Positions 1 to 64,000 of a stretch of DNA of 64,000 nucleotides are shown piece by piece (position 1 is the stretch's first letter; every line of letters starts with the position of its first letter). Under the pieces are notes generated by a model. It was given only the letters and a program-made list of their open reading frames with translations. It ran no database searches and was not told where the DNA came from. The translations under genes were made by a program, and so were the position numbers. Origin of the DNA: Pectinatus haikarae (GTDB lineage Bacteria > Bacillota > Negativicutes > Selenomonadales > Selenomonadaceae); assembly GCF_015732185.1 (NCBI RefSeq), contig NZ_WIQM01000016.1, positions 124,001 to 188,000 of the forward strand. The letters are read 5' to 3'.

Positions 1-14
1 AATTCCACTTCGTA

Positions 15-126
15 TGTGCTAAACTATGTGTGTCATTATTTTCTTGTTTCGGCATTTAGTGGCATCTCCTAATGTATAATCTGTATTTTAAGCTGGCAGG
101 CTTATTTTCAGGTTAGCACATTAGGA
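15..126 (+). other. Possible structured RNA 3' part at left edge
   Basis: No gene is visible here. TGTGCTAA (15-22) can pair with TTAGCACA (113-120), and TCCTAATGT (67-75) with ACATTAGGA (118-126). The two helices interleave like a pseudoknot and share three bases. A strong terminator follows, as at the end of a structured RNA or a long 3' UTR. I recognise no RNA family. Confidence 0.2.
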
Positions 127-147
127 CTCACCGCTTAAGCTTTTTTG

Positions 148-177
148 AACCACGCGACTATCGCGTGGTTTTCTTTT
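148..177 (+). terminator. Rho-independent terminator
   Basis: A 10-bp stem, AACCACGCGA (148-157) with TCGCGTGGTT (161-170), has a 3-nt loop and is followed by TTCTTTT. It ends a rightward transcript that starts outside the window. Confidence 0.75.
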
Positions 178-184
178 ATACAAC

Positions 185-216
185 AAAAGGCGGAACATCA
201 CAGCGTTCCGCCTTTT
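185..216. terminator. Bidirectional terminator after pyruvate oxidase
   Basis: A perfect 12-bp stem, 185-196 with 205-216 (AAAAGGCGGAAC and its complement), gives a T-run in both directions. It ends the leftward pyruvate oxidase transcript and backs up the rightward terminator beside it. Confidence 0.8.
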
Positions 217-261
217 TCCACATATATTCAGCAGTTTCCGAAAGTCTTCTCTGTTTAAAAT

Positions 262-2013
262 TTAATCAACATTGTTGAAAATAACAGATAATGCCGGCTG
301 TGTTTTTTCATCCAATTTGTATTGTTCACGATATTCATCAATGGTTTTTTTATCATACAGGACAGGATCAACCGGTACTGTATGCGTATCTATCGGATCA
401 ACATTTTTTATTTTCGCATCGAGCAGTATAGGTAGTTTATTGCCTTTTGCCTGCAATTCCTCAATTTTTTTAAGCGCATCTTGGAGTTCATGTAAATTAG
501 CTGCCCTGAATCCTATAGCACCCATGTTTTCAGCCATAGCAGCCCATTCCGCTCCCAATAGATCTATCCCGTATAAAGCTTGTCCTGCCACTATTTTTTC
601 ATGCTGGATAAAACCCAAAGATTTATTTTCTAAAACCACATTTATTACAGGTATATTGTATTTTACCTCAGTCAGAAGGTCAGGCATCACCATCGCATAA
701 CCGCCGTCTCCGGAAATAGACCATACCTGCCGCTCAGGGAAGCTTAGTTTGCCTGCCAATCCTGCCGGTAATCCGTATCCCATAGTGCCATACCATGAGG
801 ACATAGTCATTTTCTGTTTTCCGTTCAAAGGCAGCTGACGTATTGCCCATTCTGTGTTATTTCCCACATCAAGCGCAAAAACAGCATCATCATCAGCTAT
901 CGATTTTATTCCTTTTATGACCCCTTCAGCAGATAAACCTTCACTGTCGTCATCTGCCAATTTATCCAGCCATTTATCCCAGTTCTGCTTATTGACTTGT
1001 GATGCCTTCAAAAAAACTGATTCCGTCCGCTGTTTTCCTTCTTTAAGCAATGCCGAAAGAAAAGATTTCGCATCAGCAGGAACGGTAATATCCGCGTCAT
1101 ACTGTTTGCCAAAATCGGCTATGTCATTATTTATTTGTATAGATTTTATATTTTTGGGAAGAAATCTGGCAAACGGGTAGTTAGTGCCGACAAATATTAT
1201 AAGATCTGCCATCTCACTTGTTTCAAAAGCCGGTTTGGTGCCCAGCCGTCCGCGGCAGCCCATATAATTTGGATGATCCGCAGGCATTATTCCCGTAGCA
1301 GGCGCAGTAGATAAGACCGGCATACTAAATTTCTCTGAGACAGCTGTTACTTCTTCAGCCGCATCACGTGCTCCCTGTCCTATCCATAATATCGGACGCT
1401 CTGCCTTATCAAGGCTATCAATAACGAGCCGGACATCTTCAGGCCTTGCCTGCAAAGGTTGACCGGTTCCGCTTACTTTTCGTGTTTTGAAGGGAACAAA
1501 GTCGATGATCTTCCCGGACAGATCATCGGGAATAATGACAACCGATATTGAATTTGAAGCGTACGCTGAACGAATTGCTTCATCAACGACATTTGGTATT
1601 TGTTCAGCACTGACTACTTGTTTATGAAATTGCGCTACATCGGCAAAAATAGGATCCTGATTCATTTCCTGAAAAAAATTGGTATTCATCACGCCTGTTG
1701 CAGACTGGCCGACTATCGCCAAAACAGGGACTCTATCCTGACGGGCATCATAAAGACCGTTGAGCAAATGCACGGCACCAGGTCCGGCGGATCCAAAACA
1801 TACACCTATTCTGCCTGTCAATTTTGCATCAGCTGCCGCTGCCAGAGAGCCGATCTCTTCATGGCGGACTTGAATATATTTCAGATTTTTTCTTTCCTGA
1901 TAGAAACCGTCTACTGTATTGTTTATAGAATCCGCGGTTATTCCGTAAATATGGTCAATCTCCCAACTAATCAACACACGTGCTAATGCCTGACCTGCTG
2001 TCATTTTTGCCAT
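262..2013 (-). CDS. spxB: Pyruvate oxidase (SpxB/POX type)
   Basis: ThDP- and FAD-dependent pyruvate oxidase of 583 residues, the usual family length. By family knowledge it converts pyruvate, phosphate and O2 to acetyl phosphate, CO2 and H2O2. The N-terminal Pyr domain carries VRHEE, with Glu52 matching the cofactor-activating Glu of Lactobacillus POX, and then the family block AADAKLTGRIGVCFGSAGPG. The PP domain has the ThDP/Mg motif GDG at 435-437 with LEN about 25 residues on. The C-terminus lacks an obvious PoxB-like lipid-binding helix, so the phosphate-dependent SpxB class fits better than ubiquinone-linked PoxB; acetolactate synthase is less likely. The start has AAGGGG 8 nt upstream. 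It is divergent from an HxlR regulator that probably controls it. An O2-consuming oxidase is notable in a seemingly anaerobic host. Confidence 0.88.
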   Translation of the reverse strand: MAKMTAGQALARVLISWEIDHIYGITADSINNTVDGFYQERKNLKYIQVRHEEIGSLAAAADAKLTGRIGVCFGSAGPGAVHLLNGLYDARQDRVPVLAIVGQSATGVMNTNFFQEMNQDPIFADVAQFHKQVVSAEQIPNVVDEAIRSAYASNSISVVIIPDDLSGKIIDFVPFKTRKVSGTGQPLQARPEDVRLVIDSLDKAERPILWIGQGARDAAEEVTAVSEKFSMPVLSTAPATGIMPADHPNYMGCRGRLGTKPAFETSEMADLIIFVGTNYPFARFLPKNIKSIQINNDIADFGKQYDADITVPADAKSFLSALLKEGKQRTESVFLKASQVNKQNWDKWLDKLADDDSEGLSAEGVIKGIKSIADDDAVFALDVGNNTEWAIRQLPLNGKQKMTMSSWYGTMGYGLPAGLAGKLSFPERQVWSISGDGGYAMVMPDLLTEVKYNIPVINVVLENKSLGFIQHEKIVAGQALYGIDLLGAEWAAMAENMGAIGFRAANLHELQDALKKIEELQAKGNKLPILLDAKIKNVDPIDTHTVPVDPVLYDKKTIDEYREQYKLDEKTQPALSVIFNNVD

Positions 2014-2050
2014 TTTTTTAACCCCTTGCCATTAATTATTGAAAAACATA

Positions 2051-2107
2051 TAAGTAATTTACATATATAACATTATAAAATTCAATTTTTATGAAAACAA
2101 TTACTTA
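2051..2107. promoter_or_regulatory. Candidate HxlR operator (inverted repeat)
   Basis: TAAGTAATT (2051-2059) and AATTACTTA (2099-2107) form a perfect 9-bp inverted repeat. One arm lies over the oxidase -35 and the other just past its start point. HxlR/YodB-type dimers usually bind such AT-rich repeats. Assigning the site to the neighbouring regulator is inference. Confidence 0.4.
2072..2100 (-). promoter_or_regulatory. Promoter of pyruvate oxidase gene
   Basis: On the minus strand, TTGTTT (2095-2100) and TATAAT (2072-2077) are separated by exactly 17 nt. The start codon lies about 60 nt downstream. Confidence 0.6.
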
Positions 2108-2156
2108 CTTTTTTATTACTATATCATTCACGATCATGTTTATTGAGAATATAATA

Positions 2157-2165
2157 TGTTATAAT
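2157..2165 (+). promoter_or_regulatory. Extended -10 promoter of hxlR-type gene
   Basis: TGTTATAAT is a perfect extended -10 element (TGnTATAAT). No strong -35 is visible 17 nt upstream. It lies about 60 nt before the regulator's start codon. Confidence 0.5.
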
Positions 2166-2224
2166 TTACATAATCTCTTTGAAGATAAATATACAATAAT
2201 TTATTTTGGAGGTAATTTGCAGTA

Positions 2225-2590
2225 ATGATAACTAAAGATGAATTACCAATCTGTCCAGTGACCACAGCAATCGGCCTTATAGGAAATAAGTGGAGGCTTC
2301 ATATTTTGCGTTTATTGTTCAATGATTCTTATCGGTTCAATGTTTTACTTAAAAGCATACCAGGCATCAGTCCGAAAGTACTGACCGACAATCTTCGTTT
2401 TTTAGAAGCCAACAGCCTGGTCAATCGCAAGGTATATTCTGAAATTCCTCTGCACGTTGAATATAGTCTCAGTGACTTTGGTGAGGAATTACGTCCTATT
2501 ATAGCTGCCGTGCGCAGTTTCGGTATAAAATATTGTACTCTCAAACATAAAAAAATTACTGAACTGCCTTTGCCAAATAAAAAAGCTTAA
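2225..2590 (+). CDS. HxlR-family winged-helix regulator
   Basis: 121 residues, full length for HxlR. The signature CPVTTAIGLIGNKW (residues 10-23) is followed by the winged-helix block ISPKVLTDNLRFLEANSLV and a wing ending VEYSLSDFGEEL. The Cys in CPV is the position that senses thiol or quinone stress in YodB-like members. It is divergent from the pyruvate oxidase and shares a 210-bp control region holding an inverted repeat. A role in repressing the oxidase or responding to peroxide/electrophile stress is inference. GGAGG lies 12 nt before the ATG, rather far. Confidence 0.88.
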   Translation: MITKDELPICPVTTAIGLIGNKWRLHILRLLFNDSYRFNVLLKSIPGISPKVLTDNLRFLEANSLVNRKVYSEIPLHVEYSLSDFGEELRPIIAAVRSFGIKYCTLKHKKITELPLPNKKA

Positions 2591-2658
2591 CAGAATAAAT
2601 CACTCAGCCATATAAACAGCGGATAAAAAAGTATTTTTTCAAAAATGACAATGACAGA

Positions 2659-2701
2659 AAAGGAGGCAGGGTCACGCGTTCAGCGTGATCCTGCCTCCTT
2701 T
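2659..2701. terminator. Bidirectional terminator between convergent genes
   Basis: A 19-bp stem (2659-2677 with 2683-2701, one G-T pair) has a 5-nt loop. It separates the rightward HxlR gene from the leftward aldolase gene and serves both. Confidence 0.85.
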
Positions 2702-2714
2702 CCATCTTTTTTGT

Positions 2715-3392
2715 TCATAAGTCACGGATAGAAGCAGCTCCGAATATTTGTTTCCAATCTGCTGCAAAATCATCGACCGCTTTTTTTATTGATGGCACAG
2801 CAAATGCTGCCAGTAAAATATCAGGACCGACAGTAGCCGTCTGCGCTCCACATTTGAAAGCGGTGTTTACCTGTGCTATATTTTTAAAGCTTGCCGCTAA
2901 AATTTGAGTATGATAACCATATACGGCTATCATATCAGCAAAAACAGCGATCGTATCCGGTGCGTCAATATCCAGGTTCTCCATACGATTAAAATAGGGT
3001 GCTATATAATCTGCGCCGGCTTCCATAGCCATAAGTCCCTGTGTTTTTGTATAAATAGCAGTGGCTGTCACTCCGACATCCTCTTTTTTCAGCAGGCGTA
3101 TTGCCTTCAAACCTTCGGGGGTCGTCGGTATCTTTATGAATACATTTTTATCCACTTTATCCAATATGGTATGCGCTTCTTTCAATATACCATCGCTGTC
3201 TTCAGCCAAAATTTGAATATGGAGTGTTTTGTCTTTGCCTATTATGCTGCGTATTTTTTGAAAATGGGGGAAAAAATTTATTTTCCCTTCTTTTTTTATA
3301 ATACTGGGATTACTTGTAACACCGCTTATCGGCAGCAGGTCATTGCATTTTTCAATCATTTCAAGATTGGCTGTATCAATCAAATACTTCAT
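2715..3392 (-). CDS. fsa: Fructose-6-phosphate aldolase / transaldolase-like protein
   Basis: 225 residues of the small TalC/MipB/FSA (type 3B transaldolase) family. The Schiff-base lysine is Lys87 in FIKIPTT, and GVTSNPSIIKKEG, VGVTATAIYT and AGADYIAPYFNRM are family hallmarks. Real FSA enzymes cleave or form fructose 6-phosphate-like ketoses using dihydroxyacetone or hydroxyacetone; sequence alone cannot exclude transaldolase. It lies about 100 nt after the glycyl-radical activase gene, the same pairing seen in E. coli (fsaA next to ybiWY, talC next to pflDC). That supports a joint pathway in which a radical dehydratase feeds a deoxy-ketose phosphate to this aldolase. It may also have its own extended -10 promoter. 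Confidence 0.85.
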   Translation of the reverse strand: MKYLIDTANLEMIEKCNDLLPISGVTSNPSIIKKEGKINFFPHFQKIRSIIGKDKTLHIQILAEDSDGILKEAHTILDKVDKNVFIKIPTTPEGLKAIRLLKKEDVGVTATAIYTKTQGLMAMEAGADYIAPYFNRMENLDIDAPDTIAVFADMIAVYGYHTQILAASFKNIAQVNTAFKCGAQTATVGPDILLAAFAVPSIKKAVDDFAADWKQIFGAASIRDL

Positions 3393-3434
3393 AGATATAT
3401 TCGCTCCTTTATATATTGTTGACTGTATATTTTT

Positions 3435-3443
3435 ATTATAACA
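3435..3443 (-). promoter_or_regulatory. Possible extended -10 promoter before fsa
   Basis: On the minus strand TGTTATAAT is a perfect extended -10 motif about 45 nt before the aldolase start. The -35 region is poor, so it may be a weak internal promoter of the operon. Confidence 0.35.
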
Positions 3444-3494
3444 GATTTGCAGATGATTCCGTATACTGAAATCTTTCCTGCCATGCGGAAAATT

Positions 3495-4394
3495 TTAATA
3501 TCCGATGATCCCTGCTTCTTTTAAGATTCCGTAAAAATAAGCCATTTGCTCTGCAGTGTACATAGGCAGTTTTTCAGAAAAACAATAATCATAATCGACG
3601 TGTTTATATTTTGCCGCTGCAAGCGGATTATAATTAAGCAATTCATATTTTACGTGCTCATACCAAGATACAATCTGTTCTGCTATTTTTTGCAAGTTCT
3701 CCGGCACAGCCGTATAAAAGGGAATAAGTGGTGTCCTGATAATTACATTATCTCTGTACAGAGATTGCAGAATAAATTTTATATTCTTTTTTATTATATC
3801 ATTGTCTACTCCCGTACATTTTTTATGCAAATCATTATCATATATTTTAAAATCAGCAAACAGAGTATCTATATACGGCAACGCTTTTTCTATACTGCCG
3901 GGCCTTGTATATAAAGAAGTCTCCACTGCTGTATGAATTCCTTCTTCCCTCAGTTTTTGCAAAAGTGCTGTGCTGAATTCATTTTGAAAAAAAGGTTCTC
4001 CGCCTGAAAGAGTCACACCTCCTCCATATTTGAAAAAAACCTTATCCCGCTTAAGAATGTGTATCAGTTCATCAAGCTCATACCATCTGCTGTCCATTCT
4101 TAAAGCCCCCGCCGGACAGATCGACTCATATTCGTCAGGATTTTTTACTTTATCATTTTCAATGACAACTTGTTTTTTTTCAATGCGCACGGCGTTATCG
4201 CCTTTCTGTGCGCATTGTCCGCACAATATGCATGAGCTTGCAAAACAAACTAATTTAGCATTGACGGATATACCTTCAGGATTCTGACACCATATGCAGT
4301 GCAGCGGACAGCCTTTTAAAAATACTGTGGTTCTGATCCCTGCCCCATCATTGACAGAAAAACGCTGTATATCAAAAATCAGTCCCTTCTTCAT
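3495..4394 (-). CDS. Glycyl-radical enzyme activating enzyme (radical SAM)
   Basis: 299 residues, PflA/PflC-like. It uses SAM to place the glycyl radical on the dehydratase encoded just upstream. The radical SAM cluster motif CX3CX2C is Cys29, Cys33 and Cys36. A ferredoxin-like insert (Cys50, 55, 58, 61 and a later CPAG) should bind one or two further [4Fe-4S] clusters, as in PflC/YbiY and unlike the short PflA. GGGVTLSGGEPFFQ is the SAM-contacting GGE motif. The ATG overlaps the stop of the radical enzyme gene by 4 nt (ATGA), so translation is coupled and the substrate assignment is secure. Confidence 0.92.
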   Translation of the reverse strand: MKKGLIFDIQRFSVNDGAGIRTTVFLKGCPLHCIWCQNPEGISVNAKLVCFASSCILCGQCAQKGDNAVRIEKKQVVIENDKVKNPDEYESICPAGALRMDSRWYELDELIHILKRDKVFFKYGGGVTLSGGEPFFQNEFSTALLQKLREEGIHTAVETSLYTRPGSIEKALPYIDTLFADFKIYDNDLHKKCTGVDNDIIKKNIKFILQSLYRDNVIIRTPLIPFYTAVPENLQKIAEQIVSWYEHVKYELLNYNPLAAAKYKHVDYDYCFSEKLPMYTAEQMAYFYGILKEAGIIGY

Positions 4395-6748
4395 ATCGCA
4401 CTGTATTCCGTTCTGGCTATTATTTCATCCTGCAATTTTCTGTCCAGTTCTGTAAAATAAGCCGTATATCCGGCTACACGGACCGTAAGGCTGCTATATT
4501 TTTCCGGTTCTTTCTGCGCTTTCAAAAGATCTTCACGATGTACTACATTAAACTGGATATGCGGTATCTTCAGATCAACAAAAGCTCTCAAAAACATAGA
4601 AAATTTTTCTATACCTTCTTCAGTGGCAAAAAATTCCGGCAGAAATTTCATATTGAGCAATCCGCCATTACTGGTCAGGACATTATCCAACCGACTGACA
4701 GACTGCAGAACGGCGGTAGGTCCGTTTTTATCGCAACCATACACTGGAGACATGCCGCCATCAGCCAACGGTTTTCCGGCAAGACGTCCGTCTGGGGAAG
4801 CTCCCACATTTTCCCCCATTGGCACATGTGCCGATACGGTATACATTCCTGTATGATATATTCCGCCCCGGCAGTTTTTATAATGAGTAAGCTTTTCTCT
4901 GAAATAATGCGCCCATTTTGCGGCAATATTATCGACCCATTCTATATCATTGCCATATTTAGGTACTTTGTTTTCCGCCATTGTCCGCACTATTTCGAAA
5001 CCGTTGAAGTCATTCTGCAGAGCATTGAGCATTTCGGCGCCGCTTACGCGTTTTTCATCATACACCAGTTGTTTGAGTGCCGCCATACTATCCGCAACAT
5101 TGGCTGCCTGTATTATCTGAATACCCGATAAATTGTACTTTGCTCCGCCGGCTGTGACATCAACGCCATTTGCCAGGCAATTGTCTATCACTGCTGAAAG
5201 GAAGGGAGAAGGCAGCAGAGCCATATGCCCTTTTTCTACTTCTTCGCAGGCCATTATCATTTTTTCCAAAAAATAGTCAATCTGAGCAGCAAATGCTTTT
5301 TCCAGCTCTTCATACGAGCTGAACCTTTCCAAGCCTCCCATATCCGGTCCCAGCTGTTTACCGGTCAGCAGGCATCTGCCATGATTCATGGCAAGTTCAA
5401 GGGCTTTGTTCATATTAAACATTGCCGCGTCGCTCCAGCCAAGATTATTTCCCTGCGTAGTAAGTTCAACACAGCCGACGATCGCATAATCCCATGCATC
5501 TTTTTTTTCTATCTTTAAGTCATTCATCATCGTTTCAATAATTGCTTCATCATTGAAGAACTGCGGCATGCCGCTGCCTTTTGACACCACTTTTACAGCA
5601 TATTGCAGAAGCTTCTGTGCTGTATTCTTATTTAGTCTGACCGACAGATTTGGCTGCGGCAGTCCCAAATCTTCCTGTGCCTTTAAAAACAAATATGACA
5701 GGTCATTTTCTGCAGTATTGCCATACTCATCCAACCCGCCTATCGCTATATTGAATCCGATGGGAAATCCAGCAAAATATTTTGCACTGCCCGCGTTGCG
5801 CATATAGACAATCTGATTAAATTTCAGCCACAGGCATTCTATTATTTCCAATGCGTCATCCGCACTGATAATACTATTGTCAATATCATTTTTATAAAAA
5901 GAATATAGGTATCTATCCATGCGCCCCGGTGAAAAGGATGATGCGTTTGATTCCATCTGTAAAACAACAAATAAAAACCACAGAGATTGTACCGCTTCAT
6001 GAAAATTTTCAGGTGGCCTTTTTGCTATATTTTCGCAATTATCCGCCATTTTCTCCAGTGAAGACGCAAATTTTCCATTGACACGAGCTGTATCTTTTAA
6101 AAGTATGCTGTATCTAAGCATAAAGGTCTGCATTCCATCCATGACTATGACTACCGACTTATAAAATTCTCTCTGTTCTCGCGTTAAAGACTGCCCGCCT
6201 GTCAATCGCTGTGCCTGCTCTTTTATTCCGGCAGGTCCTTTTTCCAGCCAGAGTAAACAATCCGGACAAATATGGCCTTGCGAATGATCTGTCTGGTTGA
6301 TCTTGGCTACTTTACTGATCGCCGCAAGTTCCCTGCCATATCTTTTCTGTAATATGTCTTCCAGTGATTTATCCTGCCAATATGGTTTGATAATTTCCCT
6401 GTAGTCGTCAATATCTTTTGCATGGACTTGAAAGGGATCCTGCGGCCTGTTCGGCAGTGTCGTCAGTTCTCCATCTATCCAGGATCCTCCGCTCTCGGGT
6501 GAAACTACGCCAAATCTGACACCTCTTGTCCTGTTGCCGACAATCATTTCTTCCGGTTCGACTGCTATCTCGATCTTTTCCAGTGCTGCCTGCAAGGCTA
6601 ACGCTCTTTTTATTATCACAGGTTTCTCTTCATTTTTTTTATAAACATCAGTTGTAAGAAGAGCCTGTTCAACAGACATGTATCTTTTTTGTGCCAGCAT
6701 TTTTTTCTTCAGTATCTTTATTCGTTCTGACATTTTCATATTTTGCAA
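4391..6748 (-). CDS. Glycyl-radical enzyme of the dehydratase (PflD/YbiW) group
   Basis: 785 residues. The glycyl-radical loop RVAGYTAYF places the radical on Gly760. The active-site cysteine is Cys426 in IVGCVELT; the CxE pair (Glu428) is typical of glycerol/propanediol-type dehydratases, whereas pyruvate formate-lyase has a Cys-Cys pair. Pyruvate formate-lyase is therefore unlikely. The substrate is not readable from sequence. The adjacent activase and FSA-type aldolase match E. coli ybiW-ybiY-fsaA; I recall a report assigning YbiW-type enzymes to 1,5-anhydroglucitol-6-phosphate, which would suit the aldolase. The start is taken as TTG because AGGAG lies 8 nt before it, while the ATG three codons on is 17 nt away. 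It has its own promoter behind the regulator's terminator. Confidence 0.88.
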   Translation of the reverse strand: MQNMKMSERIKILKKKMLAQKRYMSVEQALLTTDVYKKNEEKPVIIKRALALQAALEKIEIAVEPEEMIVGNRTRGVRFGVVSPESGGSWIDGELTTLPNRPQDPFQVHAKDIDDYREIIKPYWQDKSLEDILQKRYGRELAAISKVAKINQTDHSQGHICPDCLLWLEKGPAGIKEQAQRLTGGQSLTREQREFYKSVVIVMDGMQTFMLRYSILLKDTARVNGKFASSLEKMADNCENIAKRPPENFHEAVQSLWFLFVVLQMESNASSFSPGRMDRYLYSFYKNDIDNSIISADDALEIIECLWLKFNQIVYMRNAGSAKYFAGFPIGFNIAIGGLDEYGNTAENDLSYLFLKAQEDLGLPQPNLSVRLNKNTAQKLLQYAVKVVSKGSGMPQFFNDEAIIETMMNDLKIEKKDAWDYAIVGCVELTTQGNNLGWSDAAMFNMNKALELAMNHGRCLLTGKQLGPDMGGLERFSSYEELEKAFAAQIDYFLEKMIMACEEVEKGHMALLPSPFLSAVIDNCLANGVDVTAGGAKYNLSGIQIIQAANVADSMAALKQLVYDEKRVSGAEMLNALQNDFNGFEIVRTMAENKVPKYGNDIEWVDNIAAKWAHYFREKLTHYKNCRGGIYHTGMYTVSAHVPMGENVGASPDGRLAGKPLADGGMSPVYGCDKNGPTAVLQSVSRLDNVLTSNGGLLNMKFLPEFFATEEGIEKFSMFLRAFVDLKIPHIQFNVVHREDLLKAQKEPEKYSSLTVRVAGYTAYFTELDRKLQDEIIARTEYSAI

Positions 6749-6779
6749 TACGATCTCTCCTCTTTTATTATTTTATATT

Positions 6780-6808
6780 ATTATATATTGTTTTTTATTA
6801 TTTTTCAA
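6780..6808 (-). promoter_or_regulatory. Promoter of glycyl-radical operon
   Basis: Minus-strand TTGAAA (6803-6808) and TATAAT (6780-6785) with a 17-nt spacer form a near-consensus promoter about 30 nt before the TTG start. The DeoR-type protein encoded next door is the likely regulator. Confidence 0.75.
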
Positions 6809-6817
6809 TAAAAATTA

Positions 6818-6842
6818 TCTCCGCACAAAAACGGTACGGAGA
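6818..6842 (-). terminator. Terminator of the DeoR gene
   Basis: Minus-strand stem TCTCCGTAC (6834-6842) with GTGCGGAGA (6818-6826), then TAATTTTTATT. It separates the regulator from the glycyl-radical operon, whose promoter starts immediately after. Confidence 0.65.
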
Positions 6843-6853
6843 CAATAAGAGTT

Positions 6854-7615
6854 TCATAAATTTTTTATTCTATATTCCTTGATTTTTTTCGCAGCCTGCC
6901 GGGAAAGCGGTTTTTCCGTCACAACAGCAATAAAATCATTCAAAGAGGCATATAGAAAATTACCACTTCTCATAAACTTTTCGTTTTCCGCTAATATATA
7001 CGCTTTATCTGCGGAGTCAACCGCCTTTTTCTTAGTAAGTCCGTCTTCCGGTTTATATGTATATACAGCATTTTTGTGTATATCAATGCCTACCGCCCCC
7101 ATAAACGCCGCATCAAAATGCAGCTTGTCAATTAAACCATTAGCGAGTCCTCCAATAAACCCGTCTCCTGCAAAATCGAGAGTCCCGCCAATAAATGTCA
7201 TTTCCGCGTATTTATGGGCTGCCAGCAGATTCATTATATCTATCATATTAGTGATAACATTTACTTTGATTTTCTTGTTCAGTAGCAGCCGGGCCAGTTC
7301 CACGTTCACCGTAGAAATATCTAAAAATATCGTATCACCGGTTTTTATAAGCTCCAAGGCTTTTTTTGCGATTATCTTTTTCTGAGCTACATTGGTATCT
7401 TTGCGCTGTTCCGCTTTGAGCTGATGTGTATTTATCCTTTCCGTTACCGCTCCGCCGTAGACTCTTTTCAGTAAACTATTTTTTTCCAATGCGGCGAGAT
7501 CCTTGCGTATACAATCTTCCGTCACACTAAAGCGCATGCTTAAATCTCTTACTAAGACTCTGCCATTTTCTTCTAATAAATCTATAATTTTTTTTTGCCG
7601 TTCCTGTACAAACAT
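6854..7615 (-). CDS. DeoR-family sugar-phosphate-responsive regulator
   Basis: 253 residues, full length. The N-terminal DeoR helix-turn-helix reads RQKKIIDLLEENGRVLVRDL, then TEDCIRKDLAALEKNSLLKRVYGGA. The C-terminal DeoRC phosphosugar-sensor domain has GDTIFLDIST, VITNMIDIMNLL and the usual late AENEKF. Such regulators typically repress a catabolic operon until a phosphorylated intermediate binds. It sits directly upstream of the glycyl-radical/aldolase operon, in the same direction but with its own promoter and terminator, so it is the presumed controller. ATG has GGAGC nearby. Confidence 0.9.
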   Translation of the reverse strand: MFVQERQKKIIDLLEENGRVLVRDLSMRFSVTEDCIRKDLAALEKNSLLKRVYGGAVTERINTHQLKAEQRKDTNVAQKKIIAKKALELIKTGDTIFLDISTVNVELARLLLNKKIKVNVITNMIDIMNLLAAHKYAEMTFIGGTLDFAGDGFIGGLANGLIDKLHFDAAFMGAVGIDIHKNAVYTYKPEDGLTKKKAVDSADKAYILAENEKFMRSGNFLYASLNDFIAVVTEKPLSRQAAKKIKEYRIKNL

Positions 7616-7681
7616 TTTTGCTCCTTTGACATGGGACAGGTATCATAATTTTCCTTGTTATATATATTTTTTATTGGATTT

Positions 7682-7710
7682 ATTATACCATAATGGCTAA
7701 AGCGGACCAA
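7682..7710 (-). promoter_or_regulatory. Promoter of DeoR gene
   Basis: Minus-strand TTGGTC (7705-7710), 17 nt, TATAAT (7682-7687), with an extended -10 TG. The 5' leader is about 60 nt. Confidence 0.6.
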
Positions 7711-7720
7711 ATAAATGCAG

Positions 7721-7763
7721 AAAACCGCCATACCAAACATTTTCTGCTCAGTACGGCGGTTTT
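7721..7763 (-). terminator. Terminator of mut operon / MsrA-like gene
   Basis: AAAACCGCC (7721-7729) pairs with GGCGGTTTT (7755-7763), extended by TAC/GTA. It lies just after the MsrA-like stop and in front of the DeoR promoter; T-runs flank both sides. Confidence 0.75.
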
Positions 7764-7780
7764 TCATGATGTTGTTATTC

Positions 7781-8341
7781 TCAGACTGATGTAATTATTT
7801 CCAGTTCTCTGAGACGCATAAAATCTATAAAGGTTTTGGTTGAGGGATTCTTTCTTAAATAATATTGATGCATTTCTTCTGCCGGATAAAAGTTTACCAA
7901 GGGCAGTGCCTCCATATAACACCTGCGGGTTGCCGTCAGCATACTGTCAAAAGATTTTACGGCAGAAAATGGCGTTATAGGCAACGATCTGTGTCTGCTT
8001 TTTATAAAGTTCATGTATAGCTGAACGACTGCCTCATCTTCCCCCTCAGAATAATACACTCCGCTGCGCTGCATATTCTTCTGGCCATTCTTTATATAAG
8101 GATCAATAACAGTGCACAAGATATCCAGCAATGTGGAAAGATCTATTTTTTTAGGATCATATTCTGCTTCTATTCCCATTGCCGCTCCGGTTTTCCCTTT
8201 CAATATGTCTTTATGACAAGGATAAGCTGCAAGTGAATTTATATATCCCGTTTTTGTGGCTGTGACTCCCTTTACCCGGGAAAAAAGCTCCTGCAGTTCA
8301 TAAAAGCTTCCGCCGGCAAAATAAATATTTTTAGTATACAT
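7781..8341 (-). CDS. MsrA-fold protein lacking catalytic Cys and Glu
   Basis: 186 residues that align along the whole peptide-methionine (S)-sulfoxide reductase family: TGYINSL, LKGKTGAAMGIEAEYDPKKID, NGQKNMQRSGVYYSE and FYPAEEMHQYYLRKNP match its conserved blocks. The nucleophile motif GCFW is instead GSFY, with Ser12 in place of Cys (codon AGC, not a selenocysteine TGA). The Glu of TGHAE, 43 residues on in E. coli MsrA, is Met55 here at the same spacing. It should not reduce Met sulfoxide by the known mechanism; binding or a changed reaction is possible. It starts 54 nt after meaB with no terminator between, so it is probably the last gene of the methylmalonyl-CoA mutase operon. Confidence 0.8.
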   Translation of the reverse strand: MYTKNIYFAGGSFYELQELFSRVKGVTATKTGYINSLAAYPCHKDILKGKTGAAMGIEAEYDPKKIDLSTLLDILCTVIDPYIKNGQKNMQRSGVYYSEGEDEAVVQLYMNFIKSRHRSLPITPFSAVKSFDSMLTATRRCYMEALPLVNFYPAEEMHQYYLRKNPSTKTFIDFMRLRELEIITSV

Positions 8342-8395
8342 TTTCCGTCTCCTTGGTCACCCTTCTGTTTAAATGCGCAGAATCACTGACATACT

Positions 8396-9565
8396 TTAGA
8401 AAATGCCGCTGTGCCTTTTGGCCGCACGTTCAATATCGAACAGATTAATCAATTCCGCAACGGCCTGAGTCGGCGATATCTTTCCCGTCAGCACGGACTG
8501 GCGAACTTCCGGCATACGTCCTGTTATTATAGGATCATCAAAAAACAAGTTATGCAAATGTTCATCAATCATGCTGTAAGTCCAGTCAAGAAGTTGATTT
8601 TCCCGGCGTTTTTGAAATGAACCTTTTTCTTTTGTCATTTTAGTAAAAATTTCTATGACTTTCCATAATTCTTTCAACCCGGTTTTTTTTATGGCTGAAC
8701 AAAGATATGCATGTGTCTGCCATCCTTCTGTGGCCGGACGAATATATTCTATCATACGTTCATATTCGCCGCGGGATACTTTTGCCTTCAGCAGGTTGTC
8801 ACCATCAGCTTTATTAATAACTATTGCATCGGCCAATTCCATTATCCCCTTTTTTATTCCCTGCAGTTCGTCCCCCGCACCCGTCAAAACGACCAGCATA
8901 AAAAAATCAACCATGGATCGCACCGTTATTTCTGATTGACCTACACCGACAGTTTCAATGATTATGATGTCATATCCCGCTGCCTCACACATCAGCATCG
9001 TTTCACGGCTTTTTCTTGCAACGCCGCCCAAAGTTCCGCCCGCCGGTGATGGTCTGATAAATGCATTCTGATTCCTCGACAATGTTCCCATACGTGTTTT
9101 ATCGCCGAGGATGGATCCTTTTGTCACAGAGCTTGTCGGGTCGACAGTCAATACAGCGATTTTATGCCCCATATTGCACAGCATATTCCCCAAAGCCTCT
9201 ATCATTGTACTTTTACCTGCCCCCGGGACTCCCGTTATACCTATCCGTAAAGCCTTTCCTGTGCGGGGCAGCAGCTGCTGCAAAACATTCTGTGCCTTGG
9301 CAAAATGGTCCGAATTGTTACTTTCTATCAACGTAATAGCGCGCGAAAGGACCATACGGTTCCCTTGTGCTACTCCATTTACATATTCTTCGACCGGTAA
9401 AACTAATTTTCTGATCGGCTTCCTGCGTCCTTTTTCCAGCTGTGGATTGATATTTCCCACTGTAGTATCGGTTATTCCCTCTATGCCGTCCATTACACTG
9501 CAGGCAAAAGCTTTATCGTTTTTTTCCGGAGCCCAGTCTGGTTTAAAACTTTTATATTCAGCCAT
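8396..9565 (-). CDS. meaB: MeaB, methylmalonyl-CoA mutase GTPase chaperone
   Basis: 389 residues of the MeaB/ArgK G3E P-loop GTPase family, which protects the mutase and gates AdoCbl loading and release. Walker A is GVPGAGKST (112-120); VTVDPTSSVTKGSILGDKTRM is the switch region (two parts), ETVGVGQSE follows Walker B, and NKADGDN is the guanine-specificity NKxD motif. About 50 residues precede the core, slightly longer than usual. The ATG is 3 nt after the mutB stop with AGGTG inside mutB, so the two are cotranslated. It serves the mutase encoded upstream. Confidence 0.95.
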   Translation of the reverse strand: MAEYKSFKPDWAPEKNDKAFACSVMDGIEGITDTTVGNINPQLEKGRRKPIRKLVLPVEEYVNGVAQGNRMVLSRAITLIESNNSDHFAKAQNVLQQLLPRTGKALRIGITGVPGAGKSTMIEALGNMLCNMGHKIAVLTVDPTSSVTKGSILGDKTRMGTLSRNQNAFIRPSPAGGTLGGVARKSRETMLMCEAAGYDIIIIETVGVGQSEITVRSMVDFFMLVVLTGAGDELQGIKKGIMELADAIVINKADGDNLLKAKVSRGEYERMIEYIRPATEGWQTHAYLCSAIKKTGLKELWKVIEIFTKMTKEKGSFQKRRENQLLDWTYSMIDEHLHNLFFDDPIITGRMPEVRQSVLTGKISPTQAVAELINLFDIERAAKRHSGIF

Positions 9566-9568
9566 AAT

Positions 9569-11767
9569 TCACACCTCGGCCAGTTCTGCTTTAACCTCTT
9601 TGATCAAAAGTGTGAGCAGTTTTATACCTGCTTCAGGAATATTTGTACCCGGAGCGAATATAGCTGCCGCACCATGTTCATATAGGTAATCGTAATCCTG
9701 CACAGGTATAACGCCTCCGATAGCCACCATAATATCTTCACGCCCAAGTTTTTTCAATTCTTCCACCAACTGAGGCAATAACGTATTATGTCCTGCGGCC
9801 AACGAACTGAAGCCTACCATATGCACATCATTGTCGACTGCATCCTGCGCCGTTTCTGCAGGAGTCTGGAATAAAGGCCCTACATCCACATCCCAGCCCA
9901 TATCAGCAAATGACGAGGCTATTACCTTCTGTCCTCTGTCATGGCCATCCTGCCCCATCTTGGCGACAAAAATACGCGGTCGGCGGCCTGTCAGCCTTTC
10001 AAAGTCATCGGCCATACCGCGGGCTTTTTCCAGTTCAGTCTTGTCCGTAAATTCGGATGAATAAACGCCTGATATTGTATGAATAACCGCATTAAAACGG
10101 CCCGATACTTTTTCAACTGCATCCGATATTTCACCAAGAGAAGCATGCGCTCTTGCCGCATTTACGGCAAGCTCAAGCAAATTCCCATTGTCACGGGATT
10201 CAGCAGCATTGGTCAATGCCTCAAGACAGCTGCGCACCTCATCGGCATTTCTTTCTGCACGCAGTTTTTTCAGACGTTCTATCTGAGAATTGCGCACTGC
10301 CGTATTATCTATTGCCAGAATTTGCAGAGGATCTTCTTTTTCCAGACGATATTTATTGAGGCCCACTATTGTTTCATTGCGTGAATCTATCTGTGCCTGA
10401 CGGCGTGCAGCAGCTTCTTCAATGCGCATTTTAGGCAGCCCTGTGGAAATAGCTTTCGCCATACCGCCTAATGCTTCTACTTCTTGAATATGCGCCCACG
10501 CCCGTCTGATTATTTCATCTGTCAATGCTTCCACATAGTAAGAGCCGCCCCAAGGATCTATAATCTTGCATACACGCGTTTCATCCTGTATATAAAGCTG
10601 TGTATTGCGGGCAATACGCGCAGAAAAATCAGTCGGCAGCGCTATTGCTTCATCAAGGGCATTCGTATGCAGTGACTGGGTATGTCCCAGGGCCGCGCCC
10701 ATAGCTTCCATACATGTACGGGCAATATTATTGAAAGGATCCTGCGCCGTGAGCGACCATCCTGAAGTCTGGCAATGTGTGCGCAATGCCATTGATTTAC
10801 CGTTTTCGGCACCAAACGATTTGACTATCTTAGCCCAGAGTACGCGTGCCGCACGCATTTTGGCTACTTCCATAAAATAATTTTTTCCTATTGCCCAGAA
10901 AAATGATAATCGTTTTGCGAAAGCATCTATCGGCAGGCCGGCCTTCACTCCTGTACGTATATATTCCAATCCGTCGGCCAGCGTATAGCCGAGTTCTATA
11001 TCAGCCGTGGCCCCCGCTTCCTGCATATGATAACCGGAAATGGAAATACTGTTGAACTTAGGCATATATTTCGTCGTATATTCAAAGATATCACCGATGA
11101 TGCGCATGGACATTTCCGGCGGATATATATACGTATTGCGTACCATAAATTCTTTCAGTATATCATTTTGAATCGTACCGGCCATAACGCTTTTATCCAC
11201 GCCCTGTTCTTCGCCGGACAAAATATAAAAGGCCATTATCGGCAGCACTGCACCATTCATTGTCATCGAGACAGACATTTGGTCCAGTGGTATCCCGTTG
11301 AACAATATGCGCATATCTAAAATGGAATCAATAGCTACGCCGGCCTTGCCTACATCTCCCAAGACACGCGGATTATCCGAATCGTAACCGCGATGTGTAG
11401 GCAGATCAAAGGCTATGGATAGGCCCTTTTGTCCTGCAGCCAAATTGCGGCGATAAAAGGCATTTGACTCTTCCGCTGTTGAAAAACCTGCATATTGACG
11501 GACAGTCCACGGCCGAAATACGTACATTGTAGAATAGGGCCCGCGCAGACATGGCGGAATACCGCTGGCAAAATCAAGATGATTCATATGAGCATATTCG
11601 TCAAAATTATAAATCGGTTTAATAGGAATATGCTCCATTGTTTTACCGGCAAGAGCATCATAATTCAAACCTATTTCGTCTTTCAGCTTTTTCATCCATG
11701 CATCTTTTGAATGGAAAGATGCATCGCCGAGGCCGATTTTACTGAAATCAGGATTCCTAAATGCCAT
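9569..11767 (-). CDS. mutB: Methylmalonyl-CoA mutase, large (catalytic) subunit
   Basis: 732 residues. An N-terminal TIM-barrel substrate domain ([37 protein letters not shown]) is followed by a C-terminal cobalamin domain with DGHDRG, whose His609 is the lower Co ligand, then [12 protein letters not shown] and IGGVIP. AdoCbl-dependent, it interconverts succinyl-CoA and (R)-methylmalonyl-CoA, the step that opens the propionate branch in Negativicutes. Its start overlaps the mutA stop by one base (TAATG), so the heterodimer is made in equal amounts. The cytoplasmic enzyme needs the downstream MeaB GTPase. Confidence 0.96.
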
Positions 11768-13974
11768 TATCCTACCATCCCTTTCTTTTTTTGCAGGAAT
11801 TGCAAAATTTTATAGCAGTTTGCTTTCACCGAGATAAAATCGTCAACCCCCGCATTACGATAAGTTTCTTCCAGATCCTTGGGAGCAGCTCCTGCCAGAT
11901 ACACTGTCACATGAGGCAGTGCCTGTTTTAGCTTCGGTGCAAGCTCCGGTACTATCTCCGGATAAGTTTTGTCGGTAGAACATATGACAACAGCATCCGC
12001 CCCCGATACCCTTGCTGCCTCGACCGCTTCATCGCTGGATTTAAATCCTTCATTGGCAAGAACATCGAAAGCGCCTACCTGCAGAAAACTGGTAGAAAAT
12101 TCCGCTCTGGCCTTATGCTGCGGTATAGGCCCCATATTCGCTAAAAATATTTTTACATTTTTTCCTGTATCTTCTTTATAATTTTCCGTCACACTGCGCA
12201 AAGCCTCATAACGTTCACTCCAGCGGTGCGGCAATATAGGCGTGATACATTCGCCTGCCCCGCTTTTTCTCTTATCCATCATCCTGCGCAGCTCTGCAAT
12301 TGAACTCCCTGCTTTAGCAGCTTCAATCGCATCATCTACCAGCCTTTTTTTATCACTTATGCCAAATGCAGCCAAACATTCCTGCTTAAATATTTCATCA
12401 ACATCCGATAAATAATCACCGATATCGTTCATTCTCTGTTTCTTTAAACTGTCCGCATCTTCGGGGCGTTTATCAATAAGTTTTTCCGTCATATTGGGAT
12501 ACATATTATTACCCACAATACGATCTCTGCGGAACTCTGCATTCTTAAATCTTGCCTGAAGAATATCCGCTATCTGTTTTTGCGGATATTCTGTTTTGAG
12601 TGCTTCCAGCATCCCGCCTTTTTCTTCTACGAGCTGAAATTCTGCCCATATTTTCTCTTTTATTTTTTGCGTGAGGCTTTCAACTGCCCATGAACCTCCG
12701 GCAGGATCAATAGGTTTCAACAGACCAAATTCTTCCTGGAGGATAATTTGGACATTTCGGGCAATACGCCGTGAAAATTCATCCCCCTTTCTGATAGGTT
12801 CGTCAAAAGGTGCATTTTCATAAGAATCTACACCACCTACTACTCCGGAAAAAATTTCTGTCGTATTTCTGAGCATATTTACATACGGATCATAAACCGT
12901 TTTGCAAAAGAGTGCCGGGCGGGCATGAATATACATTCTTTGAGCATCCTCACCACCGCCAAACTCTTTTATTATCTTCGCCCATATCGGCCGTACTGCC
13001 CGCAGTTTTGCTATTTGCATAAAAAAATTAGCACCCATCGAAAAAGTGAAACTTATCTGTGAAGCTGCGGCATCTATTTCCATACCGCGTTCCAGCAAAG
13101 CGCGCAGATAAGAAACAGCCATAGAGAGTGTATATGCTATTTCCTGCACGTCATTTGCTCCGCCGCAGCTGAAAACATCACTGCGCACCATTATAGTTCT
13201 GACTTTTGGTGACTTTTCGTATGCCCATGAGGCGCATTCATACATTTCATCATACAGAGAATCAAGACCGGCATAATTTTTTCCATGACTTATCAGTTCG
13301 CCCAAAGGGTCTGCACCTATTATTCCGTGCATACCTTTTACAGGACAGCCTGATGCCTGCAATGCAGCTACGGATATGGAAAGGACAGGCAGAGATGATG
13401 CACCTGAATAAATATAAAGACCATATTTATTCAGATCCAATCCGCTCAGCAATTGATGCATATCTGCCAAGGTAGTTATGCTGCATCCTCCATCGCCTAC
13501 TTTTTCAGCATACTGCGCATCCTTATTCTGCAACGTTGCCTGATCAAGCTTTATATTGTAAATTGTTGATCCCCTGTCCACTTCATGTTTCAACAGCTCA
13601 TTATTCTCTTTTGGCATGCTTTCATCGCAGGCCTGAGCGATTCCCCACGGTTTTTCAATATAGCCATTTATCCTGCTGCCACGCATAAAATCGTCCATAC
13701 CGGGAAAGGAATTTTTGGGCAGTATATCTTCCGTCATTATTTTCGTATACATAGGTTCAAACGTTATATCTTCATACGTCTTCGTATACATTTTTTTTTC
13801 AAATGGTGCACCTTTAAGCAGTGCTATACATGCTTCCTTCCATTCTTCATGCGTAGGCTTTGCAAATTCATCAAAGGGCACTTTAGGAAAGTCTGTCTGC
13901 TGGTCCGCCTTCTTCAAAATAGCCTGAAGATCAAGATTATCACTGTCATCTTGATTTTTTACTTCATCTTTCAT
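11767..13974 (-). CDS. mutA: Methylmalonyl-CoA mutase, small subunit
   Basis: 735 residues from the ATG (MKDEVKNQ) that has AAAGGAGG 7 nt upstream. A TTG nine codons earlier is in frame but lies within a terminator hairpin and is rejected. The subunit has the mutase fold, with a C-terminal B12-like domain that lacks the Co-binding DxHxxG: the region reads [16 protein letters not shown], as in other structural MutA subunits. It pairs with the large subunit encoded next. Expression passes through a cobalamin riboswitch and two terminators upstream. Confidence 0.94.
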
Positions 13975-13998
13975 CAGAAACCTCCTTTTATTGAGAAA

Positions 13999-14031
13999 CA
14001 AAAAAATCTACCCGCAGAAAGCAGGTAGATT
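13999..14031 (-). terminator. Second leader terminator before mutA
   Basis: An 11-bp stem (14021-14031 with 14005-14015) and an uninterrupted T-run lie 12 nt before the mutA ribosome site. Together with the hairpin further upstream it makes a double gate. Confidence 0.75.
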
Positions 14032-14063
14032 AAAATAGCAGTTTCAATAAAATCTCTCAGAAA

Positions 14064-14095
14064 ATAAAAATCCGGCCTTAACAACAAAGCCGGAG
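14064..14095 (-). terminator. First leader terminator, riboswitch-linked
   Basis: Minus-strand TCCGGC and GCCGGA arms enclose CTT/AAG pairs and are followed by TTTTTATTTT. It stands about 100 nt after the cobalamin aptamer and is the likely expression platform. Confidence 0.7.
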
Positions 14096-14194
14096 AATAT
14101 TACCATGTGATCCATATCCACAGTATCAAATCTCCCTCCCTATCTCTCGCAGGTATAAGTATCGGTAAATGAGCACCAACACTAACGGTGATGT

Positions 14195-14365
14195 TAAAAC
14201 AGGCAGTTCTCCTGGCTCAGATTCATCATTTTTTCAAGCCTTCCCAAAGCTTCTGCTTCAGTGGCACAGTTTGAAAAATTCATCTTCACAGTGGCGGGAC
14301 CGCTCCGGCTTCATACCGGATTCCCTATTAAGTCATTTCTGACACCTGTCTCCAACTATATTCAA
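14195..14365 (-). promoter_or_regulatory. Cobalamin (AdoCbl) riboswitch
   Basis: On the minus strand the conserved elements occur in order: GGTGTCAG, TTAATAGGGAA (14321-14331), GGTCCCGCCACTG (core GCCACTG at 14289-14295), and the B12 box AGCCAGGAGAACTGCCT (14201-14217). This is a full-length aptamer in the leader of the AdoCbl-dependent mutase operon, with two terminators downstream. Most such switches turn genes off when AdoCbl is plentiful; here the regulated enzyme uses the ligand, so an ON switch is worth considering. Confidence 0.93.
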
Positions 14366-14376
14366 TTTTCATGTTA

Positions 14377-14405
14377 ATATTAACTTTATTTATCAGGTTT
14401 GTCAA
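14377..14405 (-). promoter_or_regulatory. Promoter of riboswitch-mutAB operon
   Basis: Minus-strand TTGACA (14400-14405), 17 nt, TAATAT (14377-14382). Transcription should start near 14370, just before the aptamer. Confidence 0.8.
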
Positions 14406-14437
14406 TTAAATTTTCATATATTACGCTTTTTTGATTC

Positions 14438-14806
14438 TCACAATGTCTCCGCAACTCTGTTCATATTATCATAATGTGCAATTTTAGAAGCCAATCTTGC
14501 TTGTGTAGCCTGCATTTCAGCAATTCGTTTATCCAATCGCTTTTTTTCTTCAATAAGCAAATGTTTTCGTGCTGCCTTTGTTTTTGATCCTTCCTGCCAG
14601 AGCCGTACGTATTCAATTAATGTTTCAACCGGCAGTCCTGCACTGCGCATGCACCGAATAAACTCCACCCAGCCGCAGCTATGCTCATCATAATCGCGAA
14701 CACCGCTTGGTTTACGCGGCACCGACGGAATCAATCCTACACGTTCATAGTAACGTAATGTATCCTGTGTCATACCATATTTTTCACTTACTTCTGATAT
14801 TGTCAT
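14438..14806 (-). CDS. MerR-family regulator (short, AdhR/NmlR-like)
   Basis: 122 residues. The N-terminal MerR winged helix reads TISEVSEKYGMTQDTLRYYERVGLIP, then RDYDEH. A dimerising coiled coil ends the protein (LLIEEKKRLDKRIAEMQATQARLASKI). There is no effector domain and no conserved metal-binding cysteine pair; the single Cys in IRCMRSAGLP is the type used for electrophile sensing in some relatives. Its promoter has the 19-bp spacer typical of MerR targets, so it probably controls itself; other targets are not evident, though a flavodoxin-like gene lies upstream on the same strand. Confidence 0.88.
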   Translation of the reverse strand: MTISEVSEKYGMTQDTLRYYERVGLIPSVPRKPSGVRDYDEHSCGWVEFIRCMRSAGLPVETLIEYVRLWQEGSKTKAARKHLLIEEKKRLDKRIAEMQATQARLASKIAHYDNMNRVAETL

Positions 14807-14889
14807 TTTTATTTCTCCCTACTTGAAGACAGACTCTTCCCGCGGCACATTTTTATCCTAAAACGTTTCTGATATACTTTTCAATTTAA

Positions 14890-14920
14890 ATTTTACTACA
14901 TGGTGTTCACTCAAAGTCAA
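14890..14920 (-). promoter_or_regulatory. MerR-type promoter with 19-bp spacer
   Basis: Minus-strand TTGACT (14915-14920) and TAAAAT (14890-14895) are 19 bp apart. The spacer holds GAGTGAACACC, resembling the GAGT-ACTC operator core of AdhR/NmlR regulators. It lies upstream of the MerR gene itself. Confidence 0.6.
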
Positions 14921-15010
14921 TATTATTTATATAATTTTTTTAATATAAACATATGCTATAGTACGATACATATTGATCAGAAATCTTTTTATTCCCTGTT
15001 ATCAACAATT

Positions 15011-15553
15011 TTAAAATGATACCGCCAGACTTTGCAATGGTTTTTCATAATTAATATTTTTTATCGCTCCAATTTCTAGTACTCCTGGCATCATAATTTC
15101 TCCGACTGATTCCCATTTCAACAACCCTATCATTTTTTCATAAGAAAATTTTATCCCCGTGAAAGTTTCCATTTGATTCTCCTCACAGCAGGTAATAAGT
15201 GCACATTTTTTATTTCCTATTCCCTGCTCTCCTACACAAAAAGAATAAAATTTATCAATGACAGCTTTTAACTTGGCTGGAAAGGTATACCAATAAACGG
15301 GTGATACAAAAACAACTATATCAGCAGCGAGTATTGACTCTGCAATATGATTAAAATCATCCGTAAAGGAACAAGCAGTTCCTTTACTAAAACATGTATC
15401 ACAAACCCGACAACCTTCGATCTTTAAAAAGGCTGTATCAAAACGTTTCACCTCATTCTCTGTTTCTTTTATAGCCGCAATAAGACAATCAGCCATTGTG
15501 TTGCTATTACCATTTCTTCGTGAGCTTCCCGTCAAAACCACAATTTTCTTCAC
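15011..15553 (-). CDS. NAD(P)H-dependent FMN reductase / flavodoxin-like protein
   Basis: 180 residues of the NADPH-dependent FMN reductase (iron-sulfur-flavoprotein-like) group. The phosphate-binding loop TGSSRRNGNSNTM (8-20) and VSPVYWYTFPAKLKAVIDKF mark the FMN pocket. GCRVCDTCF (two CxxC-spaced pairs) resembles the Cys motif of iron-sulfur flavoproteins, though spacing is too sparse to be sure of a cluster. A role in electron transfer or reductive detoxification is inferred only from family. ATG has GGGAG close upstream. Confidence 0.8.
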   Translation of the reverse strand: MKKIVVLTGSSRRNGNSNTMADCLIAAIKETENEVKRFDTAFLKIEGCRVCDTCFSKGTACSFTDDFNHIAESILAADIVVFVSPVYWYTFPAKLKAVIDKFYSFCVGEQGIGNKKCALITCCEENQMETFTGIKFSYEKMIGLLKWESVGEIMMPGVLEIGAIKNINYEKPLQSLAVSF

Positions 15554-15632
15554 ATGAATATCTCCCTACTATTTTTTTAGTTTAGTTTCAACATCTTGCA
15601 ATAATTTTTTCAGCCGCATACAAAATCGATCC

Positions 15633-16802
15633 TCATAATACTTTTTTATATACATAGCCCGCAATGCACATCTGCAATGCCACAAGTCCTGCCAGCAGCG
15701 CAAACGATGTATAAAGACTTGTTTGATGCGCAATAAAACCGATTACTGCCGGTCCCATCAATATTCCCAAATAGCCTAATGTACTTACTGCCGATACTGC
15801 CATATTAAGCGGCATGACCTTTTGTTTACCAAGCAATGAAAAGAATACCGGCACGATATTCGCACTGCCGATACCGATAAGGAAGAAGCCCGCATAGAGA
15901 AGCGGCTGCCATGATGCCAGAATGACAAACAGGAAACCCATGACAGACAGGAGGCTGCCGCCAAGAATGATAGGCTTGCTGCCGAGTTTTTGCACAAGCC
16001 GATCTCCTGTCAGGCGCATTATAAGCATCGCGGCTGAAAATACCGCAAATCCTGTACCAGCCATTGATATGTCAAGACCTCGTACCGATGTGAGAAACAC
16101 ACCGCTCCAATCCATGATAGCTCCTTCAACTAAGAAAGCAATACATGCAATTATTCCTACAAAGGCTACTATTCCGTGTGGAACAGCGAATAGCGAAGTC
16201 CCTGACTTCCCGCCCCCATAACTCAACAGGTGACGTCCAAAGAAAGACAATGAAAAAAGCATGATTATTGTCGCGCAAATAGTGGCCATAAATGGTGTGT
16301 AGCCGAAATTCAACCATATACCAAAAATACCGGCGCCCGAAAAGCCACCAACACTCCAGAGTGCATGCATTCCCGACATCAAGCGTTTTCCCGAAGCTTT
16401 CTCTACGATAACCGCATGAATATTCGCTGCTACATCCACCATACCCATGGAAGCTCCAAATACTAGAAGTGCCGGTACTGCCATCCATAAAGAAGCTACC
16501 TGGCTCAAAGTCAGAAGCAGCACTGTATAAATAAAAGCTGCACTCACAAGCACCACTCGACAGCCAAAGCGTGCAACCGCAATACCAGTGAGCGGCATTG
16601 TAAACAACGAACCGATACCGATACAAAGAAGCAGCATACCCAAAACATCTTCGCCAAGCTGCAGTCTTGCTTTTAAAAACGGGACAAGAGGCGCCCATGA
16701 TGCTGCCCCGAAGCCGCCGATGAAAAAAATGGCACGTGTAGCATGCCGCTGCCAAATTCCCGGAGTTTTCAGCACAGATTTTTCTATTATATCTGAAGAC
16801 AT
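15633..16802 (-). CDS. MFS transporter (FucP/YbjJ-like)
   Basis: 389 residues with about 12 hydrophobic helices. The N-terminal AARATRAIFFIGGFGAASWAP region (in parts) and the loop PLTGIAVARFGCR after helix 2 are MFS features resembling YbjJ-type sugar or metabolite carriers. The substrate is unknown. Its start overlaps the end of the PHP phosphoesterase gene by 16 nt, and a ROK regulator heads the operon, which suggests uptake or export of a sugar-like or nucleotide-derived compound. Confidence 0.85.
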   Translation of the reverse strand: MSSDIIEKSVLKTPGIWQRHATRAIFFIGGFGAASWAPLVPFLKARLQLGEDVLGMLLLCIGIGSLFTMPLTGIAVARFGCRVVLVSAAFIYTVLLLTLSQVASLWMAVPALLVFGASMGMVDVAANIHAVIVEKASGKRLMSGMHALWSVGGFSGAGIFGIWLNFGYTPFMATICATIIMLFSLSFFGRHLLSYGGGKSGTSLFAVPHGIVAFVGIIACIAFLVEGAIMDWSGVFLTSVRGLDISMAGTGFAVFSAAMLIMRLTGDRLVQKLGSKPIILGGSLLSVMGFLFVILASWQPLLYAGFFLIGIGSANIVPVFFSLLGKQKVMPLNMAVSAVSTLGYLGILMGPAVIGFIAHQTSLYTSFALLAGLVALQMCIAGYVYKKVL

Positions 16803-17707
16803 CCTACCATCTCCCCGCCGCGTTCTTTGATTTTTTGTACAAGCTGCCCATATACCTTATGAGCATACGGATGCTCCAATTCTCCTAAATATATAGAAGG
16901 CTTGGTTTTACCATGAAAATCGCTTCCCGAAGTTGCGATTTTTTTATGTTCAATGCAAATTTTCGCATAAAATCTTTTAGTTTTTTCGTCGTGATAATTA
17001 CTGTAAACTTCAATGCCATCAACACCGGCTTTTATAACAGATTCTATAATTTCACGATTTTGACCAATATTGGCACCTGGATGCGCAAGCACAGCCACAC
17101 CGCCGTTCTTTTGAACAGCATAAACAGCCTCAGCAAGTGAAATATAACGCATAGGCACATAGGCAGCTTTTCCCTGCGAACAAAAATCCCAAAAGAAATT
17201 TACAAATGGATTGTCACTGCGTGCGCCACCGGGCCGCAAAGGTAAAAGGAGACTATTCTCATTATTATGCGGATCATTCAGTATAACCTCTGCCAGCATC
17301 TCAGCAACAACCACACCGTTTTTCGCTTTTGCCCTTACCAATTCTTCACTAAAATAAAAACCCATTTTCCGTACAAGTTCAATCAGCTTATCTGATGCAG
17401 CAATTTCCTGTTCATGTACATCCCGCTCAATTTTTCTAAAAATCACTGCATCTGCATGTATACCATATCCCAAAAGATGAAAGTTGTGCTTCTCATGTAT
17501 GCAATCAATTTCTATTGCAGGAAAATATGCCAAGCCCAGCTCCACTGCGGCCTGTTTAGCATATAAAACACCACGTGTAGAATTATGATCAGCTAATGCC
17601 ACCGCTTTTAATCCTGCTGCGGCGCATTTTTTCATCAAATTCTCCGGTGTAAATTCCCCATCAGCACTGTAGCTCGAATGCATATGCAAGTCAAACCATT
17701 TTTCCAT
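16787..17707 (-). CDS. PHP-domain phosphoesterase
   Basis: 306 residues. The polymerase-and-histidinol-phosphatase metal site is visible: FDLHMHSSYSADGE (motif I, residues 6-19), LADHNS (motif II), an AIEIDC and VLAHPGAN pair, and SGSDFHGK near the C-terminus. This is the TrpH/YciV group, whose members hydrolyse 3',5'-nucleoside bisphosphates or short RNAs from the 5' end. It lies between the ROK regulator (14 nt away) and the transporter gene (16-nt overlap), so it is part of a three-gene operon; the natural substrate may be tied to that transporter. Confidence 0.87.
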   Translation of the reverse strand: MEKWFDLHMHSSYSADGEFTPENLMKKCAAAGLKAVALADHNSTRGVLYAKQAAVELGLAYFPAIEIDCIHEKHNFHLLGYGIHADAVIFRKIERDVHEQEIAASDKLIELVRKMGFYFSEELVRAKAKNGVVVAEMLAEVILNDPHNNENSLLLPLRPGGARSDNPFVNFFWDFCSQGKAAYVPMRYISLAEAVYAVQKNGGVAVLAHPGANIGQNREIIESVIKAGVDGIEVYSNYHDEKTKRFYAKICIEHKKIATSGSDFHGKTKPSIYLGELEHPYAHKVYGQLVQKIKERGGEMVGCLQI

Positions 17708-17721
17708 AAAATCTCCTTAAT

Positions 17722-18744
17722 TTATTTTTTATTGTTTAAATACTCTGCAGCCAAACATCGTATGCCTTTTTTATAGTCTTCATATATTTCTGATTTAATC
17801 GTAATTTTCGGCAAAAATTCTTCTGAAATTTCATGCACGCAGCATTTTCTGATAAATTCTGTCTGCGCAGGCTGAATTACTTCGCTGTAAATGACTATAC
17901 GATGCGGATTCCATGTTGATACAAAAAGCAATATCGCTTGTACTGCATTTCGTATAGCTTCACAATTGACTGTCGAGGCCTTGTCTGCAAATTCGATTTT
18001 ATACTTTGGCTTAAATGTCCTAAAACAGTGTCCCATCTCTCCCGCAATCCCATCGCGTCCCCTGTAGAGATTTCCCTTTACAAAAATTCCTGCCCCCGGC
18101 AGATAATTCTGAGGAAAGTAAATACCCACAACGGTTTCTTGACGGTATTTTTCCTCCAATGAGTAAATATAGCCTGCTACTGTGACGTTGATATCGTTTT
18201 CAAAAATCACCGGGCACTGCAGCTGCGTCGAAAGACTTTGGCAAAACATCGTATCCTGCAATCCGGGATAATCGCTTATAACCAATTTCCCTTTTACTTC
18301 AACTCCCGGAAGTCCAACTACAATTACTGAAATTTGCGGATATTTATTAAAATAAGGACGAAGAACTTCAGTAAAATATTCCAGATTTATCTTTTTTGGC
18401 TGCAGCTCAGAAATTTCTAATGTATTTCCCAGCAAATCATCCACTGAAATAAACATAGTATCGCGGCCTGTTTTTTCATGCATATAAATAATCAATGCCA
18501 GGCGATGTTCCGCATTAAAACTATAAGTTTGTGCCCGCCGTCCTCCCGAGGATTCTGCTTCTTCAGCCGCAGCAGCTTCGCCGTTCAACAAAAGATCCTG
18601 TAAAAGAGAATTAACTGTAACTACACTCAACCCTGTATACTTTGCCATTTGAGGTTTAGTAGCCTGTCGAACTCGTCTGAGGCACAAACGTAAAAGCTCC
18701 AAATTTTCACTGCGCAAATCTTTTTTATGCAAAATATTCACCAT
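17722..18744 (-). CDS. ROK-family regulator (NagC/XylR-like)
   Basis: 340 residues. An N-terminal winged helix (LRLCLRRVRQATKPQMAKYTGLSVVTVNSLLQDLL, in parts) precedes an actin-like ROK domain with VGLPGVEV, FENDINVTVAGY and GIAGEMGH. The usual ROK zinc motif CxCGxxGCxE after GEMGH is missing (the sequence runs HCFRTFKPKYK), so ligand binding has probably changed. It heads the ROK-PHP-MFS operon and is the likely local regulator. Confidence 0.87.
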   Translation of the reverse strand: MVNILHKKDLRSENLELLRLCLRRVRQATKPQMAKYTGLSVVTVNSLLQDLLLNGEAAAAEEAESSGGRRAQTYSFNAEHRLALIIYMHEKTGRDTMFISVDDLLGNTLEISELQPKKINLEYFTEVLRPYFNKYPQISVIVVGLPGVEVKGKLVISDYPGLQDTMFCQSLSTQLQCPVIFENDINVTVAGYIYSLEEKYRQETVVGIYFPQNYLPGAGIFVKGNLYRGRDGIAGEMGHCFRTFKPKYKIEFADKASTVNCEAIRNAVQAILLFVSTWNPHRIVIYSEVIQPAQTEFIRKCCVHEISEEFLPKITIKSEIYEDYKKGIRCLAAEYLNNKK

Positions 18745-18838
18745 CTTTATAAGTTTCCTTTATAAAGTTAGTTTATCATTCCCCTGCTACATTGTAAAGT
18801 CTTTTATAAATTGTTCCAAATACGTTTCAATCGCTATC

Positions 18839-19162
18839 CTAATTTTTTGGTGCAATAAATTTTCTTTTTGCCCACCTATCTATTCGCCTCGTATGAACGC
18901 GCCCTAAAGTAAAACCATATAACAATAGCATCAGCAATACAGCAGTAAAGACATCAAATTGTCCAGCGTTTATAAAATTCACGATTCCCAACAACGTTTG
19001 AGGAATTACACCTGTCACGAAAAACATTACAGCCGAAATTCGGAACCAGCCTGAAGAATTCATCTTGTATCGCACATACAGCATAAAGAATGTAATCAAC
19101 CATGCCAAAATTTCTAAACAGAACAAAATAAGCCATTTTTGATCTAAAATTAAATTTATCAT
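18839..19162 (-). CDS. Small three-helix membrane protein, unknown
   Basis: 107 residues with three hydrophobic stretches (about 10-30, 39-61, 71-90) and a basic C-terminal tail. I recognise no family. It starts 3 nt after the stop of the Nim-like flavoprotein gene and is therefore cotranscribed with it. Confidence 0.7.
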   Translation of the reverse strand: MINLILDQKWLILFCLEILAWLITFFMLYVRYKMNSSGWFRISAVMFFVTGVIPQTLLGIVNFINAGQFDVFTAVLLMLLLYGFTLGRVHTRRIDRWAKRKFIAPKN

Positions 19163-19165
19163 ACT

Positions 19166-19669
19166 TTAGACCTGCTCTCTGCTTTGTACTAATTCTATAG
19201 CTTCCTTGCCCGTCATATGTTCTATGGTAATTTCTATCACACACGTATTATTCAATTGAGTTTGAATTTCTTTTTGGCATTCCGCTATTCTTCCCGGTGC
19301 GTATTTTTCTCCTAATCTGGACAATATTTCTATTCTTTCTGCTTCATTTTTAATAATTTTTGCTCTTCCAAAAATAATTACACTGCGAAAATAGGTCGTA
19401 AAAGTTTCCGGTACAATCTGATCTTTATCCACCACACAAAAAGACACTCTTGCATCATTTTTTAAACTGTCTATTTTATGCCCGCTGCGTGCAGAATGCA
19501 GATATATTTTCCCTTTACCATACGCATAACTCACAGGCACTGCATAAGGATAACCGTTATCACCATGAACAGCAAGTATTCCTACAGTCCTGTATTTTAA
19601 AATTTCATCAATTTCTTTTTTCAACAAAAGCTGCCGCTTGCGCCGCATTTCCCTAAACATATTATTCAC
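19166..19669 (-). CDS. Pyridoxamine-phosphate-oxidase-like flavoprotein (Nim group)
   Basis: 167 residues. It begins MFREMRRKRQ (from Met4), the typical start of the 5-nitroimidazole resistance/PNPOx-like split-barrel family, followed by GILAVHGDNGYPYAVPVSYAYGKG (in parts) and LHSARSGHKID, which form the FMN site. Members bind FMN and reduce small molecules; a nitroimidazole-reductase role is possible but unproven. It heads a two-gene unit with a small membrane protein, after the metY terminator. Confidence 0.85.
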   Translation of the reverse strand: MNNMFREMRRKRQLLLKKEIDEILKYRTVGILAVHGDNGYPYAVPVSYAYGKGKIYLHSARSGHKIDSLKNDARVSFCVVDKDQIVPETFTTYFRSVIIFGRAKIIKNEAERIEILSRLGEKYAPGRIAECQKEIQTQLNNTCVIEITIEHMTGKEAIELVQSREQV

Positions 19670-19700
19670 TCCTCAATTTCTAATAAATAAAAAACAAAAA

Positions 19701-19748
19701 CGTCCTGCAATTATTCCTTCAAAGGCCTAACGGAATAATTACAGGACG
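19701..19748 (-). terminator. Terminator of metY
   Basis: A 17-bp stem (19732-19748 with 19701-19717, one mismatch) with a 14-nt loop, then TTTTTGTTTTTT on the minus strand. A small TTACC/GGTAA hairpin precedes it. It separates metY from the Nim-like gene. Confidence 0.85.
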
Positions 19749-19840
19749 TTACCCGGCGGTAATTTTATCTGTAAACAGTATAAATCACGCTCTAGTCAAA
19801 TGTCAATACTATGCTACTCAAATTATTATCTTATGTTCTC

Positions 19841-21130
19841 TCAGACAGCATCAAAAGCTTGTTTCAAATCCCAAATGATATCGTCAATATGCTCAGTACC
19901 TATTGACAAACGAACGGTAGAAGGTGTAATACCGCTCTGTGCCAGTTCATCAGCACTCATCTGTGAATGAGTCGTGCTTGCTGGATGAATAACAAGCGAC
20001 TTCACATCGGCTACATTAGCAAGCAATGAAAATATCTTTAAATGGTCTATGAAATTACGCGCTTCTTTTTCTCCGCCTTTTATTTCAAAAGTAAAGATGG
20101 ATATACCGCCATTAGGAAAATATTTTTTATAAAGTTCATGGTCAGGATTATCAGACACCGCCGGATGATTGACCTTGGCAACCTTCGGATGAGTGCTCAA
20201 AAACTCTACTACTTTAAGTGAATTTTCTACATGGCGTTCAACACGCAGCGATAAAGTTTCTGTTCCCTGCAGTAATAAGAACGCATTAAATGGGGAAAGA
20301 GTTGCCCCCGTATCACGCAGCAGCAATGCACGCAGATATATTGCAAAAGCAGGTGCACCGATATCCTTTGCGAAACTTATACCATGGTAACTAATATTTG
20401 GTTTCACCAAATGGGGGAATTTCCCTGAAGCCACCCAGTCAAATTTGCCGCTGTCAACAATAACACCACCTAATGTAGTGCCATGTCCACCAATAAATTT
20501 CGTAGCAGAATGGACAACTATATCAGCACCGTAATCGAACGGTTTTACCTGATAAGGTGTAGCAAAAGTGCTGTCAACTACAAGTGGAATTTTATGCTTA
20601 TGCGCTACAGCAGCTATCTTTTCTATGTCAATGAGATTGGCATTGGGGTTGCCTATAGTTTCGATGAATATCAAACGGGTATTTTCTTTAACCGCGGCAT
20701 CAAATGCATCTATGCCTTCCGCAGGGTCAACAAATGTTGTAGTTATTCCGCGATCCGGTAATGTATGTTCGAGAAAGTTATATGTACCGCCATAAATAGT
20801 TGTAGCTGAAACAATATGGTGACCTGCATGCGCCAATCCCTGAAATGCATATGCTACGGCTGCCGCACCGGATGCCACCGCAAGACCGGCCACCCCGCCT
20901 TCCAATGCAGTGATGCGTCTTTCAAATATATCTTGTGTGGTATTGGTGAGGCGGCCGTATATATTTCCCGCATCTTTGAGTCCAAAACGATCACTTGCAT
21001 GCTGGCTGTTTTTAAAAACATACGATGTTGTCTGATATATAGGAACAGCTCGTGAATCTGTTGCGGAATCGGCCTGTTCCTGTCCGACATGAAGCTGTAA
21101 AGTTTCAAATTTATACTGATGTTCACTCAT
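19841..21130 (-). CDS. metY: O-acetylhomoserine sulfhydrylase
   Basis: 429 residues, the usual length of the MetY branch of Cys/Met PLP enzymes. It makes homocysteine from O-acetylhomoserine and sulfide in the cytoplasm. The N-terminus FETLQLHVGQ, IYQTTSYVF and NIYGRLTNTT are MetY hallmarks; the PLP lysine is in SATKFIGGHGT, and WVASGKFPHLV lies in the long MetY-specific insert. GAGGT lies just upstream of the ATG. Its transcript begins with a conserved leader and attenuator also present before the sulfite reductase operon, tying both to one sulfur or methionine signal. Confidence 0.94.
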   Translation of the reverse strand: MSEHQYKFETLQLHVGQEQADSATDSRAVPIYQTTSYVFKNSQHASDRFGLKDAGNIYGRLTNTTQDIFERRITALEGGVAGLAVASGAAAVAYAFQGLAHAGHHIVSATTIYGGTYNFLEHTLPDRGITTTFVDPAEGIDAFDAAVKENTRLIFIETIGNPNANLIDIEKIAAVAHKHKIPLVVDSTFATPYQVKPFDYGADIVVHSATKFIGGHGTTLGGVIVDSGKFDWVASGKFPHLVKPNISYHGISFAKDIGAPAFAIYLRALLLRDTGATLSPFNAFLLLQGTETLSLRVERHVENSLKVVEFLSTHPKVAKVNHPAVSDNPDHELYKKYFPNGGISIFTFEIKGGEKEARNFIDHLKIFSLLANVADVKSLVIHPASTTHSQMSADELAQSGITPSTVRLSIGTEHIDDIIWDLKQAFDAV

Positions 21131-21203
21131 GTTTATTACCTCTTTTTATTTTATATTTTATTAACCGCCTACCAGTTTCAGGGAAGCGGCTGCTACCTAC
21201 AAT

Positions 21204-21284
21204 AAGAAAAAGATCAAAGCATGCCCTCCGCACACTTCGACCTTTAGTTTTCTAATTAGCCAAATGTAATAATGTAATGATATG
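21204..21284 (-). promoter_or_regulatory. Attenuating leader of metY (conserved motif + terminator)
   Basis: The transcript carries ATTACATTTGGCTAATTAG, AAAA, then CTAAAGGTC (motif 21239-21261). A 13-bp hairpin (21230-21242 with 21212-21224, including G-U pairs) and TTTTTCTT follow. The motif's 3' end is the 5' arm of the terminator, so motif binding or refolding could prevent termination. The same arrangement precedes the next sulfur operon. It is not an S-box, T-box or SAM-II consensus. Confidence 0.6.
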
Positions 21285-21290
21285 ATTTAT

Positions 21291-21319
21291 ATATTAGCAT
21301 GTGTTTATTAGGATGTCAA
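21291..21319 (-). promoter_or_regulatory. Promoter of metY
   Basis: Minus-strand TTGACA (21314-21319), 17 nt, TAATAT (21291-21296), with TG before the -10. Start point near 21284. Confidence 0.8.
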
Positions 21320-21350
21320 TAAGAAATAACCATTATATTAAAGCCATATC

Positions 21351-22946
21351 CTAAACTATGGCTGCATTTTTCAGCCTGTCGATCCCTTCTCTATTTACAA
21401 AAGATGTAAAATTTTCTCCGGGCAGAGAATTTTTTTTATAAAAAAGAAGCATTTTTTCCAATATAAATTGTACTTCATCCGCATCAGTAAGATCTTTTAT
21501 CTTTTCAGCGAAATGTCCGCACCCTTCCAATGTTCCTCCTGCCCATAAAGTAAAGGCATCTTTGATTCCGTCTTCTGTCTTTATCCGTCCGCCCTGCAGG
21601 CTTATATCTGCAATGTGTTTCTGCCCGCACGAATTTGGACATCCCGTAAAATGAATGCGCACAGGTATTTCCATAGCAATTTTTTTATCAAGATAGCTCG
21701 TCACTTGTCTGGCTCTGTTTTTAGTCTCGACAATAGCCAGATTGCAGAATTCATTTCCAGTACAGGCTACAGTATAGCCAAGAAAATTTTTGGGCATTAT
21801 GGGCAGACGTGTGAAAATGTTCTTTTTGATCAGCTGCGGAACAGCGTTATCATCAATACCGGAAATTATTATATTCTGTGACAGTGTTGTACGAAGCTTT
21901 TGATCTCCGCAGGCATCCGCTATTGAGGCAAGTTCAGCCAAATCCCTGGCAGTTATTTCACCAAAAGGAATATTAAGCCCTACAAAACTTTTTCCTTTTT
22001 GCTTTTGCGGATGAATACCATAATAATAGGATGCATTCCATGAAACTGTTTTATCAATACCCGATTTTAGCAGCGGACCGGTGAGCTCTTTTATTTTTGA
22101 CTCGAATTTTTCCACGCCCCAATCATCAAGCAGAAACTTTAGTCGTGCACGGATGCGCTTTTCTCGGTATCCATTATCACGAAAAATAATACATACTGCC
22201 TCGGCTATTTTCAAAACATCCGACTGTCTGGCAAAAATATTCAGTTTTTTTGCCAGATGAGGTGTACTGGAAAGACCGCCGCCCAGCCAAACATGAAATC
22301 CCAGAACATCTTCTCCATCAACAGTTTTGATTGCCGGAGTAAACGATATATCATTTATTTGCGCATGTGCAGTATTATAAATGCTGCCAGATATCGATAT
22401 TTTATATTTTCTGGGCAGATTTGAAAAATCTCTGTTTAAAAGGAAAAAATCGTTTACTTCCTTTACTATGGAGCTGGTATCTATCAGTTCTTCTCTATCA
22501 ATACCTGTCAGAGGGTTTCCTACAATAGAACGGGTACAGTCACCGCAGGCTTCAAAGGAACTCATTCCGCAGGACTTTAGTTTGTAAAATATATCAGGGA
22601 TATTTTCTATTTTTATCCAGTGAAACTGCACTGATCCACGTGTAGTTATATTGGCTATGCCTCGTCCGTATTTTTCTGCTATATCAGCCAGCGTTTTTGC
22701 CTGTGCTGCATTCATAATGCCAGATGTCATACGCACCCTGAGCATAAAATATCCATTTTTAGGTTTTTGCTCATAAACACCGGCCCATTTAAAAAGACCA
22801 ATATCTTCGGGATCTATGCTCTCATAGCCTGTTTTTGAATATTTATCGATTATTTCATTGATAATATCAAGACCATCTTTTTTCAGTTTAGTTTTTTCAA
22901 CTGCATTCAGATTTTTATTTTCTGACCATATTGCACTATAAGACAT
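21351..22946 (-). CDS. Ferredoxin-type sulfite (or nitrite) reductase
   Basis: 531 residues with two ferredoxin-like half-repeats and the siroheme/[4Fe-4S] motifs: TGNEFCNLAIVETK, then TGCPNSCGQ about 40 residues on, giving four ligand cysteines. GRGIANITTRGSVQFHWI and GDCTRSIVGNPL are the NirA/Sir substrate-side motifs. Family members reduce sulfite to sulfide or nitrite to ammonia. The sulfite role is favoured because it is 25 nt downstream of a Cys/Met PLP gene, in a transcript sharing metY's leader. No flavoprotein subunit is encoded nearby, so ferredoxin is the likely donor. Confidence 0.82.
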   Translation of the reverse strand: MSYSAIWSENKNLNAVEKTKLKKDGLDIINEIIDKYSKTGYESIDPEDIGLFKWAGVYEQKPKNGYFMLRVRMTSGIMNAAQAKTLADIAEKYGRGIANITTRGSVQFHWIKIENIPDIFYKLKSCGMSSFEACGDCTRSIVGNPLTGIDREELIDTSSIVKEVNDFFLLNRDFSNLPRKYKISISGSIYNTAHAQINDISFTPAIKTVDGEDVLGFHVWLGGGLSSTPHLAKKLNIFARQSDVLKIAEAVCIIFRDNGYREKRIRARLKFLLDDWGVEKFESKIKELTGPLLKSGIDKTVSWNASYYYGIHPQKQKGKSFVGLNIPFGEITARDLAELASIADACGDQKLRTTLSQNIIISGIDDNAVPQLIKKNIFTRLPIMPKNFLGYTVACTGNEFCNLAIVETKNRARQVTSYLDKKIAMEIPVRIHFTGCPNSCGQKHIADISLQGGRIKTEDGIKDAFTLWAGGTLEGCGHFAEKIKDLTDADEVQFILEKMLLFYKKNSLPGENFTSFVNREGIDRLKNAAIV

Positions 22947-22971
22947 ATAAACACACCTTCAAATTATTTTA

Positions 22972-24177
22972 TTATATATCGGCATTCAAAAGCTTGACCT
23001 TCGTTAATGCCTGCCGCAGATCATCGATAATATCCTCAGTATCTTCTATTCCCACGCTAAATCGGAAAAAACCTTTGTGAAATTCTTCGGGATAAAGATA
23101 CTGCCGCTCATCATTTTCTCCCAAAAATACTATCAGACTTTCATCATGTCCAAGGGACACAGCGGATGTAATAACTTTTAACTGGCTGATAAACTTATTG
23201 TGTGTATCATGATCAGCATTTAATCCAAAGGACAGCACTCCGCCAAATCCCGGCGCCATCTGCGCTCTTGCAATAATATGTCCTTTATGTGATTTCAATC
23301 CAGGATATGCCACAAAACGCACACAAGAGAGGCTTTCTAAATATTCGGCAACCTTTTGGGCATTTTCGTTATGCTGTCTCATTCGTAATGGAAGTGTGAC
23401 AGCTCCGCGCATAATCAACCATGCATTAAAAGGACTGATGACGCCGCCAAGATTTATTTGTGCCTGCGCCCTTACAGTATCCAAATAACTTTTTTTGCCG
23501 ATGATTGCCCCACCCAATGCATCTCCATGTCCATTTATATATTTTGTAAGGCTTTCTATGACAAAATCAGCTCCCAACTCTATCGGGCGTTGATTAAACG
23601 GAGAAGCAAACGTATTATCAACAGAAAGCAGCACATTATTAGCATGCGCTACATCAGCAATTTTTTTTATGTCTGAAACCATCAGCGTGGGATTCCCCGG
23701 AGTTTCTATATGTATCAGTCTTGTATTTGATTTCAATACTTTTTTTATATTTTCCGGATCTGTGGTATCAATGATCGATGTTTCTATATTAAATTTATTA
23801 TTTAGAAGCTCGTTAAACAAGCGATATACAGCTATATAGGTGACACTGGAAAAAATTACATGATCCCCGCTTTTAAGAAGAGAAAAAAATAAACCAGAAA
23901 GAGCTGCAACACCACTGGCCAATACTACACAGTCTTCCCCACCTTCCAGTGACGCTAATTTTTCCTGCAGGTATTTCTGATTATTGCCCCCATTGCGCGT
24001 GTAAATGCTTTTGTCGGCACTGCTCCAATTCATATCAGAAGGATCATACGGCAGCTCATAACTATTTGCCATCGTTATAGGCCGCTTAATAGCACCGGTT
24101 TCACTATCTACGTCATTGCCGGTATGCACAGCTCTTGTTTGAAAACCATATTTTTTCCCGTATGCTTTTTTTGCCAT
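22972..24177 (-). CDS. Cys/Met metabolism PLP enzyme (cystathionine synthase/lyase family)
   Basis: 401 residues from the ATG MAKKAYG, which has GAGG 9 nt upstream; two earlier in-frame ATGs lack a ribosome site. TRNGGNNQKYLQEKLASLEGG (in parts), SVDNTFASPFNQRP and the PLP lysine in SLTKYINGHGDA place it in the cystathionine gamma-synthase/gamma-lyase/methionine gamma-lyase family. Which reaction it runs cannot be read from sequence. First in an operon with sulfite reductase, it probably joins reduced sulfur to an activated serine or homoserine; methionine gamma-lyase is an alternative. Confidence 0.85.
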   Translation of the reverse strand: MAKKAYGKKYGFQTRAVHTGNDVDSETGAIKRPITMANSYELPYDPSDMNWSSADKSIYTRNGGNNQKYLQEKLASLEGGEDCVVLASGVAALSGLFFSLLKSGDHVIFSSVTYIAVYRLFNELLNNKFNIETSIIDTTDPENIKKVLKSNTRLIHIETPGNPTLMVSDIKKIADVAHANNVLLSVDNTFASPFNQRPIELGADFVIESLTKYINGHGDALGGAIIGKKSYLDTVRAQAQINLGGVISPFNAWLIMRGAVTLPLRMRQHNENAQKVAEYLESLSCVRFVAYPGLKSHKGHIIARAQMAPGFGGVLSFGLNADHDTHNKFISQLKVITSAVSLGHDESLIVFLGENDERQYLYPEEFHKGFFRFSVGIEDTEDIIDDLRQALTKVKLLNADI

Positions 24178-24210
24178 ATTGATCATCCTCATTCTTTAAA
24201 AATATTTGCA

Positions 24211-24290
24211 GAAAAACAAAAGAGGTCAGAGCACATGCCTGCTGCACATACCCTGACCTTTAGTTTTTCTAATCAGCCAATGTAATCATT
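24211..24290 (-). promoter_or_regulatory. Attenuating leader of PLP-sulfite reductase operon
   Basis: The transcript starts close to ACCAATAATG and carries GATTACATTGGCTGATTAG, AAAAA, then CTAAAGGTC (motif 24255-24278). A 15-bp hairpin follows (24244-24258 with 24224-24238; all positions pair, some G-U), then TCTTTTGTTTTT. CTGA/TCAG plus TTAG/CTAA could form an alternative hairpin that takes the terminator's 5' arm. It matches the metY leader in motif, order and spacing. Confidence 0.6.
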
Positions 24291-24296
24291 ATTGGT

Positions 24297-24325
24297 ATGA
24301 TAGCATGCACAATCCGTTATGTCAA
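24297..24325 (-). promoter_or_regulatory. Promoter of PLP-sulfite reductase operon
   Basis: Minus-strand TTGACA (24320-24325), 17 nt, TATCAT (24297-24302), with TG before the -10. Confidence 0.8.
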
Positions 24326-24502
24326 TTGGAATACTCATGCCGTAATAACTCAATTATTACCCGCATTTTATCTTGGTAAACAAATAATGCGGTCAGTTCT
24401 CCAGAAAATTTTGATGAACGATAAAAAAATTATACTAAAAAAGATCTTCATTTCAGATTATCTTATTTAGTTATCAAACCCAGCTGATTAAATAAAAAAA
24501 AT

Positions 24503-24523
24503 CGCCTGCCGTTACGGCAGACG
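24503..24523 (-). terminator. Leftward terminator in gene-poor stretch
   Basis: CGCCTGCCG (24503-24511) pairs with CGGCAGACG (24515-24523, one mismatch), followed on the minus strand by a run of T. It would stop leftward read-through from the oxidoreductase gene. The rest of 24326-24672 is AT-rich and shows no gene. Confidence 0.6.
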
Positions 24524-24672
24524 TTGTGTAGTGGATAATACAATACATATATTATTGGAGAGTTAGAAAGGAATGATATTCATTATCAAATAGATAATAA
24601 CATATCATTTCGTTTTAGTCAAATTTTTTATTAATGCAATATATAAAATCAGCAGGCAAAATAAAAAAATCA

Positions 24673-24701
24673 TTGACAATTAAAAATTTATTTGATAATA
24701 T
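24673..24701 (+). promoter_or_regulatory. Promoter of tRNA-Ser gene
   Basis: TTGACA (24673-24678), 17 nt, TAATAT (24696-24701), about 70 nt before the tRNA. A second TTGACA at 24756 has no usable -10. Confidence 0.7.
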
Positions 24702-24773
24702 ATTAGATGTTCTTAAGGAGTTGTTTAACAGGCAGCCATTTACGGATTGTTTCTGTTGACAATTTAATATTAT

Positions 24774-24864
24774 GGAGTGATACTCAAGAGGCTGAAGAGG
24801 ACGGTTTGCTAAATCGTTAGACCGGGTAACCGGTGCGAGAGTTCGAATCTCTCTCACTCCGCCA
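24774..24864 (+). tRNA. tRNA-Ser (anticodon GCT)
   Basis: A 91-nt class II tRNA. The acceptor GGAGTGA pairs with TCACTCC, the anticodon loop TTGCTAA gives GCT (reads AGC/AGU), a long variable arm ACCGG-GTAA-CCGGT is present, the T-loop is GTTCGAATC, the discriminator is G and CCA is encoded. Confidence 0.96.
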
Positions 24865-24877
24865 TTTTTGTAAGGTC

Positions 24878-24915
24878 AGCGGCATTGGAAAGAAATTTCT
24901 GATGCCGCTTTTTTC
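24878..24915 (+). terminator. Terminator of tRNA-Ser
   Basis: AGCGGCAT (24878-24885) pairs with ATGCCGCT (24902-24909) and is followed by six T. Confidence 0.85.
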
Positions 24916-24934
24916 TGTTTATGAGCACTATTAG

Positions 24935-25114
24935 AGTTTCTTTAAGCAAATGCTACGTCTGATCTGCTTTGAATATATCCAACGGTATAATTCTAAATGG
25001 CCATATTGTTTGCTCGGATATCCAACTCCTAGCGAAGTAGAAGATGCTTACCATCAAATACAGGGGCGCTGCATTTTTATAGATTATACTTTTAAAATTT
25101 GTCTACTTGCCTGA
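24935..25114 (+). pseudogene. IS3-family transposase 3' remnant
   Basis: A short open stretch translates to SFFKQML, then FEYIQRYNSKWPYCLLGYPTPSEVEDAYHQ (in parts). It mirrors the C-terminal signature of IS3/IS150 OrfB (SFF..LK, FEYIE.YN..R.H..LGY.SP.E). The DDE core is missing and no inverted repeats are visible, so it is a decayed scar just 3' of a tRNA gene. It is the only recognisable content between the tRNA terminator and the oxidoreductase gene. Confidence 0.5.
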
Positions 25115-25142
25115 CCGTGTTCCATCAATTCATTGTTAAAGG

Positions 25143-26009
25143 TTATTTTATTCCAGCATCTTCGGCAATAATTTTTGCGATCACATTCCAGTCCAATTCA
25201 GCATAGTTACGTGAATATCCTACTAAAAGACGATCCTGTACCAATGCAGCAACAGGCATTGGTATACCAGATTTAACTGCAATATCACGTATAAAACTAA
25301 TATCCTTCAATCCTATCTGTAAACCACCTTTACTAAAATCTTCTTCGATGATTGATTTACCATAATTTTCATATACTGGAGATCGTAAAACAGTGCCATT
25401 CACTACATTTAAAAATCGTACCGGATCAACTCCGGATTTGCGTATTAATGCAAATGCCTCTCCCAATACTTCGAGCATTGCTCCAATCATAAAGTTGCCA
25501 GTAAGCTTAATAAGATTTGCCTTCCACGCGTCTTTCCCTGTTATAAATACTGTCCCCATAAGATTCAATAACTCAGCTGCGCGCTTAATCGCCGCATCTT
25601 GCCCTGCGACAACAATGCCGAGTTGTGCGGTCTCTGCTGCCAATGGTCTCCCGAATACCGGCGCCGAAATATAATCTTGTCCATGTTCAGCGTGAGCATT
25701 CGCAAGACGTTTGGCAAATTGCGGGCTAACAGTACTCATACCTACATGCAGCTTATATCCAGATGCGCTGAGAATCCCATTTTCACCAAAGGTGATGGCT
25801 TCAACTGCCTGATCATCCCAAAGCATAGTAAAAATAATATCTGCATCGCACACTTCTGCCGGATTATTGGCAATTTTGCAACCATAACATTGTAATGCGG
25901 CAGCACGGGATTTCGTTCGATTGTAAATTATTATTTCGTGCCCCCCACATGCCAAATGACGAACCATTGGCATCCCCATTGCACCTAGTCCTATCCATCC
26001 AATTTTCAT
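25143..26009 (-). CDS. 3-hydroxyisobutyrate/tartronate-semialdehyde-type dehydrogenase
   Basis: 288 residues of the beta-hydroxyacid dehydrogenase family. The N-terminal Rossmann motif GLGAMG (7-12) is followed by the substrate-binding stretch SAPVFGRP (the family consensus is DAPVSGG, so this site deviates) and the catalytic lysine in LIKLTGNFM. The usual reaction is NAD(P)-dependent oxidation of a 3-hydroxy acid to a semialdehyde or the reverse; the altered substrate loop suggests an unusual substrate, or a GLYR/imine-reductase-like relative. GAGGAG precedes the ATG. It stands alone between the tRNA region and a chemoreceptor. Confidence 0.85.
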   Translation of the reverse strand: MKIGWIGLGAMGMPMVRHLACGGHEIIIYNRTKSRAAALQCYGCKIANNPAEVCDADIIFTMLWDDQAVEAITFGENGILSASGYKLHVGMSTVSPQFAKRLANAHAEHGQDYISAPVFGRPLAAETAQLGIVVAGQDAAIKRAAELLNLMGTVFITGKDAWKANLIKLTGNFMIGAMLEVLGEAFALIRKSGVDPVRFLNVVNGTVLRSPVYENYGKSIIEEDFSKGGLQIGLKDISFIRDIAVKSGIPMPVAALVQDRLLVGYSRNYAELDWNVIAKIIAEDAGIK

Positions 26010-26189
26010 ACTAATTCTCCTCTTCAGATTTCATTGTTTTCTTATACAATAAATTCATTTTTTTCCGGCTTATCTGCATACACTTATTGCACACAGAATG
26101 GAATTCAGTGCTGGAAAAATCATGCTGTTTTATGCGGCACATTGAAATATTCACTAATTTGATGCAGAGGAATTAAGTAAATTATAAAA

Positions 26190-27884
26190 TCATATTTTGA
26201 ATTTCCGGACAGCTTGCTGCAGGTCATCCGCCATTTTTGCCAAATGCTGGCTTGATGAAGCAATCTCTTCAATAGACGCTGATTGTTCCTGTGCAGCAGC
26301 TGAAATAGATTGAGTCTGCTCAGAGTTTTTTTGGCTTTCATTGTCTATTTCCTGTACAGCACTGACAATATTTTGGGTACTGCCTATCACTGCTTCAACG
26401 GCTTCTGATATTTCATATATCCGCCCGGTCATGTCGCGCACCATTGCCAATATTTTCTCAAAACTTTCTCCTGCCGTCGCTACAATTTTTGTGCCTGCAT
26501 CAACTTCACCTTTACTGTCATTCATAAAAGTCACAGCACTGTCAGTTTTTGTCTGCACATCATTGACAAGCTCTGTTATTTGCTTTGCCGCTTCTTGGGA
26601 TTCTTCCGCTAATTTACGAATTTCTTCTGCTACTACAGCAAATCCCCTGCCGGCTTCACCTGCTCTTGCCGCTTCTATTGCCGCATTTAAAGCCAATAAG
26701 TTCGTTTGCCCGGAAATCTTGGAAATGGCATCAACGATCTGTCCGATTTGTTCCGATTTTTCCTCCAATTCATTGACTACATTGGAGGTATCATTGGTTT
26801 TTTGTTCAATAATATTCATCTGACTTATCGCCTGCTTAACGGCATCTTCTCCGCTATTAGCAACGGATGCTGCTTTTTCAGCAGAACTGGAAACCGTTTC
26901 AGTGCTGGAAGCGACCTGGTTGATTGCATTGGAAATTTGTTGGACTGTTGTATTTGCATTGGTAGTTAATAGCAACTGCCTATCTGTACTCTGAGCAACT
27001 CCGGCAACAGCCCCTGCTACCTGATTTGAAGCTTGTGCAGACTGTTCAGTGCTTGCTGTCAGCTCTTCTGACGATGCTGCCAATGTTTCAGAAGAGTTTA
27101 GAATTTTTCTCAAAATATTGCCGATACTTTTTACCATAGTATTGACAGCACGGTAAATATCACCGATTTCGCTATTATCTCTTAAATTTTTTTCATCAAT
27201 TTTGAAACTGAAATCACCGTCGGCAACCATTTCCAATTTCTCTACAAGGCTTTTTAGCGGTTTAGCTATGCTTCGAGTGATAAAAAAACCAACTGATATT
27301 CCCAAACCAGTGACGATCAAGCTGGATATTATTAAGGAAATTATCACAGCTTCCCCATTCGTATATGCCTGATCAAAACTATTTCCCAGTTGTGTTTCAC
27401 GAAACTTCCTGTAAGCATCGGAACTTTCCTGAATACTTATATCAATTGGTTCCAGCTCATTTTGGATTATTGAGGAAACTTCGGCTTCGTTATTGGTGCG
27501 TTTAGCAGGAACAAGTCTGGTGTCGACGATTTTTTTATAATTGTCTTCCAGCGTCCGTAAATCTATAGCAAGCTGTTTTCCCTGCGAAGATATTGCCCGT
27601 TGTTCAAGATAGGTGAGTAAAGTATTGTTTTCTTTATAAATATTGTTATATTGCTCAAGATATGAATCCTGTCCGGTCAAAACAAATTTATATAACATAC
27701 TGGATTCATTTATGCTGTTCTGTCCGGCCTGATTAGTTTTTTCAAATAAAACAAGTTGATTGGACTGCATATATTTAGTGATGGAATTCATGCCGTTTAC
27801 AAGATAAATGCCTAAAATATTGGCTATGATCGTAATAATCACAATTGCAAAGTATCCCAGAAAAATTTTCTTCCAAAGCTTCAT
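26190..27884 (-). CDS. Methyl-accepting chemotaxis protein
   Basis: 564 residues. TM1 is about 7-30, then a periplasmic four-helix-bundle sensor (about 31-180), TM2 about 181-203, a HAMP linker starting [10 protein letters not shown], and a long cytoplasmic signalling coil. The CheA/CheW-binding tip is visible as [20 protein letters not shown] followed by [15 protein letters not shown]. No C-terminal CheR-docking pentapeptide is present. The ligand is unknown. It implies that the host is motile, or once was. Strong AAGGAGG ribosome site. No c-di-GMP aptamer is visible upstream. Confidence 0.94.
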
Positions 27885-28321
27885 GGTTTTTCCTCCTTAA
27901 ATAGCACAAATAATAAGGTGTTTCTGTTTATCAACATATTGGATGCAAAGGTCGAGCACAATACAAATTTGATGTGCAGCTTACGCTGAGATTACTCAAC
28001 ATCGTGAGATATTTCTTCAACTATATACCTTGTCGGTCAAAATCTTCTGGTGAGTGCAACTAACATCGATCCTTCATATTCCTATACATTTATTTTTCTT
28101 ATTTTTTTCCATAGCACTACTCCTTTTTCTGTTTATTATTGCATGTTAATATCATTTTTTAGGCATTAACATGCCGCTCGATATTATTATATCCTTAAAA
28201 TAGTAATTCATGGTATAATATTTACATCAACTTATTGCATAATACTATCATTTTTATTACATATTATCTGAGTATACTATTAAGATATGACAAAAATAAA
28301 ATCTGATGGAGGAGCTCGTCA
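27885..28321. other. Divergent control region between chemoreceptor and AraC genes
   Basis: 437 nt without a substantial gene. A 12-codon minus-strand frame (28074-28112, product MEKNKKNKCIGI) has GGAG 8 nt before its ATG and lies in the chemoreceptor leader; it may be a leader peptide or a relic. The AraC side is AT-rich and holds GGAGGAG just before the AraC ATG. No riboswitch is recognised. Confidence 0.35.
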
Positions 28322-29257
28322 ATGCCTGGTTTTATAACTTTACCATCCACAAAGGATATAATTACGAAGCAACAAGAACTAGCCAGACTTATTAAGTATT
28401 TTTCTGGCAGTGACGGAGATCATGAAACTAAAATTTCATCTCTGCATCTTATTTGTGATTCAAATATTGCAGTGCCTATATGTCATATTCAAAAACCTTC
28501 TCTCTGTATAGTCGCTCAAGGAGAAAAAATAGTAATGCTGGGCTCAGAAAGTTACCGATATGGCATTTCTGACTATCTTGCGGTATCTGTTGGGGTACCA
28601 ATTACCGGAAGAGTGATCATGGCTTCACGTGAATGTCCCTATTTGGCAATCCGCCTGGACCTGGATCCCAATCTTATCTTGGATATTATAAAAGGATCCG
28701 ATCTTCTGCCAAATAAAATAAAAAGATCCGGCCGCAGTTTGTTTTTGAGAAAGATGCCGTTCAGCCTTCTCGATGCAGTAGTGAGACTTGTTCAGCTTCT
28801 GGACAGCCCCAAAGACATCTCTATACTTGCTCCGTTAATAATCCGTGAGATTCTCTATAGGATTCTCTGTGATGAACAAGAAGATGCTTTGAAATTAATT
28901 GCTCTGGCAGACAGCAATTTCTCTCGTATTGCGGCAGTAACCGAATATATTAAAAATAATTATGACAAGAACTTACGCATCGATGATATGGCTGTAATTG
29001 CAAATATGAGTTCTGCATCGTTGCATCGTCATTTTAAGGATGTAACTGCTATGACTCCATTACAGTATCAAAAACAAATCAGATTACAGGAGGCACGACG
29101 TTTATTGTTATCGGAATCATCTGAAGCCGCAACTGTCGCATATCAGGTTGGTTATGACAGTCCTTCACAATTCAGCAGAGAATATCTACGAATGTTTGGA
29201 TTACCCCCAATTGGCGATATTAAACGGCTTCGGCTAAACTTAGCACAGAACACATAA
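28322..29257 (+). CDS. AraC-family regulator with AraC_N domain
   Basis: 311 residues. The N-terminal AraC_N cupin-like region (PSLCIVAQGEKIVMLGSESYRYG in parts, then SVGVPITGRVI) belongs to the group often found next to oxidoreductase genes. The C-terminal double helix-turn-helix spans about 205-300 (DNLRIDDMAVIANMSSASLHRHFK-like, then PLQYQKQIRLQEARRLL and VGYDSPSQFSREYLRMFG). It has a strong GGAGGAG site 6 nt before the ATG. The target is unknown. Confidence 0.88.
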   Translation: MPGFITLPSTKDIITKQQELARLIKYFSGSDGDHETKISSLHLICDSNIAVPICHIQKPSLCIVAQGEKIVMLGSESYRYGISDYLAVSVGVPITGRVIMASRECPYLAIRLDLDPNLILDIIKGSDLLPNKIKRSGRSLFLRKMPFSLLDAVVRLVQLLDSPKDISILAPLIIREILYRILCDEQEDALKLIALADSNFSRIAAVTEYIKNNYDKNLRIDDMAVIANMSSASLHRHFKDVTAMTPLQYQKQIRLQEARRLLLSESSEAATVAYQVGYDSPSQFSREYLRMFGLPPIGDIKRLRLNLAQNT

Positions 29258-29504
29258 AAGATTTCTTTATACTTTTATGTACTGCCGAAAACAGTTTCTA
29301 CATCTTATTTTGAATATATTATTATTTGCTTAGTATAAATTATAATATATGGTTTTGATAACCTATGTGGCAATTAACATCGTTTGTAAACTCTTGTTTC
29401 AGTCAAATTGCAAAGATTGCTTACGATAATTTTATTTCATCTGTGCAACTTATATCAGGTAATTGTTTGCGAGAATTGTTATACTGGAAAAAGGAGTGAG
29501 GCAA

Positions 29505-29879
29505 ATGTCTGTGCAAACAATAGAGTTAATGGTAAAGTGGATAGAAAATAACATAACGGAAAAACCAAGTCTGCAAAGCATGTCATCATATATTGGTTAT
29601 TCACCATATTATTGCTCAACAAACTTTCGAAGGCACATGGGTATGACATATAAACAGTTTCTAGTCCAATGTAAATTAAAAGCTGCCGCTTATGATCTCT
29701 GTGTGACCAATGATAGAATAACTGATATTGCTTTTCGATATGGATACTTGTCATCTGAAGCGTTTGCAAGAGCTTTTTCACAGGCTTTTCAATGTTCACC
29801 ACGACAATATCGGAAAGCCTGCGGTAATTTTTCTGAGCTCACCCCAGCCATAAGGTATACTGCCTCCTCAAATTTATAA
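29505..29879 (+). CDS. AraC-type DNA-binding protein (HTH only)
   Basis: 124 residues from the ATG at MSVQTIELM, which has AAGGAG 9 nt upstream; a longer frame begins 14 codons earlier without a site. It is almost only the AraC helix-turn-helix pair: LQSMSSYIGYSPYYCSTNFRRHMGM, then IAFRYGYLSSEAFARAFSQAF (in parts). No ligand domain remains, like SoxS/MarA-size proteins, so its level rather than a ligand would set activity. Its stop abuts the methionine aminopeptidase gene (15 nt to that start), so the two are cotranscribed. Confidence 0.85.
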   Translation: MSVQTIELMVKWIENNITEKPSLQSMSSYIGYSPYYCSTNFRRHMGMTYKQFLVQCKLKAAAYDLCVTNDRITDIAFRYGYLSSEAFARAFSQAFQCSPRQYRKACGNFSELTPAIRYTASSNL

Positions 29880-29894
29880 ATGCGGAGAGATAAA

Positions 29895-30770
29895 ATGTCT
29901 GATAAGTTTGGAAGAAATAATTTATGTTGGTGTGGCAGCGGGCGAAAATATAAAAAATGCCACGCTTTTATTAATGAACAAATGGAAATTTATCGCTTAA
30001 AAGGATTTGAAGTACCAGACCAAAAATTACTAAAAACCAAGCAGCAAATAGAAGGTATCAGGGAAAGCGGCAGACGGAATATTGCTATACTTGATTTTAT
30101 TGAAAATTTTGTGGTCGATGGAGCAGCCACCGAAGAGCTTGATCGACTCATTTATGAAAAAACTAAAGAGCTCAGAGGAATTCCTGCAGATCTTCATTAC
30201 GAGGGATACCCCAAAAGCGTATGTATTTCAATTAATGATGTTGTATGTCATGGCATTCCTGCGAAACATATTCTCTTGAAAAATGGAGATATTGTGAATA
30301 TTGATGTATCTACAATTTACAATGGTTTTTTTTCAGATTCTTCACGTATGTTTTGCGTTGGTTCTGTTTCTCCCCAAAAACAAAAATTGGTTGATATCGC
30401 CAAAGAGTGCTTGGATATGGGTCTTGCACAAGTAAAACCTTGGGGCTTTCTCGGCGATGTTGGACAGGCAGTAAATAATCATGCTGAGAAAAATGGCTAT
30501 ACTGTGGTTCGGGAAATTGGAGGTCATGGCATTGGTCTAGAATTTCACGAAGAGCCTTGGGTTAGCCATGTGACAAAACAAGGTACAGGAATGCTCCTGG
30601 TTCCAGGACTGGTTTTTACCGTAGAACCTATGATAAATATGGGAATTTCTAAAATAGTAACAGATGCAAATGACAATTGGACTATTCGTACTGCCGACGG
30701 AAAGCCCTCTGCTCAATGGGAAAAAACAGTTTTAGTAACCGAAGCGGGTTATGAGGTGCTGGCATATTAA
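29895..30770 (+). CDS. map: Type I methionine aminopeptidase with SEC-C zinc motif
   Basis: 291 residues from the ATG MSDKFG, which has GGAG 7 nt upstream; the ATG five codons earlier overlaps the previous stop region and lacks one. The N-terminal SEC-C motif NNLCWCGSGRKYKKCH binds zinc and may dock at the ribosome. The pita-bread catalytic core follows with the dimetal ligands in NIDVS, FFSDSSRMF, GGHGIG and VFTVEPM. It removes initiator Met. It is probably an accessory copy since it sits behind an AraC regulator rather than in the ribosomal cluster. Confidence 0.92.
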   Translation: MSDKFGRNNLCWCGSGRKYKKCHAFINEQMEIYRLKGFEVPDQKLLKTKQQIEGIRESGRRNIAILDFIENFVVDGAATEELDRLIYEKTKELRGIPADLHYEGYPKSVCISINDVVCHGIPAKHILLKNGDIVNIDVSTIYNGFFSDSSRMFCVGSVSPQKQKLVDIAKECLDMGLAQVKPWGFLGDVGQAVNNHAEKNGYTVVREIGGHGIGLEFHEEPWVSHVTKQGTGMLLVPGLVFTVEPMINMGISKIVTDANDNWTIRTADGKPSAQWEKTVLVTEAGYEVLAY

Positions 30771-30803
30771 GCAGCAAATAGATTTTCAAATTTTCTCCAG
30801 CAA

Positions 30804-31148
30804 TCAGAGAACTATTGCCCGAATCAAATTGAGGTACTCAGCAATTTCCTTATCTGTCATTTCAAAAAAATAAGATAATAAGACAATGTCTCGTTGATCA
30901 TCATCTAATTTTTCCAAAGCTGCTCCTAAAAAAAAATCATTTACCATGACCTCCATATTCATTACTTTAAAAATATAAGCTTCTTCATGCGGCGTAACAG
31001 AAAAATACTGACGTAATCTATAATCTTTATAAACATCTTCATAAAAACATTCCCTACTCTGATTTCTGCGCAATTTTTTCTCATAATTACGAACGTGATT
31101 CTTTAAGATTTTTTTGCAAAAACTATCAAATTGCTCTTGGCAGCCCAA
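30804..31148 (-). pseudogene. Truncated mobile-element sigma-70-like factor
   Basis: 114 residues matching the short sigma-like regulators of Tn916-type elements: QFDSFCKKILKNHVRNYEKKL, ALEKLDDDQRDIVLLSYFFEMTDKEIAEYL (in parts). The protein stops within the region 4 helix-turn-helix, after LNLIRAIVL, where relatives continue with the recognition helix and a basic tail of about 20 residues. The start is TTG with GGGGG 8 nt upstream. No other transposon gene is adjacent, so this is a relic. Confidence 0.6.
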
Positions 31149-31701
31149 TACAGTAGCCCCCTTTTTTCAAAAGAGACTCTGCTCACGCTGCCCATATTAA
31201 ATTTTTCCTTGCAAAGACTCCTTATAAATCCCTTTCATATAACTAAAACAATTCGAATTTCTTTTTTGGCAAACTTGATTAAATTTTTCAAAAAAAACAC
31301 CACACTAAATTCGTCACTCAATCCAACGAATTCAATGTGGGCAAATAATACTAAAGCATACTTTTAATAATTGTTAAATTTTTCCTAACAGCATTCTACT
31401 TAAATCGCCATCGCCTAAAATAAACTATCTAACAGAATTACTCATACTTATTGCGCCATTAGAAAATGAGTCAAATTAAAACTTTCTCCATCACCTATCC
31501 TTGAAAATAAGTCATCTAACTCATTACATCATATTTTGCGATATAGCAATCGCATCAGCCCATTATGATGATGAGTCCAAGCAGTAAGTGATAGTGCAGT
31601 CCTGTACTCTATCCCACAGCAACCTTTTTGGTTATGCTCCCTGTCAAAGAATCAGTCCGCGGATAGACCGTTACGACAAATGTTTTCATACAATTTTCTA
31701 C
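31149..31701. other. Gene-free stretch beside sigma relic
   Basis: 553 nt without a supported gene. The only clear structure is the leftward terminator near 31300-31340. The remainder is AT-rich, with stop codons in all frames, and may be decayed mobile-element DNA. Confidence 0.3.
31300..31340 (-). terminator. Leftward terminator
   Basis: CCACACT (31300-31306) and ATTCGT (31309-31314) pair with ACGAAT (31326-31331) and AATGTGG (31334-31340, one mismatch). Eight T follow on the minus strand. It may end the transcript of the MFS gene about 360 nt away. Confidence 0.55.
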
Positions 31702-32919
31702 CTATTTATTGTTTAGTTCCAGTTTCCTGCAATATATTCCGGCAGCGAAGACAATGCCAGACGCCAAGCAGTATACAAATAGCAGAGAAGTATGCTTCAT
31801 CAATACTCCGGCCATCGAAGAGCCCAGCAAGGTTCCCGTAACTACAAGCGTTGAAATGGTACCATTGATAATACCAATGTAACGTTCAGCGGTAAATCGT
31901 ATCAAGAATGCTTCGATCACGACTTGTAAGAAAGCGGCGACGATTCCGGCCATAAAACGTATGCTGCCTGTGAATAAAAACCAAATTGACAATGCCTCGC
32001 TAATGATGAGCAGCGCCAGTACACAAAATCCTGCACTTGTCGAGTTGGTTGCTTGAATTTTATGAATCATTCTGGCGGAAAGCACACCGCCGGCAAACAT
32101 ACCGATTCCATACAGTCCGTAAAGCCATTGGATGGCTTCTTTTTCTAAACCCAGCCGGTCCATAACAATATAGACTTCTAATGGCTGGATTAGTCCCAGA
32201 CCAAGCTCTAACAAGGTTAACCCCACCACCAAAGCCCGAAGGTTTTTATTGTTTAGTAGATAGGAATAGCTTTTTTTGAACTGGTGGCTCAGAGTAACTG
32301 CAGCGTAGGAGGTTCGTTGGCTGACCTTAGGTAAAGCTGTTTGCATGGCGGCCGAGCAAAGAAATAGGATGACTAATACAGTCAGTGAAGCATAAATGCC
32401 CAACCATGTAAAAATAAGTGTGCCGATAATCGGACCGATAATCACAAACAAAGAGGCTAAGGCTGCTGATATGCTGATCGCGGTAGTGACTTGTTGTTCG
32501 GGGATGTGCCGCTTAAACATAACGCTGGAAGAAGGCCAAGAAAATTGGGTAATCACAGCGGAGATAAATACGGCAGCAAATATTGTTTTTCCATAACCTG
32601 CCTGCATCGATAAAACAATGCCGGCAATTGAGACGGCGCTTAACAGATCGCCCATGATCATTGTCCGTTTTGGTTCCCATCGGTCGGCCAAGGCGCCGCC
32701 AATCAACGAAAATAAGAGTATCGGCAGATATTCTAATACGGTCAATAACGAAACGGCAACAGGATCATTCTCAGTGAGATCCATGACATAAAACAACAGG
32801 GCCATGTTGCGTATCCAAATACCTAGTTGCTGAATCAAGTCGGCGATAGTGACAATAATAAATACTTTATTGCGTAATAATGCGTGCAGCATATCACTAC
32901 TTCTTTCTATGTTTCTCAT
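31702..32919 (-). CDS. MFS drug efflux transporter
   Basis: 405 residues, 12 predicted helices, of the MFS_3 group (EntS/MefA-like exporters). The loop GGALADRWEPKRTMIMGDLLSA after helix 2 (in parts) carries the MFS motif A. Its ATG overlaps the stop of the acetyltransferase gene by 4 nt. The pair resembles Bacillus blt-bltD in content (drug exporter plus polyamine-type acetyltransferase). It is under a MerR-type promoter identical in operator to that of the RND operon, implying induction by the same drugs. Confidence 0.87.
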   Translation of the reverse strand: MRNIERSSDMLHALLRNKVFIIVTIADLIQQLGIWIRNMALLFYVMDLTENDPVAVSLLTVLEYLPILLFSLIGGALADRWEPKRTMIMGDLLSAVSIAGIVLSMQAGYGKTIFAAVFISAVITQFSWPSSSVMFKRHIPEQQVTTAISISAALASLFVIIGPIIGTLIFTWLGIYASLTVLVILFLCSAAMQTALPKVSQRTSYAAVTLSHQFKKSYSYLLNNKNLRALVVGLTLLELGLGLIQPLEVYIVMDRLGLEKEAIQWLYGLYGIGMFAGGVLSARMIHKIQATNSTSAGFCVLALLIISEALSIWFLFTGSIRFMAGIVAAFLQVVIEAFLIRFTAERYIGIINGTISTLVVTGTLLGSSMAGVLMKHTSLLFVYCLASGIVFAAGIYCRKLELNNK

Positions 32920-33404
32920 GCTCCCGGTTCGGCAGGATTCTTATTTGATGTAGATGTGATTGTCCTTACCATTACTTTTTCATTGTTAATATCCAATTCC
33001 CCATTAAAAACGAAGCCGAATTTTTGAAACAGATACAAGGCGTGTTGATTATCTTCGTAGACACTCAAAAATATCTTGTTGCAATGATATAAAGCGGTAA
33101 GATGCCGGATTAAGGCCTCTAACAATATGTTTCCCAACCTGTGCCCCTGATATTTTTCATCAATAAAGAACCGGTCTAACCATACTCGGCCGTCGGTTCC
33201 CTCTCTGGGGAAATATCCATACATGGCAAAACCCATTAAAATGCCATCCATATAGAGTCCAGCAGGTTTATAGTGGCTGCACGCCAATGCGTTTGTCAGA
33301 CATTGCCGGGTTGATTCAATATAAACTTTTTGCTTTGTGCTTACCTGTAATTGTAAAATACTGTTGGCAGTTTCTTTAGTTACTTCTTTAATTTCTATAT
33401 TCAT
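32916..33404 (-). CDS. GNAT acetyltransferase (BltD/PaiA-like)
   Basis: 162 residues from the ATG MNIEIKEVTKE, with AAGG upstream; the frame extends 36 codons further without support. The GNAT core shows WLDRFFIDEKYQGHRLGNILLEAL (in parts; the acetyl-CoA loop is the QGHRLG segment) and YEDNQHALYLFQKFGFVFNGE. It looks like a spermine/spermidine N-acetyltransferase. First gene of an operon with the MFS exporter, under a MerR-type promoter. Confidence 0.85.
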   Translation of the reverse strand: MNIEIKEVTKETANSILQLQVSTKQKVYIESTRQCLTNALACSHYKPAGLYMDGILMGFAMYGYFPREGTDGRVWLDRFFIDEKYQGHRLGNILLEALIRHLTALYHCNKIFLSVYEDNQHALYLFQKFGFVFNGELDINNEKVMVRTITSTSNKNPAEPGA

Positions 33405-33538
33405 ATTGGTTTCTTGCCTTTGTTTTAACCCATAGCTATTCACTTGCGTAAGACGCATGGCGTCTCGCCTCCACTTCCAAGGCGCTATTTTATAAATCAT
33501 GCTGCATAACACTCCATTGCTTTATATTGACATCATTC

Positions 33539-33569
33539 AGTGTAAACTATATTGTTAGAATATAGTCAA
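33539..33569 (-). promoter_or_regulatory. MerR-type promoter/operator of acetyltransferase-MFS operon
   Basis: Minus-strand TTGACT (33564-33569) and TACACT (33539-33544) are 19 bp apart, the hallmark of MerR-activated promoters. The spacer region is a near-perfect palindrome at 33546-33566, ACTATATT-N5-AATATAGT. The same palindrome occurs at 41045-41065. Confidence 0.8.
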
Positions 33570-33651
33570 TACATTGCTAATTAAGTAGTGGCAATTACGT
33601 AGTTACTCAAAATGATCTTGACAACGTTTATTTGAATCTAAATTTATAGAG

Positions 33652-33846
33652 CTACAAAATAAAGAGCATTTTCCCCAATGATGAATCACTGTAGAAAATG
33701 CTCTTTCCTATTGGACGGGATTTGCGTATAAAACCCTGGTGAATACCAATAAAGCCATTTCCCTTAGCGTACGGTAGTGTATCAATAACTGTGTAAATGG
33801 AATAACCATCCATGATTCTTGGGACACTAATATTGCTTTTACTCAT
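33652..33846 (-). other. Short unrecognised reading frame
   Basis: A 64-codon frame (starts MSKSNISVPRIMDG, ends GKMLFIL) without a visible ribosome site. I recognise no family. It ends inside a 13-bp inverted repeat (33661-33673 with 33694-33706) that could be its terminator. It may be the tail of a decayed gene. The rest of 33570-34042 holds a GC-rich TTGGGG/CCCCAA hairpin (33975-33992) and no gene. Confidence 0.25.
33661..33706. repeat. 13-bp inverted repeat
   Basis: AAAGAGCATTTTC (33661-33673) and GAAAATGCTCTTT (33694-33706) are perfect complements with a 20-nt loop. It could be a terminator for leftward transcripts from the stalk-domain gene, or the end of a vanished element. Confidence 0.6.
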
Positions 33847-34042
33847 GTGCAGGATAGGGCAACACAGAGGTGCAACCCGATCGACATATGGGTTTGGCGA
33901 GGCGGCGATGCTCGTGTGAGAGTGTCGCTTTTCCTTATCTTTGCCTTGGAAAACAGAAGTGATAAACCTCGGGGTTGGGGGCAGAGCCCCAAGGTCATAT
34001 ATTTTGACAATACCCAATTCTTCCTCATTAAAGCCAAACTTA

Positions 34043-34954
34043 TTATTTGATACTTTTAATGATTGTTGACAATGCTTTCTCATTGACGGCTTCGTCAAAG
34101 GATAAGGAGAAGCTTGCTCCGCCCTTTGTCCATGTAGCAAGATTGATACTGTCACTTTTACCTTTTACGGTAATTTCGGTATTTCCAACAGTAACAGTCT
34201 TGACTTTATCATAAACATTATAATCACCACTGATATCAGCATTTCCCTTGGCAGTACGATATATAATCTGGCTGTCACCTTTCAAGTAGAATATTTCAGC
34301 CAGGTTGTTATTTATCACAATAATATCTTTCATTTGATAACCATCCGGCAGGATTGTAGGTACTGCAAATGTAAATCCTATTGCTTTTCTCGCTTCATCC
34401 AAGGTACTGTAATTTACCAAAGGGTTAGGTATTTCGTCCCGTTTAGTCGAACCAGTTGATATGCTTATAATACTATCTTTTATACTGACACAATTCGGAT
34501 CAGTTACTAATATTTTAAAGAAATCAAGCGGTACATAGCTGGAACCTTTAATGATTGTCGGAGCCACTCCCAGTCTTTGCGGTGCTGTCATTCCGATAGC
34601 TTTACTGCTGTATGCAAAATAGTTCTCTTCCCCCAGGGTTAAGTCGGTTTGCATGATGCCATTATCCATGTGGATGGTTCGCTTTGTTCCATCCCACGTC
34701 ACGGTAAATCCAAGTGCTTCCGCTGTGATTCTGAGCGGAACCATGATTTGTTCTTTCATTTCAACAATTTTTAGTGTTCCAAGGTCAACATTCTTGCCAT
34801 TGATTTTAAGAGTATACTGCATTGCGGGAGATTTCAGCGTCATAGCAGTGTTATTCAGAGAAATAAGCGCCTTGGATGTCTCAGAAGCAAATGCAGGCAC
34901 TGCTGCAAACATCATAGTTATAGTACATAAGAAACCAACAAGTATTTTTTTCAT
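34043..34954 (-). CDS. Secreted copper-amine-oxidase-N (stalk) domain protein
   Basis: 303 residues. A signal peptide (MKKILVGF... cut after AFA near residue 23) precedes a Cu_amine_oxidN1-type domain with IMVPLRITAEALGFTVTWDG (about 71-90) and a second half repeat around SSYVPLDFF. The C-terminal 110 residues (from about LDEARKAIGF) resemble DUF4367, a beta-rich lipoprotein-like domain. Such stalk domains are common envelope modules in Negativicutes and clostridia, not oxidases. No transport or enzyme partner is adjacent; function unknown. Confidence 0.82.
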   Translation of the reverse strand: MKKILVGFLCTITMMFAAVPAFASETSKALISLNNTAMTLKSPAMQYTLKINGKNVDLGTLKIVEMKEQIMVPLRITAEALGFTVTWDGTKRTIHMDNGIMQTDLTLGEENYFAYSSKAIGMTAPQRLGVAPTIIKGSSYVPLDFFKILVTDPNCVSIKDSIISISTGSTKRDEIPNPLVNYSTLDEARKAIGFTFAVPTILPDGYQMKDIIVINNNLAEIFYLKGDSQIIYRTAKGNADISGDYNVYDKVKTVTVGNTEITVKGKSDSINLATWTKGGASFSLSFDEAVNEKALSTIIKSIK

Positions 34955-35455
34955 TGTTAAACCAATCCTCTCTTTGTATATATTATTTTGAAATTGAGCT
35001 TCTAACCTATATAACGGATATTTATTATATAAGTAATGTTTTTTTATTAGCGACTATTTTTTAGACAATCTTTTGCAGCTCCTGAGTTTGACATTTGAAG
35101 TCTGGAGTACAGGAAAATGCTATTCTTCTAGGAAAATTTGCTTAGCGTATAAAATCTGCATTTTGTTGGCGGGCCCCATATTATAGTAAGACCAATGACG
35201 ATATCCTTCAGATGCATTCTTTTTCGATAAGTCGCATATACCCAACTCCAACAGGAAGATTTTGCTTAGCCGCTACACCGAAAAACAGATTGTTATCACT
35301 AGCTGCATTATCCGGTTTCATACGGCATTGACAACCATAAATGTTATATTGGCAACAGTAAAGAACAGTTAATACCATAATCAATATAAGATGTTTTACT
35401 CGACTGGGCGTGGTCGTACTTTCTGAAATCCTGATATATTATTTGAACCCATTAA
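34955..35455. other. Gene-poor stretch upstream of stalk-domain gene
   Basis: 501 nt. It contains the stalk gene's promoter region and one short minus-strand frame of 56 codons at 35208-35378 (product includes CRMKPDNAASDNNLFFGVAA), which I do not recognise and which lacks a ribosome site; it may be a gene remnant. No terminator is evident directly after the RND gene. Confidence 0.3.
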
Positions 35456-38400
35456 CTAAGAGGCATCTGCAGGTGGATGGGAACGGGGGGCTTTCCAGTC
35501 ATGAATGAGTGAATAGACGACAGGTATGACTATTAGTGTAAGCAGCGTCGAAGTAAGCAGTCCGCCGATAATTGCATGCGCCATGGGTGCGCGTGTTTCA
35601 GCACCAGGACCGATAGATAAGGCGATGGGGAGCATACCGAAAATCATGGCTATACTGGTCATTAAAATAGGGCGTAACCGAGTGCGGGCTGCATCTACCA
35701 GAGCTTCGTTGCAAGAAACCGATTCTTGCATGCGCTGTTTAGCAAAGTCAATCAAGAGAATCGCGTTTTTGGTGACAAGTCCCATTAGCATCATGATGCC
35801 GATGAGCGAAATCACACTGAGTTCGCTGCCGGCTAAAAACAGCCCAAACAGTGCGCCGATAATAGCCAATGGCAAAGAGAGCATAATGGCAAACGGTTCG
35901 GTATAGCTTTCAAACTGTGCTGCCAGTATCATGAAGATGAAGGCAACTGCTAGCCCCAAGGCAACGCCCATACTGGAGAAGGATTCATCCATGTCTTCTG
36001 ACTGGCCGGCAGCATCGGTCCGGTAGCCAACCGGCATGTGGATATCCTTAATACCCGGGTAAAACTGGTTGTTAAAGTCGCCCAGGGTCGTTTTCTCCAG
36101 ATTTGCGGTCAGGCGAATTTCTTTTTGCCGGTCATAGCGGTTGATTTCCGCCGGGCTTGTTGTATATTGCCACTCTGTTACCTGGGACAGCGGGAGCAGC
36201 ATCTTTTGCCCATCAGATTTTGTTTTTTCACTGGGTACATAGATAGTATTCAAGCTTTCGGGGCGGCTGCGGTCTAGCACGGTCAGACGCGTACGGATAT
36301 CGACGCGCTCGTCGCTGTCGCTGTATTTGCCGATGACTGTTCCGTTTAGCAGGGTTTGGAGGGTGTTGCCGATGGTGGCGGTGGAAACGGCCAAATCGTT
36401 GGCCCGCTCTTGTTTAATCGTAATATCCAGATTCGGTGCACCGGGACGGTAACTGGAAACGATGTCTTGCACACCGGGAATAGCCTCCATTTTTAGCTGC
36501 AGTTGTCCGGCGATTTCTCCCAATTTTTCTACAGAATCACCTGTTATTGAGACGGCAACAGGTTTACCGTCCCCTTGTTCAATATCAATTCGGACGCCAG
36601 GAAGACAGTTGAGTTTATTGCGCACTTCAATGATTACATCGTTTTGACTGCGCTGTCGTTCTTTTTTGGGCACCAGTGTTACAAATAGGGTTTGTTCCTT
36701 AGCAGACGAGGTGCTGTAGACATGTTTAATTTCAGGAAGTGACTCGAGTTCCTTGATCATTTTTTGGGTAGTATTGTTCAATGCTTCTACCGTCGGACCG
36801 GCCTGCGTTGTTACTTTAACGGTGAATTGTGCCTGGTCGGTAATGGGAATAAAGGATGTGCCCAGGTACGGGAACAGCATCATGCTGAAAACAAATAGGA
36901 TGATTGAGGCACCCAATACCTTTTTGCGATGCTGGACGAGCAATTTTTTCAATATAACAGCGTAGGCATCAGCCATCTGGTCAAACCAACTATTCCACTT
37001 GAACCACCACTGTCCTATGCGTCCTGATACCCCGTGGTGCTGTCCAACCGGCAGATACAAGGCTGCCATCATCGGCGTCAAGGTAAAAGCAATGAAGAGC
37101 GAGACCAATACGGCAAAAGCGATGGTCAATCCAAATTCTTTAAAATATTGGCCGACTACACCGGACATAAAGCCGACCGGAATAAATACGGCGACGACGG
37201 TAAAGGTAGTGGCCATAACCGCCAGGGCAATTTCTTTGGTTCCATCCGCAGCGGCTTCCATGGCTGGTTTTCCCATTTGTCGGTGGCGGATAATATTTTC
37301 AATGACAACGATAGCATCATCAATGAGGAGGCCGACCGACAGCGAAAGGCCCAAGAGCGACATGGTGTTGATGGAAAAATTGGCCAATTTCATAAAGAAA
37401 AAAGTGGCTACTATTGAGGCGGGAATGGCTATTGCACTGATAAGCGTACTACGCCAGTCACCAAGAAACCATAGCACGATAATTACGGCAAACAAACCGC
37501 CGATTATGAGGTCGAACCAAACTTCATGCATGGAGTCCTCAATTCGCTGAGCATCATCGCGGACCATATGCAGAGTAACGCCCGGTGGCAGATCCTGTTG
37601 GATATTTTTCAGTTCGGTCTTCACTTGTTTAGCTACGTTTACGGCATTGGCACCAGACTGTTTACCGACTTCAATGCCGATGGCCTGCTGATTGTCGTAA
37701 CGGGCAAGTGTCTCAACATCTTTGATTGTGTCCTTCACAGTGCCAATCTGCCGGTAATAGACCGGTGCGCCATTTTTGGTACCTATGATGACAGAGAGAA
37801 AATCCTGGGGAGTTTTAAAATTACCGGCCGTACGTACCGATAATTCCTGACTGGCTTCTGTCAGTTTACCGGCGGGAATATCCATGTTTTCCTGCTGCAG
37901 ACGCTGGGTGATTTCCGGTATAGAAAAACCGAAGGCAGGAATTTTGTCCCGGTCCAGCAGCAGTTGGACTTCACGTTTCTGCAAACCGGATATTTTCAGC
38001 TGGCCAACGCCGCCAATTTTCTGCAGGCGAGGTTTAATCACATCTTCCACCAGGATGCTTAGTTCGCGGAGATTTGCTGTTTCACTGGTAAGGGCAACAG
38101 CGACAACGGGGGCTGCTTTCATGTCATAGCGGGCGATGACGGGCTCTTTGATGTTATCAGGCAGTTCGCTGCGGATAGCGCTGATTTTATCCCGAACATC
38201 CTGTGCAGCCACGGACGGATCGATATCCAGATTAAACTGAACGCCGATTTCTGCTTCACCTTCGCGGGATGTGGACTGAATATGTTTAACTCCTTTGGCC
38301 TCGCCGACCGCTTCTTCTACTTTTTTTGTGACTTGCGTGTCAATTTGTTCCGGCAGCGCGCCTTCGTAGGTAATGCTGACTGTTACGTACGGGAAGGATA

Positions 38401-38518
38401 CATCCGGCATTTCGTCCACATTCATGCGCAAGTAACTGACAATCCCCAGTAATATAAGGGCCAGCAGGGTAACGGTGGCAAAAACCGGGCGTTTGATGCT
38501 AATTTCTGGCAAACTCAT
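35456..38518 (-). CDS. RND multidrug efflux permease (HAE1 type)
   Basis: 1020 residues, full AcrB length. The start MSLPEISIKRPVFATVTLLA, the proton-relay pair in LSVGLLIDDAIVVIENI (near residue 400), and two 12-helix halves with large periplasmic loops define the family. It is the inner-membrane drug/proton antiporter of a tripartite pump. Its ATG overlaps the adaptor gene stop by 4 nt. The operon TolC-adaptor-permease is driven by a MerR-type promoter, unusual for RND pumps, which are more often under TetR control. It requires an outer membrane, supporting Negativicutes. Confidence 0.95.
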   Translation of the reverse strand: MSLPEISIKRPVFATVTLLALILLGIVSYLRMNVDEMPDVSFPYVTVSITYEGALPEQIDTQVTKKVEEAVGEAKGVKHIQSTSREGEAEIGVQFNLDIDPSVAAQDVRDKISAIRSELPDNIKEPVIARYDMKAAPVVAVALTSETANLRELSILVEDVIKPRLQKIGGVGQLKISGLQKREVQLLLDRDKIPAFGFSIPEITQRLQQENMDIPAGKLTEASQELSVRTAGNFKTPQDFLSVIIGTKNGAPVYYRQIGTVKDTIKDVETLARYDNQQAIGIEVGKQSGANAVNVAKQVKTELKNIQQDLPPGVTLHMVRDDAQRIEDSMHEVWFDLIIGGLFAVIIVLWFLGDWRSTLISAIAIPASIVATFFFMKLANFSINTMSLLGLSLSVGLLIDDAIVVIENIIRHRQMGKPAMEAAADGTKEIALAVMATTFTVVAVFIPVGFMSGVVGQYFKEFGLTIAFAVLVSLFIAFTLTPMMAALYLPVGQHHGVSGRIGQWWFKWNSWFDQMADAYAVILKKLLVQHRKKVLGASIILFVFSMMLFPYLGTSFIPITDQAQFTVKVTTQAGPTVEALNNTTQKMIKELESLPEIKHVYSTSSAKEQTLFVTLVPKKERQRSQNDVIIEVRNKLNCLPGVRIDIEQGDGKPVAVSITGDSVEKLGEIAGQLQLKMEAIPGVQDIVSSYRPGAPNLDITIKQERANDLAVSTATIGNTLQTLLNGTVIGKYSDSDERVDIRTRLTVLDRSRPESLNTIYVPSEKTKSDGQKMLLPLSQVTEWQYTTSPAEINRYDRQKEIRLTANLEKTTLGDFNNQFYPGIKDIHMPVGYRTDAAGQSEDMDESFSSMGVALGLAVAFIFMILAAQFESYTEPFAIMLSLPLAIIGALFGLFLAGSELSVISLIGIMMLMGLVTKNAILLIDFAKQRMQESVSCNEALVDAARTRLRPILMTSIAMIFGMLPIALSIGPGAETRAPMAHAIIGGLLTSTLLTLIVIPVVYSLIHDWKAPRSHPPADAS

Positions 38519-39624
38519 CGGCTTATGCCTCCTTCGGTCAGTAAAGCATCACCGTCTTTGATTTTATCAAGATTGTCGACGACCACGAACATGCCTGGCT
38601 GAAGCCCTGTTTTGACTTCCATCAAGTCACCGATTAAATCACCGGTTTCCACCAAAGTTTTTTTCGCTTGGTGGTTAGTTGCGACATAGACATAGTGCAA
38701 ACCCTTTTGGGTCATTATCGCTGACCGCGGTATCGCCAAAGTAGTCACAGGTTCGCCCGATGTTAAGGTTGTTTGCGCAAACATGCCTGGCTTTAACAAT
38801 TGATTAGAATTATCCACTTTGATTTTTACCCGGAACATACGGCTTTCATTGCCTGCCACTGGATTTATGACCGCTACTGTTCCTGTAAAAGTTTGATCAG
38901 GATAGGCGTCCACGGTAACGGTTACAGCGGCTCCCATCTTGGCTAGGGCAATATCCTTTTGCTCGACATTTACCACAACGTACACCTGGTCAATTTGTTC
39001 TACGGTAAGGAGCGTAGTGCCGGGTGAAACGACTTGTCCAATGGTGGCAGCTTTATTGGCGATTACGCCGGTTACTGGGCTTATGATGCTGCCGTCTTCA
39101 ATTTGTTTCTGGGCATTGTTCAAATTAGCATAAGCGTTATCAACCTCGGTACGGCTGGTAATCAAACGGGTTTCTGCACTTTCGAGTTGTTGTTTGGTCA
39201 CGGCGTTTTTGGCATACAGATTATTATAGCGCTGGTAATCGGCCTGGGCGGTATTCAAATTGGCCTCAGTTTGCCGAACGTTGTTTTGAGCAATGCGAAC
39301 AGCATTTGCCATCTCTATGGTATCCAGTGTCAGTAGTGTTGCTCCCTTTTGGACAGCTTGCCCGTCTTCAACAAGTATTTGATCGATTTTACCGGCAAAA
39401 CGACTGCTAATAATAGCCGAGGTCAGTCCTTCGACCGTACCGGTTAATTTGAGTGTATTTGGCTTTTTCGTTTGTCTTGCTTCTGCGGTAGTAACGGCCA
39501 GAGGCTGGATACTTAAAACGGCCTGTTGCTGAGCTTTATATATCCGCCAAGCGGCAGTGCCGACAAGCAGCACCACAATCAGTATAATCATTAAAGTTCT
39601 AGTGCGAGGTTTATTCTTTATCAT
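38515..39624 (-). CDS. RND periplasmic adaptor (HlyD/MFP family)
   Basis: 369 residues from the ATG MIKNKPRTRT, which has GGAGGAGG 6 nt upstream; a 65-codon upstream extension only overlaps the TolC gene and is rejected. A single N-terminal membrane anchor (about 10-30) is followed by the barrel-sandwich halves (KIDQILVEDGQAVQKGATLLTLD, GVIANKAATIGQVVSPGTTLLTV, each in parts) around a helical hairpin (about 105-180), then a beta-barrel and membrane-proximal domain. It links the permease to TolC. It overlaps TolC by 14 nt and the permease by 4 nt. Confidence 0.93.
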   Translation of the reverse strand: MIKNKPRTRTLMIILIVVLLVGTAAWRIYKAQQQAVLSIQPLAVTTAEARQTKKPNTLKLTGTVEGLTSAIISSRFAGKIDQILVEDGQAVQKGATLLTLDTIEMANAVRIAQNNVRQTEANLNTAQADYQRYNNLYAKNAVTKQQLESAETRLITSRTEVDNAYANLNNAQKQIEDGSIISPVTGVIANKAATIGQVVSPGTTLLTVEQIDQVYVVVNVEQKDIALAKMGAAVTVTVDAYPDQTFTGTVAVINPVAGNESRMFRVKIKVDNSNQLLKPGMFAQTTLTSGEPVTTLAIPRSAIMTQKGLHYVYVATNHQAKKTLVETGDLIGDLMEVKTGLQPGMFVVVDNLDKIKDGDALLTEGGISR

Positions 39625-40897
39625 GGGTATCCTCCTCCGTAATAGTTCCCATTGCCTGTGCCAATTGTACGCTGTATTTGTTATAGTCATAGCGGGCATT
39701 GGTGTAGTTGAGCTTGGCGGAAGTAAGTGCTCCCTGGGAATCGATGACATCCAGGTTGGTGCCGAGACCAGACTGGTAGCGCACTTGGGCAATTGCATAA
39801 TCTTCTTCCGCTTTGTCAACCACCTGAGAGGCGATATCTAGAGCCGTGCGGGCATTTTGTAAATTGAAATAGGCTTCTTTGGTTTCTAATGTAATTTGCT
39901 CCATCTTTTGCTGCAGAAGTTCATGAGTTTTCGTAATTTCCCACTCAGCTTGTTTGATTTTGGATTTGGTTTTGCTGCCGTCAAATAGATTGAAGCCGAC
40001 TGTCAATTGAGTGCTCCATGGATTAGGGGCACTATCTTGATTCTGACACTCTTTCTTGAGTGACAGGCTCACAGTTGGTAAATAGCCGCTTTTCGCGATC
40101 TGCGTGCCATACTGAGCGGCTTTTTCTTCCTGACAGATTTGTTTGAAATCTGACCGCTGTGTTAGTGCGGTTTGAATGGCCTGAGCTATCGAGCCATCAT
40201 AGGCTACTGTTTCGCTGATGTCGGCTAAAGCAATATCCTGATCAGCGGGAAGTCCGAGCAACGTAGCAAACTGGCTGCTGGCGAATCTGCAGGTGTTTTT
40301 AGTTTTGCTTTGGTTTTGCTTGGCCTGAGCCAGTTCGACTTCGGTTCGCAGCACATCGCTTTTAATCACTGTCCCCTCGGAATATTGCGCCTGGACGATG
40401 GACAAATGCTGTGTCAGACGTTGAACAGCTTCGTCAGCAAGGGCCACATTTTTTTCCGCTTGCAGGACGTTGTAATAGGCCAAATAAGTATTGGTAATAA
40501 CTTGCTGTTTGGTATATGTAAAGTTATGCTGTGCACCAGTGTAAAGTTCCTTGGCTTGGCCCACCAGGCCTTCAGTGAGTCCGCCGCTGTATAATATTGT
40601 TTTTGCTTCTATAGAAGAAGAGCGATAATTAGATGGATAAGTGGTTGTGTCCGGATTATTATATGCTTGTAAATGATTTGCACTGAGAGTGGGCAGATAA
40701 GCTGAATGATTTTCCTTCACTAACCAGGATGCTTTTTCTGTTTCCGCTTTAGCAGCCTTTAACGCCGGGCTATGCGTAATTGCCAGCCGGACACTGTCGG
40801 CTATCGTCAGTTGAGCAGGCTGGGATGCGTACACTGGCCCGAGCATGCAAACCATTAGAGCTATGCCACATAAAAGTAAAGTTTTTTTTAGGTTCAT
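39611..40897 (-). CDS. TolC-family outer membrane efflux protein
   Basis: 428 residues with a signal peptide (cleavage near VYA-SQ, residue 24) and two OEP repeats of long helices (LVKENHSAYLPTLSANH, then a second half with GFNLFDGSKTKSKIKQAEWE, in parts). It forms the outer-membrane channel of the tripartite pump. First gene of the operon, with AGGGAGAG upstream and a leader of about 135 nt from the MerR-type promoter. Confidence 0.93.
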   Translation of the reverse strand: MNLKKTLLLCGIALMVCMLGPVYASQPAQLTIADSVRLAITHSPALKAAKAETEKASWLVKENHSAYLPTLSANHLQAYNNPDTTTYPSNYRSSSIEAKTILYSGGLTEGLVGQAKELYTGAQHNFTYTKQQVITNTYLAYYNVLQAEKNVALADEAVQRLTQHLSIVQAQYSEGTVIKSDVLRTEVELAQAKQNQSKTKNTCRFASSQFATLLGLPADQDIALADISETVAYDGSIAQAIQTALTQRSDFKQICQEEKAAQYGTQIAKSGYLPTVSLSLKKECQNQDSAPNPWSTQLTVGFNLFDGSKTKSKIKQAEWEITKTHELLQQKMEQITLETKEAYFNLQNARTALDIASQVVDKAEEDYAIAQVRYQSGLGTNLDVIDSQGALTSAKLNYTNARYDYNKYSVQLAQAMGTITEEDTHDKE

Positions 40898-41025
40898 GAT
40901 TCTCTCCCTTTTTAAGATTTCAATTAATTCTTACTGATTTTGGCCTATAATTAAGCAGAAAACTAAAATGAAAAAGTAAATTCTTGATTTGAGTAAGGCA
41001 ATTGGATTACGACCTTCACATTATA

Positions 41026-41054
41026 TTGACAAAATCCAGCATAAACTATATTCT
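41026..41054 (+). promoter_or_regulatory. Promoter of MerR/BltR-like gene
   Basis: TTGACA (41026-41031), 17 nt, TATTCT (41049-41054). Its -10 lies within the palindromic operator of the divergent efflux promoter, so the regulator probably represses itself. Confidence 0.55.
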
Positions 41055-41068
41055 TAGAATATAGTCAA
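41038..41068 (-). promoter_or_regulatory. MerR-type promoter/operator of TolC-RND operon
   Basis: Minus-strand TTGACT (41063-41068) and TATGCT (41038-41043) with a 19-bp spacer. The palindrome ACTATATTCT-T-AGAATATAGT fills 41045-41065. It differs from the one at 33546-33566 by a single base. Confidence 0.85.
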
Positions 41069-41099
41069 GCACACTAGTATAACTTTAGGAGAAACAATT

Positions 41100-41912
41100 A
41101 TGGATTTACAATTTACTTCAGGACAGGTATGCAAAATATTCGGCATTACCAAACAGACGCTGCTTTTTTACGATAAGACCGGCATTCTGAAGCCCAAATA
41201 TAAAGACCCTAACAACGGATACCGTTACTATACGTTAGCTCAATTTGACCTGTTGTATTTAATTCTCTCGCTTCGGGAAACGGGGATACCCTTAAGTAAA
41301 ATTAAAAGCCTTCTGGCGCAGAGGACGGTAAATGAAACCAGTACTATACTGAAAAATCAAATTTCTGAAATTCAAAACAAAATTGAGAATCTCCAAACAG
41401 CCAAAAGCAGGTTATATAAAAATCTCATTCAAATCAAGCAGATTGAAGAAATGAAAGACTATGAGTTTAGGGTAAAGGCTGTAGCCGAACAGCACCTTTT
41501 GGCAATGCCTGTACAGTATGTCAATGGATTTCCTGATTATTACTTGACCCTATTGAAAATCACAGAGCGTATGACCAGCTATTCTATTCCGTTTTATTGG
41601 AATGTAGGATGTATCACAACACTTGAACCTTTAGAAGATGTTAAGGAGTCAATGTTTGTTGCATTAGACAACGCTATAGTGGATCAATATGTTAGGTTGA
41701 AACCGGCCGGCAACTACCTGTGTACTTATCATAATGGGCCTTATGACACGCTTGACGATACCTACGATAAACTACTAACATATATAAAATCAAACCAGTT
41801 AATGATGTTAGGAGATCTCTATGAAAATTATATTATCAACAACCTCGCCACAGAGGATGAGACTAGCTATATTACAGAAATTTCAGTAGCAATCAGTAAT
41901 GGAGTGAAGTAA
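41100..41912 (+). CDS. MerR-family multidrug-responsive regulator (BltR/BmrR-like)
   Basis: 270 residues. The MerR winged helix is at 5-75 (TSGQVCKIFGITKQTLLFYDKTGIL, then NGYRYYTLAQFDLL), a coiled coil at about 85-120, and a GyrI-like drug-binding domain at about 125-270, as in BmrR. It should bend DNA at 19-bp-spacer promoters when a lipophilic cation binds. The divergent TolC-RND promoter and the acetyltransferase-MFS promoter share its presumed palindrome, so it is the likely activator of both. AGGAG lies 8 nt before the ATG. A 26-bp terminator follows. Confidence 0.9.
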   Translation: MDLQFTSGQVCKIFGITKQTLLFYDKTGILKPKYKDPNNGYRYYTLAQFDLLYLILSLRETGIPLSKIKSLLAQRTVNETSTILKNQISEIQNKIENLQTAKSRLYKNLIQIKQIEEMKDYEFRVKAVAEQHLLAMPVQYVNGFPDYYLTLLKITERMTSYSIPFYWNVGCITTLEPLEDVKESMFVALDNAIVDQYVRLKPAGNYLCTYHNGPYDTLDDTYDKLLTYIKSNQLMMLGDLYENYIINNLATEDETSYITEISVAISNGVK

Positions 41913-41987
41913 CCGCTTGCCTTATGCAGAAATACTAAGCAAAACCGGGACAAATATTTGCAAAATATACCGGAAGTCGAATAAACA

Positions 41988-42048
41988 AAAAACCGTTCCT
42001 TTGCTGTAATAATATGCAACACATTATTACAGCAAAGGAACGGTTTTT
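41988..42048. terminator. Strong terminator with 26-bp stem
   Basis: 41988-42013 and 42023-42048 are perfect 26-nt complements around a 9-nt loop, with T-runs on both strands. It ends the MerR transcript and insulates it from the mobile region. Confidence 0.9.
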
Positions 42049-42099
42049 CTATAAGTTCTCTATTTTTCAGCCAAATTACAAACGCAACACTCCACGTGC

Positions 42100-42324
42100 T
42101 TAGATCGTCCCAAAAAAGTCGTATGATTTTCTATTGGAATATCTGAAAATTGCAGAAGAACGAAAGTAATAGGCCTCGGCAATAGTATTTACTGCTATAT
42201 CAAGCAGTGCACCAGAATGAGCCAAAGCTATGGATGGATTAGCCATCAAAGCTACAAACATCCGAAAACAAAAATGTTCTTTATCTAAAGCCTCCGCTAA
42301 TTTTAGAGAATATGTAATACAGTA
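42100..42324 (-). other. Possible decayed gene fragment
   Basis: An open frame of 75 codons without a stop (an internal ATG gives 53 residues). It reads LAEALDKEHFCF and then SIALAHSGALLDIAVNTIAEAYY. The composition looks coding but I recognise no family and see no ribosome site. It lies between the MerR terminator and the IS256 end and may be the tail of a gene removed by the insertion. The rest of 42049-42405 shows nothing. Confidence 0.25.
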
Positions 42325-42405
42325 TCATTCTTAGTAGGTTTCACTACATTTTATGATAAGCAATTTAAAAAGTTACAAGTATATTTCTGAGCCTAAGAAA
42401 AAATC

Positions 42406-43785
42406 TCTGTAAACAAACTTCCACTCGAAGTCATAAGGTCTTCTATGGTACAATCTAATCATAGGAGGCCTTTTTATCATGGCAAAACAGCGGAAAGAGA
42501 TTCACAAGGTTGAAATGACCGATGGGAAGCGGGCTATTATCCAGCAGCTCTTCCAAGAGTATAACATTGAGAAACCAAATGACATCCAAGATGCCCTGAA
42601 GGATCTGCTTGGCGGCACCATCAAAGAGATGATGGAGTCTGAAATGGATGAACACCTGGGCTATAGCAAATCGGAACGCTCCGACAGCGAGAACGCCCGC
42701 AACGGTTATAAACCAAAGCAAATGAACAGCAGTTATGGCAGCTTTCAGATTGACGTTCCTCAGGATCGGCAATCCTCATTCAAACCACAGGTTGTCAAGA
42801 AGCGTCAGAAGGACATCTCTGCCATTGACCAGAAAATAATTTCCATGTATGCCAAAGGAATGACGACCAAACAAATTTCTGAAACCATCGAGGATATCTA
42901 TGGGTTTGAGGCATCAGAAGGCTTCATATCGGATGTCACTGACAAAATCCTGCCCCAGATTGAAGAGTGGCAGTGTCGGCCACTTGCCAGCGTCTATCCT
43001 ATTATCTTTATTGACGCCATTCATTTTTCGGTACGTCATGACAGTATTGTCAGCAAGTTGGCTGCATATGTTGTGCTCGGCATCAATGAGGATGGCTACA
43101 AAGAAGTACTCGCCCTTGAAGTCGGTGAAAATGAAAACAGTAAATACTGGCTGAGTGTTCTGAACGGTCTTAAGAATCGCGGCGTCCAGGATATTCTTAT
43201 CCTCTGCTCGGACGGACTCACAGCGCTTAAGGAAGCTATTGCTGCAGCCTTTCCAAAAACAGAACACCAGCGCTGTATTGTGCATATGGTACGTAATACC
43301 CTTAAATATGTAGCCAATAAGGACATGAAGAATTTTGCCAGAGATCTTCGGACGATCTATACCGCTCCTGACGAAAAAACTGCTGTCAAACGGTTAGAGG
43401 AAGTAGATAAGAAATGGACGTCCCAGTATCCAGCAGCCATGAAACGGTGGCATGATCACTGGGATGTCATAACACCAATCTTTAAGTTTTCGATAGATGT
43501 TCGTGCAGCTTTCTATACAACGAACACCATTGAGAGTTTAAATTCTTCCTACCGCCGTTTAAACCGTCAGCGAAGTGTTTTCCCAAGTTCACAGGCTCTG
43601 CTCAAGGCTTTGTACCTGTCCACTTTCGAGGCTGCCAAGAAATGGACTATGCCACTTCGGAATTGGGGAAAGGTAAGAGGTGAACTGGTCATCATGTACT
43701 CTGACAGATTACTGGCATGATAGCTCTAACGAAATGACGATTTATTAATTATTTATTAACTATCATAGAAGACCTTATTTACAGA
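42406..43785 (+). mobile_element. IS256-family insertion sequence
   Basis: The right end (43761-43785) reads inward as TCTGTAAATAAGGTCTTCTA. At the left, TAAGGTCTTCTATGGTA (42434-42450) matches it, but TCTGTAAA is displaced about 20 nt outward (42406-42413), so the left repeat carries an insertion. No target-site duplication is evident. One intact transposase lies inside. Confidence 0.75.
42479..43720 (+). CDS. IS256-family transposase (mutator type)
   Basis: 413 residues, full length. The DDE residues are in FIDAIHF, LCSDGLTALKEA and TTNTIESLNSSYRRLNRQR (the IS256 C-terminal signature), with CIVHMVRNT in between. The N-terminal DNA-binding part is intact, as is the frame, so it is probably active. 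AGGAGG lies before the ATG. It marks the border between the efflux island and the plasmid-like DNA. Confidence 0.95.
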   Translation: MAKQRKEIHKVEMTDGKRAIIQQLFQEYNIEKPNDIQDALKDLLGGTIKEMMESEMDEHLGYSKSERSDSENARNGYKPKQMNSSYGSFQIDVPQDRQSSFKPQVVKKRQKDISAIDQKIISMYAKGMTTKQISETIEDIYGFEASEGFISDVTDKILPQIEEWQCRPLASVYPIIFIDAIHFSVRHDSIVSKLAAYVVLGINEDGYKEVLALEVGENENSKYWLSVLNGLKNRGVQDILILCSDGLTALKEAIAAAFPKTEHQRCIVHMVRNTLKYVANKDMKNFARDLRTIYTAPDEKTAVKRLEEVDKKWTSQYPAAMKRWHDHWDVITPIFKFSIDVRAAFYTTNTIESLNSSYRRLNRQRSVFPSSQALLKALYLSTFEAAKKWTMPLRNWGKVRGELVIMYSDRLLA

Positions 43786-43808
43786 CTTTTATTCATAGCC
43801 CCATATTT

Positions 43809-44276
43809 CTATTTAAGGCTTATTAACAAAATCAGTAATACAGGCGTCACTATTGCTGAAATAGTAATTATTTCAAATCGCTTCTCTTGCTTTTTATCTA
43901 AAGATTTTTGCCACCTATCAGATGCTTTTTGCATCTGATTATAATTCTTCACCGCATTTGCAAAGATTTTCTTATATTCTTCTAAACACTGTTCACGAAC
44001 CATAGCTGGCAACTCATTAGAAATACACTCGACTGTCTCTGTTGTTGTTCTTAAAGCAGCTACTGTTTCCGGTAAGATTTTTGTTACCTCATTTAAGCGT
44101 ATTATCTGTTCACTTAAAAGCCGCAGGGTTTCACTAATATCTACTAATAAAGCAGAGATTTCCATCTCTGCTTTATTCTCATTTTCACTATTTACTTCTG
44201 AGGAATGAACATGTTGTGCTTCCATCTGTTGCGCAGCATATTCGTCTTCTAATAATTCATCTATTTCCGTATCCAT
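43809..44276 (-). CDS. Coiled-coil membrane-tail protein of conjugative element
   Basis: 155 residues. The acidic N-terminus is followed by a long heptad-like helix (about 40-125) and one C-terminal membrane helix (ITISAIVTPVLLILLISLK). I recognise no family. It follows topB on the same strand by 12 nt, so it is in one operon with it; such tail-anchored coils are common among plasmid and ICE accessory genes. Confidence 0.65.
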   Translation of the reverse strand: MDTEIDELLEDEYAAQQMEAQHVHSSEVNSENENKAEMEISALLVDISETLRLLSEQIIRLNEVTKILPETVAALRTTTETVECISNELPAMVREQCLEEYKKIFANAVKNYNQMQKASDRWQKSLDKKQEKRFEIITISAIVTPVLLILLISLK

Positions 44277-44288
44277 AAAATCCTCCTG

Positions 44289-46430
44289 CTATTTTTTCTT
44301 TGGCAATAAATCCGGCTTACCAGCCTTGTCATTAAAAGTTTTATTACATTTGCTGCAAAGCCAAAACGTTCCATTTTTCAAAATACGAACAAGAATTGTT
44401 CCACAACCTGGGCATTTTACAACGAGAGGTTTTCCATGGTCATCTTCATAAAAAAGTTTTCTACCCGTTACTGGGGAAACACAATCCGAATTACTGCAGA
44501 TGTGAAAGTACTTTTTCACCTTTGGCGAATAATGCCGGAGAAGTTCCCCTTTGCTGCAGACTGGGCACTCTTGAAGCGCTTTGCCTTTTGGCAGAGGAAA
44601 CTTCCTATTTTCAGCAAACTGGATATTTTGATGAACCATAGTGATCATCTCGTCCATATATTCAGACAAACTTTTATTTCCTGCCGCAATTTCAGACAAG
44701 ACATATTCCATTTCTGCTGTTGCATCTGGTAGTGTAAGAGATTGATCCACATTTTCTATCAGCCTGGTACCGAATTCTGTAGGTATCAGTTCTTTTTTTA
44801 TTTTTGTCATACACGGCTCTAATGGTTTTCCATTCATTATATCTGCCTGCAGTTCCGCAATAATCGTATCCCGTGTTGCCGGAGTGCCGATCCCCTTAAC
44901 CTCTTTTAGTTTTTCTCGGTTAGGATTTTTCGTATCTACGAAGCGCCAAATATTTGCCATGGCCGCCAACAATGTACCTTCTGTAAATCGCTTTGGTGGC
45001 GTTGTCACCTTATCAGTAATGGAATAATTGGCTTTTTCTATTTTGTCACCTATTTTAAGCGCCGGAAGCTTTATGTTAGATTCCGCTATTTCCAGCTCTG
45101 GATCTTCAGCTTCATACGCCTTATACCCTTGCTTTAATATAATTTTCCCACTGCCCGTAAAAATTTCATCAGCAACCTCCACAGTAAATGTGATCTTTTT
45201 ATATTCATGGGCTGGCAAAAATTGCAGTACGTATCGTTTCGCTATAAGTACATAAATTTTCTGCTCAGGTTCCATTAGCTTTTCCGGCTGAATGCCTGTG
45301 GGAATAATGGCATGATGGGCCGTTATTTTCTGATCGTTGAAAGCCTTGCTCGTAATTTCTATATCAGCGGTATCAGCTCCAGCAATTCCAATTGCCGCAA
45401 GCACAGGCAAAATTCTTGCAGCATCCGCTTTTTGCGATACCGGAATGTAGTTACAATCACTACGCGGATAGGAAACATATTTCTTTTCATACATATCCTG
45501 TACCGCAACCAATACTTCTTTTGGCGAAAAGCCATATTTCTTATTTGCTTCTACCTGTAATGTATCCAATGAATGCGGCAATGGCGGATGTTGCACCATA
45601 TCTTTTCCCTGCACATCCCGGATGATAACCTCTGCTTTTTCAAGCTTCAACTTAATGGCCTGCAGAATATTTTTGTCTTTGACACGGTTTTCTTCATCCA
45701 GCAGCAAATTTTCTGCTGGTTTCAAAGTTGCCTTAAACGGAATACCATCTTTTTCAAAGATTCCTTTTAGTTCATAGTATTTTGTTGACTTGAAGCCCTT
45801 GATTTCTTTTTCCCGATTTACAACCAATGCTAATGTTGGCACTTTCACCCGGCCAATGCGAAAGGTATTTTCATAGCCATATTTTCTTGCATTTACGGTA
45901 TAGGCGCGAGTAAGATTCATCCCAATCAGCCAATCTGCTTGTTCTCTCCCCAATCCGGCATAATACAAATTTTCATATCTTTTATTATCCGTAATCTGCG
46001 CAAAAGCCCGTTTCAAGCTTTCATCGTCTTTTGCATTAATAAGAATACGCTGCACTTTCCCCTTAAACTGTAAATAATGAAGGATTTCATCAATGAGCAA
46101 TTGGCCCTCACGATCAGGGTCACCCGCATGAACAACAATATCAGCTTCCATTAAAAGCTTTTTTATCACGGCTAGTTGTGCAACGGCAGCAGCTGCCGGT
46201 TTCAGTTTCCATACTTTCGGAAGTATCGGATAATTGGCCCAAGCCTTATATTCTTCGCCATACTCTTCCGGTGAAGCAAGCCCTAGAATATGTCCAAACG
46301 CCCATGTCACGGTCGTATCTCCCTGCTGGATAAAGCCTTTTTCCTTATGACAATTTCCATCCGGCCATAAATAGGTCGCCAAGGCCTTTCCTATATCCGG
46401 CTTTTCTGCTATATACGTAACTTTACTCAA
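44289..46430 (-). CDS. topB: DNA topoisomerase III
   Basis: 713 residues from a TTG start with AGGAAG 8 nt upstream; a longer frame runs 86 codons further back but would cover the divergent regulator's promoter. The Toprim motifs YIAEKPDIGKALATYLW (6-22) and HAGDPDREGQ (101-110) are intact; catalytic Tyr321 sits in SYPRSD. The C-terminus carries two zinc ribbons (CPVC...CSNSDC, CPGC...CSKC). It relaxes and decatenates DNA. A TopB of this kind is standard baggage of conjugative plasmids and ICEs. Confidence 0.94.
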   Translation of the reverse strand: MSKVTYIAEKPDIGKALATYLWPDGNCHKEKGFIQQGDTTVTWAFGHILGLASPEEYGEEYKAWANYPILPKVWKLKPAAAAVAQLAVIKKLLMEADIVVHAGDPDREGQLLIDEILHYLQFKGKVQRILINAKDDESLKRAFAQITDNKRYENLYYAGLGREQADWLIGMNLTRAYTVNARKYGYENTFRIGRVKVPTLALVVNREKEIKGFKSTKYYELKGIFEKDGIPFKATLKPAENLLLDEENRVKDKNILQAIKLKLEKAEVIIRDVQGKDMVQHPPLPHSLDTLQVEANKKYGFSPKEVLVAVQDMYEKKYVSYPRSDCNYIPVSQKADAARILPVLAAIGIAGADTADIEITSKAFNDQKITAHHAIIPTGIQPEKLMEPEQKIYVLIAKRYVLQFLPAHEYKKITFTVEVADEIFTGSGKIILKQGYKAYEAEDPELEIAESNIKLPALKIGDKIEKANYSITDKVTTPPKRFTEGTLLAAMANIWRFVDTKNPNREKLKEVKGIGTPATRDTIIAELQADIMNGKPLEPCMTKIKKELIPTEFGTRLIENVDQSLTLPDATAEMEYVLSEIAAGNKSLSEYMDEMITMVHQNIQFAENRKFPLPKGKALQECPVCSKGELLRHYSPKVKKYFHICSNSDCVSPVTGRKLFYEDDHGKPLVVKCPGCGTILVRILKNGTFWLCSKCNKTFNDKAGKPDLLPKKK

Positions 46431-46516
46431 AAGAAACACTTCCTTTTTATTTTTATTGTGATAAAATATAATATATATTATTTGTTTTATGGTAAATATA
46501 TAAGTAGGTGATTGGG

Positions 46517-47095
46517 TTGAGTGAATTTGCAAAACGACTGAAAGAAATACGAAAAGGTAAAATGACGCAAGGCGAACTGGCGGATCTTTTAAATACCTCC
46601 CAAGTACAAATTTCTTTGTATGAGACTGGAAAAGATGAGCCAACACCAGAGCTTCTTGAAAAAGTCGCGGAAATTTTTGATGTGACAACGGATTATCTTT
46701 CTGGAAAAACCCCTGCCAAGGATGCTACTGTAGATACAGAAGCAGATACCTTAGCGCAGCGCATCAAAGTTATTCGTGTGTATTACGACAAGTCACAAGA
46801 AGAATTCGCTAAAGATTTATCTATCAGTCAATCAGCCCTTTCCTCGATTGAACACGGCACAATCCCTTCTGCAGAAGTCATACAAAAGCTTGGTAAAATG
46901 GGGTTTTCCCTTGAATGGTTACTCTATGGAGAAAACAATCAGCCAACTTCGCCAAAACAAGTCTTGGAAGATACTGCAACAGATTGGGAACGGACACGCA
47001 TCAACAAGCTCTTAAATGCCCTTTCCCATGATAAGCTCAAACTTTGCCGTCAATGTTTAGAGCTCTTTGTCTCATCATTTACCAAAGAAAAATAG
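46517..47095 (+). CDS. XRE regulator with two helix-turn-helix domains
   Basis: 192 residues from the TTG with AGGTG 7 nt upstream (a GTG three codons earlier overlaps that site). Two Cro/CI helix-turn-helix domains occur in tandem: MTQGELADLLNTSQVQISLYE (residues 16-36, in parts) and SQEEFAKDLSISQSALSSIEHG. The C-terminal 60 residues are helical and unrecognised. It is divergent from topB, with an 86-nt AT-rich shared promoter region, and likely controls the element's transfer genes. An IS1182 copy follows 13 nt after its stop. Confidence 0.87.
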   Translation: MSEFAKRLKEIRKGKMTQGELADLLNTSQVQISLYETGKDEPTPELLEKVAEIFDVTTDYLSGKTPAKDATVDTEADTLAQRIKVIRVYYDKSQEEFAKDLSISQSALSSIEHGTIPSAEVIQKLGKMGFSLEWLLYGENNQPTSPKQVLEDTATDWERTRINKLLNALSHDKLKLCRQCLELFVSSFTKEK

Positions 47096-47239
47096 AATGT
47101 ATACCTTTAGGGGCTGTGACAAAATGAGAAATCATTTTGTCCACAGTCTCTTTTTCTATACAATTTGAGGCAACAAGCGGGCAATTACTGAAAAAAGGGC
47201 ATACAACCCCTTTCCCCATAAAAACTGCTTTTCTACAGT

Positions 47240-48814
47240 TTATGCGGCTTTCTTCAAACGTAGTCTTTTATTGTGGTATTTATAAAGATTGTGCCCGATG
47301 GAAACCAGGAAAATCTCTAAACGTACTTGTTTCATACCTTTTCGAACGATTCTTTTATACCAGCGGTTATTTTTCATGATGCCAAAAGTACCTTCAGATT
47401 GAATCGAGCGATTCATACGAAGAAGCGCTCCTTGAATGCTTTCTAGGTTATTCACAACTTCTTGGTGTATAGAAGTTAGTTCCTGGTTAAGATGAATCGT
47501 CCTGTTTTTATCCGTCTTTTTACACTCGGAGGCATAAGGACAATCTGTACAATTTTCGCACTGGTAGACCTCTTCCTGACGTCCGTATTGATTCCCTTTT
47601 ACATTTCGTCTATATTGAAGATAAAATGCCTGTCCGGCCGGACAACGCAGTGTGCCTTCTTCGTCAATCTTGAAATTCACTGCCCGAAACGGATTATCTC
47701 GATACTTTGCGTCAGTAGTTTCTTTCTTGTACATAGTGAATTTCATATACTTTTCCATACCGTGCTGCTCACAGTAAATATAATTGTTGTATGAACCATA
47801 TCCTGCGTCAGCAACGGGATACTTTGGATAAAATCCGTAGGTATTATGAAATTTCTCCAGTAAGGGAACAAAACAATCCATGTCTGCACGGTATTGATTT
47901 ACATCAGCTACAGCTATGTATTCATCTGCAATACCAAATTGAACATTGTAGGCTGGCAGGAGCTGGTCGTTGCCCATATAATCTGTCTTGATCCGCATGA
48001 ATGTCGCACAGTGATCTGTTTTGGAATAACTGTTCCGGTCTGGACCACAAATGGTTATCTTTTCAACATATTCTTTGAGTTTGGCTGTATATTCCTGAAG
48101 CCGTTCGTAATAGCTCTGCCGGGGTGTTTTTCGATGGCCTTTTCCATGGACAAATTTTGTTTCATCTATTTCATAGATTTTGGCATACCGATCTGTTACT
48201 TCATTCAGGTATTCAGGAACGTATTCGGAATTCGTATCAATTTTGATACCAAAGCCGGAAAGATCGTCGTTGATTTCATCAAGTAATCCCGTGACTTTTT
48301 CAAAAAGTCTATATCTAGACTTTTCAGTCGCTTTCTTCCATACCCAGCTATATTTATTAGCATTTGCCTCAAATTTCGAACCGTCAATATACAGATGGCT
48401 CAAATCCACATGATCTTTAGCAAAGATTTTCTTGTTGATCTCGCTGAACAATTCCTCGACGGATGGGTTGAGGATATTTTCGATAAAATAGCCGAACGTG
48501 CGATAAGATGGAGTCTCGTGTTCCATGAGATAGATAAAGCGAAGATTGACTTTACAGCAATCTTCGAGTTCGCGGAGCGAGATATATCCATTTGTCATAA
48601 ATCCAAATAAGATTGTTTTCAACATGCTGGTCGGGTTGTACCTGATGCGTCCGGTAACGTGCTCCGGAACATTTTTCAGGTACTTCTCCAAGTCGATTCC
48701 CTCCATGAATCTGTCGAAAACCAGCACAGGATCACAAATATCCAGAAAATCCGAAATAAATAGTGGCAAAACTGCCTGTTTTGTTTTAGAATAATGTATG
48801 TTTGAATTTTTCAT
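47240..48814 (-). CDS. IS1182-family transposase
   Basis: 524 residues, intact. The N-terminal DUF772-like domain (RYNPTSMLKTILFGFMTNGYISLRELE, in parts) is followed by the DDE core: LYIDGSKFEANANKYSWVWKK (in parts) carries the first Asp, VADAGYGSYNNY the second, and the C-terminal EGTFGIMKNN the Glu. A Cys-rich insert (CENCTDCPYASECKK) is typical of this family. Confidence 0.95.
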   Translation of the reverse strand: MKNSNIHYSKTKQAVLPLFISDFLDICDPVLVFDRFMEGIDLEKYLKNVPEHVTGRIRYNPTSMLKTILFGFMTNGYISLRELEDCCKVNLRFIYLMEHETPSYRTFGYFIENILNPSVEELFSEINKKIFAKDHVDLSHLYIDGSKFEANANKYSWVWKKATEKSRYRLFEKVTGLLDEINDDLSGFGIKIDTNSEYVPEYLNEVTDRYAKIYEIDETKFVHGKGHRKTPRQSYYERLQEYTAKLKEYVEKITICGPDRNSYSKTDHCATFMRIKTDYMGNDQLLPAYNVQFGIADEYIAVADVNQYRADMDCFVPLLEKFHNTYGFYPKYPVADAGYGSYNNYIYCEQHGMEKYMKFTMYKKETTDAKYRDNPFRAVNFKIDEEGTLRCPAGQAFYLQYRRNVKGNQYGRQEEVYQCENCTDCPYASECKKTDKNRTIHLNQELTSIHQEVVNNLESIQGALLRMNRSIQSEGTFGIMKNNRWYKRIVRKGMKQVRLEIFLVSIGHNLYKYHNKRLRLKKAA

Positions 48815-48837
48815 GTGGTATGTAAAATTTTAACACA

Positions 48838-48879
48838 AAAAGAGGATCACCGGCTCGTTCGAGCAAGCGATCCTCTTTT
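48838..48879. terminator. IS1182 subterminal hairpin
   Basis: AAAAGAGGATC (48838-48848) pairs with GATCCTCTTTT (48869-48879). It lies between the IS end and the transposase start and should block read-in transcription from the secretion operon. Confidence 0.7.
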
Positions 48880-48913
48880 GTTTTTATAGGAGTGTTATTT
48901 CACAGCCCCTTTT

Positions 48914-49654
48914 TCATTCTCCATACTGCATAAAACCAAGGCTTTTCGTCTGCACTACCCGTTTTTGCATATCATATTCGTTTGGATGATAGGGATCATA
49001 ACCATAAAACTCCCCAGCTCTGGCTTTTTCTCTCTCTATGCGATTGGCCGTAAATTCAGCTTCTTGCATAGTCACTTGCTTCATAAATTCCGAACCCTTG
49101 ACCTCTACCTGATCAATACTCTCTAAAGCTCCCAAAACTTCTGTCGCATTCTTTTTTTGCTGTTCTCCTAAAATACCGTCTGTTTTTGTTTGTAAAACCT
49201 CTTCTTGCGCATTTTTTCTAAGCTGCTGATTTTGAAAAGCTTTTTGTGCAGCATTGGCCGCATCCTGATTCGCATTTTCCAAGCTGGTATAGAGAAGAAT
49301 TTCATACGCTTCATTATTGTCCGCTTTTTCTTTGATCTCCCGAAAAGCTGCACCCAGCTCTGCTGCACTTTTTCCTGTTGGCATATCGCCAACTCCCTGC
49401 ACAGCCTTGAAAGCACTTTGCAAGTCAGAATTTAGACCCGTAATCATCAAGATTCTGTTATTCAAATTTTCCAAAGTGTTCTGCACCGCGGCAATAGCCT
49501 GTTCTGTTTCTTTTACGCTATCAGCAAAGCGCTTGGCATCAAAGACCTCTGCCCCCGGATAGATCAAATCCCCCCACCATGCCTGTGCAATCATAGAAGA
49601 TCCACTAAGTACGGCCACAGTGAACACAACAACCGCAGTTTTACAGATTTTCAT
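48914..49654 (-). CDS. Secreted helical VirB5/TrbJ-like protein
   Basis: 246 residues. A signal peptide (about 1-25, ending AQA-WW) is followed by long helices (about 45-200, for example AIAAVQNTLENLNNRILM and KKNATEVLGALESIDQVEV) typical of VirB5/TrbJ minor-pilus proteins. The identity is inferred from shape and operon position, last of the type IV secretion genes. Its start overlaps the TraF stop by 14 nt. A second protein of similar design is encoded at 53.1-53.9 kb. Confidence 0.65.
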   Translation of the reverse strand: MKICKTAVVVFTVAVLSGSSMIAQAWWGDLIYPGAEVFDAKRFADSVKETEQAIAAVQNTLENLNNRILMITGLNSDLQSAFKAVQGVGDMPTGKSAAELGAAFREIKEKADNNEAYEILLYTSLENANQDAANAAQKAFQNQQLRKNAQEEVLQTKTDGILGEQQKKNATEVLGALESIDQVEVKGSEFMKQVTMQEAEFTANRIEREKARAGEFYGYDPYHPNEYDMQKRVVQTKSLGFMQYGE

Positions 49655-50183
49655 TTTGCATCACCTTCTTCACAAAACAAATAAATGGCTCATATGGCAA
49701 AAGAAGCTCGACTTTCTTCACAATCAACTCCTTTGAAATTGGTCCTAAATACCGGGAATCAAAAGAAAGCTCCATGTCGTTTAACAGCAGCATTTCATCT
49801 TCTGGCACTTTCCTTTCTCCAACTGCTAACTCTGGCAAACCTTCCTGATGAAAAATCTTATACTCTTTTCCTCTAATCTCTAAGGCATCATTAGAAACCA
49901 TATATTCATCGCCCGGAAATCCCTGAACCTGCTTTAGTAGCAAAAATCCTTTTTCCACATAAAGCTTGGGCACATCTACCGGAAGAGATACAATGACATA
50001 ATCTCCATAGTGCAAATTCTGGTTAAGGGACACCTTGTAAATTCCCTTTGGTGCCGAATCCGTAGTATTGATATAAAATAGTTTTCCGGCAAATATATTT
50101 GCTAAGGCCAGAAATCCAATCACCAAAAACATACCTATCATGAACACTTTAAGTTTTTTCTGTCCACCTTTAAGAAAGTTCAT
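49641..50183 (-). CDS. traF: TraF-like S26 signal peptidase
   Basis: 180 residues from the ATG MNFLKGGQ with GGGAGG upstream. One membrane helix (about 12-32) precedes the S26 catalytic dyad: Ser43 in TDSAPKGIY and Lys83 in LLLKQVQGFPGD, the TraF/LepB arrangement. In IncP plasmids TraF matures and cyclises the TrbC pilin; no VirB2/TrbC pilin gene is visible here. Overlaps the upstream fusion gene by 14 nt. Confidence 0.85.
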   Translation of the reverse strand: MNFLKGGQKKLKVFMIGMFLVIGFLALANIFAGKLFYINTTDSAPKGIYKVSLNQNLHYGDYVIVSLPVDVPKLYVEKGFLLLKQVQGFPGDEYMVSNDALEIRGKEYKIFHQEGLPELAVGERKVPEDEMLLLNDMELSFDSRYLGPISKELIVKKVELLLPYEPFICFVKKVMQNENL

Positions 50184-51978
50184 AGCGACCTCCCAAAGCA
50201 TTCATAATGGACTTCGGCACACGGAAAGTTAATATCGCTAAACCTATTAAGGATAAGCAAAGCAGCACATATTTTGACATAGCTTCTGCTGTAATACCAT
50301 TGTTTACGGTATAGGAACCAGATAGGTTTCGATTGACTTGATTCACATAATCCTGTGCCCATCCGGGAAGTGGTTCATTCTTAGAAAGACTATTGGGGCC
50401 GCCGTTATAAGCAGCCAAAGCATAATTCCAATCCCCAAACTGCTCATAGAGCCCCTGCATATATTTTGCTGAAGCTTCCAAATTCTGCTCCGGATTAAAG
50501 GGATCATAGCAGCCAAGCCCAGCTGCAGTAGATGGCATAAGCTGACCTAATCCTTCCGCTCCAACTTCACTAATCGCCTGCGGATTCCAGCTGCTTTCCG
50601 CTTTAATTTGTGCCAAGAAAAGCGTAACGGGAATGTTATATTTTTGCGCTTTTTCTGTAGCTATGCTCACTAAGTCTGCCGGTCCGGAAACACTGCCTGA
50701 TCCCGTCTGTGTTACTGCTGGTGTTTTCATTGTAAAAATATCCTGCGGCTTGGCATCTTTGATGCAAAAAACGCAAAGCCCAACCATCACGGATAAAATC
50801 ATGAGCTTTATGGTTGTAGAAACCAGATGGCCAAAACTCCCTTCAGCCACAAATTTCGTAAAACCTAAAGCTGCAAATGGCCCAGTGCAAAGCGCCACCG
50901 AAGCCGAAAGATAAAATTCGATATATACAAGCATGATGTAACAGGACAAGAAGAAAAATACTCCCATGGTCAAAAAGGTAATAAGATAAATCGGCAGTAT
51001 CGTTCCAAAGTTCCGGACAAAATCCATTGAACCAAACGATGCAATTTTATTAAGTCCCGGCGTGATCATATACACGCATTTTTGCATTAAAAGCTGTGGC
51101 TGCGAAATGTTATCGGCAATCACCGTTGGATCTTGGATAAAAGTTCCTGACACCGAACTTACAAAACTCAAGAAAAAATCGTTAATGATTCGCTGCCAAT
51201 TGGTAAAAATCAAAAACAAAAATCCATATTTGAAAGTTTTCGTAATTACTTGATTTAGTGAAGTTTCAAGCCCAGCAACAAGTATCGGCAGCGTCAAATC
51301 AATGACCGCCAAAACAAATAACAGAGCCAGTCCTGCCGTCTGCAGTCCGTTATACCCTTTTGATAAGGCCTTCACCATTTGTTCCATTAGCTGATTTAAA
51401 GAATCTCCCAGCTGATACATGGCTTCTACACCCCAAGGCAGTGAAATATTGTCGCTTCCCCGTTGTCCGGTACCTGGATTTACACTTCCATCACCGCTAA
51501 GATTGACGCCCAGCGCTATCAGTCTGGAATAGGGATCAATCACGGGTCCCGTATAATAACCAGAAGGCCAGTATTCTATATGACAATGTGCCCCGGTCGA
51601 TGTGCCAAGATCTCCATCATAAGCATCGCCACCGGTATAACCAATCACGACTCCTTCAGAAACTCTTCCATCTGCACAAATTAAGGTATCCGGATTACAA
51701 TCTCCGAAAAGAAGCGATTCCCCATTCTCTCCGGTAATAAGTACCCAATAAATAAAACCATTGCCTGCACCATGTTCGATAGTGCCATTAAACGGTGCCA
51801 GGATAGGGGTTCCAGACGAAGTGCCAACATCCAACCCTTTATGCGTATGTCCCATATGATTTTCTTCACCAAAAGGAGCCGTTACTTCGCCTCCACTAAA
51901 CGGCGCTGCAGCAAAAACCGAAGCTATATTGAAGCACAGCAATATACTCATTAACATACATAGTCGTTTTATTCTCAT
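50170..51978 (-). CDS. VirB6/TrbL-like protein fused to M23 and SLT peptidoglycan hydrolases
   Basis: 602 residues. A signal peptide (1-24) is followed by an M23 endopeptidase (about 28-155) with its zinc ligands present (H46xxxD50, H131xH133). A hydrophobic TrbL/VirB6-like core with five to six helices spans about 215-405. A lytic transglycosylase (SLT, about 432-550) has the catalytic Glu461 in KAESSWN and GLGQLMPSTA, and a last membrane helix lies at about 569-587. One polypeptide thus joins two wall-cutting enzymes to the inner-membrane channel of the secretion machine. In other systems VirB1-type enzymes are separate. It is encoded between TraF and a plain TrbL. Confidence 0.88.
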   Translation of the reverse strand: MRIKRLCMLMSILLCFNIASVFAAAPFSGGEVTAPFGEENHMGHTHKGLDVGTSSGTPILAPFNGTIEHGAGNGFIYWVLITGENGESLLFGDCNPDTLICADGRVSEGVVIGYTGGDAYDGDLGTSTGAHCHIEYWPSGYYTGPVIDPYSRLIALGVNLSGDGSVNPGTGQRGSDNISLPWGVEAMYQLGDSLNQLMEQMVKALSKGYNGLQTAGLALLFVLAVIDLTLPILVAGLETSLNQVITKTFKYGFLFLIFTNWQRIINDFFLSFVSSVSGTFIQDPTVIADNISQPQLLMQKCVYMITPGLNKIASFGSMDFVRNFGTILPIYLITFLTMGVFFFLSCYIMLVYIEFYLSASVALCTGPFAALGFTKFVAEGSFGHLVSTTIKLMILSVMVGLCVFCIKDAKPQDIFTMKTPAVTQTGSGSVSGPADLVSIATEKAQKYNIPVTLFLAQIKAESSWNPQAISEVGAEGLGQLMPSTAAGLGCYDPFNPEQNLEASAKYMQGLYEQFGDWNYALAAYNGGPNSLSKNEPLPGWAQDYVNQVNRNLSGSYTVNNGITAEAMSKYVLLCLSLIGLAILTFRVPKSIMNALGGRYELS

Positions 51979-51987
51979 AAAAACACC

Positions 51988-53109
51988 TTACTTATTGCCA
52001 TAGTCATTGCGGTTTCTCTGTGCTTCCTCAAAGGCTCTGCCTGATCGAAGATTTTTGTAGTCCTCATGATGGTTAATGGCATTATTTGCACCACGCATTA
52101 AGGATCTGCCAATTGTGCTGTTAGCAAATTTTTGCCGCATCATAGTTTGAGCAAAATTACCGGCAACAGACCCACCGCTACTCGCCTGACTAGTACGGGC
52201 CGCATTCATAGTAGCCTTAGCATTACCATAGGTAGAAGCAGCTTTTGCTACACCACCACTCGCACCAGCAACGACTGTTGTTCCAACGGATCTTGCTCCG
52301 CCAATGGCCGCGCCTGCATCCATAGAAGGTTGTCCATTCATCATGCTAGCTGCCAGATTTGGAAGCTGCCAAGTAAGAAAGGCCATAGCGGCATAAGATA
52401 AGGACATTCGAAGCATCGTTGCAAAAGATTCCGTTGCCGGAATTGCTTTTACATCCCCGGCCAGCGAATTAAATAATCCCAGCAGAAAATACATCACCAT
52501 CAGTTTTATGCCAAAGCTAAAAACGGCAGATACGACTCGTTGAAACAAAAAGGACGTATAGCGAATGGCTCCAAAAGGCAATAAAATCACGCCAATAGAA
52601 GCAAATACGTTGAATTCAATCTTCGTCAAAAGAATCTGCAACGTAATAAAAAAGAAAGCGCCTAATGTAATTACCGTAGACAGTAGGTACATAAAGCATT
52701 TCCCAAGCCCGCCATTACTCATAATGCTTGTCTCATTAAACGCTTTCAAAAGGCCGCCGACAACTTCAAATCCTTGTTCCAATATCTTGCTCGGTGCAAT
52801 CCAATCACCAGATGGTGTCACCCCGGCAGCCGTTAACCCAGCGTATTGGAAAGACACCAAAATAGCCGAATTGATTTTATCCCACTGCAAAATGAGGAAA
52901 AGAAAAAATCCCACCTTCATTACTCGGCTGATCACAGCAGCCATCCGAAGTTCTGCGCTATAGAGCGTCCATGTTGTACAAACATCAATAACTGCCAAAA
53001 CAGAAACGAGCTGCCACGCATAGGGCTGCAAAGCCAAAAAACCCGTAATGCTGTGCAGCTCAAAAAATTTCAGCAATTCCGTCAGAAAATCACTACTAGC
53101 AAAGTCCAC
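51988..53109 (-). CDS. trbL: TrbL/VirB6-family conjugal transfer membrane protein
   Basis: 373 residues with about six membrane helices between residues 25 and 255, then a long Ala/Gly/Ser-rich tail (VGTTVVAGASGGVAKAAS), the classic TrbL layout. It forms part of the inner-membrane channel. It is the second VirB6-like protein of the operon, 9 nt upstream of the hydrolase fusion and 4 nt downstream of the TrbJ-like gene. Confidence 0.85.
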   Translation of the reverse strand: MDFASSDFLTELLKFFELHSITGFLALQPYAWQLVSVLAVIDVCTTWTLYSAELRMAAVISRVMKVGFFLFLILQWDKINSAILVSFQYAGLTAAGVTPSGDWIAPSKILEQGFEVVGGLLKAFNETSIMSNGGLGKCFMYLLSTVITLGAFFFITLQILLTKIEFNVFASIGVILLPFGAIRYTSFLFQRVVSAVFSFGIKLMVMYFLLGLFNSLAGDVKAIPATESFATMLRMSLSYAAMAFLTWQLPNLAASMMNGQPSMDAGAAIGGARSVGTTVVAGASGGVAKAASTYGNAKATMNAARTSQASSGGSVAGNFAQTMMRQKFANSTIGRSLMRGANNAINHHEDYKNLRSGRAFEEAQRNRNDYGNK

Positions 53110-53113
53110 GCAC

Positions 53114-53899
53114 TTACCACCTCACATTGCCATATGTCTGCCATGGATCATCAAGTGCAGGAACGGTCTTTGTTACTTCCTGCTTCATTTTTGTGAGCGC
53201 TGCATCTTCTGCTTGTATCGCAGCATTTACAACCGCTTGATGATTCTGCTTTTCCAGCACTTCCGCTTGATTTTTCATTACCTGATTCTGTGCTGTTAGC
53301 GCTTGAAGCGCTGTATGAATACTATCAATCTGTGCTTTCTCTGTCGCAATTTCGTTGGCAAGTTGCTGCACCTGTTTGCTGCCTTCCGGCGATTTATTTT
53401 GCTCCAAAAGATCCGACAGGCGCTTTTTAGATACACCAAGCTCCGTCATGAGCTGATGGTATGTTGTTACATCATCCCGATTTCGCATGGATAAAACTTC
53501 TTGCAAAGTCGTTTTCACATTTTGCTCAGCCAAAGAAGTTTGCGCATAGGTATCTACTGCGATTTTAGGAAACGTACTTTGCCAATATTGGTTCCATACG
53601 GCATCTTCCGTAAAGAATCCGGACTTTTTCATGGCCGTATTGATAGAAGACATACTGCTATTCAAGGCATCTTTATAACCATCCAAAACCGTTTCTGGAA
53701 GTGCCTCCAGATCTTTCAATTGCAAAGTAATCTGCTGGGCTGTATTCGTCACAACCTGAAGCGTCTCTGTATAGGTTTTAATCTGCTGCAAAATATTTTC
53801 CGTATCAATTACCGAAATAGACGCTTGCGCCGTCATTGGTAATGCCAGCAAAAAGGTCCCAACAAGTCCCCTCGTAAAGCTTTTACGAACATCCACCAT
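53114..53899 (-). CDS. trbJ: TrbJ/VirB5-like secreted protein
   Basis: 261 residues from the ATG MVDVRKSFTRG, with GGGGA 8 nt upstream; the frame runs 41 codons further back across palindromic repeats and is not accepted. A signal peptide (about 1-27, ending AQA-SI) is followed by VIDTENILQQIKTYTETLQ, the TrbJ start motif, and long coiled helices, ending in DDPWQTYGNVRW. TrbJ is the VirB5-type minor pilin. It follows VirB4 as in the IncP order (trbE-trbJ-trbL). Confidence 0.82.
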   Translation of the reverse strand: MVDVRKSFTRGLVGTFLLALPMTAQASISVIDTENILQQIKTYTETLQVVTNTAQQITLQLKDLEALPETVLDGYKDALNSSMSSINTAMKKSGFFTEDAVWNQYWQSTFPKIAVDTYAQTSLAEQNVKTTLQEVLSMRNRDDVTTYHQLMTELGVSKKRLSDLLEQNKSPEGSKQVQQLANEIATEKAQIDSIHTALQALTAQNQVMKNQAEVLEKQNHQAVVNAAIQAEDAALTKMKQEVTKTVPALDDPWQTYGNVRW

Positions 53900-53926
53900 C
53901 TGAATTTCCCCTCTCCTTCGCAGGAT

Positions 53927-53980
53927 GTCCATAATGGACCCCCTATATTTTTCTGTACCAAGGTGTCCATTATGGACACC
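53927..53980. promoter_or_regulatory. Twin palindromes before trbJ-like gene
   Basis: GTCCATAATGGAC (53927-53939) and GTCCATTATGGAC (53965-53977, extended to GGTGTCCATTATGGACACC) have centres 38 bp apart. They lie between the VirB4 stop and the TrbJ start. Repeated dyads with a shared core suggest a repressor operator; the downstream copy with TTTT could also act as a weak terminator. Confidence 0.5.
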
Positions 53981-53982
53981 TT

Positions 53983-55221
53983 TTAAGCATTTTGCAGATA
54001 ATGCTTCCTGTAATCTTTCCACTCTTCCTCATAGCCTTTATATTCAAACCATTTTTGAATAAAGTTTTCTTGCCCATGCTCTGCTAATATCCGGTTCATT
54101 GCCTGCTGATCCTGCTTGGCCGTAGCTGTAACAAACGGAATTTCCGCAGGTTGCAACGCCAACCGGAAAATACGGTTTCCTTTTTCTGAGGAATAGTAAT
54201 AATCTTGCTTTGGTGTCATGCTGGCAATTATGTCGATCTGTTTATCATTGCAGTCAAAAATCTTATAGAGTTCCCGGTTTTGCACGGTTCGTGCATTCTT
54301 ATTTGCCAGATAGATCCGATTCGGACAGTTATCCATTACTGTATTCAAAAGTTCCGGTTTATTGGCTAAATCTGAAAGATTTTGTGTTGCGAAAATGATA
54401 GATGTATTCTTTTTCCTCATATCTTTAAAGTACTCTCGAAGCTTTTGTTTAAAGGCTTCATTATCAAAAAACAGCCAGGATTCATCTAACAAAATCATGG
54501 AAGGCCCGACTGCCTCTTTTAGCTGTGCTTCAATTCGGTGAAACAAATAATCCAGTGTTGCTGGCACTATTGCTGGCGTACTCATGAGCGTTTCCATTTC
54601 ATACACCTGCCAGCGTCCTTTACCAGATACGTCTTTTGTGTTATCAAAAAGCTTGCCATAACTTCCTTTAACAGTAAGAGGAATTAGCGCCTGCCGAATT
54701 TCCTGATCTTGTACCATTTCACAGAACGTAGAAATCGATCTCTGCTCCTCTGGAAATTCTTTTAATGAGCGAAGTGCTTTCCAAACAAAATTATCCTTGG
54801 CCGGAGTAATTTCTATATTTTTCTGTTTTAAATACGCAAGAATCCACTCTTTCGCCCATTTAATTTCCTGTTCATCATCGATTCGTACCAACGGCTGAAA
54901 AGATAACTCTCCTGCACCTTCTGCCGCAATGTTATAGAAATTGCCACCAACAGCCAGCGTCAGCGCCCGACTCGAAGCTGCCTTATCAAAAATAAACACA
55001 TTGCTATCTGGATATTTCAAAAAATGTGCTTCCAAGGTATTAAGCAGCACCGACTTCCCGCTGCCGGAAGGTCCGCAAATCATCGTGTGCCCTACATCAC
55101 CTACATGAAGAGATAACCGAAACGGCGTAAATCCATTTGTATCTGTGTAGAGCAGCACAGGCCCCTTTAAGTATTCATTCCTTCTGTCTCTCTCCAGGCC
55201 ATATCGATGTGACCGGGGCAA
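53983..55221 (-). CDS. VirB4/TrbE ATPase, C-terminal part (frameshifted)
   Basis: About 412 codons forming the nucleotide-binding half of VirB4: GPSGSGKSVLL (Walker A), PSMILLDESWLFFDN (Walker B), then IIFATQNLSDL. The usual junction WxGxxxxxxLKGPxLLY is interrupted: the upstream frame ends WPGERQKE, whereas this frame continues RDRRNEYLKGPVLLY. Adding one GA to the (GA)4 run at 55187-55194 joins the two frames exactly. The frame begins with weak upstream codons and no ribosome site, so this part is probably not made unless slippage occurs. VirB4 powers secretion; loss would block transfer. Confidence 0.85.
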   Translation of the reverse strand: MPRSHRYGLERDRRNEYLKGPVLLYTDTNGFTPFRLSLHVGDVGHTMICGPSGSGKSVLLNTLEAHFLKYPDSNVFIFDKAASSRALTLAVGGNFYNIAAEGAGELSFQPLVRIDDEQEIKWAKEWILAYLKQKNIEITPAKDNFVWKALRSLKEFPEEQRSISTFCEMVQDQEIRQALIPLTVKGSYGKLFDNTKDVSGKGRWQVYEMETLMSTPAIVPATLDYLFHRIEAQLKEAVGPSMILLDESWLFFDNEAFKQKLREYFKDMRKKNTSIIFATQNLSDLANKPELLNTVMDNCPNRIYLANKNARTVQNRELYKIFDCNDKQIDIIASMTPKQDYYYSSEKGNRIFRLALQPAEIPFVTATAKQDQQAMNRILAEHGQENFIQKWFEYKGYEEEWKDYRKHYLQNA

Positions 55222-56800
55222 GGTGACAAAAATTTAAGCTGTTGACGATGGGACGGCGGATATTCGCCCGGTAGCAGCCCGGAATTGATCCCCACCATGC
55301 TTCCATGCTATTGTCCGTTTCAATATATCCGCAATAGCCTAGAGAATTTACAGCTTCTAGTATTCTGTTTGCTTTATCTGTACAACGATCTTTGTTAGCA
55401 TCAGAAACCATCATCGTCATGGTGTAATAGCCGTAGCTTACGGCATCTTGTCCAAGTTCCTGCATGGCAACACTGACATCGTCTTTATTCATGACCGCTG
55501 TTTCATCAATGGCATCATTGAGTTTTTCCTTTAAAACGGCCTCCCGAACCTGCGTCCAAAAGCTCTTAATCTGTTGATTCCAGCGCATTAAGAAGTTCTT
55601 CAATTCTTCCATGGCATCCATTTTGGATAAGCAAATATAACGAGATACCCAGCGATATTCAATATCCATGTTGTTAAATACGTCAAAAGCACCTGGTGTA
55701 GACATCGGCGGAAAATCTAATATGGTAACAAGCTTGATGTGTTTTTCTCCGAGCTTCATTTCCCGACCGCCAAGCACATCCGTATCACAAATGTAATCTG
55801 TAATGTATTTATCATGATTTACTTTCACCGGAAACCGTTTATCCGAAATATTAGAGTGCAAATAGCTTAATGCTCCAGACGCATCGAGTGGCTTAATATC
55901 CGGGAACCAATTCTGTAGCATATTTCCAATGAGATTCACATTACTGATAAACTTTTCAACCGTTTCGCAATACACCCGCATATCGGCCTTATTCTGTCCT
56001 TTGTTTTTGGCATCGGCAATAAAAGCATCCGTAATACGTGACTTTAAAAGTTGCGGTGGTTCAGAGTAGACAATGAAATAGTAACTGGTTTCAAAGTGCT
56101 TCTGACCGGCATAATAACCGGCTCTTTCATCCTCCATTTTTTGCACAATGGGGATATCGATCTTTGCCGCATTGTACTTACTGGCAAGATGACGTTGCGC
56201 TTCAAAATATAGGACATAGCTGACTTTTCTCCCTGTTGTATTGCCACTAATGGCATATTCCTCTTCAATCCAGCGAACCTGATAGGTTGAATTTGATCCC
56301 GGCTGCAATTGAATAGAACGGATCTGCGGCTGCACCGTCATTCGACCAAGGAGCCCCACCGGATTATCTTTTGATACGATTGCATTTATTTTCTGTGCCG
56401 CTTCCTGCGTCATAAAATGCCGGGAGCGATTCCAATTGTTTTTATATTGGACTGGATCAAGCGGAATCGTTCTTGTGTCAGCAATGAATTGCGCTAAAAA
56501 GGTTTTGATTTCGGCCTCCTGTGGTTTATAGTTGGTTGCCTTTAATTGGCCGCCAGTTTCTACCTGCCCCGTAGCATTGTCCACGCGAACGACATACGTC
56601 TTATAATTTGCTGTTGTTGCAATGAAAATAATGGAAAGCACACAGATGATCAAAAGCACGAGATACAACAAGTTCCTTTTTTTCGCCACATCTTTATCTA
56701 AGGCCAGATTATATAAATCACTTTGGAACGTGCCTGCAGCCTTTCGGTCAAATACCTCTGTCGGTTCTCCTTTTGGGAAAAATTTCGTTTGCGGTTCCAT
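55175..56800 (-). CDS. VirB8/TrbF-VirB4/TrbE chimera (deletion fusion)
   Basis: 541 residues from the ATG MEPQTKFFPKGE (AAAGGAGG 8 nt upstream; a GTG three codons earlier is rejected). Residues 1-197 are VirB8/TrbF-like, with one helix at about 43-63 and a periplasmic NTF2-like part up to RKVSYVLYFE. From AQRHLASKYN (about 201) to the end it is the N-terminal/middle part of VirB4 (EDERAGYYAGQKHFETSYYF, RRPIVNSLNFCHLAP). The change happens within LYFEA, plausible in both parents, so an in-frame deletion removed the end of VirB8, the start of VirB4 and anything between. A frameshift then ends it before the ATPase motifs. Confidence 0.82.
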   Translation of the reverse strand: MEPQTKFFPKGEPTEVFDRKAAGTFQSDLYNLALDKDVAKKRNLLYLVLLIICVLSIIFIATTANYKTYVVRVDNATGQVETGGQLKATNYKPQEAEIKTFLAQFIADTRTIPLDPVQYKNNWNRSRHFMTQEAAQKINAIVSKDNPVGLLGRMTVQPQIRSIQLQPGSNSTYQVRWIEEEYAISGNTTGRKVSYVLYFEAQRHLASKYNAAKIDIPIVQKMEDERAGYYAGQKHFETSYYFIVYSEPPQLLKSRITDAFIADAKNKGQNKADMRVYCETVEKFISNVNLIGNMLQNWFPDIKPLDASGALSYLHSNISDKRFPVKVNHDKYITDYICDTDVLGGREMKLGEKHIKLVTILDFPPMSTPGAFDVFNNMDIEYRWVSRYICLSKMDAMEELKNFLMRWNQQIKSFWTQVREAVLKEKLNDAIDETAVMNKDDVSVAMQELGQDAVSYGYYTMTMMVSDANKDRCTDKANRILEAVNSLGYCGYIETDNSMEAWWGSIPGCYRANIRRPIVNSLNFCHLAPVTSIWPGERQKE

Positions 56801-56827
56801 ATATTTCACCTCCTTTACGGTGAAATA
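56800..56827. promoter_or_regulatory. Inverted repeat over the start of the transfer operon
   Basis: ATATTTCACC (56800-56809) and GGTGAAATAT (56818-56827) are perfect 10-nt complements around the ribosome site AAAGGAGG. A third copy, TTATTTCACCTTAA, lies near 56900. In RNA the repeat would hide the ribosome site; in DNA it could be an operator. Confidence 0.5.
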
Positions 56828-57012
56828 TTAGCATTATTTTAATAAAAAGTAAATAATAATATTTGTACAATCAAAGCTAAAATAAAGGTTTTAATTGAAT
56901 TATTTCACCTTAATACTAATAATATTTATTTTACATTCTAGTATAAAAACCATATAATATAAGCAATAAAATGAATCGACGGCGAAAGGCAAAACCCATA
57001 ATGCGCATTTAC

Positions 57013-57046
57013 ACAAAACTCTATCGAGGTTTGTTGCGCCACCCTC
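57013..57046 (+). other. Candidate origin of transfer (oriT, MOBQ type)
   Basis: ACAAAACTC (57013-57021), loop TATC, GAGGTTTGT (57026-57034) form a 9-bp inverted repeat with one mismatch, followed directly by TGCGCCACCC. IncQ-type oriT sites have the same design: an inverted repeat and then a nic core TGCGCCCT. It lies 140 nt before a MOBQ relaxase gene in the divergent control region. Confidence 0.6.
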
Positions 57047-57185
57047 CAGCTGGACCGGATTACTGCCTCCGGCAGACGGCTTTGCCGTGCTTCGTTTTCC
57101 TTCGGATCAACGAACCGAAAAATTTTTACAAATTTTAAAAAGAAAAAGCAGCCCGAAAGATCCGGGGCTGCCAAAGGTAAGAGAT

Positions 57186-59261
57186 ATGGCCCATTACTAT
57201 TTTGAAAATACACCGCACGGCACACGAAAAAACGGCACCAAACTAAACACCAAAACACATTACGACTATATTTTCCGTGAAGGCGAATACGCCCATATGG
57301 AAAATCGCGAAGAGGATCTGGCTTTTACCTCCTATGGAAATATGCCAAGCTGGGCCGATCATCCGGGGATGTTTTGGGAAGAAGCGGAAGCCCACCGTGA
57401 CAAACCAGATGGCCGCGCTTACCGTGAATTCCGTTTTGCTTTGCAGGAAGAATTCACGCTTGCTGAAAATATGGAACTTGTCGAACACCTATTAAAAGAA
57501 ACCGGCATTAAGGACCACCATGCCTATTCCTATGCCATTCATGATAAAGCCGCCACCTTTGATAAGGACCACCGAAATATCCATTGCCATCTGATGTTCA
57601 ATGAAAAAATTATCGAACGCGACCGGCCACTTCCACCTGATAAATTCTTCAATCATTATGCGGTAAATCGCTCTGGTGAACCAACGCAAGGTTATCGCTC
57701 ATCCAGAGAATTCATTACCAAAGAAATGACGCTTCATTTGCGTAAACGCTGGGCTGAAATGGTTAATGACAAATTTCAAGAAAAAGGTCTTTCCACTTGT
57801 ATCAGTGAAAAGACCTTACAGACCCAACGTGAAGAACTAGTTTTATCCGGAAGAAATGAGGAGGCAGAACTTCTTAATCGAACCCCTGCCCCACACCTTG
57901 GCAGCGCTTACCGAAACCCAGCAGTTATGCAAAAAATTATGAATCAAATTGAACAAACAGATCACGAATCAGATTTCCCTGAAACTATTGAAGAAACAGA
58001 CATATCTGCTCTTTCTTCCAAAGAGCAAAACGTCTTAATTTTTGCCAATGATGCTTTGCTCCGCCAAGTTGCCCAGCAAATACAACAAGAACGCCTGCGT
58101 CTGCAAAAGGATCAGAATATAGAAAAAGCAAAAATTGAAGCAGCAGAAATCAAGGAAGAACCTCTCATTATAACCATTGGCGATGTATATTCTTATCTCG
58201 AAGAAACAGCCTCTAATTACCGAAAGCTAGCAGATAATAAATTAGGTGCTTACAAAACCTTAAAATCGCAGATCCTTAACGACCAACAATTGCGACTTAC
58301 TGCACAGGATAAGGCCTTCAATCATCAATACGATAAAACACGCAAAGCCTATGCAAAAACTGCTAAAGAATTGCAGCATACAAAAGAACTAGCTGCTTCC
58401 CTTTATGGCGTTCCTGATAAAACGCATGAACTGGCCGAATACAGCAAAAAAATAAAGCTGCTTACCGAAGAAAGAAATCTTCTTGGTAAACAGCTGAATA
58501 ATTATCGCCACGCTATAGATGGCGAAGCAAAAGAAAAAATTGATGATATTTTAAAAACGTTACAGCAGAAAAATGCCAAAAATCAGCAGCAAAGCAAACA
58601 GCTCTATGCTGAATATCTGTCATTCAAAAAGCAGGTTGATAAATACGGAGAAGCTGCCCAAAAATTGAGTACAGAAAAAATGGATACCATACTTTTCACT
58701 GATAAACTCCCTGCAACATTAAATCGCAGATGTAAGATTAGCGGCATTCAGTCAATTTCCAGCCTTAAAATCTTGGTCTACAGGGGTGACTCCTATGCCC
58801 TTTTAGATCAGCTTCCTACGCTACCGAATACAACAAAGAATATAGATACTAGCTATACCGTGACTGCCGTAAAACTTGGCGATAATATAAGCCATGGCAC
58901 GGTTCCAAAATATGAGCTTCAAATAACAATAGACAACAGCAGTAAATGGAAAATCCAAACTTCTTCTATTCCGATCAAAAATGATTCTACACCTGAAATT
59001 ATCCGACTCTATACTCGCCCTGAATCAAAACAAAAAAATGCAGCTTTGCAAAAGGAATTAGCAAGACATACTCATCCTATTTTACAGGCTGCCCATAATC
59101 AGCAAAAGCAAGCAATTTCATCTCATATTTCCAGCCTTGCAGAAAAGCTCATTTTAAAAGAAAAGGATATCCATTTAGATGCCCATTGGAATAACAAATC
59201 TGAAATTATAGATAAGGCCAAAAATGCTGAAGACAGGATGTATCAAGGATGGCATTTGTAA
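57186..59261 (+). CDS. mobL: MobA/MobL relaxase (MOBQ)
   Basis: 691 residues from the ATG MAHYYFENT, with AAAGG 8 nt upstream; a frame 33 codons longer lacks a site and runs through a GCAGCCC/GGGCTGC hairpin (57148-57171). The relaxase domain (about 1-260) has HYDYIFREGEYAH near the start, typical of MobA/MobL, and the metal-binding RNIHCHLMFNE (H133, H135). The rest is a long coiled coil (about 290-500) and an unrecognised C-terminal domain. It nicks oriT and pilots the strand. It is complete, in contrast with the damaged secretion genes it faces. Confidence 0.9.
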   Translation: MAHYYFENTPHGTRKNGTKLNTKTHYDYIFREGEYAHMENREEDLAFTSYGNMPSWADHPGMFWEEAEAHRDKPDGRAYREFRFALQEEFTLAENMELVEHLLKETGIKDHHAYSYAIHDKAATFDKDHRNIHCHLMFNEKIIERDRPLPPDKFFNHYAVNRSGEPTQGYRSSREFITKEMTLHLRKRWAEMVNDKFQEKGLSTCISEKTLQTQREELVLSGRNEEAELLNRTPAPHLGSAYRNPAVMQKIMNQIEQTDHESDFPETIEETDISALSSKEQNVLIFANDALLRQVAQQIQQERLRLQKDQNIEKAKIEAAEIKEEPLIITIGDVYSYLEETASNYRKLADNKLGAYKTLKSQILNDQQLRLTAQDKAFNHQYDKTRKAYAKTAKELQHTKELAASLYGVPDKTHELAEYSKKIKLLTEERNLLGKQLNNYRHAIDGEAKEKIDDILKTLQQKNAKNQQQSKQLYAEYLSFKKQVDKYGEAAQKLSTEKMDTILFTDKLPATLNRRCKISGIQSISSLKILVYRGDSYALLDQLPTLPNTTKNIDTSYTVTAVKLGDNISHGTVPKYELQITIDNSSKWKIQTSSIPIKNDSTPEIIRLYTRPESKQKNAALQKELARHTHPILQAAHNQQKQAISSHISSLAEKLILKEKDIHLDAHWNNKSEIIDKAKNAEDRMYQGWHL

Positions 59262-59509
59262 AATTCGTTTTTGAGGATAAAATCAGTCTACCCCAAATAT
59301 AACCTTGATCACTGTAGGAGCCTCAATAACTTGTCATAGAAGATTCAATATATAGATTTTTTACACCCTCCCCCAAGACTTTGAATGTCTTCAATCTACT
59401 CTTTATTATTAGGTACTAAAATTGACTATGCTTGATTCAGAAGTATCTACTGACATATAAACTTTCACAAGACATTCTAAACATGTAAGCCATCATGACC
59501 TGTGGTTTT

Positions 59510-60424
59510 CTAGTAGTAGTTGACCCAATTCGGCTGATTTTCACCAAGAGTTTTTTCAATGATGCTAATCCAATCAGCAACTTGTTGTAGCCTATTTTGC
59601 AATTCTTCTATGCTCATCTCTGTTTCATCAGCTTCATTCCATAAAACTTCTAATGCATGTTTAATGCCGTCTTCCGGGTAAAAAATTGAATCATGATTTA
59701 AATTCGCAAACAACACATTCTCCCCATTTTTTTTGCAACTACCATTAATTGCAATATGCCCTACATCCCAACCATCAACAGTTCTTTTTATTCTATAGTT
59801 ATCGTAATGTCCCCACCTACGTGAATATACAGAAAAATTCAATGGCTTATCAAGATTACAATCTCCCTTTAACGTCATTTTTTCACCCTCACCTGTTACT
59901 TCTCTTAACAATATATCTAACATATCATAATCATCATAAAATTGAATAACACCATCCTCAGGAATTCTTCCCCTATCTATCATAAATTCTTCTTTAATGA
60001 TCGGTAATAGCCCCCAGTGCAAAATCGGTATAATATGGGCTATCTTTTTATACAATAACTCAAAATTACTAAAGTCAAAATTATTTCTATTAGGATTCTT
60101 ATATTCTTGTTGAAATCTACCAAAAGTCCTTATGAAAGCTTCTTTAGCACTATTCACCTTGCTTATCGCTGTATTATGTTCTTTTAATATATCTATTATT
60201 TTTCCTTTAATATTATCGGCTATGTAATAATTCCCCTCCTTATCTGGAATAAAAAATTTATTAATATGATATTTAAAATCTTTTTTTCTAAAATAGAAAA
60301 TTTCTTGTATTTCATTTCGACTATAACCCCTATCTAAATCATATGCTTTAATTACTTTTGAAACAGTAATTAAAAGGTTCCTATCTCTTGCATTGTCGGA
60401 TGTCACTTCACTCCAATACTCCAT
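59510..60424 (-). CDS. Unknown 304-residue protein, last in cargo operon
   Basis: 304 residues from the ATG MEYWSEVTSD, with AAGGAG 8 nt upstream and a 17-nt overlap with the radical SAM gene; a longer frame starts 20 codons earlier inside that gene. The N-terminal half is helical and charged. The C-terminal 120 residues have a distinct pattern (SVYSRRWGHYDNYRIK, DGWDVGHIAINGSCKKNG, FYPEDGIKHALEVLWNEAD, then a terminal helix pair) that I associate with small uncharacterised island or integron-cassette proteins. No catalytic motif is evident. An effector or target of the radical SAM protein is only a guess. Confidence 0.75.
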   Translation of the reverse strand: MEYWSEVTSDNARDRNLLITVSKVIKAYDLDRGYSRNEIQEIFYFRKKDFKYHINKFFIPDKEGNYYIADNIKGKIIDILKEHNTAISKVNSAKEAFIRTFGRFQQEYKNPNRNNFDFSNFELLYKKIAHIIPILHWGLLPIIKEEFMIDRGRIPEDGVIQFYDDYDMLDILLREVTGEGEKMTLKGDCNLDKPLNFSVYSRRWGHYDNYRIKRTVDGWDVGHIAINGSCKKNGENVLFANLNHDSIFYPEDGIKHALEVLWNEADETEMSIEELQNRLQQVADWISIIEKTLGENQPNWVNYY

Positions 60425-61478
60425 CGTATATCTCCTTACACGCATTAATGTCAAATATTTGACATCCACCGTGGCACGTTTCATATTTTGCGCATTCCAT
60501 GCATTTCTTTATAGGATAAGCTTGATTTGCTCGCAATCTTAATCGATTTCGCATTTCAATAAACTCTTTGCCATTTTTCCATCCATCTTGTACTCTAATA
60601 TTTCTTAAGTCTATACCTTCACGGTCAATATCTTTATAAAAAGAGCATGGATATAATTTAAGATCTTCTGAGATAAATGCCGAAAACCTTGCCGACTCAC
60701 AGAATTCAGTTGTTTCTGAGTAAAAATCATCAGAATTTGATACTAAAAATGATATCATACAACTATCAAAACCGATCTTACACGCTTTAACTTTAAGGAC
60801 TTTATCGATAAAAACTGATACTTCCTCGGAATATTTTAAACTTAAAGTGCGAGATGAATGTATCGGCTTATAGTTAAGAAATACTATGGCATTAATATTC
60901 CTCAGCAAATCTTCACGCTTTTCTAACAAGTAAATTGCATCTTTTATAGTATCTTTATTGAGTAAAAAGTGAACATTCACTTTTATTCCCATTTCTTTAC
61001 ATGTATTAATTACATCTATTGCACCTTTATAAGGATAATACCAGCTTACTGCTAATGCTCCACAATATTCTTTTGTTGCCTTGTAAATATTTTGAAGCAT
61101 ACCTTCTCCATTTGTTGTATATGACGGAATAATATTAGCTTTTCTTGTTAGCTCTAATATTTTTATAAAATCTGGATGTTGATTAGGATTCCCCCCTCCC
61201 AATGCAATCTGTAAAACACCTATATCAGCTGCTTGCTCAATTATAATCCTATAATCATCAAGAGACATAAACGTTCCATCTCTATTGGAAGCACGATAGC
61301 AAAAATCGCACATTTTTTCACAGTAATTAGTTATTGAAACATCTAAGAGTTCTGGTCCTACTACATTCCAAAATGGTTCCACATTGTCCGTTCCTTGCCT
61401 TATTAATTTTCCAGATTCTTTATCAAATAAAATTATGTACTGACTATCTTGATACTTTTTTAATAACCATTTTCCCAT
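60408..61478 (-). CDS. Radical SAM/SPASM-domain protein
   Basis: 356 residues from the ATG in TGATG (one-base overlap with the upstream stop; two earlier in-frame TTG/GTG codons are alternatives). The radical SAM cluster is Cys53, Cys57, Cys60 (CX3CX2C), with ALGGGNPNQHPDF in place of the usual GGEP. The C-terminus has SPASM-type cysteines: CESARF, YPCSFY, then C326, C329, C335, C339 (CMECAKYETCHGGC) and C347, enough for one or two auxiliary [4Fe-4S] clusters. SPASM enzymes usually modify peptides or proteins. It lacks viperin's features. The neighbouring 138-residue protein is a possible substrate. Confidence 0.88.
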   Translation of the reverse strand: MGKWLLKKYQDSQYIILFDKESGKLIRQGTDNVEPFWNVVGPELLDVSITNYCEKMCDFCYRASNRDGTFMSLDDYRIIIEQAADIGVLQIALGGGNPNQHPDFIKILELTRKANIIPSYTTNGEGMLQNIYKATKEYCGALAVSWYYPYKGAIDVINTCKEMGIKVNVHFLLNKDTIKDAIYLLEKREDLLRNINAIVFLNYKPIHSSRTLSLKYSEEVSVFIDKVLKVKACKIGFDSCMISFLVSNSDDFYSETTEFCESARFSAFISEDLKLYPCSFYKDIDREGIDLRNIRVQDGWKNGKEFIEMRNRLRLRANQAYPIKKCMECAKYETCHGGCQIFDINACKEIYDGVLE

Positions 61479-61894
61479 CACCAACCACCAATCTCGCCAT
61501 TAAAATAAATATTTTCATCACATACTAAAAAACTTTCCATACAAAAAAATACTTCTGCTGAAGTACTTCCATCAGAACGCATTTTTCCATAATAAACAGT
61601 TCTTCCATTATGTATTAACTCTTTCACTTTAAATATAGTTTTTTCATCATATCCTTCTGCCTCTAAAAATTCATCTATACTTGGAAATTTTTCTTCATAT
61701 TTATTCATATATTTATGAATTTCTTCTTTATTAACATCTATGGCTTCATATAAATCTTTAAAGAGCTTAGCGATAGGAGCTTCACCATTCATGCCAATAT
61801 TTTTCAAGAAATTATTTTGATTTAATTCATTCTTCATCGATATTATAAAAGATGTTGAGGAACTGTTCGTTACAAAATCATCCTTTATTTTCAT
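61478..61894 (-). CDS. Unknown protein with N-terminal DFVTNSSSTSF signature
   Basis: 138 residues beginning MKIKDDFVTNSSSTSFIIS. The (F)V(T/S)NSSSxSF start is a signature I recall from many otherwise unrelated uncharacterised bacterial and phage proteins; its role is unknown to me. The rest is acidic and helical with a beta-rich end (TVYYGKMRSDGSTSAEVFF). It lies immediately before the radical SAM gene (TGATG junction) and overlaps the preceding gene by 4 nt. The Ser/Thr/Asn-rich start could be a leader or modification site; this is inference. Confidence 0.7.
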   Translation of the reverse strand: MKIKDDFVTNSSSTSFIISMKNELNQNNFLKNIGMNGEAPIAKLFKDLYEAIDVNKEEIHKYMNKYEEKFPSIDEFLEAEGYDEKTIFKVKELIHNGRTVYYGKMRSDGSTSAEVFFCMESFLVCDENIYFNGEIGGW

Positions 61895-62292
61895 ATATCA
61901 ATTTCCTCCAACATTTGATTAAAATATTTTATAAAATCATCTTCATGGTCAAATAATGTGCTTATATTATATGAGTTTAGACTCATTCGAAGTTTTAATA
62001 ATGTTTGATCTTCATGAAGATTAATAATTTTTATCTCATCTTCATTTAATAATTCCTTTTGATATAAAAAGTCAGAAAATTCCTTATATTCTTCTTTATA
62101 GAAATCGAAATAAATTTTTTTTATATCTAGTGCAGATTTAAAAATATCTTCAAAAAGTTTTATTAGATACTTTTCGGCAAATGAATTAGTTTTGGTTTTT
62201 GATTTATCCATAAATTTTTTTTTCAACTTATCAAATACAGCTTCTTCTTTAATTATACAAAAATATGATTCATTCAATTTTAAAAGTCTCAT
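61891..62292 (-). CDS. Unknown 133-residue acidic helical protein
   Basis: 133 residues, predicted mostly alpha-helical, rich in Lys, Asp, Glu and Phe. No motif or family is recognised. It overlaps the NTPase gene stop and the next gene start by 4 nt each (ATGA junctions), so it is translated in step with both. Such a protein could be a subunit or regulator of the NTPase. Confidence 0.7.
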   Translation of the reverse strand: MRLLKLNESYFCIIKEEAVFDKLKKKFMDKSKTKTNSFAEKYLIKLFEDIFKSALDIKKIYFDFYKEEYKEFSDFLYQKELLNEDEIKIINLHEDQTLLKLRMSLNSYNISTLFDHEDDFIKYFNQMLEEIDI

Positions 62293-64000
62293 TTCTTTTC
62301 TCCATATATAAGTGTAAAAATACTATCGAAATCAATATCTATGTCATTACAAAATATATTTTCTTCGTACAATTGTTTGATAATAATATCATAAGAAGAT
62401 TGCTTTATATCCATATTAACCAAGCTACTCAATATTTGCTTTATATTCCCGTTAAGACCTCCATTGGGGTAATTGTTCATTTCTTTTAAAATATCAATAG
62501 CAATATCAGGTGAAAATTCATATAAATTTTTCCATAAATTTATTGTATTCCAACAATCTAAATCAAATAAATATAACGTTAATTTGTAAATTATTCTATG
62601 ATCTATATTCCATTTATCATACTCAACATTTGCTTGTAGCCAATCTAACAAATAATTATATGGACAAGCAGCACTAGACTCTGTTTGGGAATATCCATAT
62701 TCATGCTTATAATAAATCTGAAACATTTCATTCAAAAATTCGCTATACTTACTATTTTCAATTGCTAATTCATTTAATACCTCAAATAATAAATTTATGT
62801 TAATTATTTTAAAATAATCACAATCATATTTTAAAATTAAATCATATACTATTCTTTTACTATATTTCTTACAATCAATTAATTCTCTTTTCCATAACCT
62901 TTTATCATCTCCTTGAAACCACTTGTCTTCTAGCCCCCATATGTAACGCCAATATAGTTTTTCATATCCTGGCAACTCTTTTAAAATTGGTAATAAACTA
63001 TCAGGTGACATAACTCTAGCTAAATAAAATAAATATTTTGAAACGCCTTCCTTTATGGTACTATAGTTTTCCTCTAACTTTCCCCATAGTTCAGAAATTT
63101 TTTCTTTATCATAATTCTTTAAAATATACTCCGTTAAACAATAATCTCTAAATTCATCAAAAGTAAAACTTATTACCATTGCTGTCTTTCTCAGCATACC
63201 TATTTGTATAAGTTCTTCGTCTTTAAAAACAACCTCATTACTTACCATTTTATATAGCAAGCTCTGTTCCTTTTCACTAAAGATATTTGATGGAACTTTA
63301 AAAAACTCCATATTGTCTAACATATATTTCGCTATTTTATCTAGCAAAGAATAAACATTATCCTTATGGTTTAGTTGCATAACAGGAAATTCTAAACTAT
63401 ATTCATCTGCTTTTTTTTCGATATATTGATTAAAAACTTCGTACTTATATACATCATACAAATATAACTGTTTTTTTCCTGCATTTACCTCACAAAAAAA
63501 TCTTAGTAAGAGAATATCTTCCGTCAATTTTTTGTATGCTCTATCGCTCAATGTATTTTCTCTAATAATAATTTGAAAATATTGTAGATAACCTTTAAAT
63601 ATTCTTTCTTTAAAACTTTCATTTCTAATAGCCATATCTATATGTTCAAAAAATTTTTCATATGTCCCATTCTCAAGTCCCGAAAATTTTTCTTTTAAAA
63701 ATTCATTTCTTGTAGTTAAAATTACTTTTATAAACGAATAATTATTACACTTTTCTAGAAAACCCTTTAAATTTGCACCGAAATTTTCCATAACCGTGTT
63801 TTCATTTAACCCATCTATAATAATTACAAATGATCTGCCTGTTTTCTGCCATTGATCTTCTATTACTGAAAAAATATATTCTATTGTATGATTCCCGAAA
63901 CTTTTTAATTCTTCACTAATCACTAACCATGGATTTTCTTTAAAATCATATGCATTATAATAAAGAACAAAATAGTTCTTTTTTATTAAAAAATTCATTG
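62289..64000 (-). CDS. STAND/NACHT-like P-loop NTPase, partial (5' end outside window)
   Basis: At least 569 residues are visible; the gene runs past the right edge, so its start and Walker A are not seen. FVIIIDGLNEN is a Walker B of the STAND/NACHT type, followed by SFIKVILTTRNEFLKEKF, a sensor-1 Arg motif. A winged-helix-like segment (LLYKMVSNEVVFKDEELIQIGMLRK, in parts) and FTFDEFRDYCLTEYIL match the usual end of a NACHT module. The following 270 residues are helical and could be a sensor array. Such NTPases act in phage defence (Avs-like) and other conflict systems. First visible gene of a five-gene coupled operon. Confidence 0.75.
   Translation of the reverse strand, partial: MNFLIKKNYFVLYYNAYDFKENPWLVISEELKSFGNHTIEYIFSVIEDQWQKTGRSFVIIIDGLNENTVMENFGANLKGFLEKCNNYSFIKVILTTRNEFLKEKFSGLENGTYEKFFEHIDMAIRNESFKERIFKGYLQYFQIIIRENTLSDRAYKKLTEDILLLRFFCEVNAGKKQLYLYDVYKYEVFNQYIEKKADEYSLEFPVMQLNHKDNVYSLLDKIAKYMLDNMEFFKVPSNIFSEKEQSLLYKMVSNEVVFKDEELIQIGMLRKTAMVISFTFDEFRDYCLTEYILKNYDKEKISELWGKLEENYSTIKEGVSKYLFYLARVMSPDSLLPILKELPGYEKLYWRYIWGLEDKWFQGDDKRLWKRELIDCKKYSKRIVYDLILKYDCDYFKIININLLFEVLNELAIENSKYSEFLNEMFQIYYKHEYGYSQTESSAACPYNYLLDWLQANVEYDKWNIDHRIIYKLTLYLFDLDCWNTINLWKNLYEFSPDIAIDILKEMNNYPNGGLNGNIKQILSSLVNMDIKQSSYDIIIKQLYEENIFCNDIDIDFDSIFTLIYGEKK

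Follow-up and report, generated by a model that had tools for sequence, protein, structure and literature searches.

Two minus-strand transcripts for sulfur metabolism lie close together in the window, the whole 64,000-nucleotide stretch of DNA analysed here, and both begin with a similar leader, which raises the question of what this leader is and how it might govern the genes behind it. The first transcript carries metY (19841..21130, minus strand), encoding an O-acetylhomoserine/O-acetylserine sulfhydrylase identified by TIGR01326 above its cut-off and by PF01053. The second is an operon of a Cys/Met-metabolism PLP enzyme (22972..24192, minus strand, likely start at 24177; PF01053) and a nitrite/sulfite reductase family protein (21351..22946, minus strand; PF01077 and PF03460). 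The PLP enzyme falls in the gamma-lyase/synthase family with its exact activity unassigned, and all 25 NCBIfam models listed for it were below their own cut-offs, as were all NCBIfam matches to the reductase. A first-pass annotation had read both leaders as a promoter, a shared motif and an attenuator, and had proposed a riboswitch or a protein-bound antiterminator for sulfur status, an idea that absence of copies in relatives or a match to an Rfam family would refute.

Both TTGACA-N17 promoters of that annotation were recovered on the minus strand, TTGACA-N17-TAATAT before metY (21291..21319, score 10/12) and TTGACA-N17-TATCAT before the second operon (24297..24325, score 11/12); the only other minus-strand site scoring as high as 10 is at 22214. 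The promoter calls alone are weak, because the scan gave 20 promoter-like sites against 12.9 expected from shuffles; terminator-like sites in the same scan numbered 8 against 2.3 expected. Past each promoter lies a putative antiterminator hairpin of 23–24 nt. Hairpin 1, GGCTAATTAGAAAACTAAAGGTC, with the structure ((((..((((....)))).)))), occupies 21239..21261 on the minus strand, and the 5' arm of terminator stem 1 (21209..21245, minus strand, from the terminator scan) begins at its position 17. Hairpin 2, GGCTGATTAGAAAAACTAAAGGTC, with a 5-nt loop, occupies 24255..24278 on the same strand and overlaps terminator stem 2 (24223..24259, minus strand). Both stems have 16 pairs, not the 13 or 15 initially described, and run into a T-rich tail; the hairpins begin 29 and 18 bases past their -10 boxes, a correction to the 25–40 nt given before. 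Both leaders have folding energies far below those of shuffles (z -3.71 and -4.75), and the minimum free energy fold is the proposed structure for both hairpins (the 23-mer for hairpin 1). The covariance model R2 made exactly two matches above noise in the window, hairpin 1 (34.7 bits, E 6.6e-8) and hairpin 2 (27.8 bits, E 9.4e-6), the next best having an E of 0.99; hairpin 1 was among the 57 sequences used to build R2, and hairpin 2 was not.

The element consists of an outer 4-bp helix, an asymmetric 2x1 internal loop (RA/A), an inner 4-bp helix and an A-rich loop of at least 4 nt, the observed range being 4–7. The internal-loop residues A6 and A19 and their flanking pairs are invariant in 57 sequences from two classes and more, and G-U pairing is common: among 127 distinct 23-mers, which had been selected for pairing, 94 have U4-G20. 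Tandem copies occur. The upstream TTACATT that had been included in the shared motif was found in only 2 of 233 copies, leaving the hairpin alone as the conserved element, and no further conserved feature was seen in its surroundings. As had been proposed, the motif ends in the terminator's 5' arm; the hairpin's 3' strand belongs to both structures, and therefore only one of the two can form. This overlap was present in a fixed register in 378 of 418 structural matches (90%), compared with 4/29 (14%) for reversed and 3/23 for shuffled controls at the same loci. Median stabilities over the 233 copies were -6.3 kcal/mol for the hairpin and -21.5 kcal/mol for the terminator. Two pattern matches without a terminator, at locus L030 and at the Halanaerobium locus L092, were set aside as chance.

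Covariation supported the hairpin as a conserved RNA structure. In an alignment of 37 distinct sequences (A3), drawn from a mismatch search without a pairing filter, 99.3% of cells were paired. Both sides had changed in 4 of the 8 pairs (2.2 in shuffles, as high in 22/500), and 17 cells were doubly changed (4.1 in shuffles, as high in 0/500). A1-U23, U1-A23 and A2-U22 replace G-C, though the search pattern left positions 22 and 23 unconstrained. The compensatory changes, at pairs 1-23, 2-22, 8-17 and 9-16, affect the hairpin's 5' strand, and this strand has no part in the terminator. A3 omitted duplicate 23-mers, hairpin 2 with its 5-nt loop, L075, in which one pair is broken, and the chance match L030. 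The rows added in alignment A4 and the 233 copies were partly or wholly chosen by a pattern requiring at least 7 of 8 pairs, so their pair counts lean toward structure.

The covariance search in relatives suggested by the first-pass annotation yielded abundant copies. Of the 380 genomes searched from the window's class, 79 had a match, as did 75 of 299 from a second class, inferred to be Bacilli; a single genome carried up to 26 copies. The motif is placed before genes of many unrelated operons. Many of these genes serve sulfur supply, including metY, cysK, sulfite reductases, sulfopropanediol dehydratase and transport genes of sulfate, sulfonate and cystine type, and some copies precede thiS genes. 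Other targets are not evidently sulfur genes, namely MarR (in 16 genomes labelled f57, each with a single copy at E<=0.01 before one kind of gene), a nicotinate phosphoribosyltransferase-like gene and a cluster in genome G734. First genes were assigned by a simple ORF rule, and some doubtful short frames are included. Within genera, copies are highly similar in sequence.

In agreement with the earlier statement that the motif belongs to no known family, none in Rfam 15 (including S-box/SAM, T-box, SAM-II and PreQ1) matched the element at its gathering score. The sole Rfam match in the window was a Cobalamin riboswitch elsewhere; the two leaders searched at E<=10 gave only unrelated families far below gathering score, and 20 related loci gave one SAM riboswitch, located beside the motif rather than at it. 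With copies in relatives and no Rfam match, both grounds for refutation failed, and the proposal of a riboswitch or protein-bound antiterminator for sulfur status is supported. Between these two the evidence leans to the protein-bound form, which is unproven.

Small antiterminator hairpins of this kind have a precedent in RAT, the roughly 29-nt target of BglG, SacY and LicT, which has an asymmetric internal loop and overlaps the 5' arm of a terminator; the domain that holds this RNA, CAT_RBD, has about 55 residues and works as a dimer. The present element shares the small hairpin, the asymmetric internal loop and the overlap, but differs in its 23-nt length, its sequence and its many sulfur genes in place of the sugar genes of RAT. 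By default, the far stronger terminator would form and transcription would end ahead of the sulfur gene. Under sulfur shortage, a trans-acting factor, most likely the DUF2292/YezD protein, may recognise the internal loop with its flanking pairs and hold the hairpin, allowing RNA polymerase to read through. We regard such sulfur-responsive antitermination by a trans factor, with DUF2292/YezD as its probable identity, as somewhat better than an even proposition, in the absence of binding or expression data. That switching happens, and in this direction, is inferred, as are sulfur status as its signal and the binding of RNA by DUF2292.

Co-occurrence pointed to DUF2292: all 50 motif-bearing genomes tested have it, against 6 of 30 motif-negative ones (Fisher p 4e-15), and inside the window's family it is present in 7 of 7 motif-bearing genomes against 4 of 15 others (Fisher p 0.004); these p values overstate independence because the genomes are related. 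The 50 were taken from the 79 and 75 motif-bearing genomes, not all of which were included, plus G714 and G734, the 30 had no motif match, and all were chosen before the result was seen. A single genus showed both states, one genome (G876) having motif and DUF2292 and another (G771) neither. The genes are also linked: 14 of 27 DUF2292 genes have a listed motif at a distance of 1 kb or less, against 0.18 expected (152 of 158 motif places entered, domain matches merged into genes by hand), and in several genomes the motif is followed directly by the DUF2292 gene. In 5 of 14 genomes every DUF2292 gene is farther than 1 kb from any listed motif, and for the window genome's own this distance exceeds 133 kb. 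DUF2292 also occurs in six motif-negative genomes, an observation that counts against it as the factor, and it could be a mere member of the sulfur regulon, as DUF2325 is also linked to the motif.

In Negativicutes the protein usually has two domains in tandem, and in Bacilli-like genomes usually one; among the control genomes, B. subtilis carries it. The DUF2292 structure model (three sequences) had a mean pLDDT of 76.5. It had no convincing counterpart among solved structures: no Foldseek match reached E<=0.001, and the best Z from VIA-align was 4.1, below the threshold of 5. This outcome shows neither a new fold nor a lack of RNA binding, and no RNA-binding fold is shown. PDB sequence searches returned nothing useful, their best E values being 0.67 and 0.017, with a designed origami protein behind the second, and one scan of viral contigs found no relative.

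Five families in all were tested (DUF2292, DUF2325, CAT_RBD, GlpP and ANTAR), and no protein beyond these; DUF2292 was the only one found in every motif-bearing genome examined, in sets of differing size. CAT_RBD, GlpP and ANTAR were rejected as universal factors. CAT_RBD (PF03123) was present in 8 and absent from 13 of 21 motif-bearing genomes, including among the absences 3 of 5 genomes of the window's genus, and GlpP (PF04309, G3P_antiterm) was present in 12 and absent from 9. ANTAR (PF03861), whose class of RNA has two hairpins with hexaloops, was present in 19 of 21 and absent from G640 and G725, with 7 and 6 copies of the motif. DUF2325, linked to the motif yet not found in G000–G003, was rejected on that account; G000, G002 and G003 bear 8, 9 and 8 copies.

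The hairpin might instead itself be a small-molecule aptamer, an ON riboswitch that senses sulfur starvation through a compound such as O-acetylserine, with DUF2292 as a fellow member of the regulon. This is possible but in our view unlikely. The invariance of A6, A19 and the flanking pairs across classes would suit it, as would the tandem copies, which riboswitches have, and the f57 genomes, whose single copy before one kind of gene needs no dedicated factor. We know of no natural aptamer as small as 23 nt with one 2x1 internal loop, however; the absence of any other conserved feature seen around the hairpin also speaks against an aptamer, which would leave DUF2292 in 50 of 50 genomes as a coincidence of regulon content. 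Aptamers embedded in terminators do have a precedent in the HMP-PP riboswitch (thiS motif), an early lead from the thiS gene downstream of one copy and, like the present element, compact and within an intrinsic terminator. According to the accessible part of its description (PMC6478431), that class conserves its terminator loop abnormally well; it was rejected for this reason, since the present element is conserved 5' of the terminator and its terminator loops vary.

Antitermination by another protein, housekeeping or unidentified, with DUF2292 as a co-regulated sulfur gene, seems to us distinctly improbable. As DUF2325 shows, linkage to the motif does not mean that a small protein is required, and the fold search gave DUF2292 no RNA-binding relative, but only DUF2292 among the families tested accompanied every motif-bearing genome examined. 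That the element, partly palindromic and just past the promoter, is a DNA operator bound by a repressor or activator, the terminator being incidental, is very hard to sustain, given the common G-U pairs, the loop of 4–7 nt and the 90% terminator overlap in fixed register, which are features of RNA. Plain constitutive terminators from an ancestral repeat, consistent with the similarity inside genera, can be practically dismissed, as the compensatory changes involve the strand that the terminator does not use and the copies precede genes of many unrelated operons.

Antitermination by a DUF2292-type factor also has to be set against earlier descriptions. The B. subtilis ssu operon is reportedly, from work of van der Ploeg in 2001, controlled at both initiation and termination, with a sulfur-controlled terminator. 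Naville and Gautheret (2010, PMC2965389) described a Bacilli 'ABC-leader', a putative attenuator preceding alkanesulfonate transporters, and a common element that precedes a sulfonate ABC operon. These may represent the present hairpin, judged by gene company alone; that account, as far as its available text goes, contains no sulfur-wide regulon, hairpin family or partner protein. The PBC-10 motif (Stav 2019, PMC6429828), in the portion of the paper at hand, is a palindrome near the origin of a terminator stem with suggested binding by a protein dimer, a resemblance to the present hairpin by description alone. The sulfur, cysteine and terminator passages of PMC8632094 and PMC11109978 held nothing matching the element. 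For yezD, the consulted excerpts list it as unknown, its deletion causing no loss of survival in deep starvation (PMC6385201), or report expression changes alone (PMC7921472). Within a literature search that mostly left out subscription papers and excluded supplements, no recognisable description of the element or of DUF2292/YezD function was found.

If our reading is correct, which we judge moderately probable, DUF2292/YezD would be a new antiterminator family that binds RNA and controls, through a single 23-nt hairpin, a large regulon for sulfur starvation. With similarly restrained confidence, this regulon would extend beyond Negativicutes and Bacilli to some other Bacillota and include as many as about two dozen targets in a genome. 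The system would be the sulfur counterpart of RAT/LicT and would bring a very small regulatory hairpin into the known repertoire. It would also give a function to an orphan protein family found in B. subtilis as well, and suggest sulfur roles for unknown genes downstream of the motif, such as DUF2325, DUF1847, YeiH-type transporters and nitrogenase-type reductases. Finally, it would explain how many Bacillota tie the supply of sulfate, sulfonate, cystine and methionine to their sulfur status.

Inspection of the sequence bore out the first-pass annotation of two sulfur-gene leaders on the minus strand, one before metY (hairpin 21239..21261) and one before a PLP enzyme/sulfite reductase-type operon (hairpin 24255..24278). 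As described, each carries a TTGACA promoter with a 17-nt spacer; the -10 box is followed, after 29 and 18 bases respectively, by a short conserved stretch and then a 16-pair terminator with a T-rich tail. Predicted folding of both leaders was far more stable than that of their dinucleotide shuffles (z -3.71 and -4.75). One element of the proposed motif, TTACATT, did not hold, being found directly upstream in 2 of 233 distinct terminator-bearing copies. A pattern including it gave two copies in the own genome, whereas omitting it gave four exact copies there and matches in 9 of 60 genomes (own one counted), so the conserved part starts at GGCT. No Rfam family matched the hairpin, in agreement with the annotation, which could match the motif to no S-box, T-box or SAM-II consensus; the element belongs to none of the families tested. 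Separately, the window contains a Cobalamin riboswitch at 14185-14364 (-), at 115.9 bits well over the gathering score.

The hairpin has the structure ((((..((((....)))).)))), comprising an outer 4-bp helix, an internal loop (R5 A6 / A19), an inner 4-bp helix, and an A-rich loop. Variants exchange UUAG..CUAA for UCAG..CUGA and UUGG..CCAA, and G-C for A1-U23, U1-A23, and A2-U22; positions 22 and 23 were not covered by the search pattern. Among 37 distinct sequences, 99.3% of cells paired (13.5-68% in slid controls), both sides had changed in 4 of 8 pairs (2.2 in shuffles, as high in 22 of 500), and 17 cells were doubly changed (4.1 in shuffles, as high in 0 of 500). A 57-sequence set, some rows of which were chosen by pairing, left this picture unchanged but for the doubly changed pairs, with no clear excess (4 versus 3.2 in shuffles); doubly changed cells numbered 46 versus 11.4. 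Of the 175 rows whose loop has four bases, 142 had the proposed structure as the energy minimum of the 23-mer, and in 28 more only pair 1-23 was open. Loops of 5 to 7 bases occur in 58 of 233 copies.

Hairpin and terminator share a segment, which serves as the 3' strand of the former and the 5' arm of the latter. This overlap was seen in a fixed register in 378 of 418 structural matches, compared to 4 of 29 when the sequence was reversed and 3 of 23 when it was shuffled, counted over 346 loci (1.29 million bases) mostly chosen for holding the motif, with duplicates kept. Alone, the hairpin folds weakly (median -6.3 kcal/mol; -2.2 and -3.2 for the two window copies), while the terminator is strong (median -21.5 kcal/mol); we therefore infer that termination is the default and that the hairpin must be held for read-through.

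The annotation had set a covariance-model search of the Negativicutes as a check, and further copies were indeed found. A search allowing up to 2 mismatches located the element in 36 of 380 genomes of this class (reversed control pattern, 4 matches in 4 genomes). R1, an earlier and narrower covariance model, matched 10 of 398 genomes of the phylum; R2, built from the 57 sequences, matched 79 of 380 Negativicutes genomes (41 of 102 genera) and 75 of 299 genomes (35 of 119 genera) of a second class, that of genome G640, inferred to be Bacilli. Chance alone would account for about 4 and 3 of these genomes, respectively, at the R2 cut-off of E<=0.01 per genome. Under laxer filters, 14 genomes held 3 to 26 copies each, and the window's own genome 8. 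Of the 25 stretches that a narrow-pattern scan of a named genome collection returned, 22 belong to records labelled Pectinatus, Pelosinus, Sporomusa, Propionispora, Megamonas, Negativicutes bacterium, or Firmicutes bacterium. The others came from Peribacillus asahii and a Deltaproteobacteria bin, both with a terminator, and from Halanaerobium saccharolyticum, which lacks one and is probably a chance match.

Seven sites, from the 8 copies in the own genome, precede metY; the PLP enzyme and sulfite reductase-type protein; an NMT1-type ABC transporter; a class III aminotransferase with a similar ABC transporter; a thiS-thiF-JAB-sulfite reductase-type operon; cysK; and a sulfate-type ABC operon that continues into apparent cysD and cysN genes. 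Both the cysDN identities and the suggested substrates, sulfonate or taurine, are our reading without a model call. In other genomes the motif precedes sulfate binding proteins, cysteine synthases, FMN reductases (SsuE-type), LLM monooxygenases (SsuD-type), amino acid-type ABC transporters whose cargo may be cystine, a dicarboxylate-family symporter, Sulf_transp (YeeE-type) and Cons_hypoth698 (YeiH-type) transporters, a RuBisCO-like protein, and, above model cut-offs, a nifH-model iron protein and (2S)-3-sulfopropanediol dehydratase. Nitrogenase iron protein-type genes lie behind the motif at loci L168 (997 and 1163), L282, L311, and L343, one over the nifH cut-off; a nitrogenase-like reductase for sulfur salvage is a guess. 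For 141 first-gene clusters, the commonest hits among the top 25 families listed (of 133 in Pfam and 791 in NCBIfam) included NMT1 (7), sulfate binding protein (6), cysteine synthase (6), Cys/Met PLP enzymes (4), FMN reductase (4), DUF2325 (6), and DUF2292 (5), but also URO-D-type methyltransferases (7) alongside many single families.

The sulfur link is not clear for every target, and no blind count of sulfur and other genes was made. A MarR-like regulator (Pfam checked for one) follows the sole copy found (E<=0.01) in 16 genomes of group f57 (L193-L208), and in G054 (L312) a MarR gene behind the motif carries a fused ThiS domain. In two second-class genomes, two tandem copies lie upstream of a gene that by eye resembles nicotinate phosphoribosyltransferase (L158:4379 and 4636; L326:251 and 373). 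At G734:C1:917059-936395 (L151, L152), five similar copies within 20 kb precede an ABC exporter, an acetyltransferase, and other genes; these may be a spread repeat instead of sulfur control. Tandem copies precede single operons in L154, L168, and L158, with three in L025. At L072:759-960 (G317), a SAM riboswitch with an apparent terminator of its own is followed by a hairpin copy (937-960), a second terminator without a clear T-run, and an NlpA/MetQ-type lipoprotein gene, possibly a two-input leader.

DUF2292 (YezD) was encoded by all 50 of the motif-bearing genomes tested versus 6 of 30 others (Fisher p 4e-15), and within the window's family by 7 of 7 versus 4 of 15 (p 0.004); these p values overstate the surprise because the genomes are related. 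Of two genomes in one genus, G876 has 7 copies and DUF2292, and G771 has neither. In the 14 genomes searched under laxer filters, 14 of 27 DUF2292 genes (0.18 expected) had a listed motif at most 1 kb away, in 9 of the 14 genomes. None did in G000, G002 (2.1 kb), G725, G1043, or G734; outside that motif list, G1043 has a structural match with terminator near its DUF2292 gene and G734 a weaker R2 match beside its DUF2292 genes. DUF2292 is itself the first gene behind the motif in G055, G301, G310, G054, G133, and G137. At L334 and L335 (G837, G924) the order is a putative Rrf2/CymR-type regulator (by eye), DUF2292, motif, and sulfate-type ABC operon, perhaps an arrangement that pairs control of initiation with control of termination. 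The protein has a conserved E-x-x-EK segment and mostly two domains in one frame in Negativicutes, mostly one in the second class. The predicted model from Pectinatus cerevisiiphilus displays a repeated helix-hairpin unit (mean pLDDT 76.5), and comparison with solved structures revealed no convincing relative. Of 14 well-known genomes used as controls, that of B. subtilis alone carries DUF2292. The B. subtilis ssu operon was reportedly found by van der Ploeg in 2001 to be controlled at termination, which would fit, as B. subtilis has DUF2292.

None of three known antiterminator families was present throughout 21 motif-bearing genomes: CAT_RBD was found in 8, GlpP in 12, and ANTAR in 19, missing from G640 (7 copies) and G725 (6 copies). 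DUF2325, a small protein of unknown function, occurs in several motif operons, yet is missing from G000-G003; it adjoins the motif in G640, G714, G317, and G054 and lies near copies in G310, G306, G302, and G133. A role for DUF2292 as the reader is an inference from its co-occurrence with the motif; a direct riboswitch, or another protein as reader, remains possible.

Naville and Gautheret (PMC2965389) describe candidate attenuators before sulfonate transporters in bacilli, and Stav et al. (PMC6429828) describe PBC-10, a palindrome located at a terminator's base. Either may have been a glimpse of this element. The proposed action resembles RAT-type antiterminators, whose small protein holds a hairpin incompatible with the terminator. 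Here, with termination as the inferred default, a small protein would hold the hairpin, shutting out the terminator and letting transcription pass.
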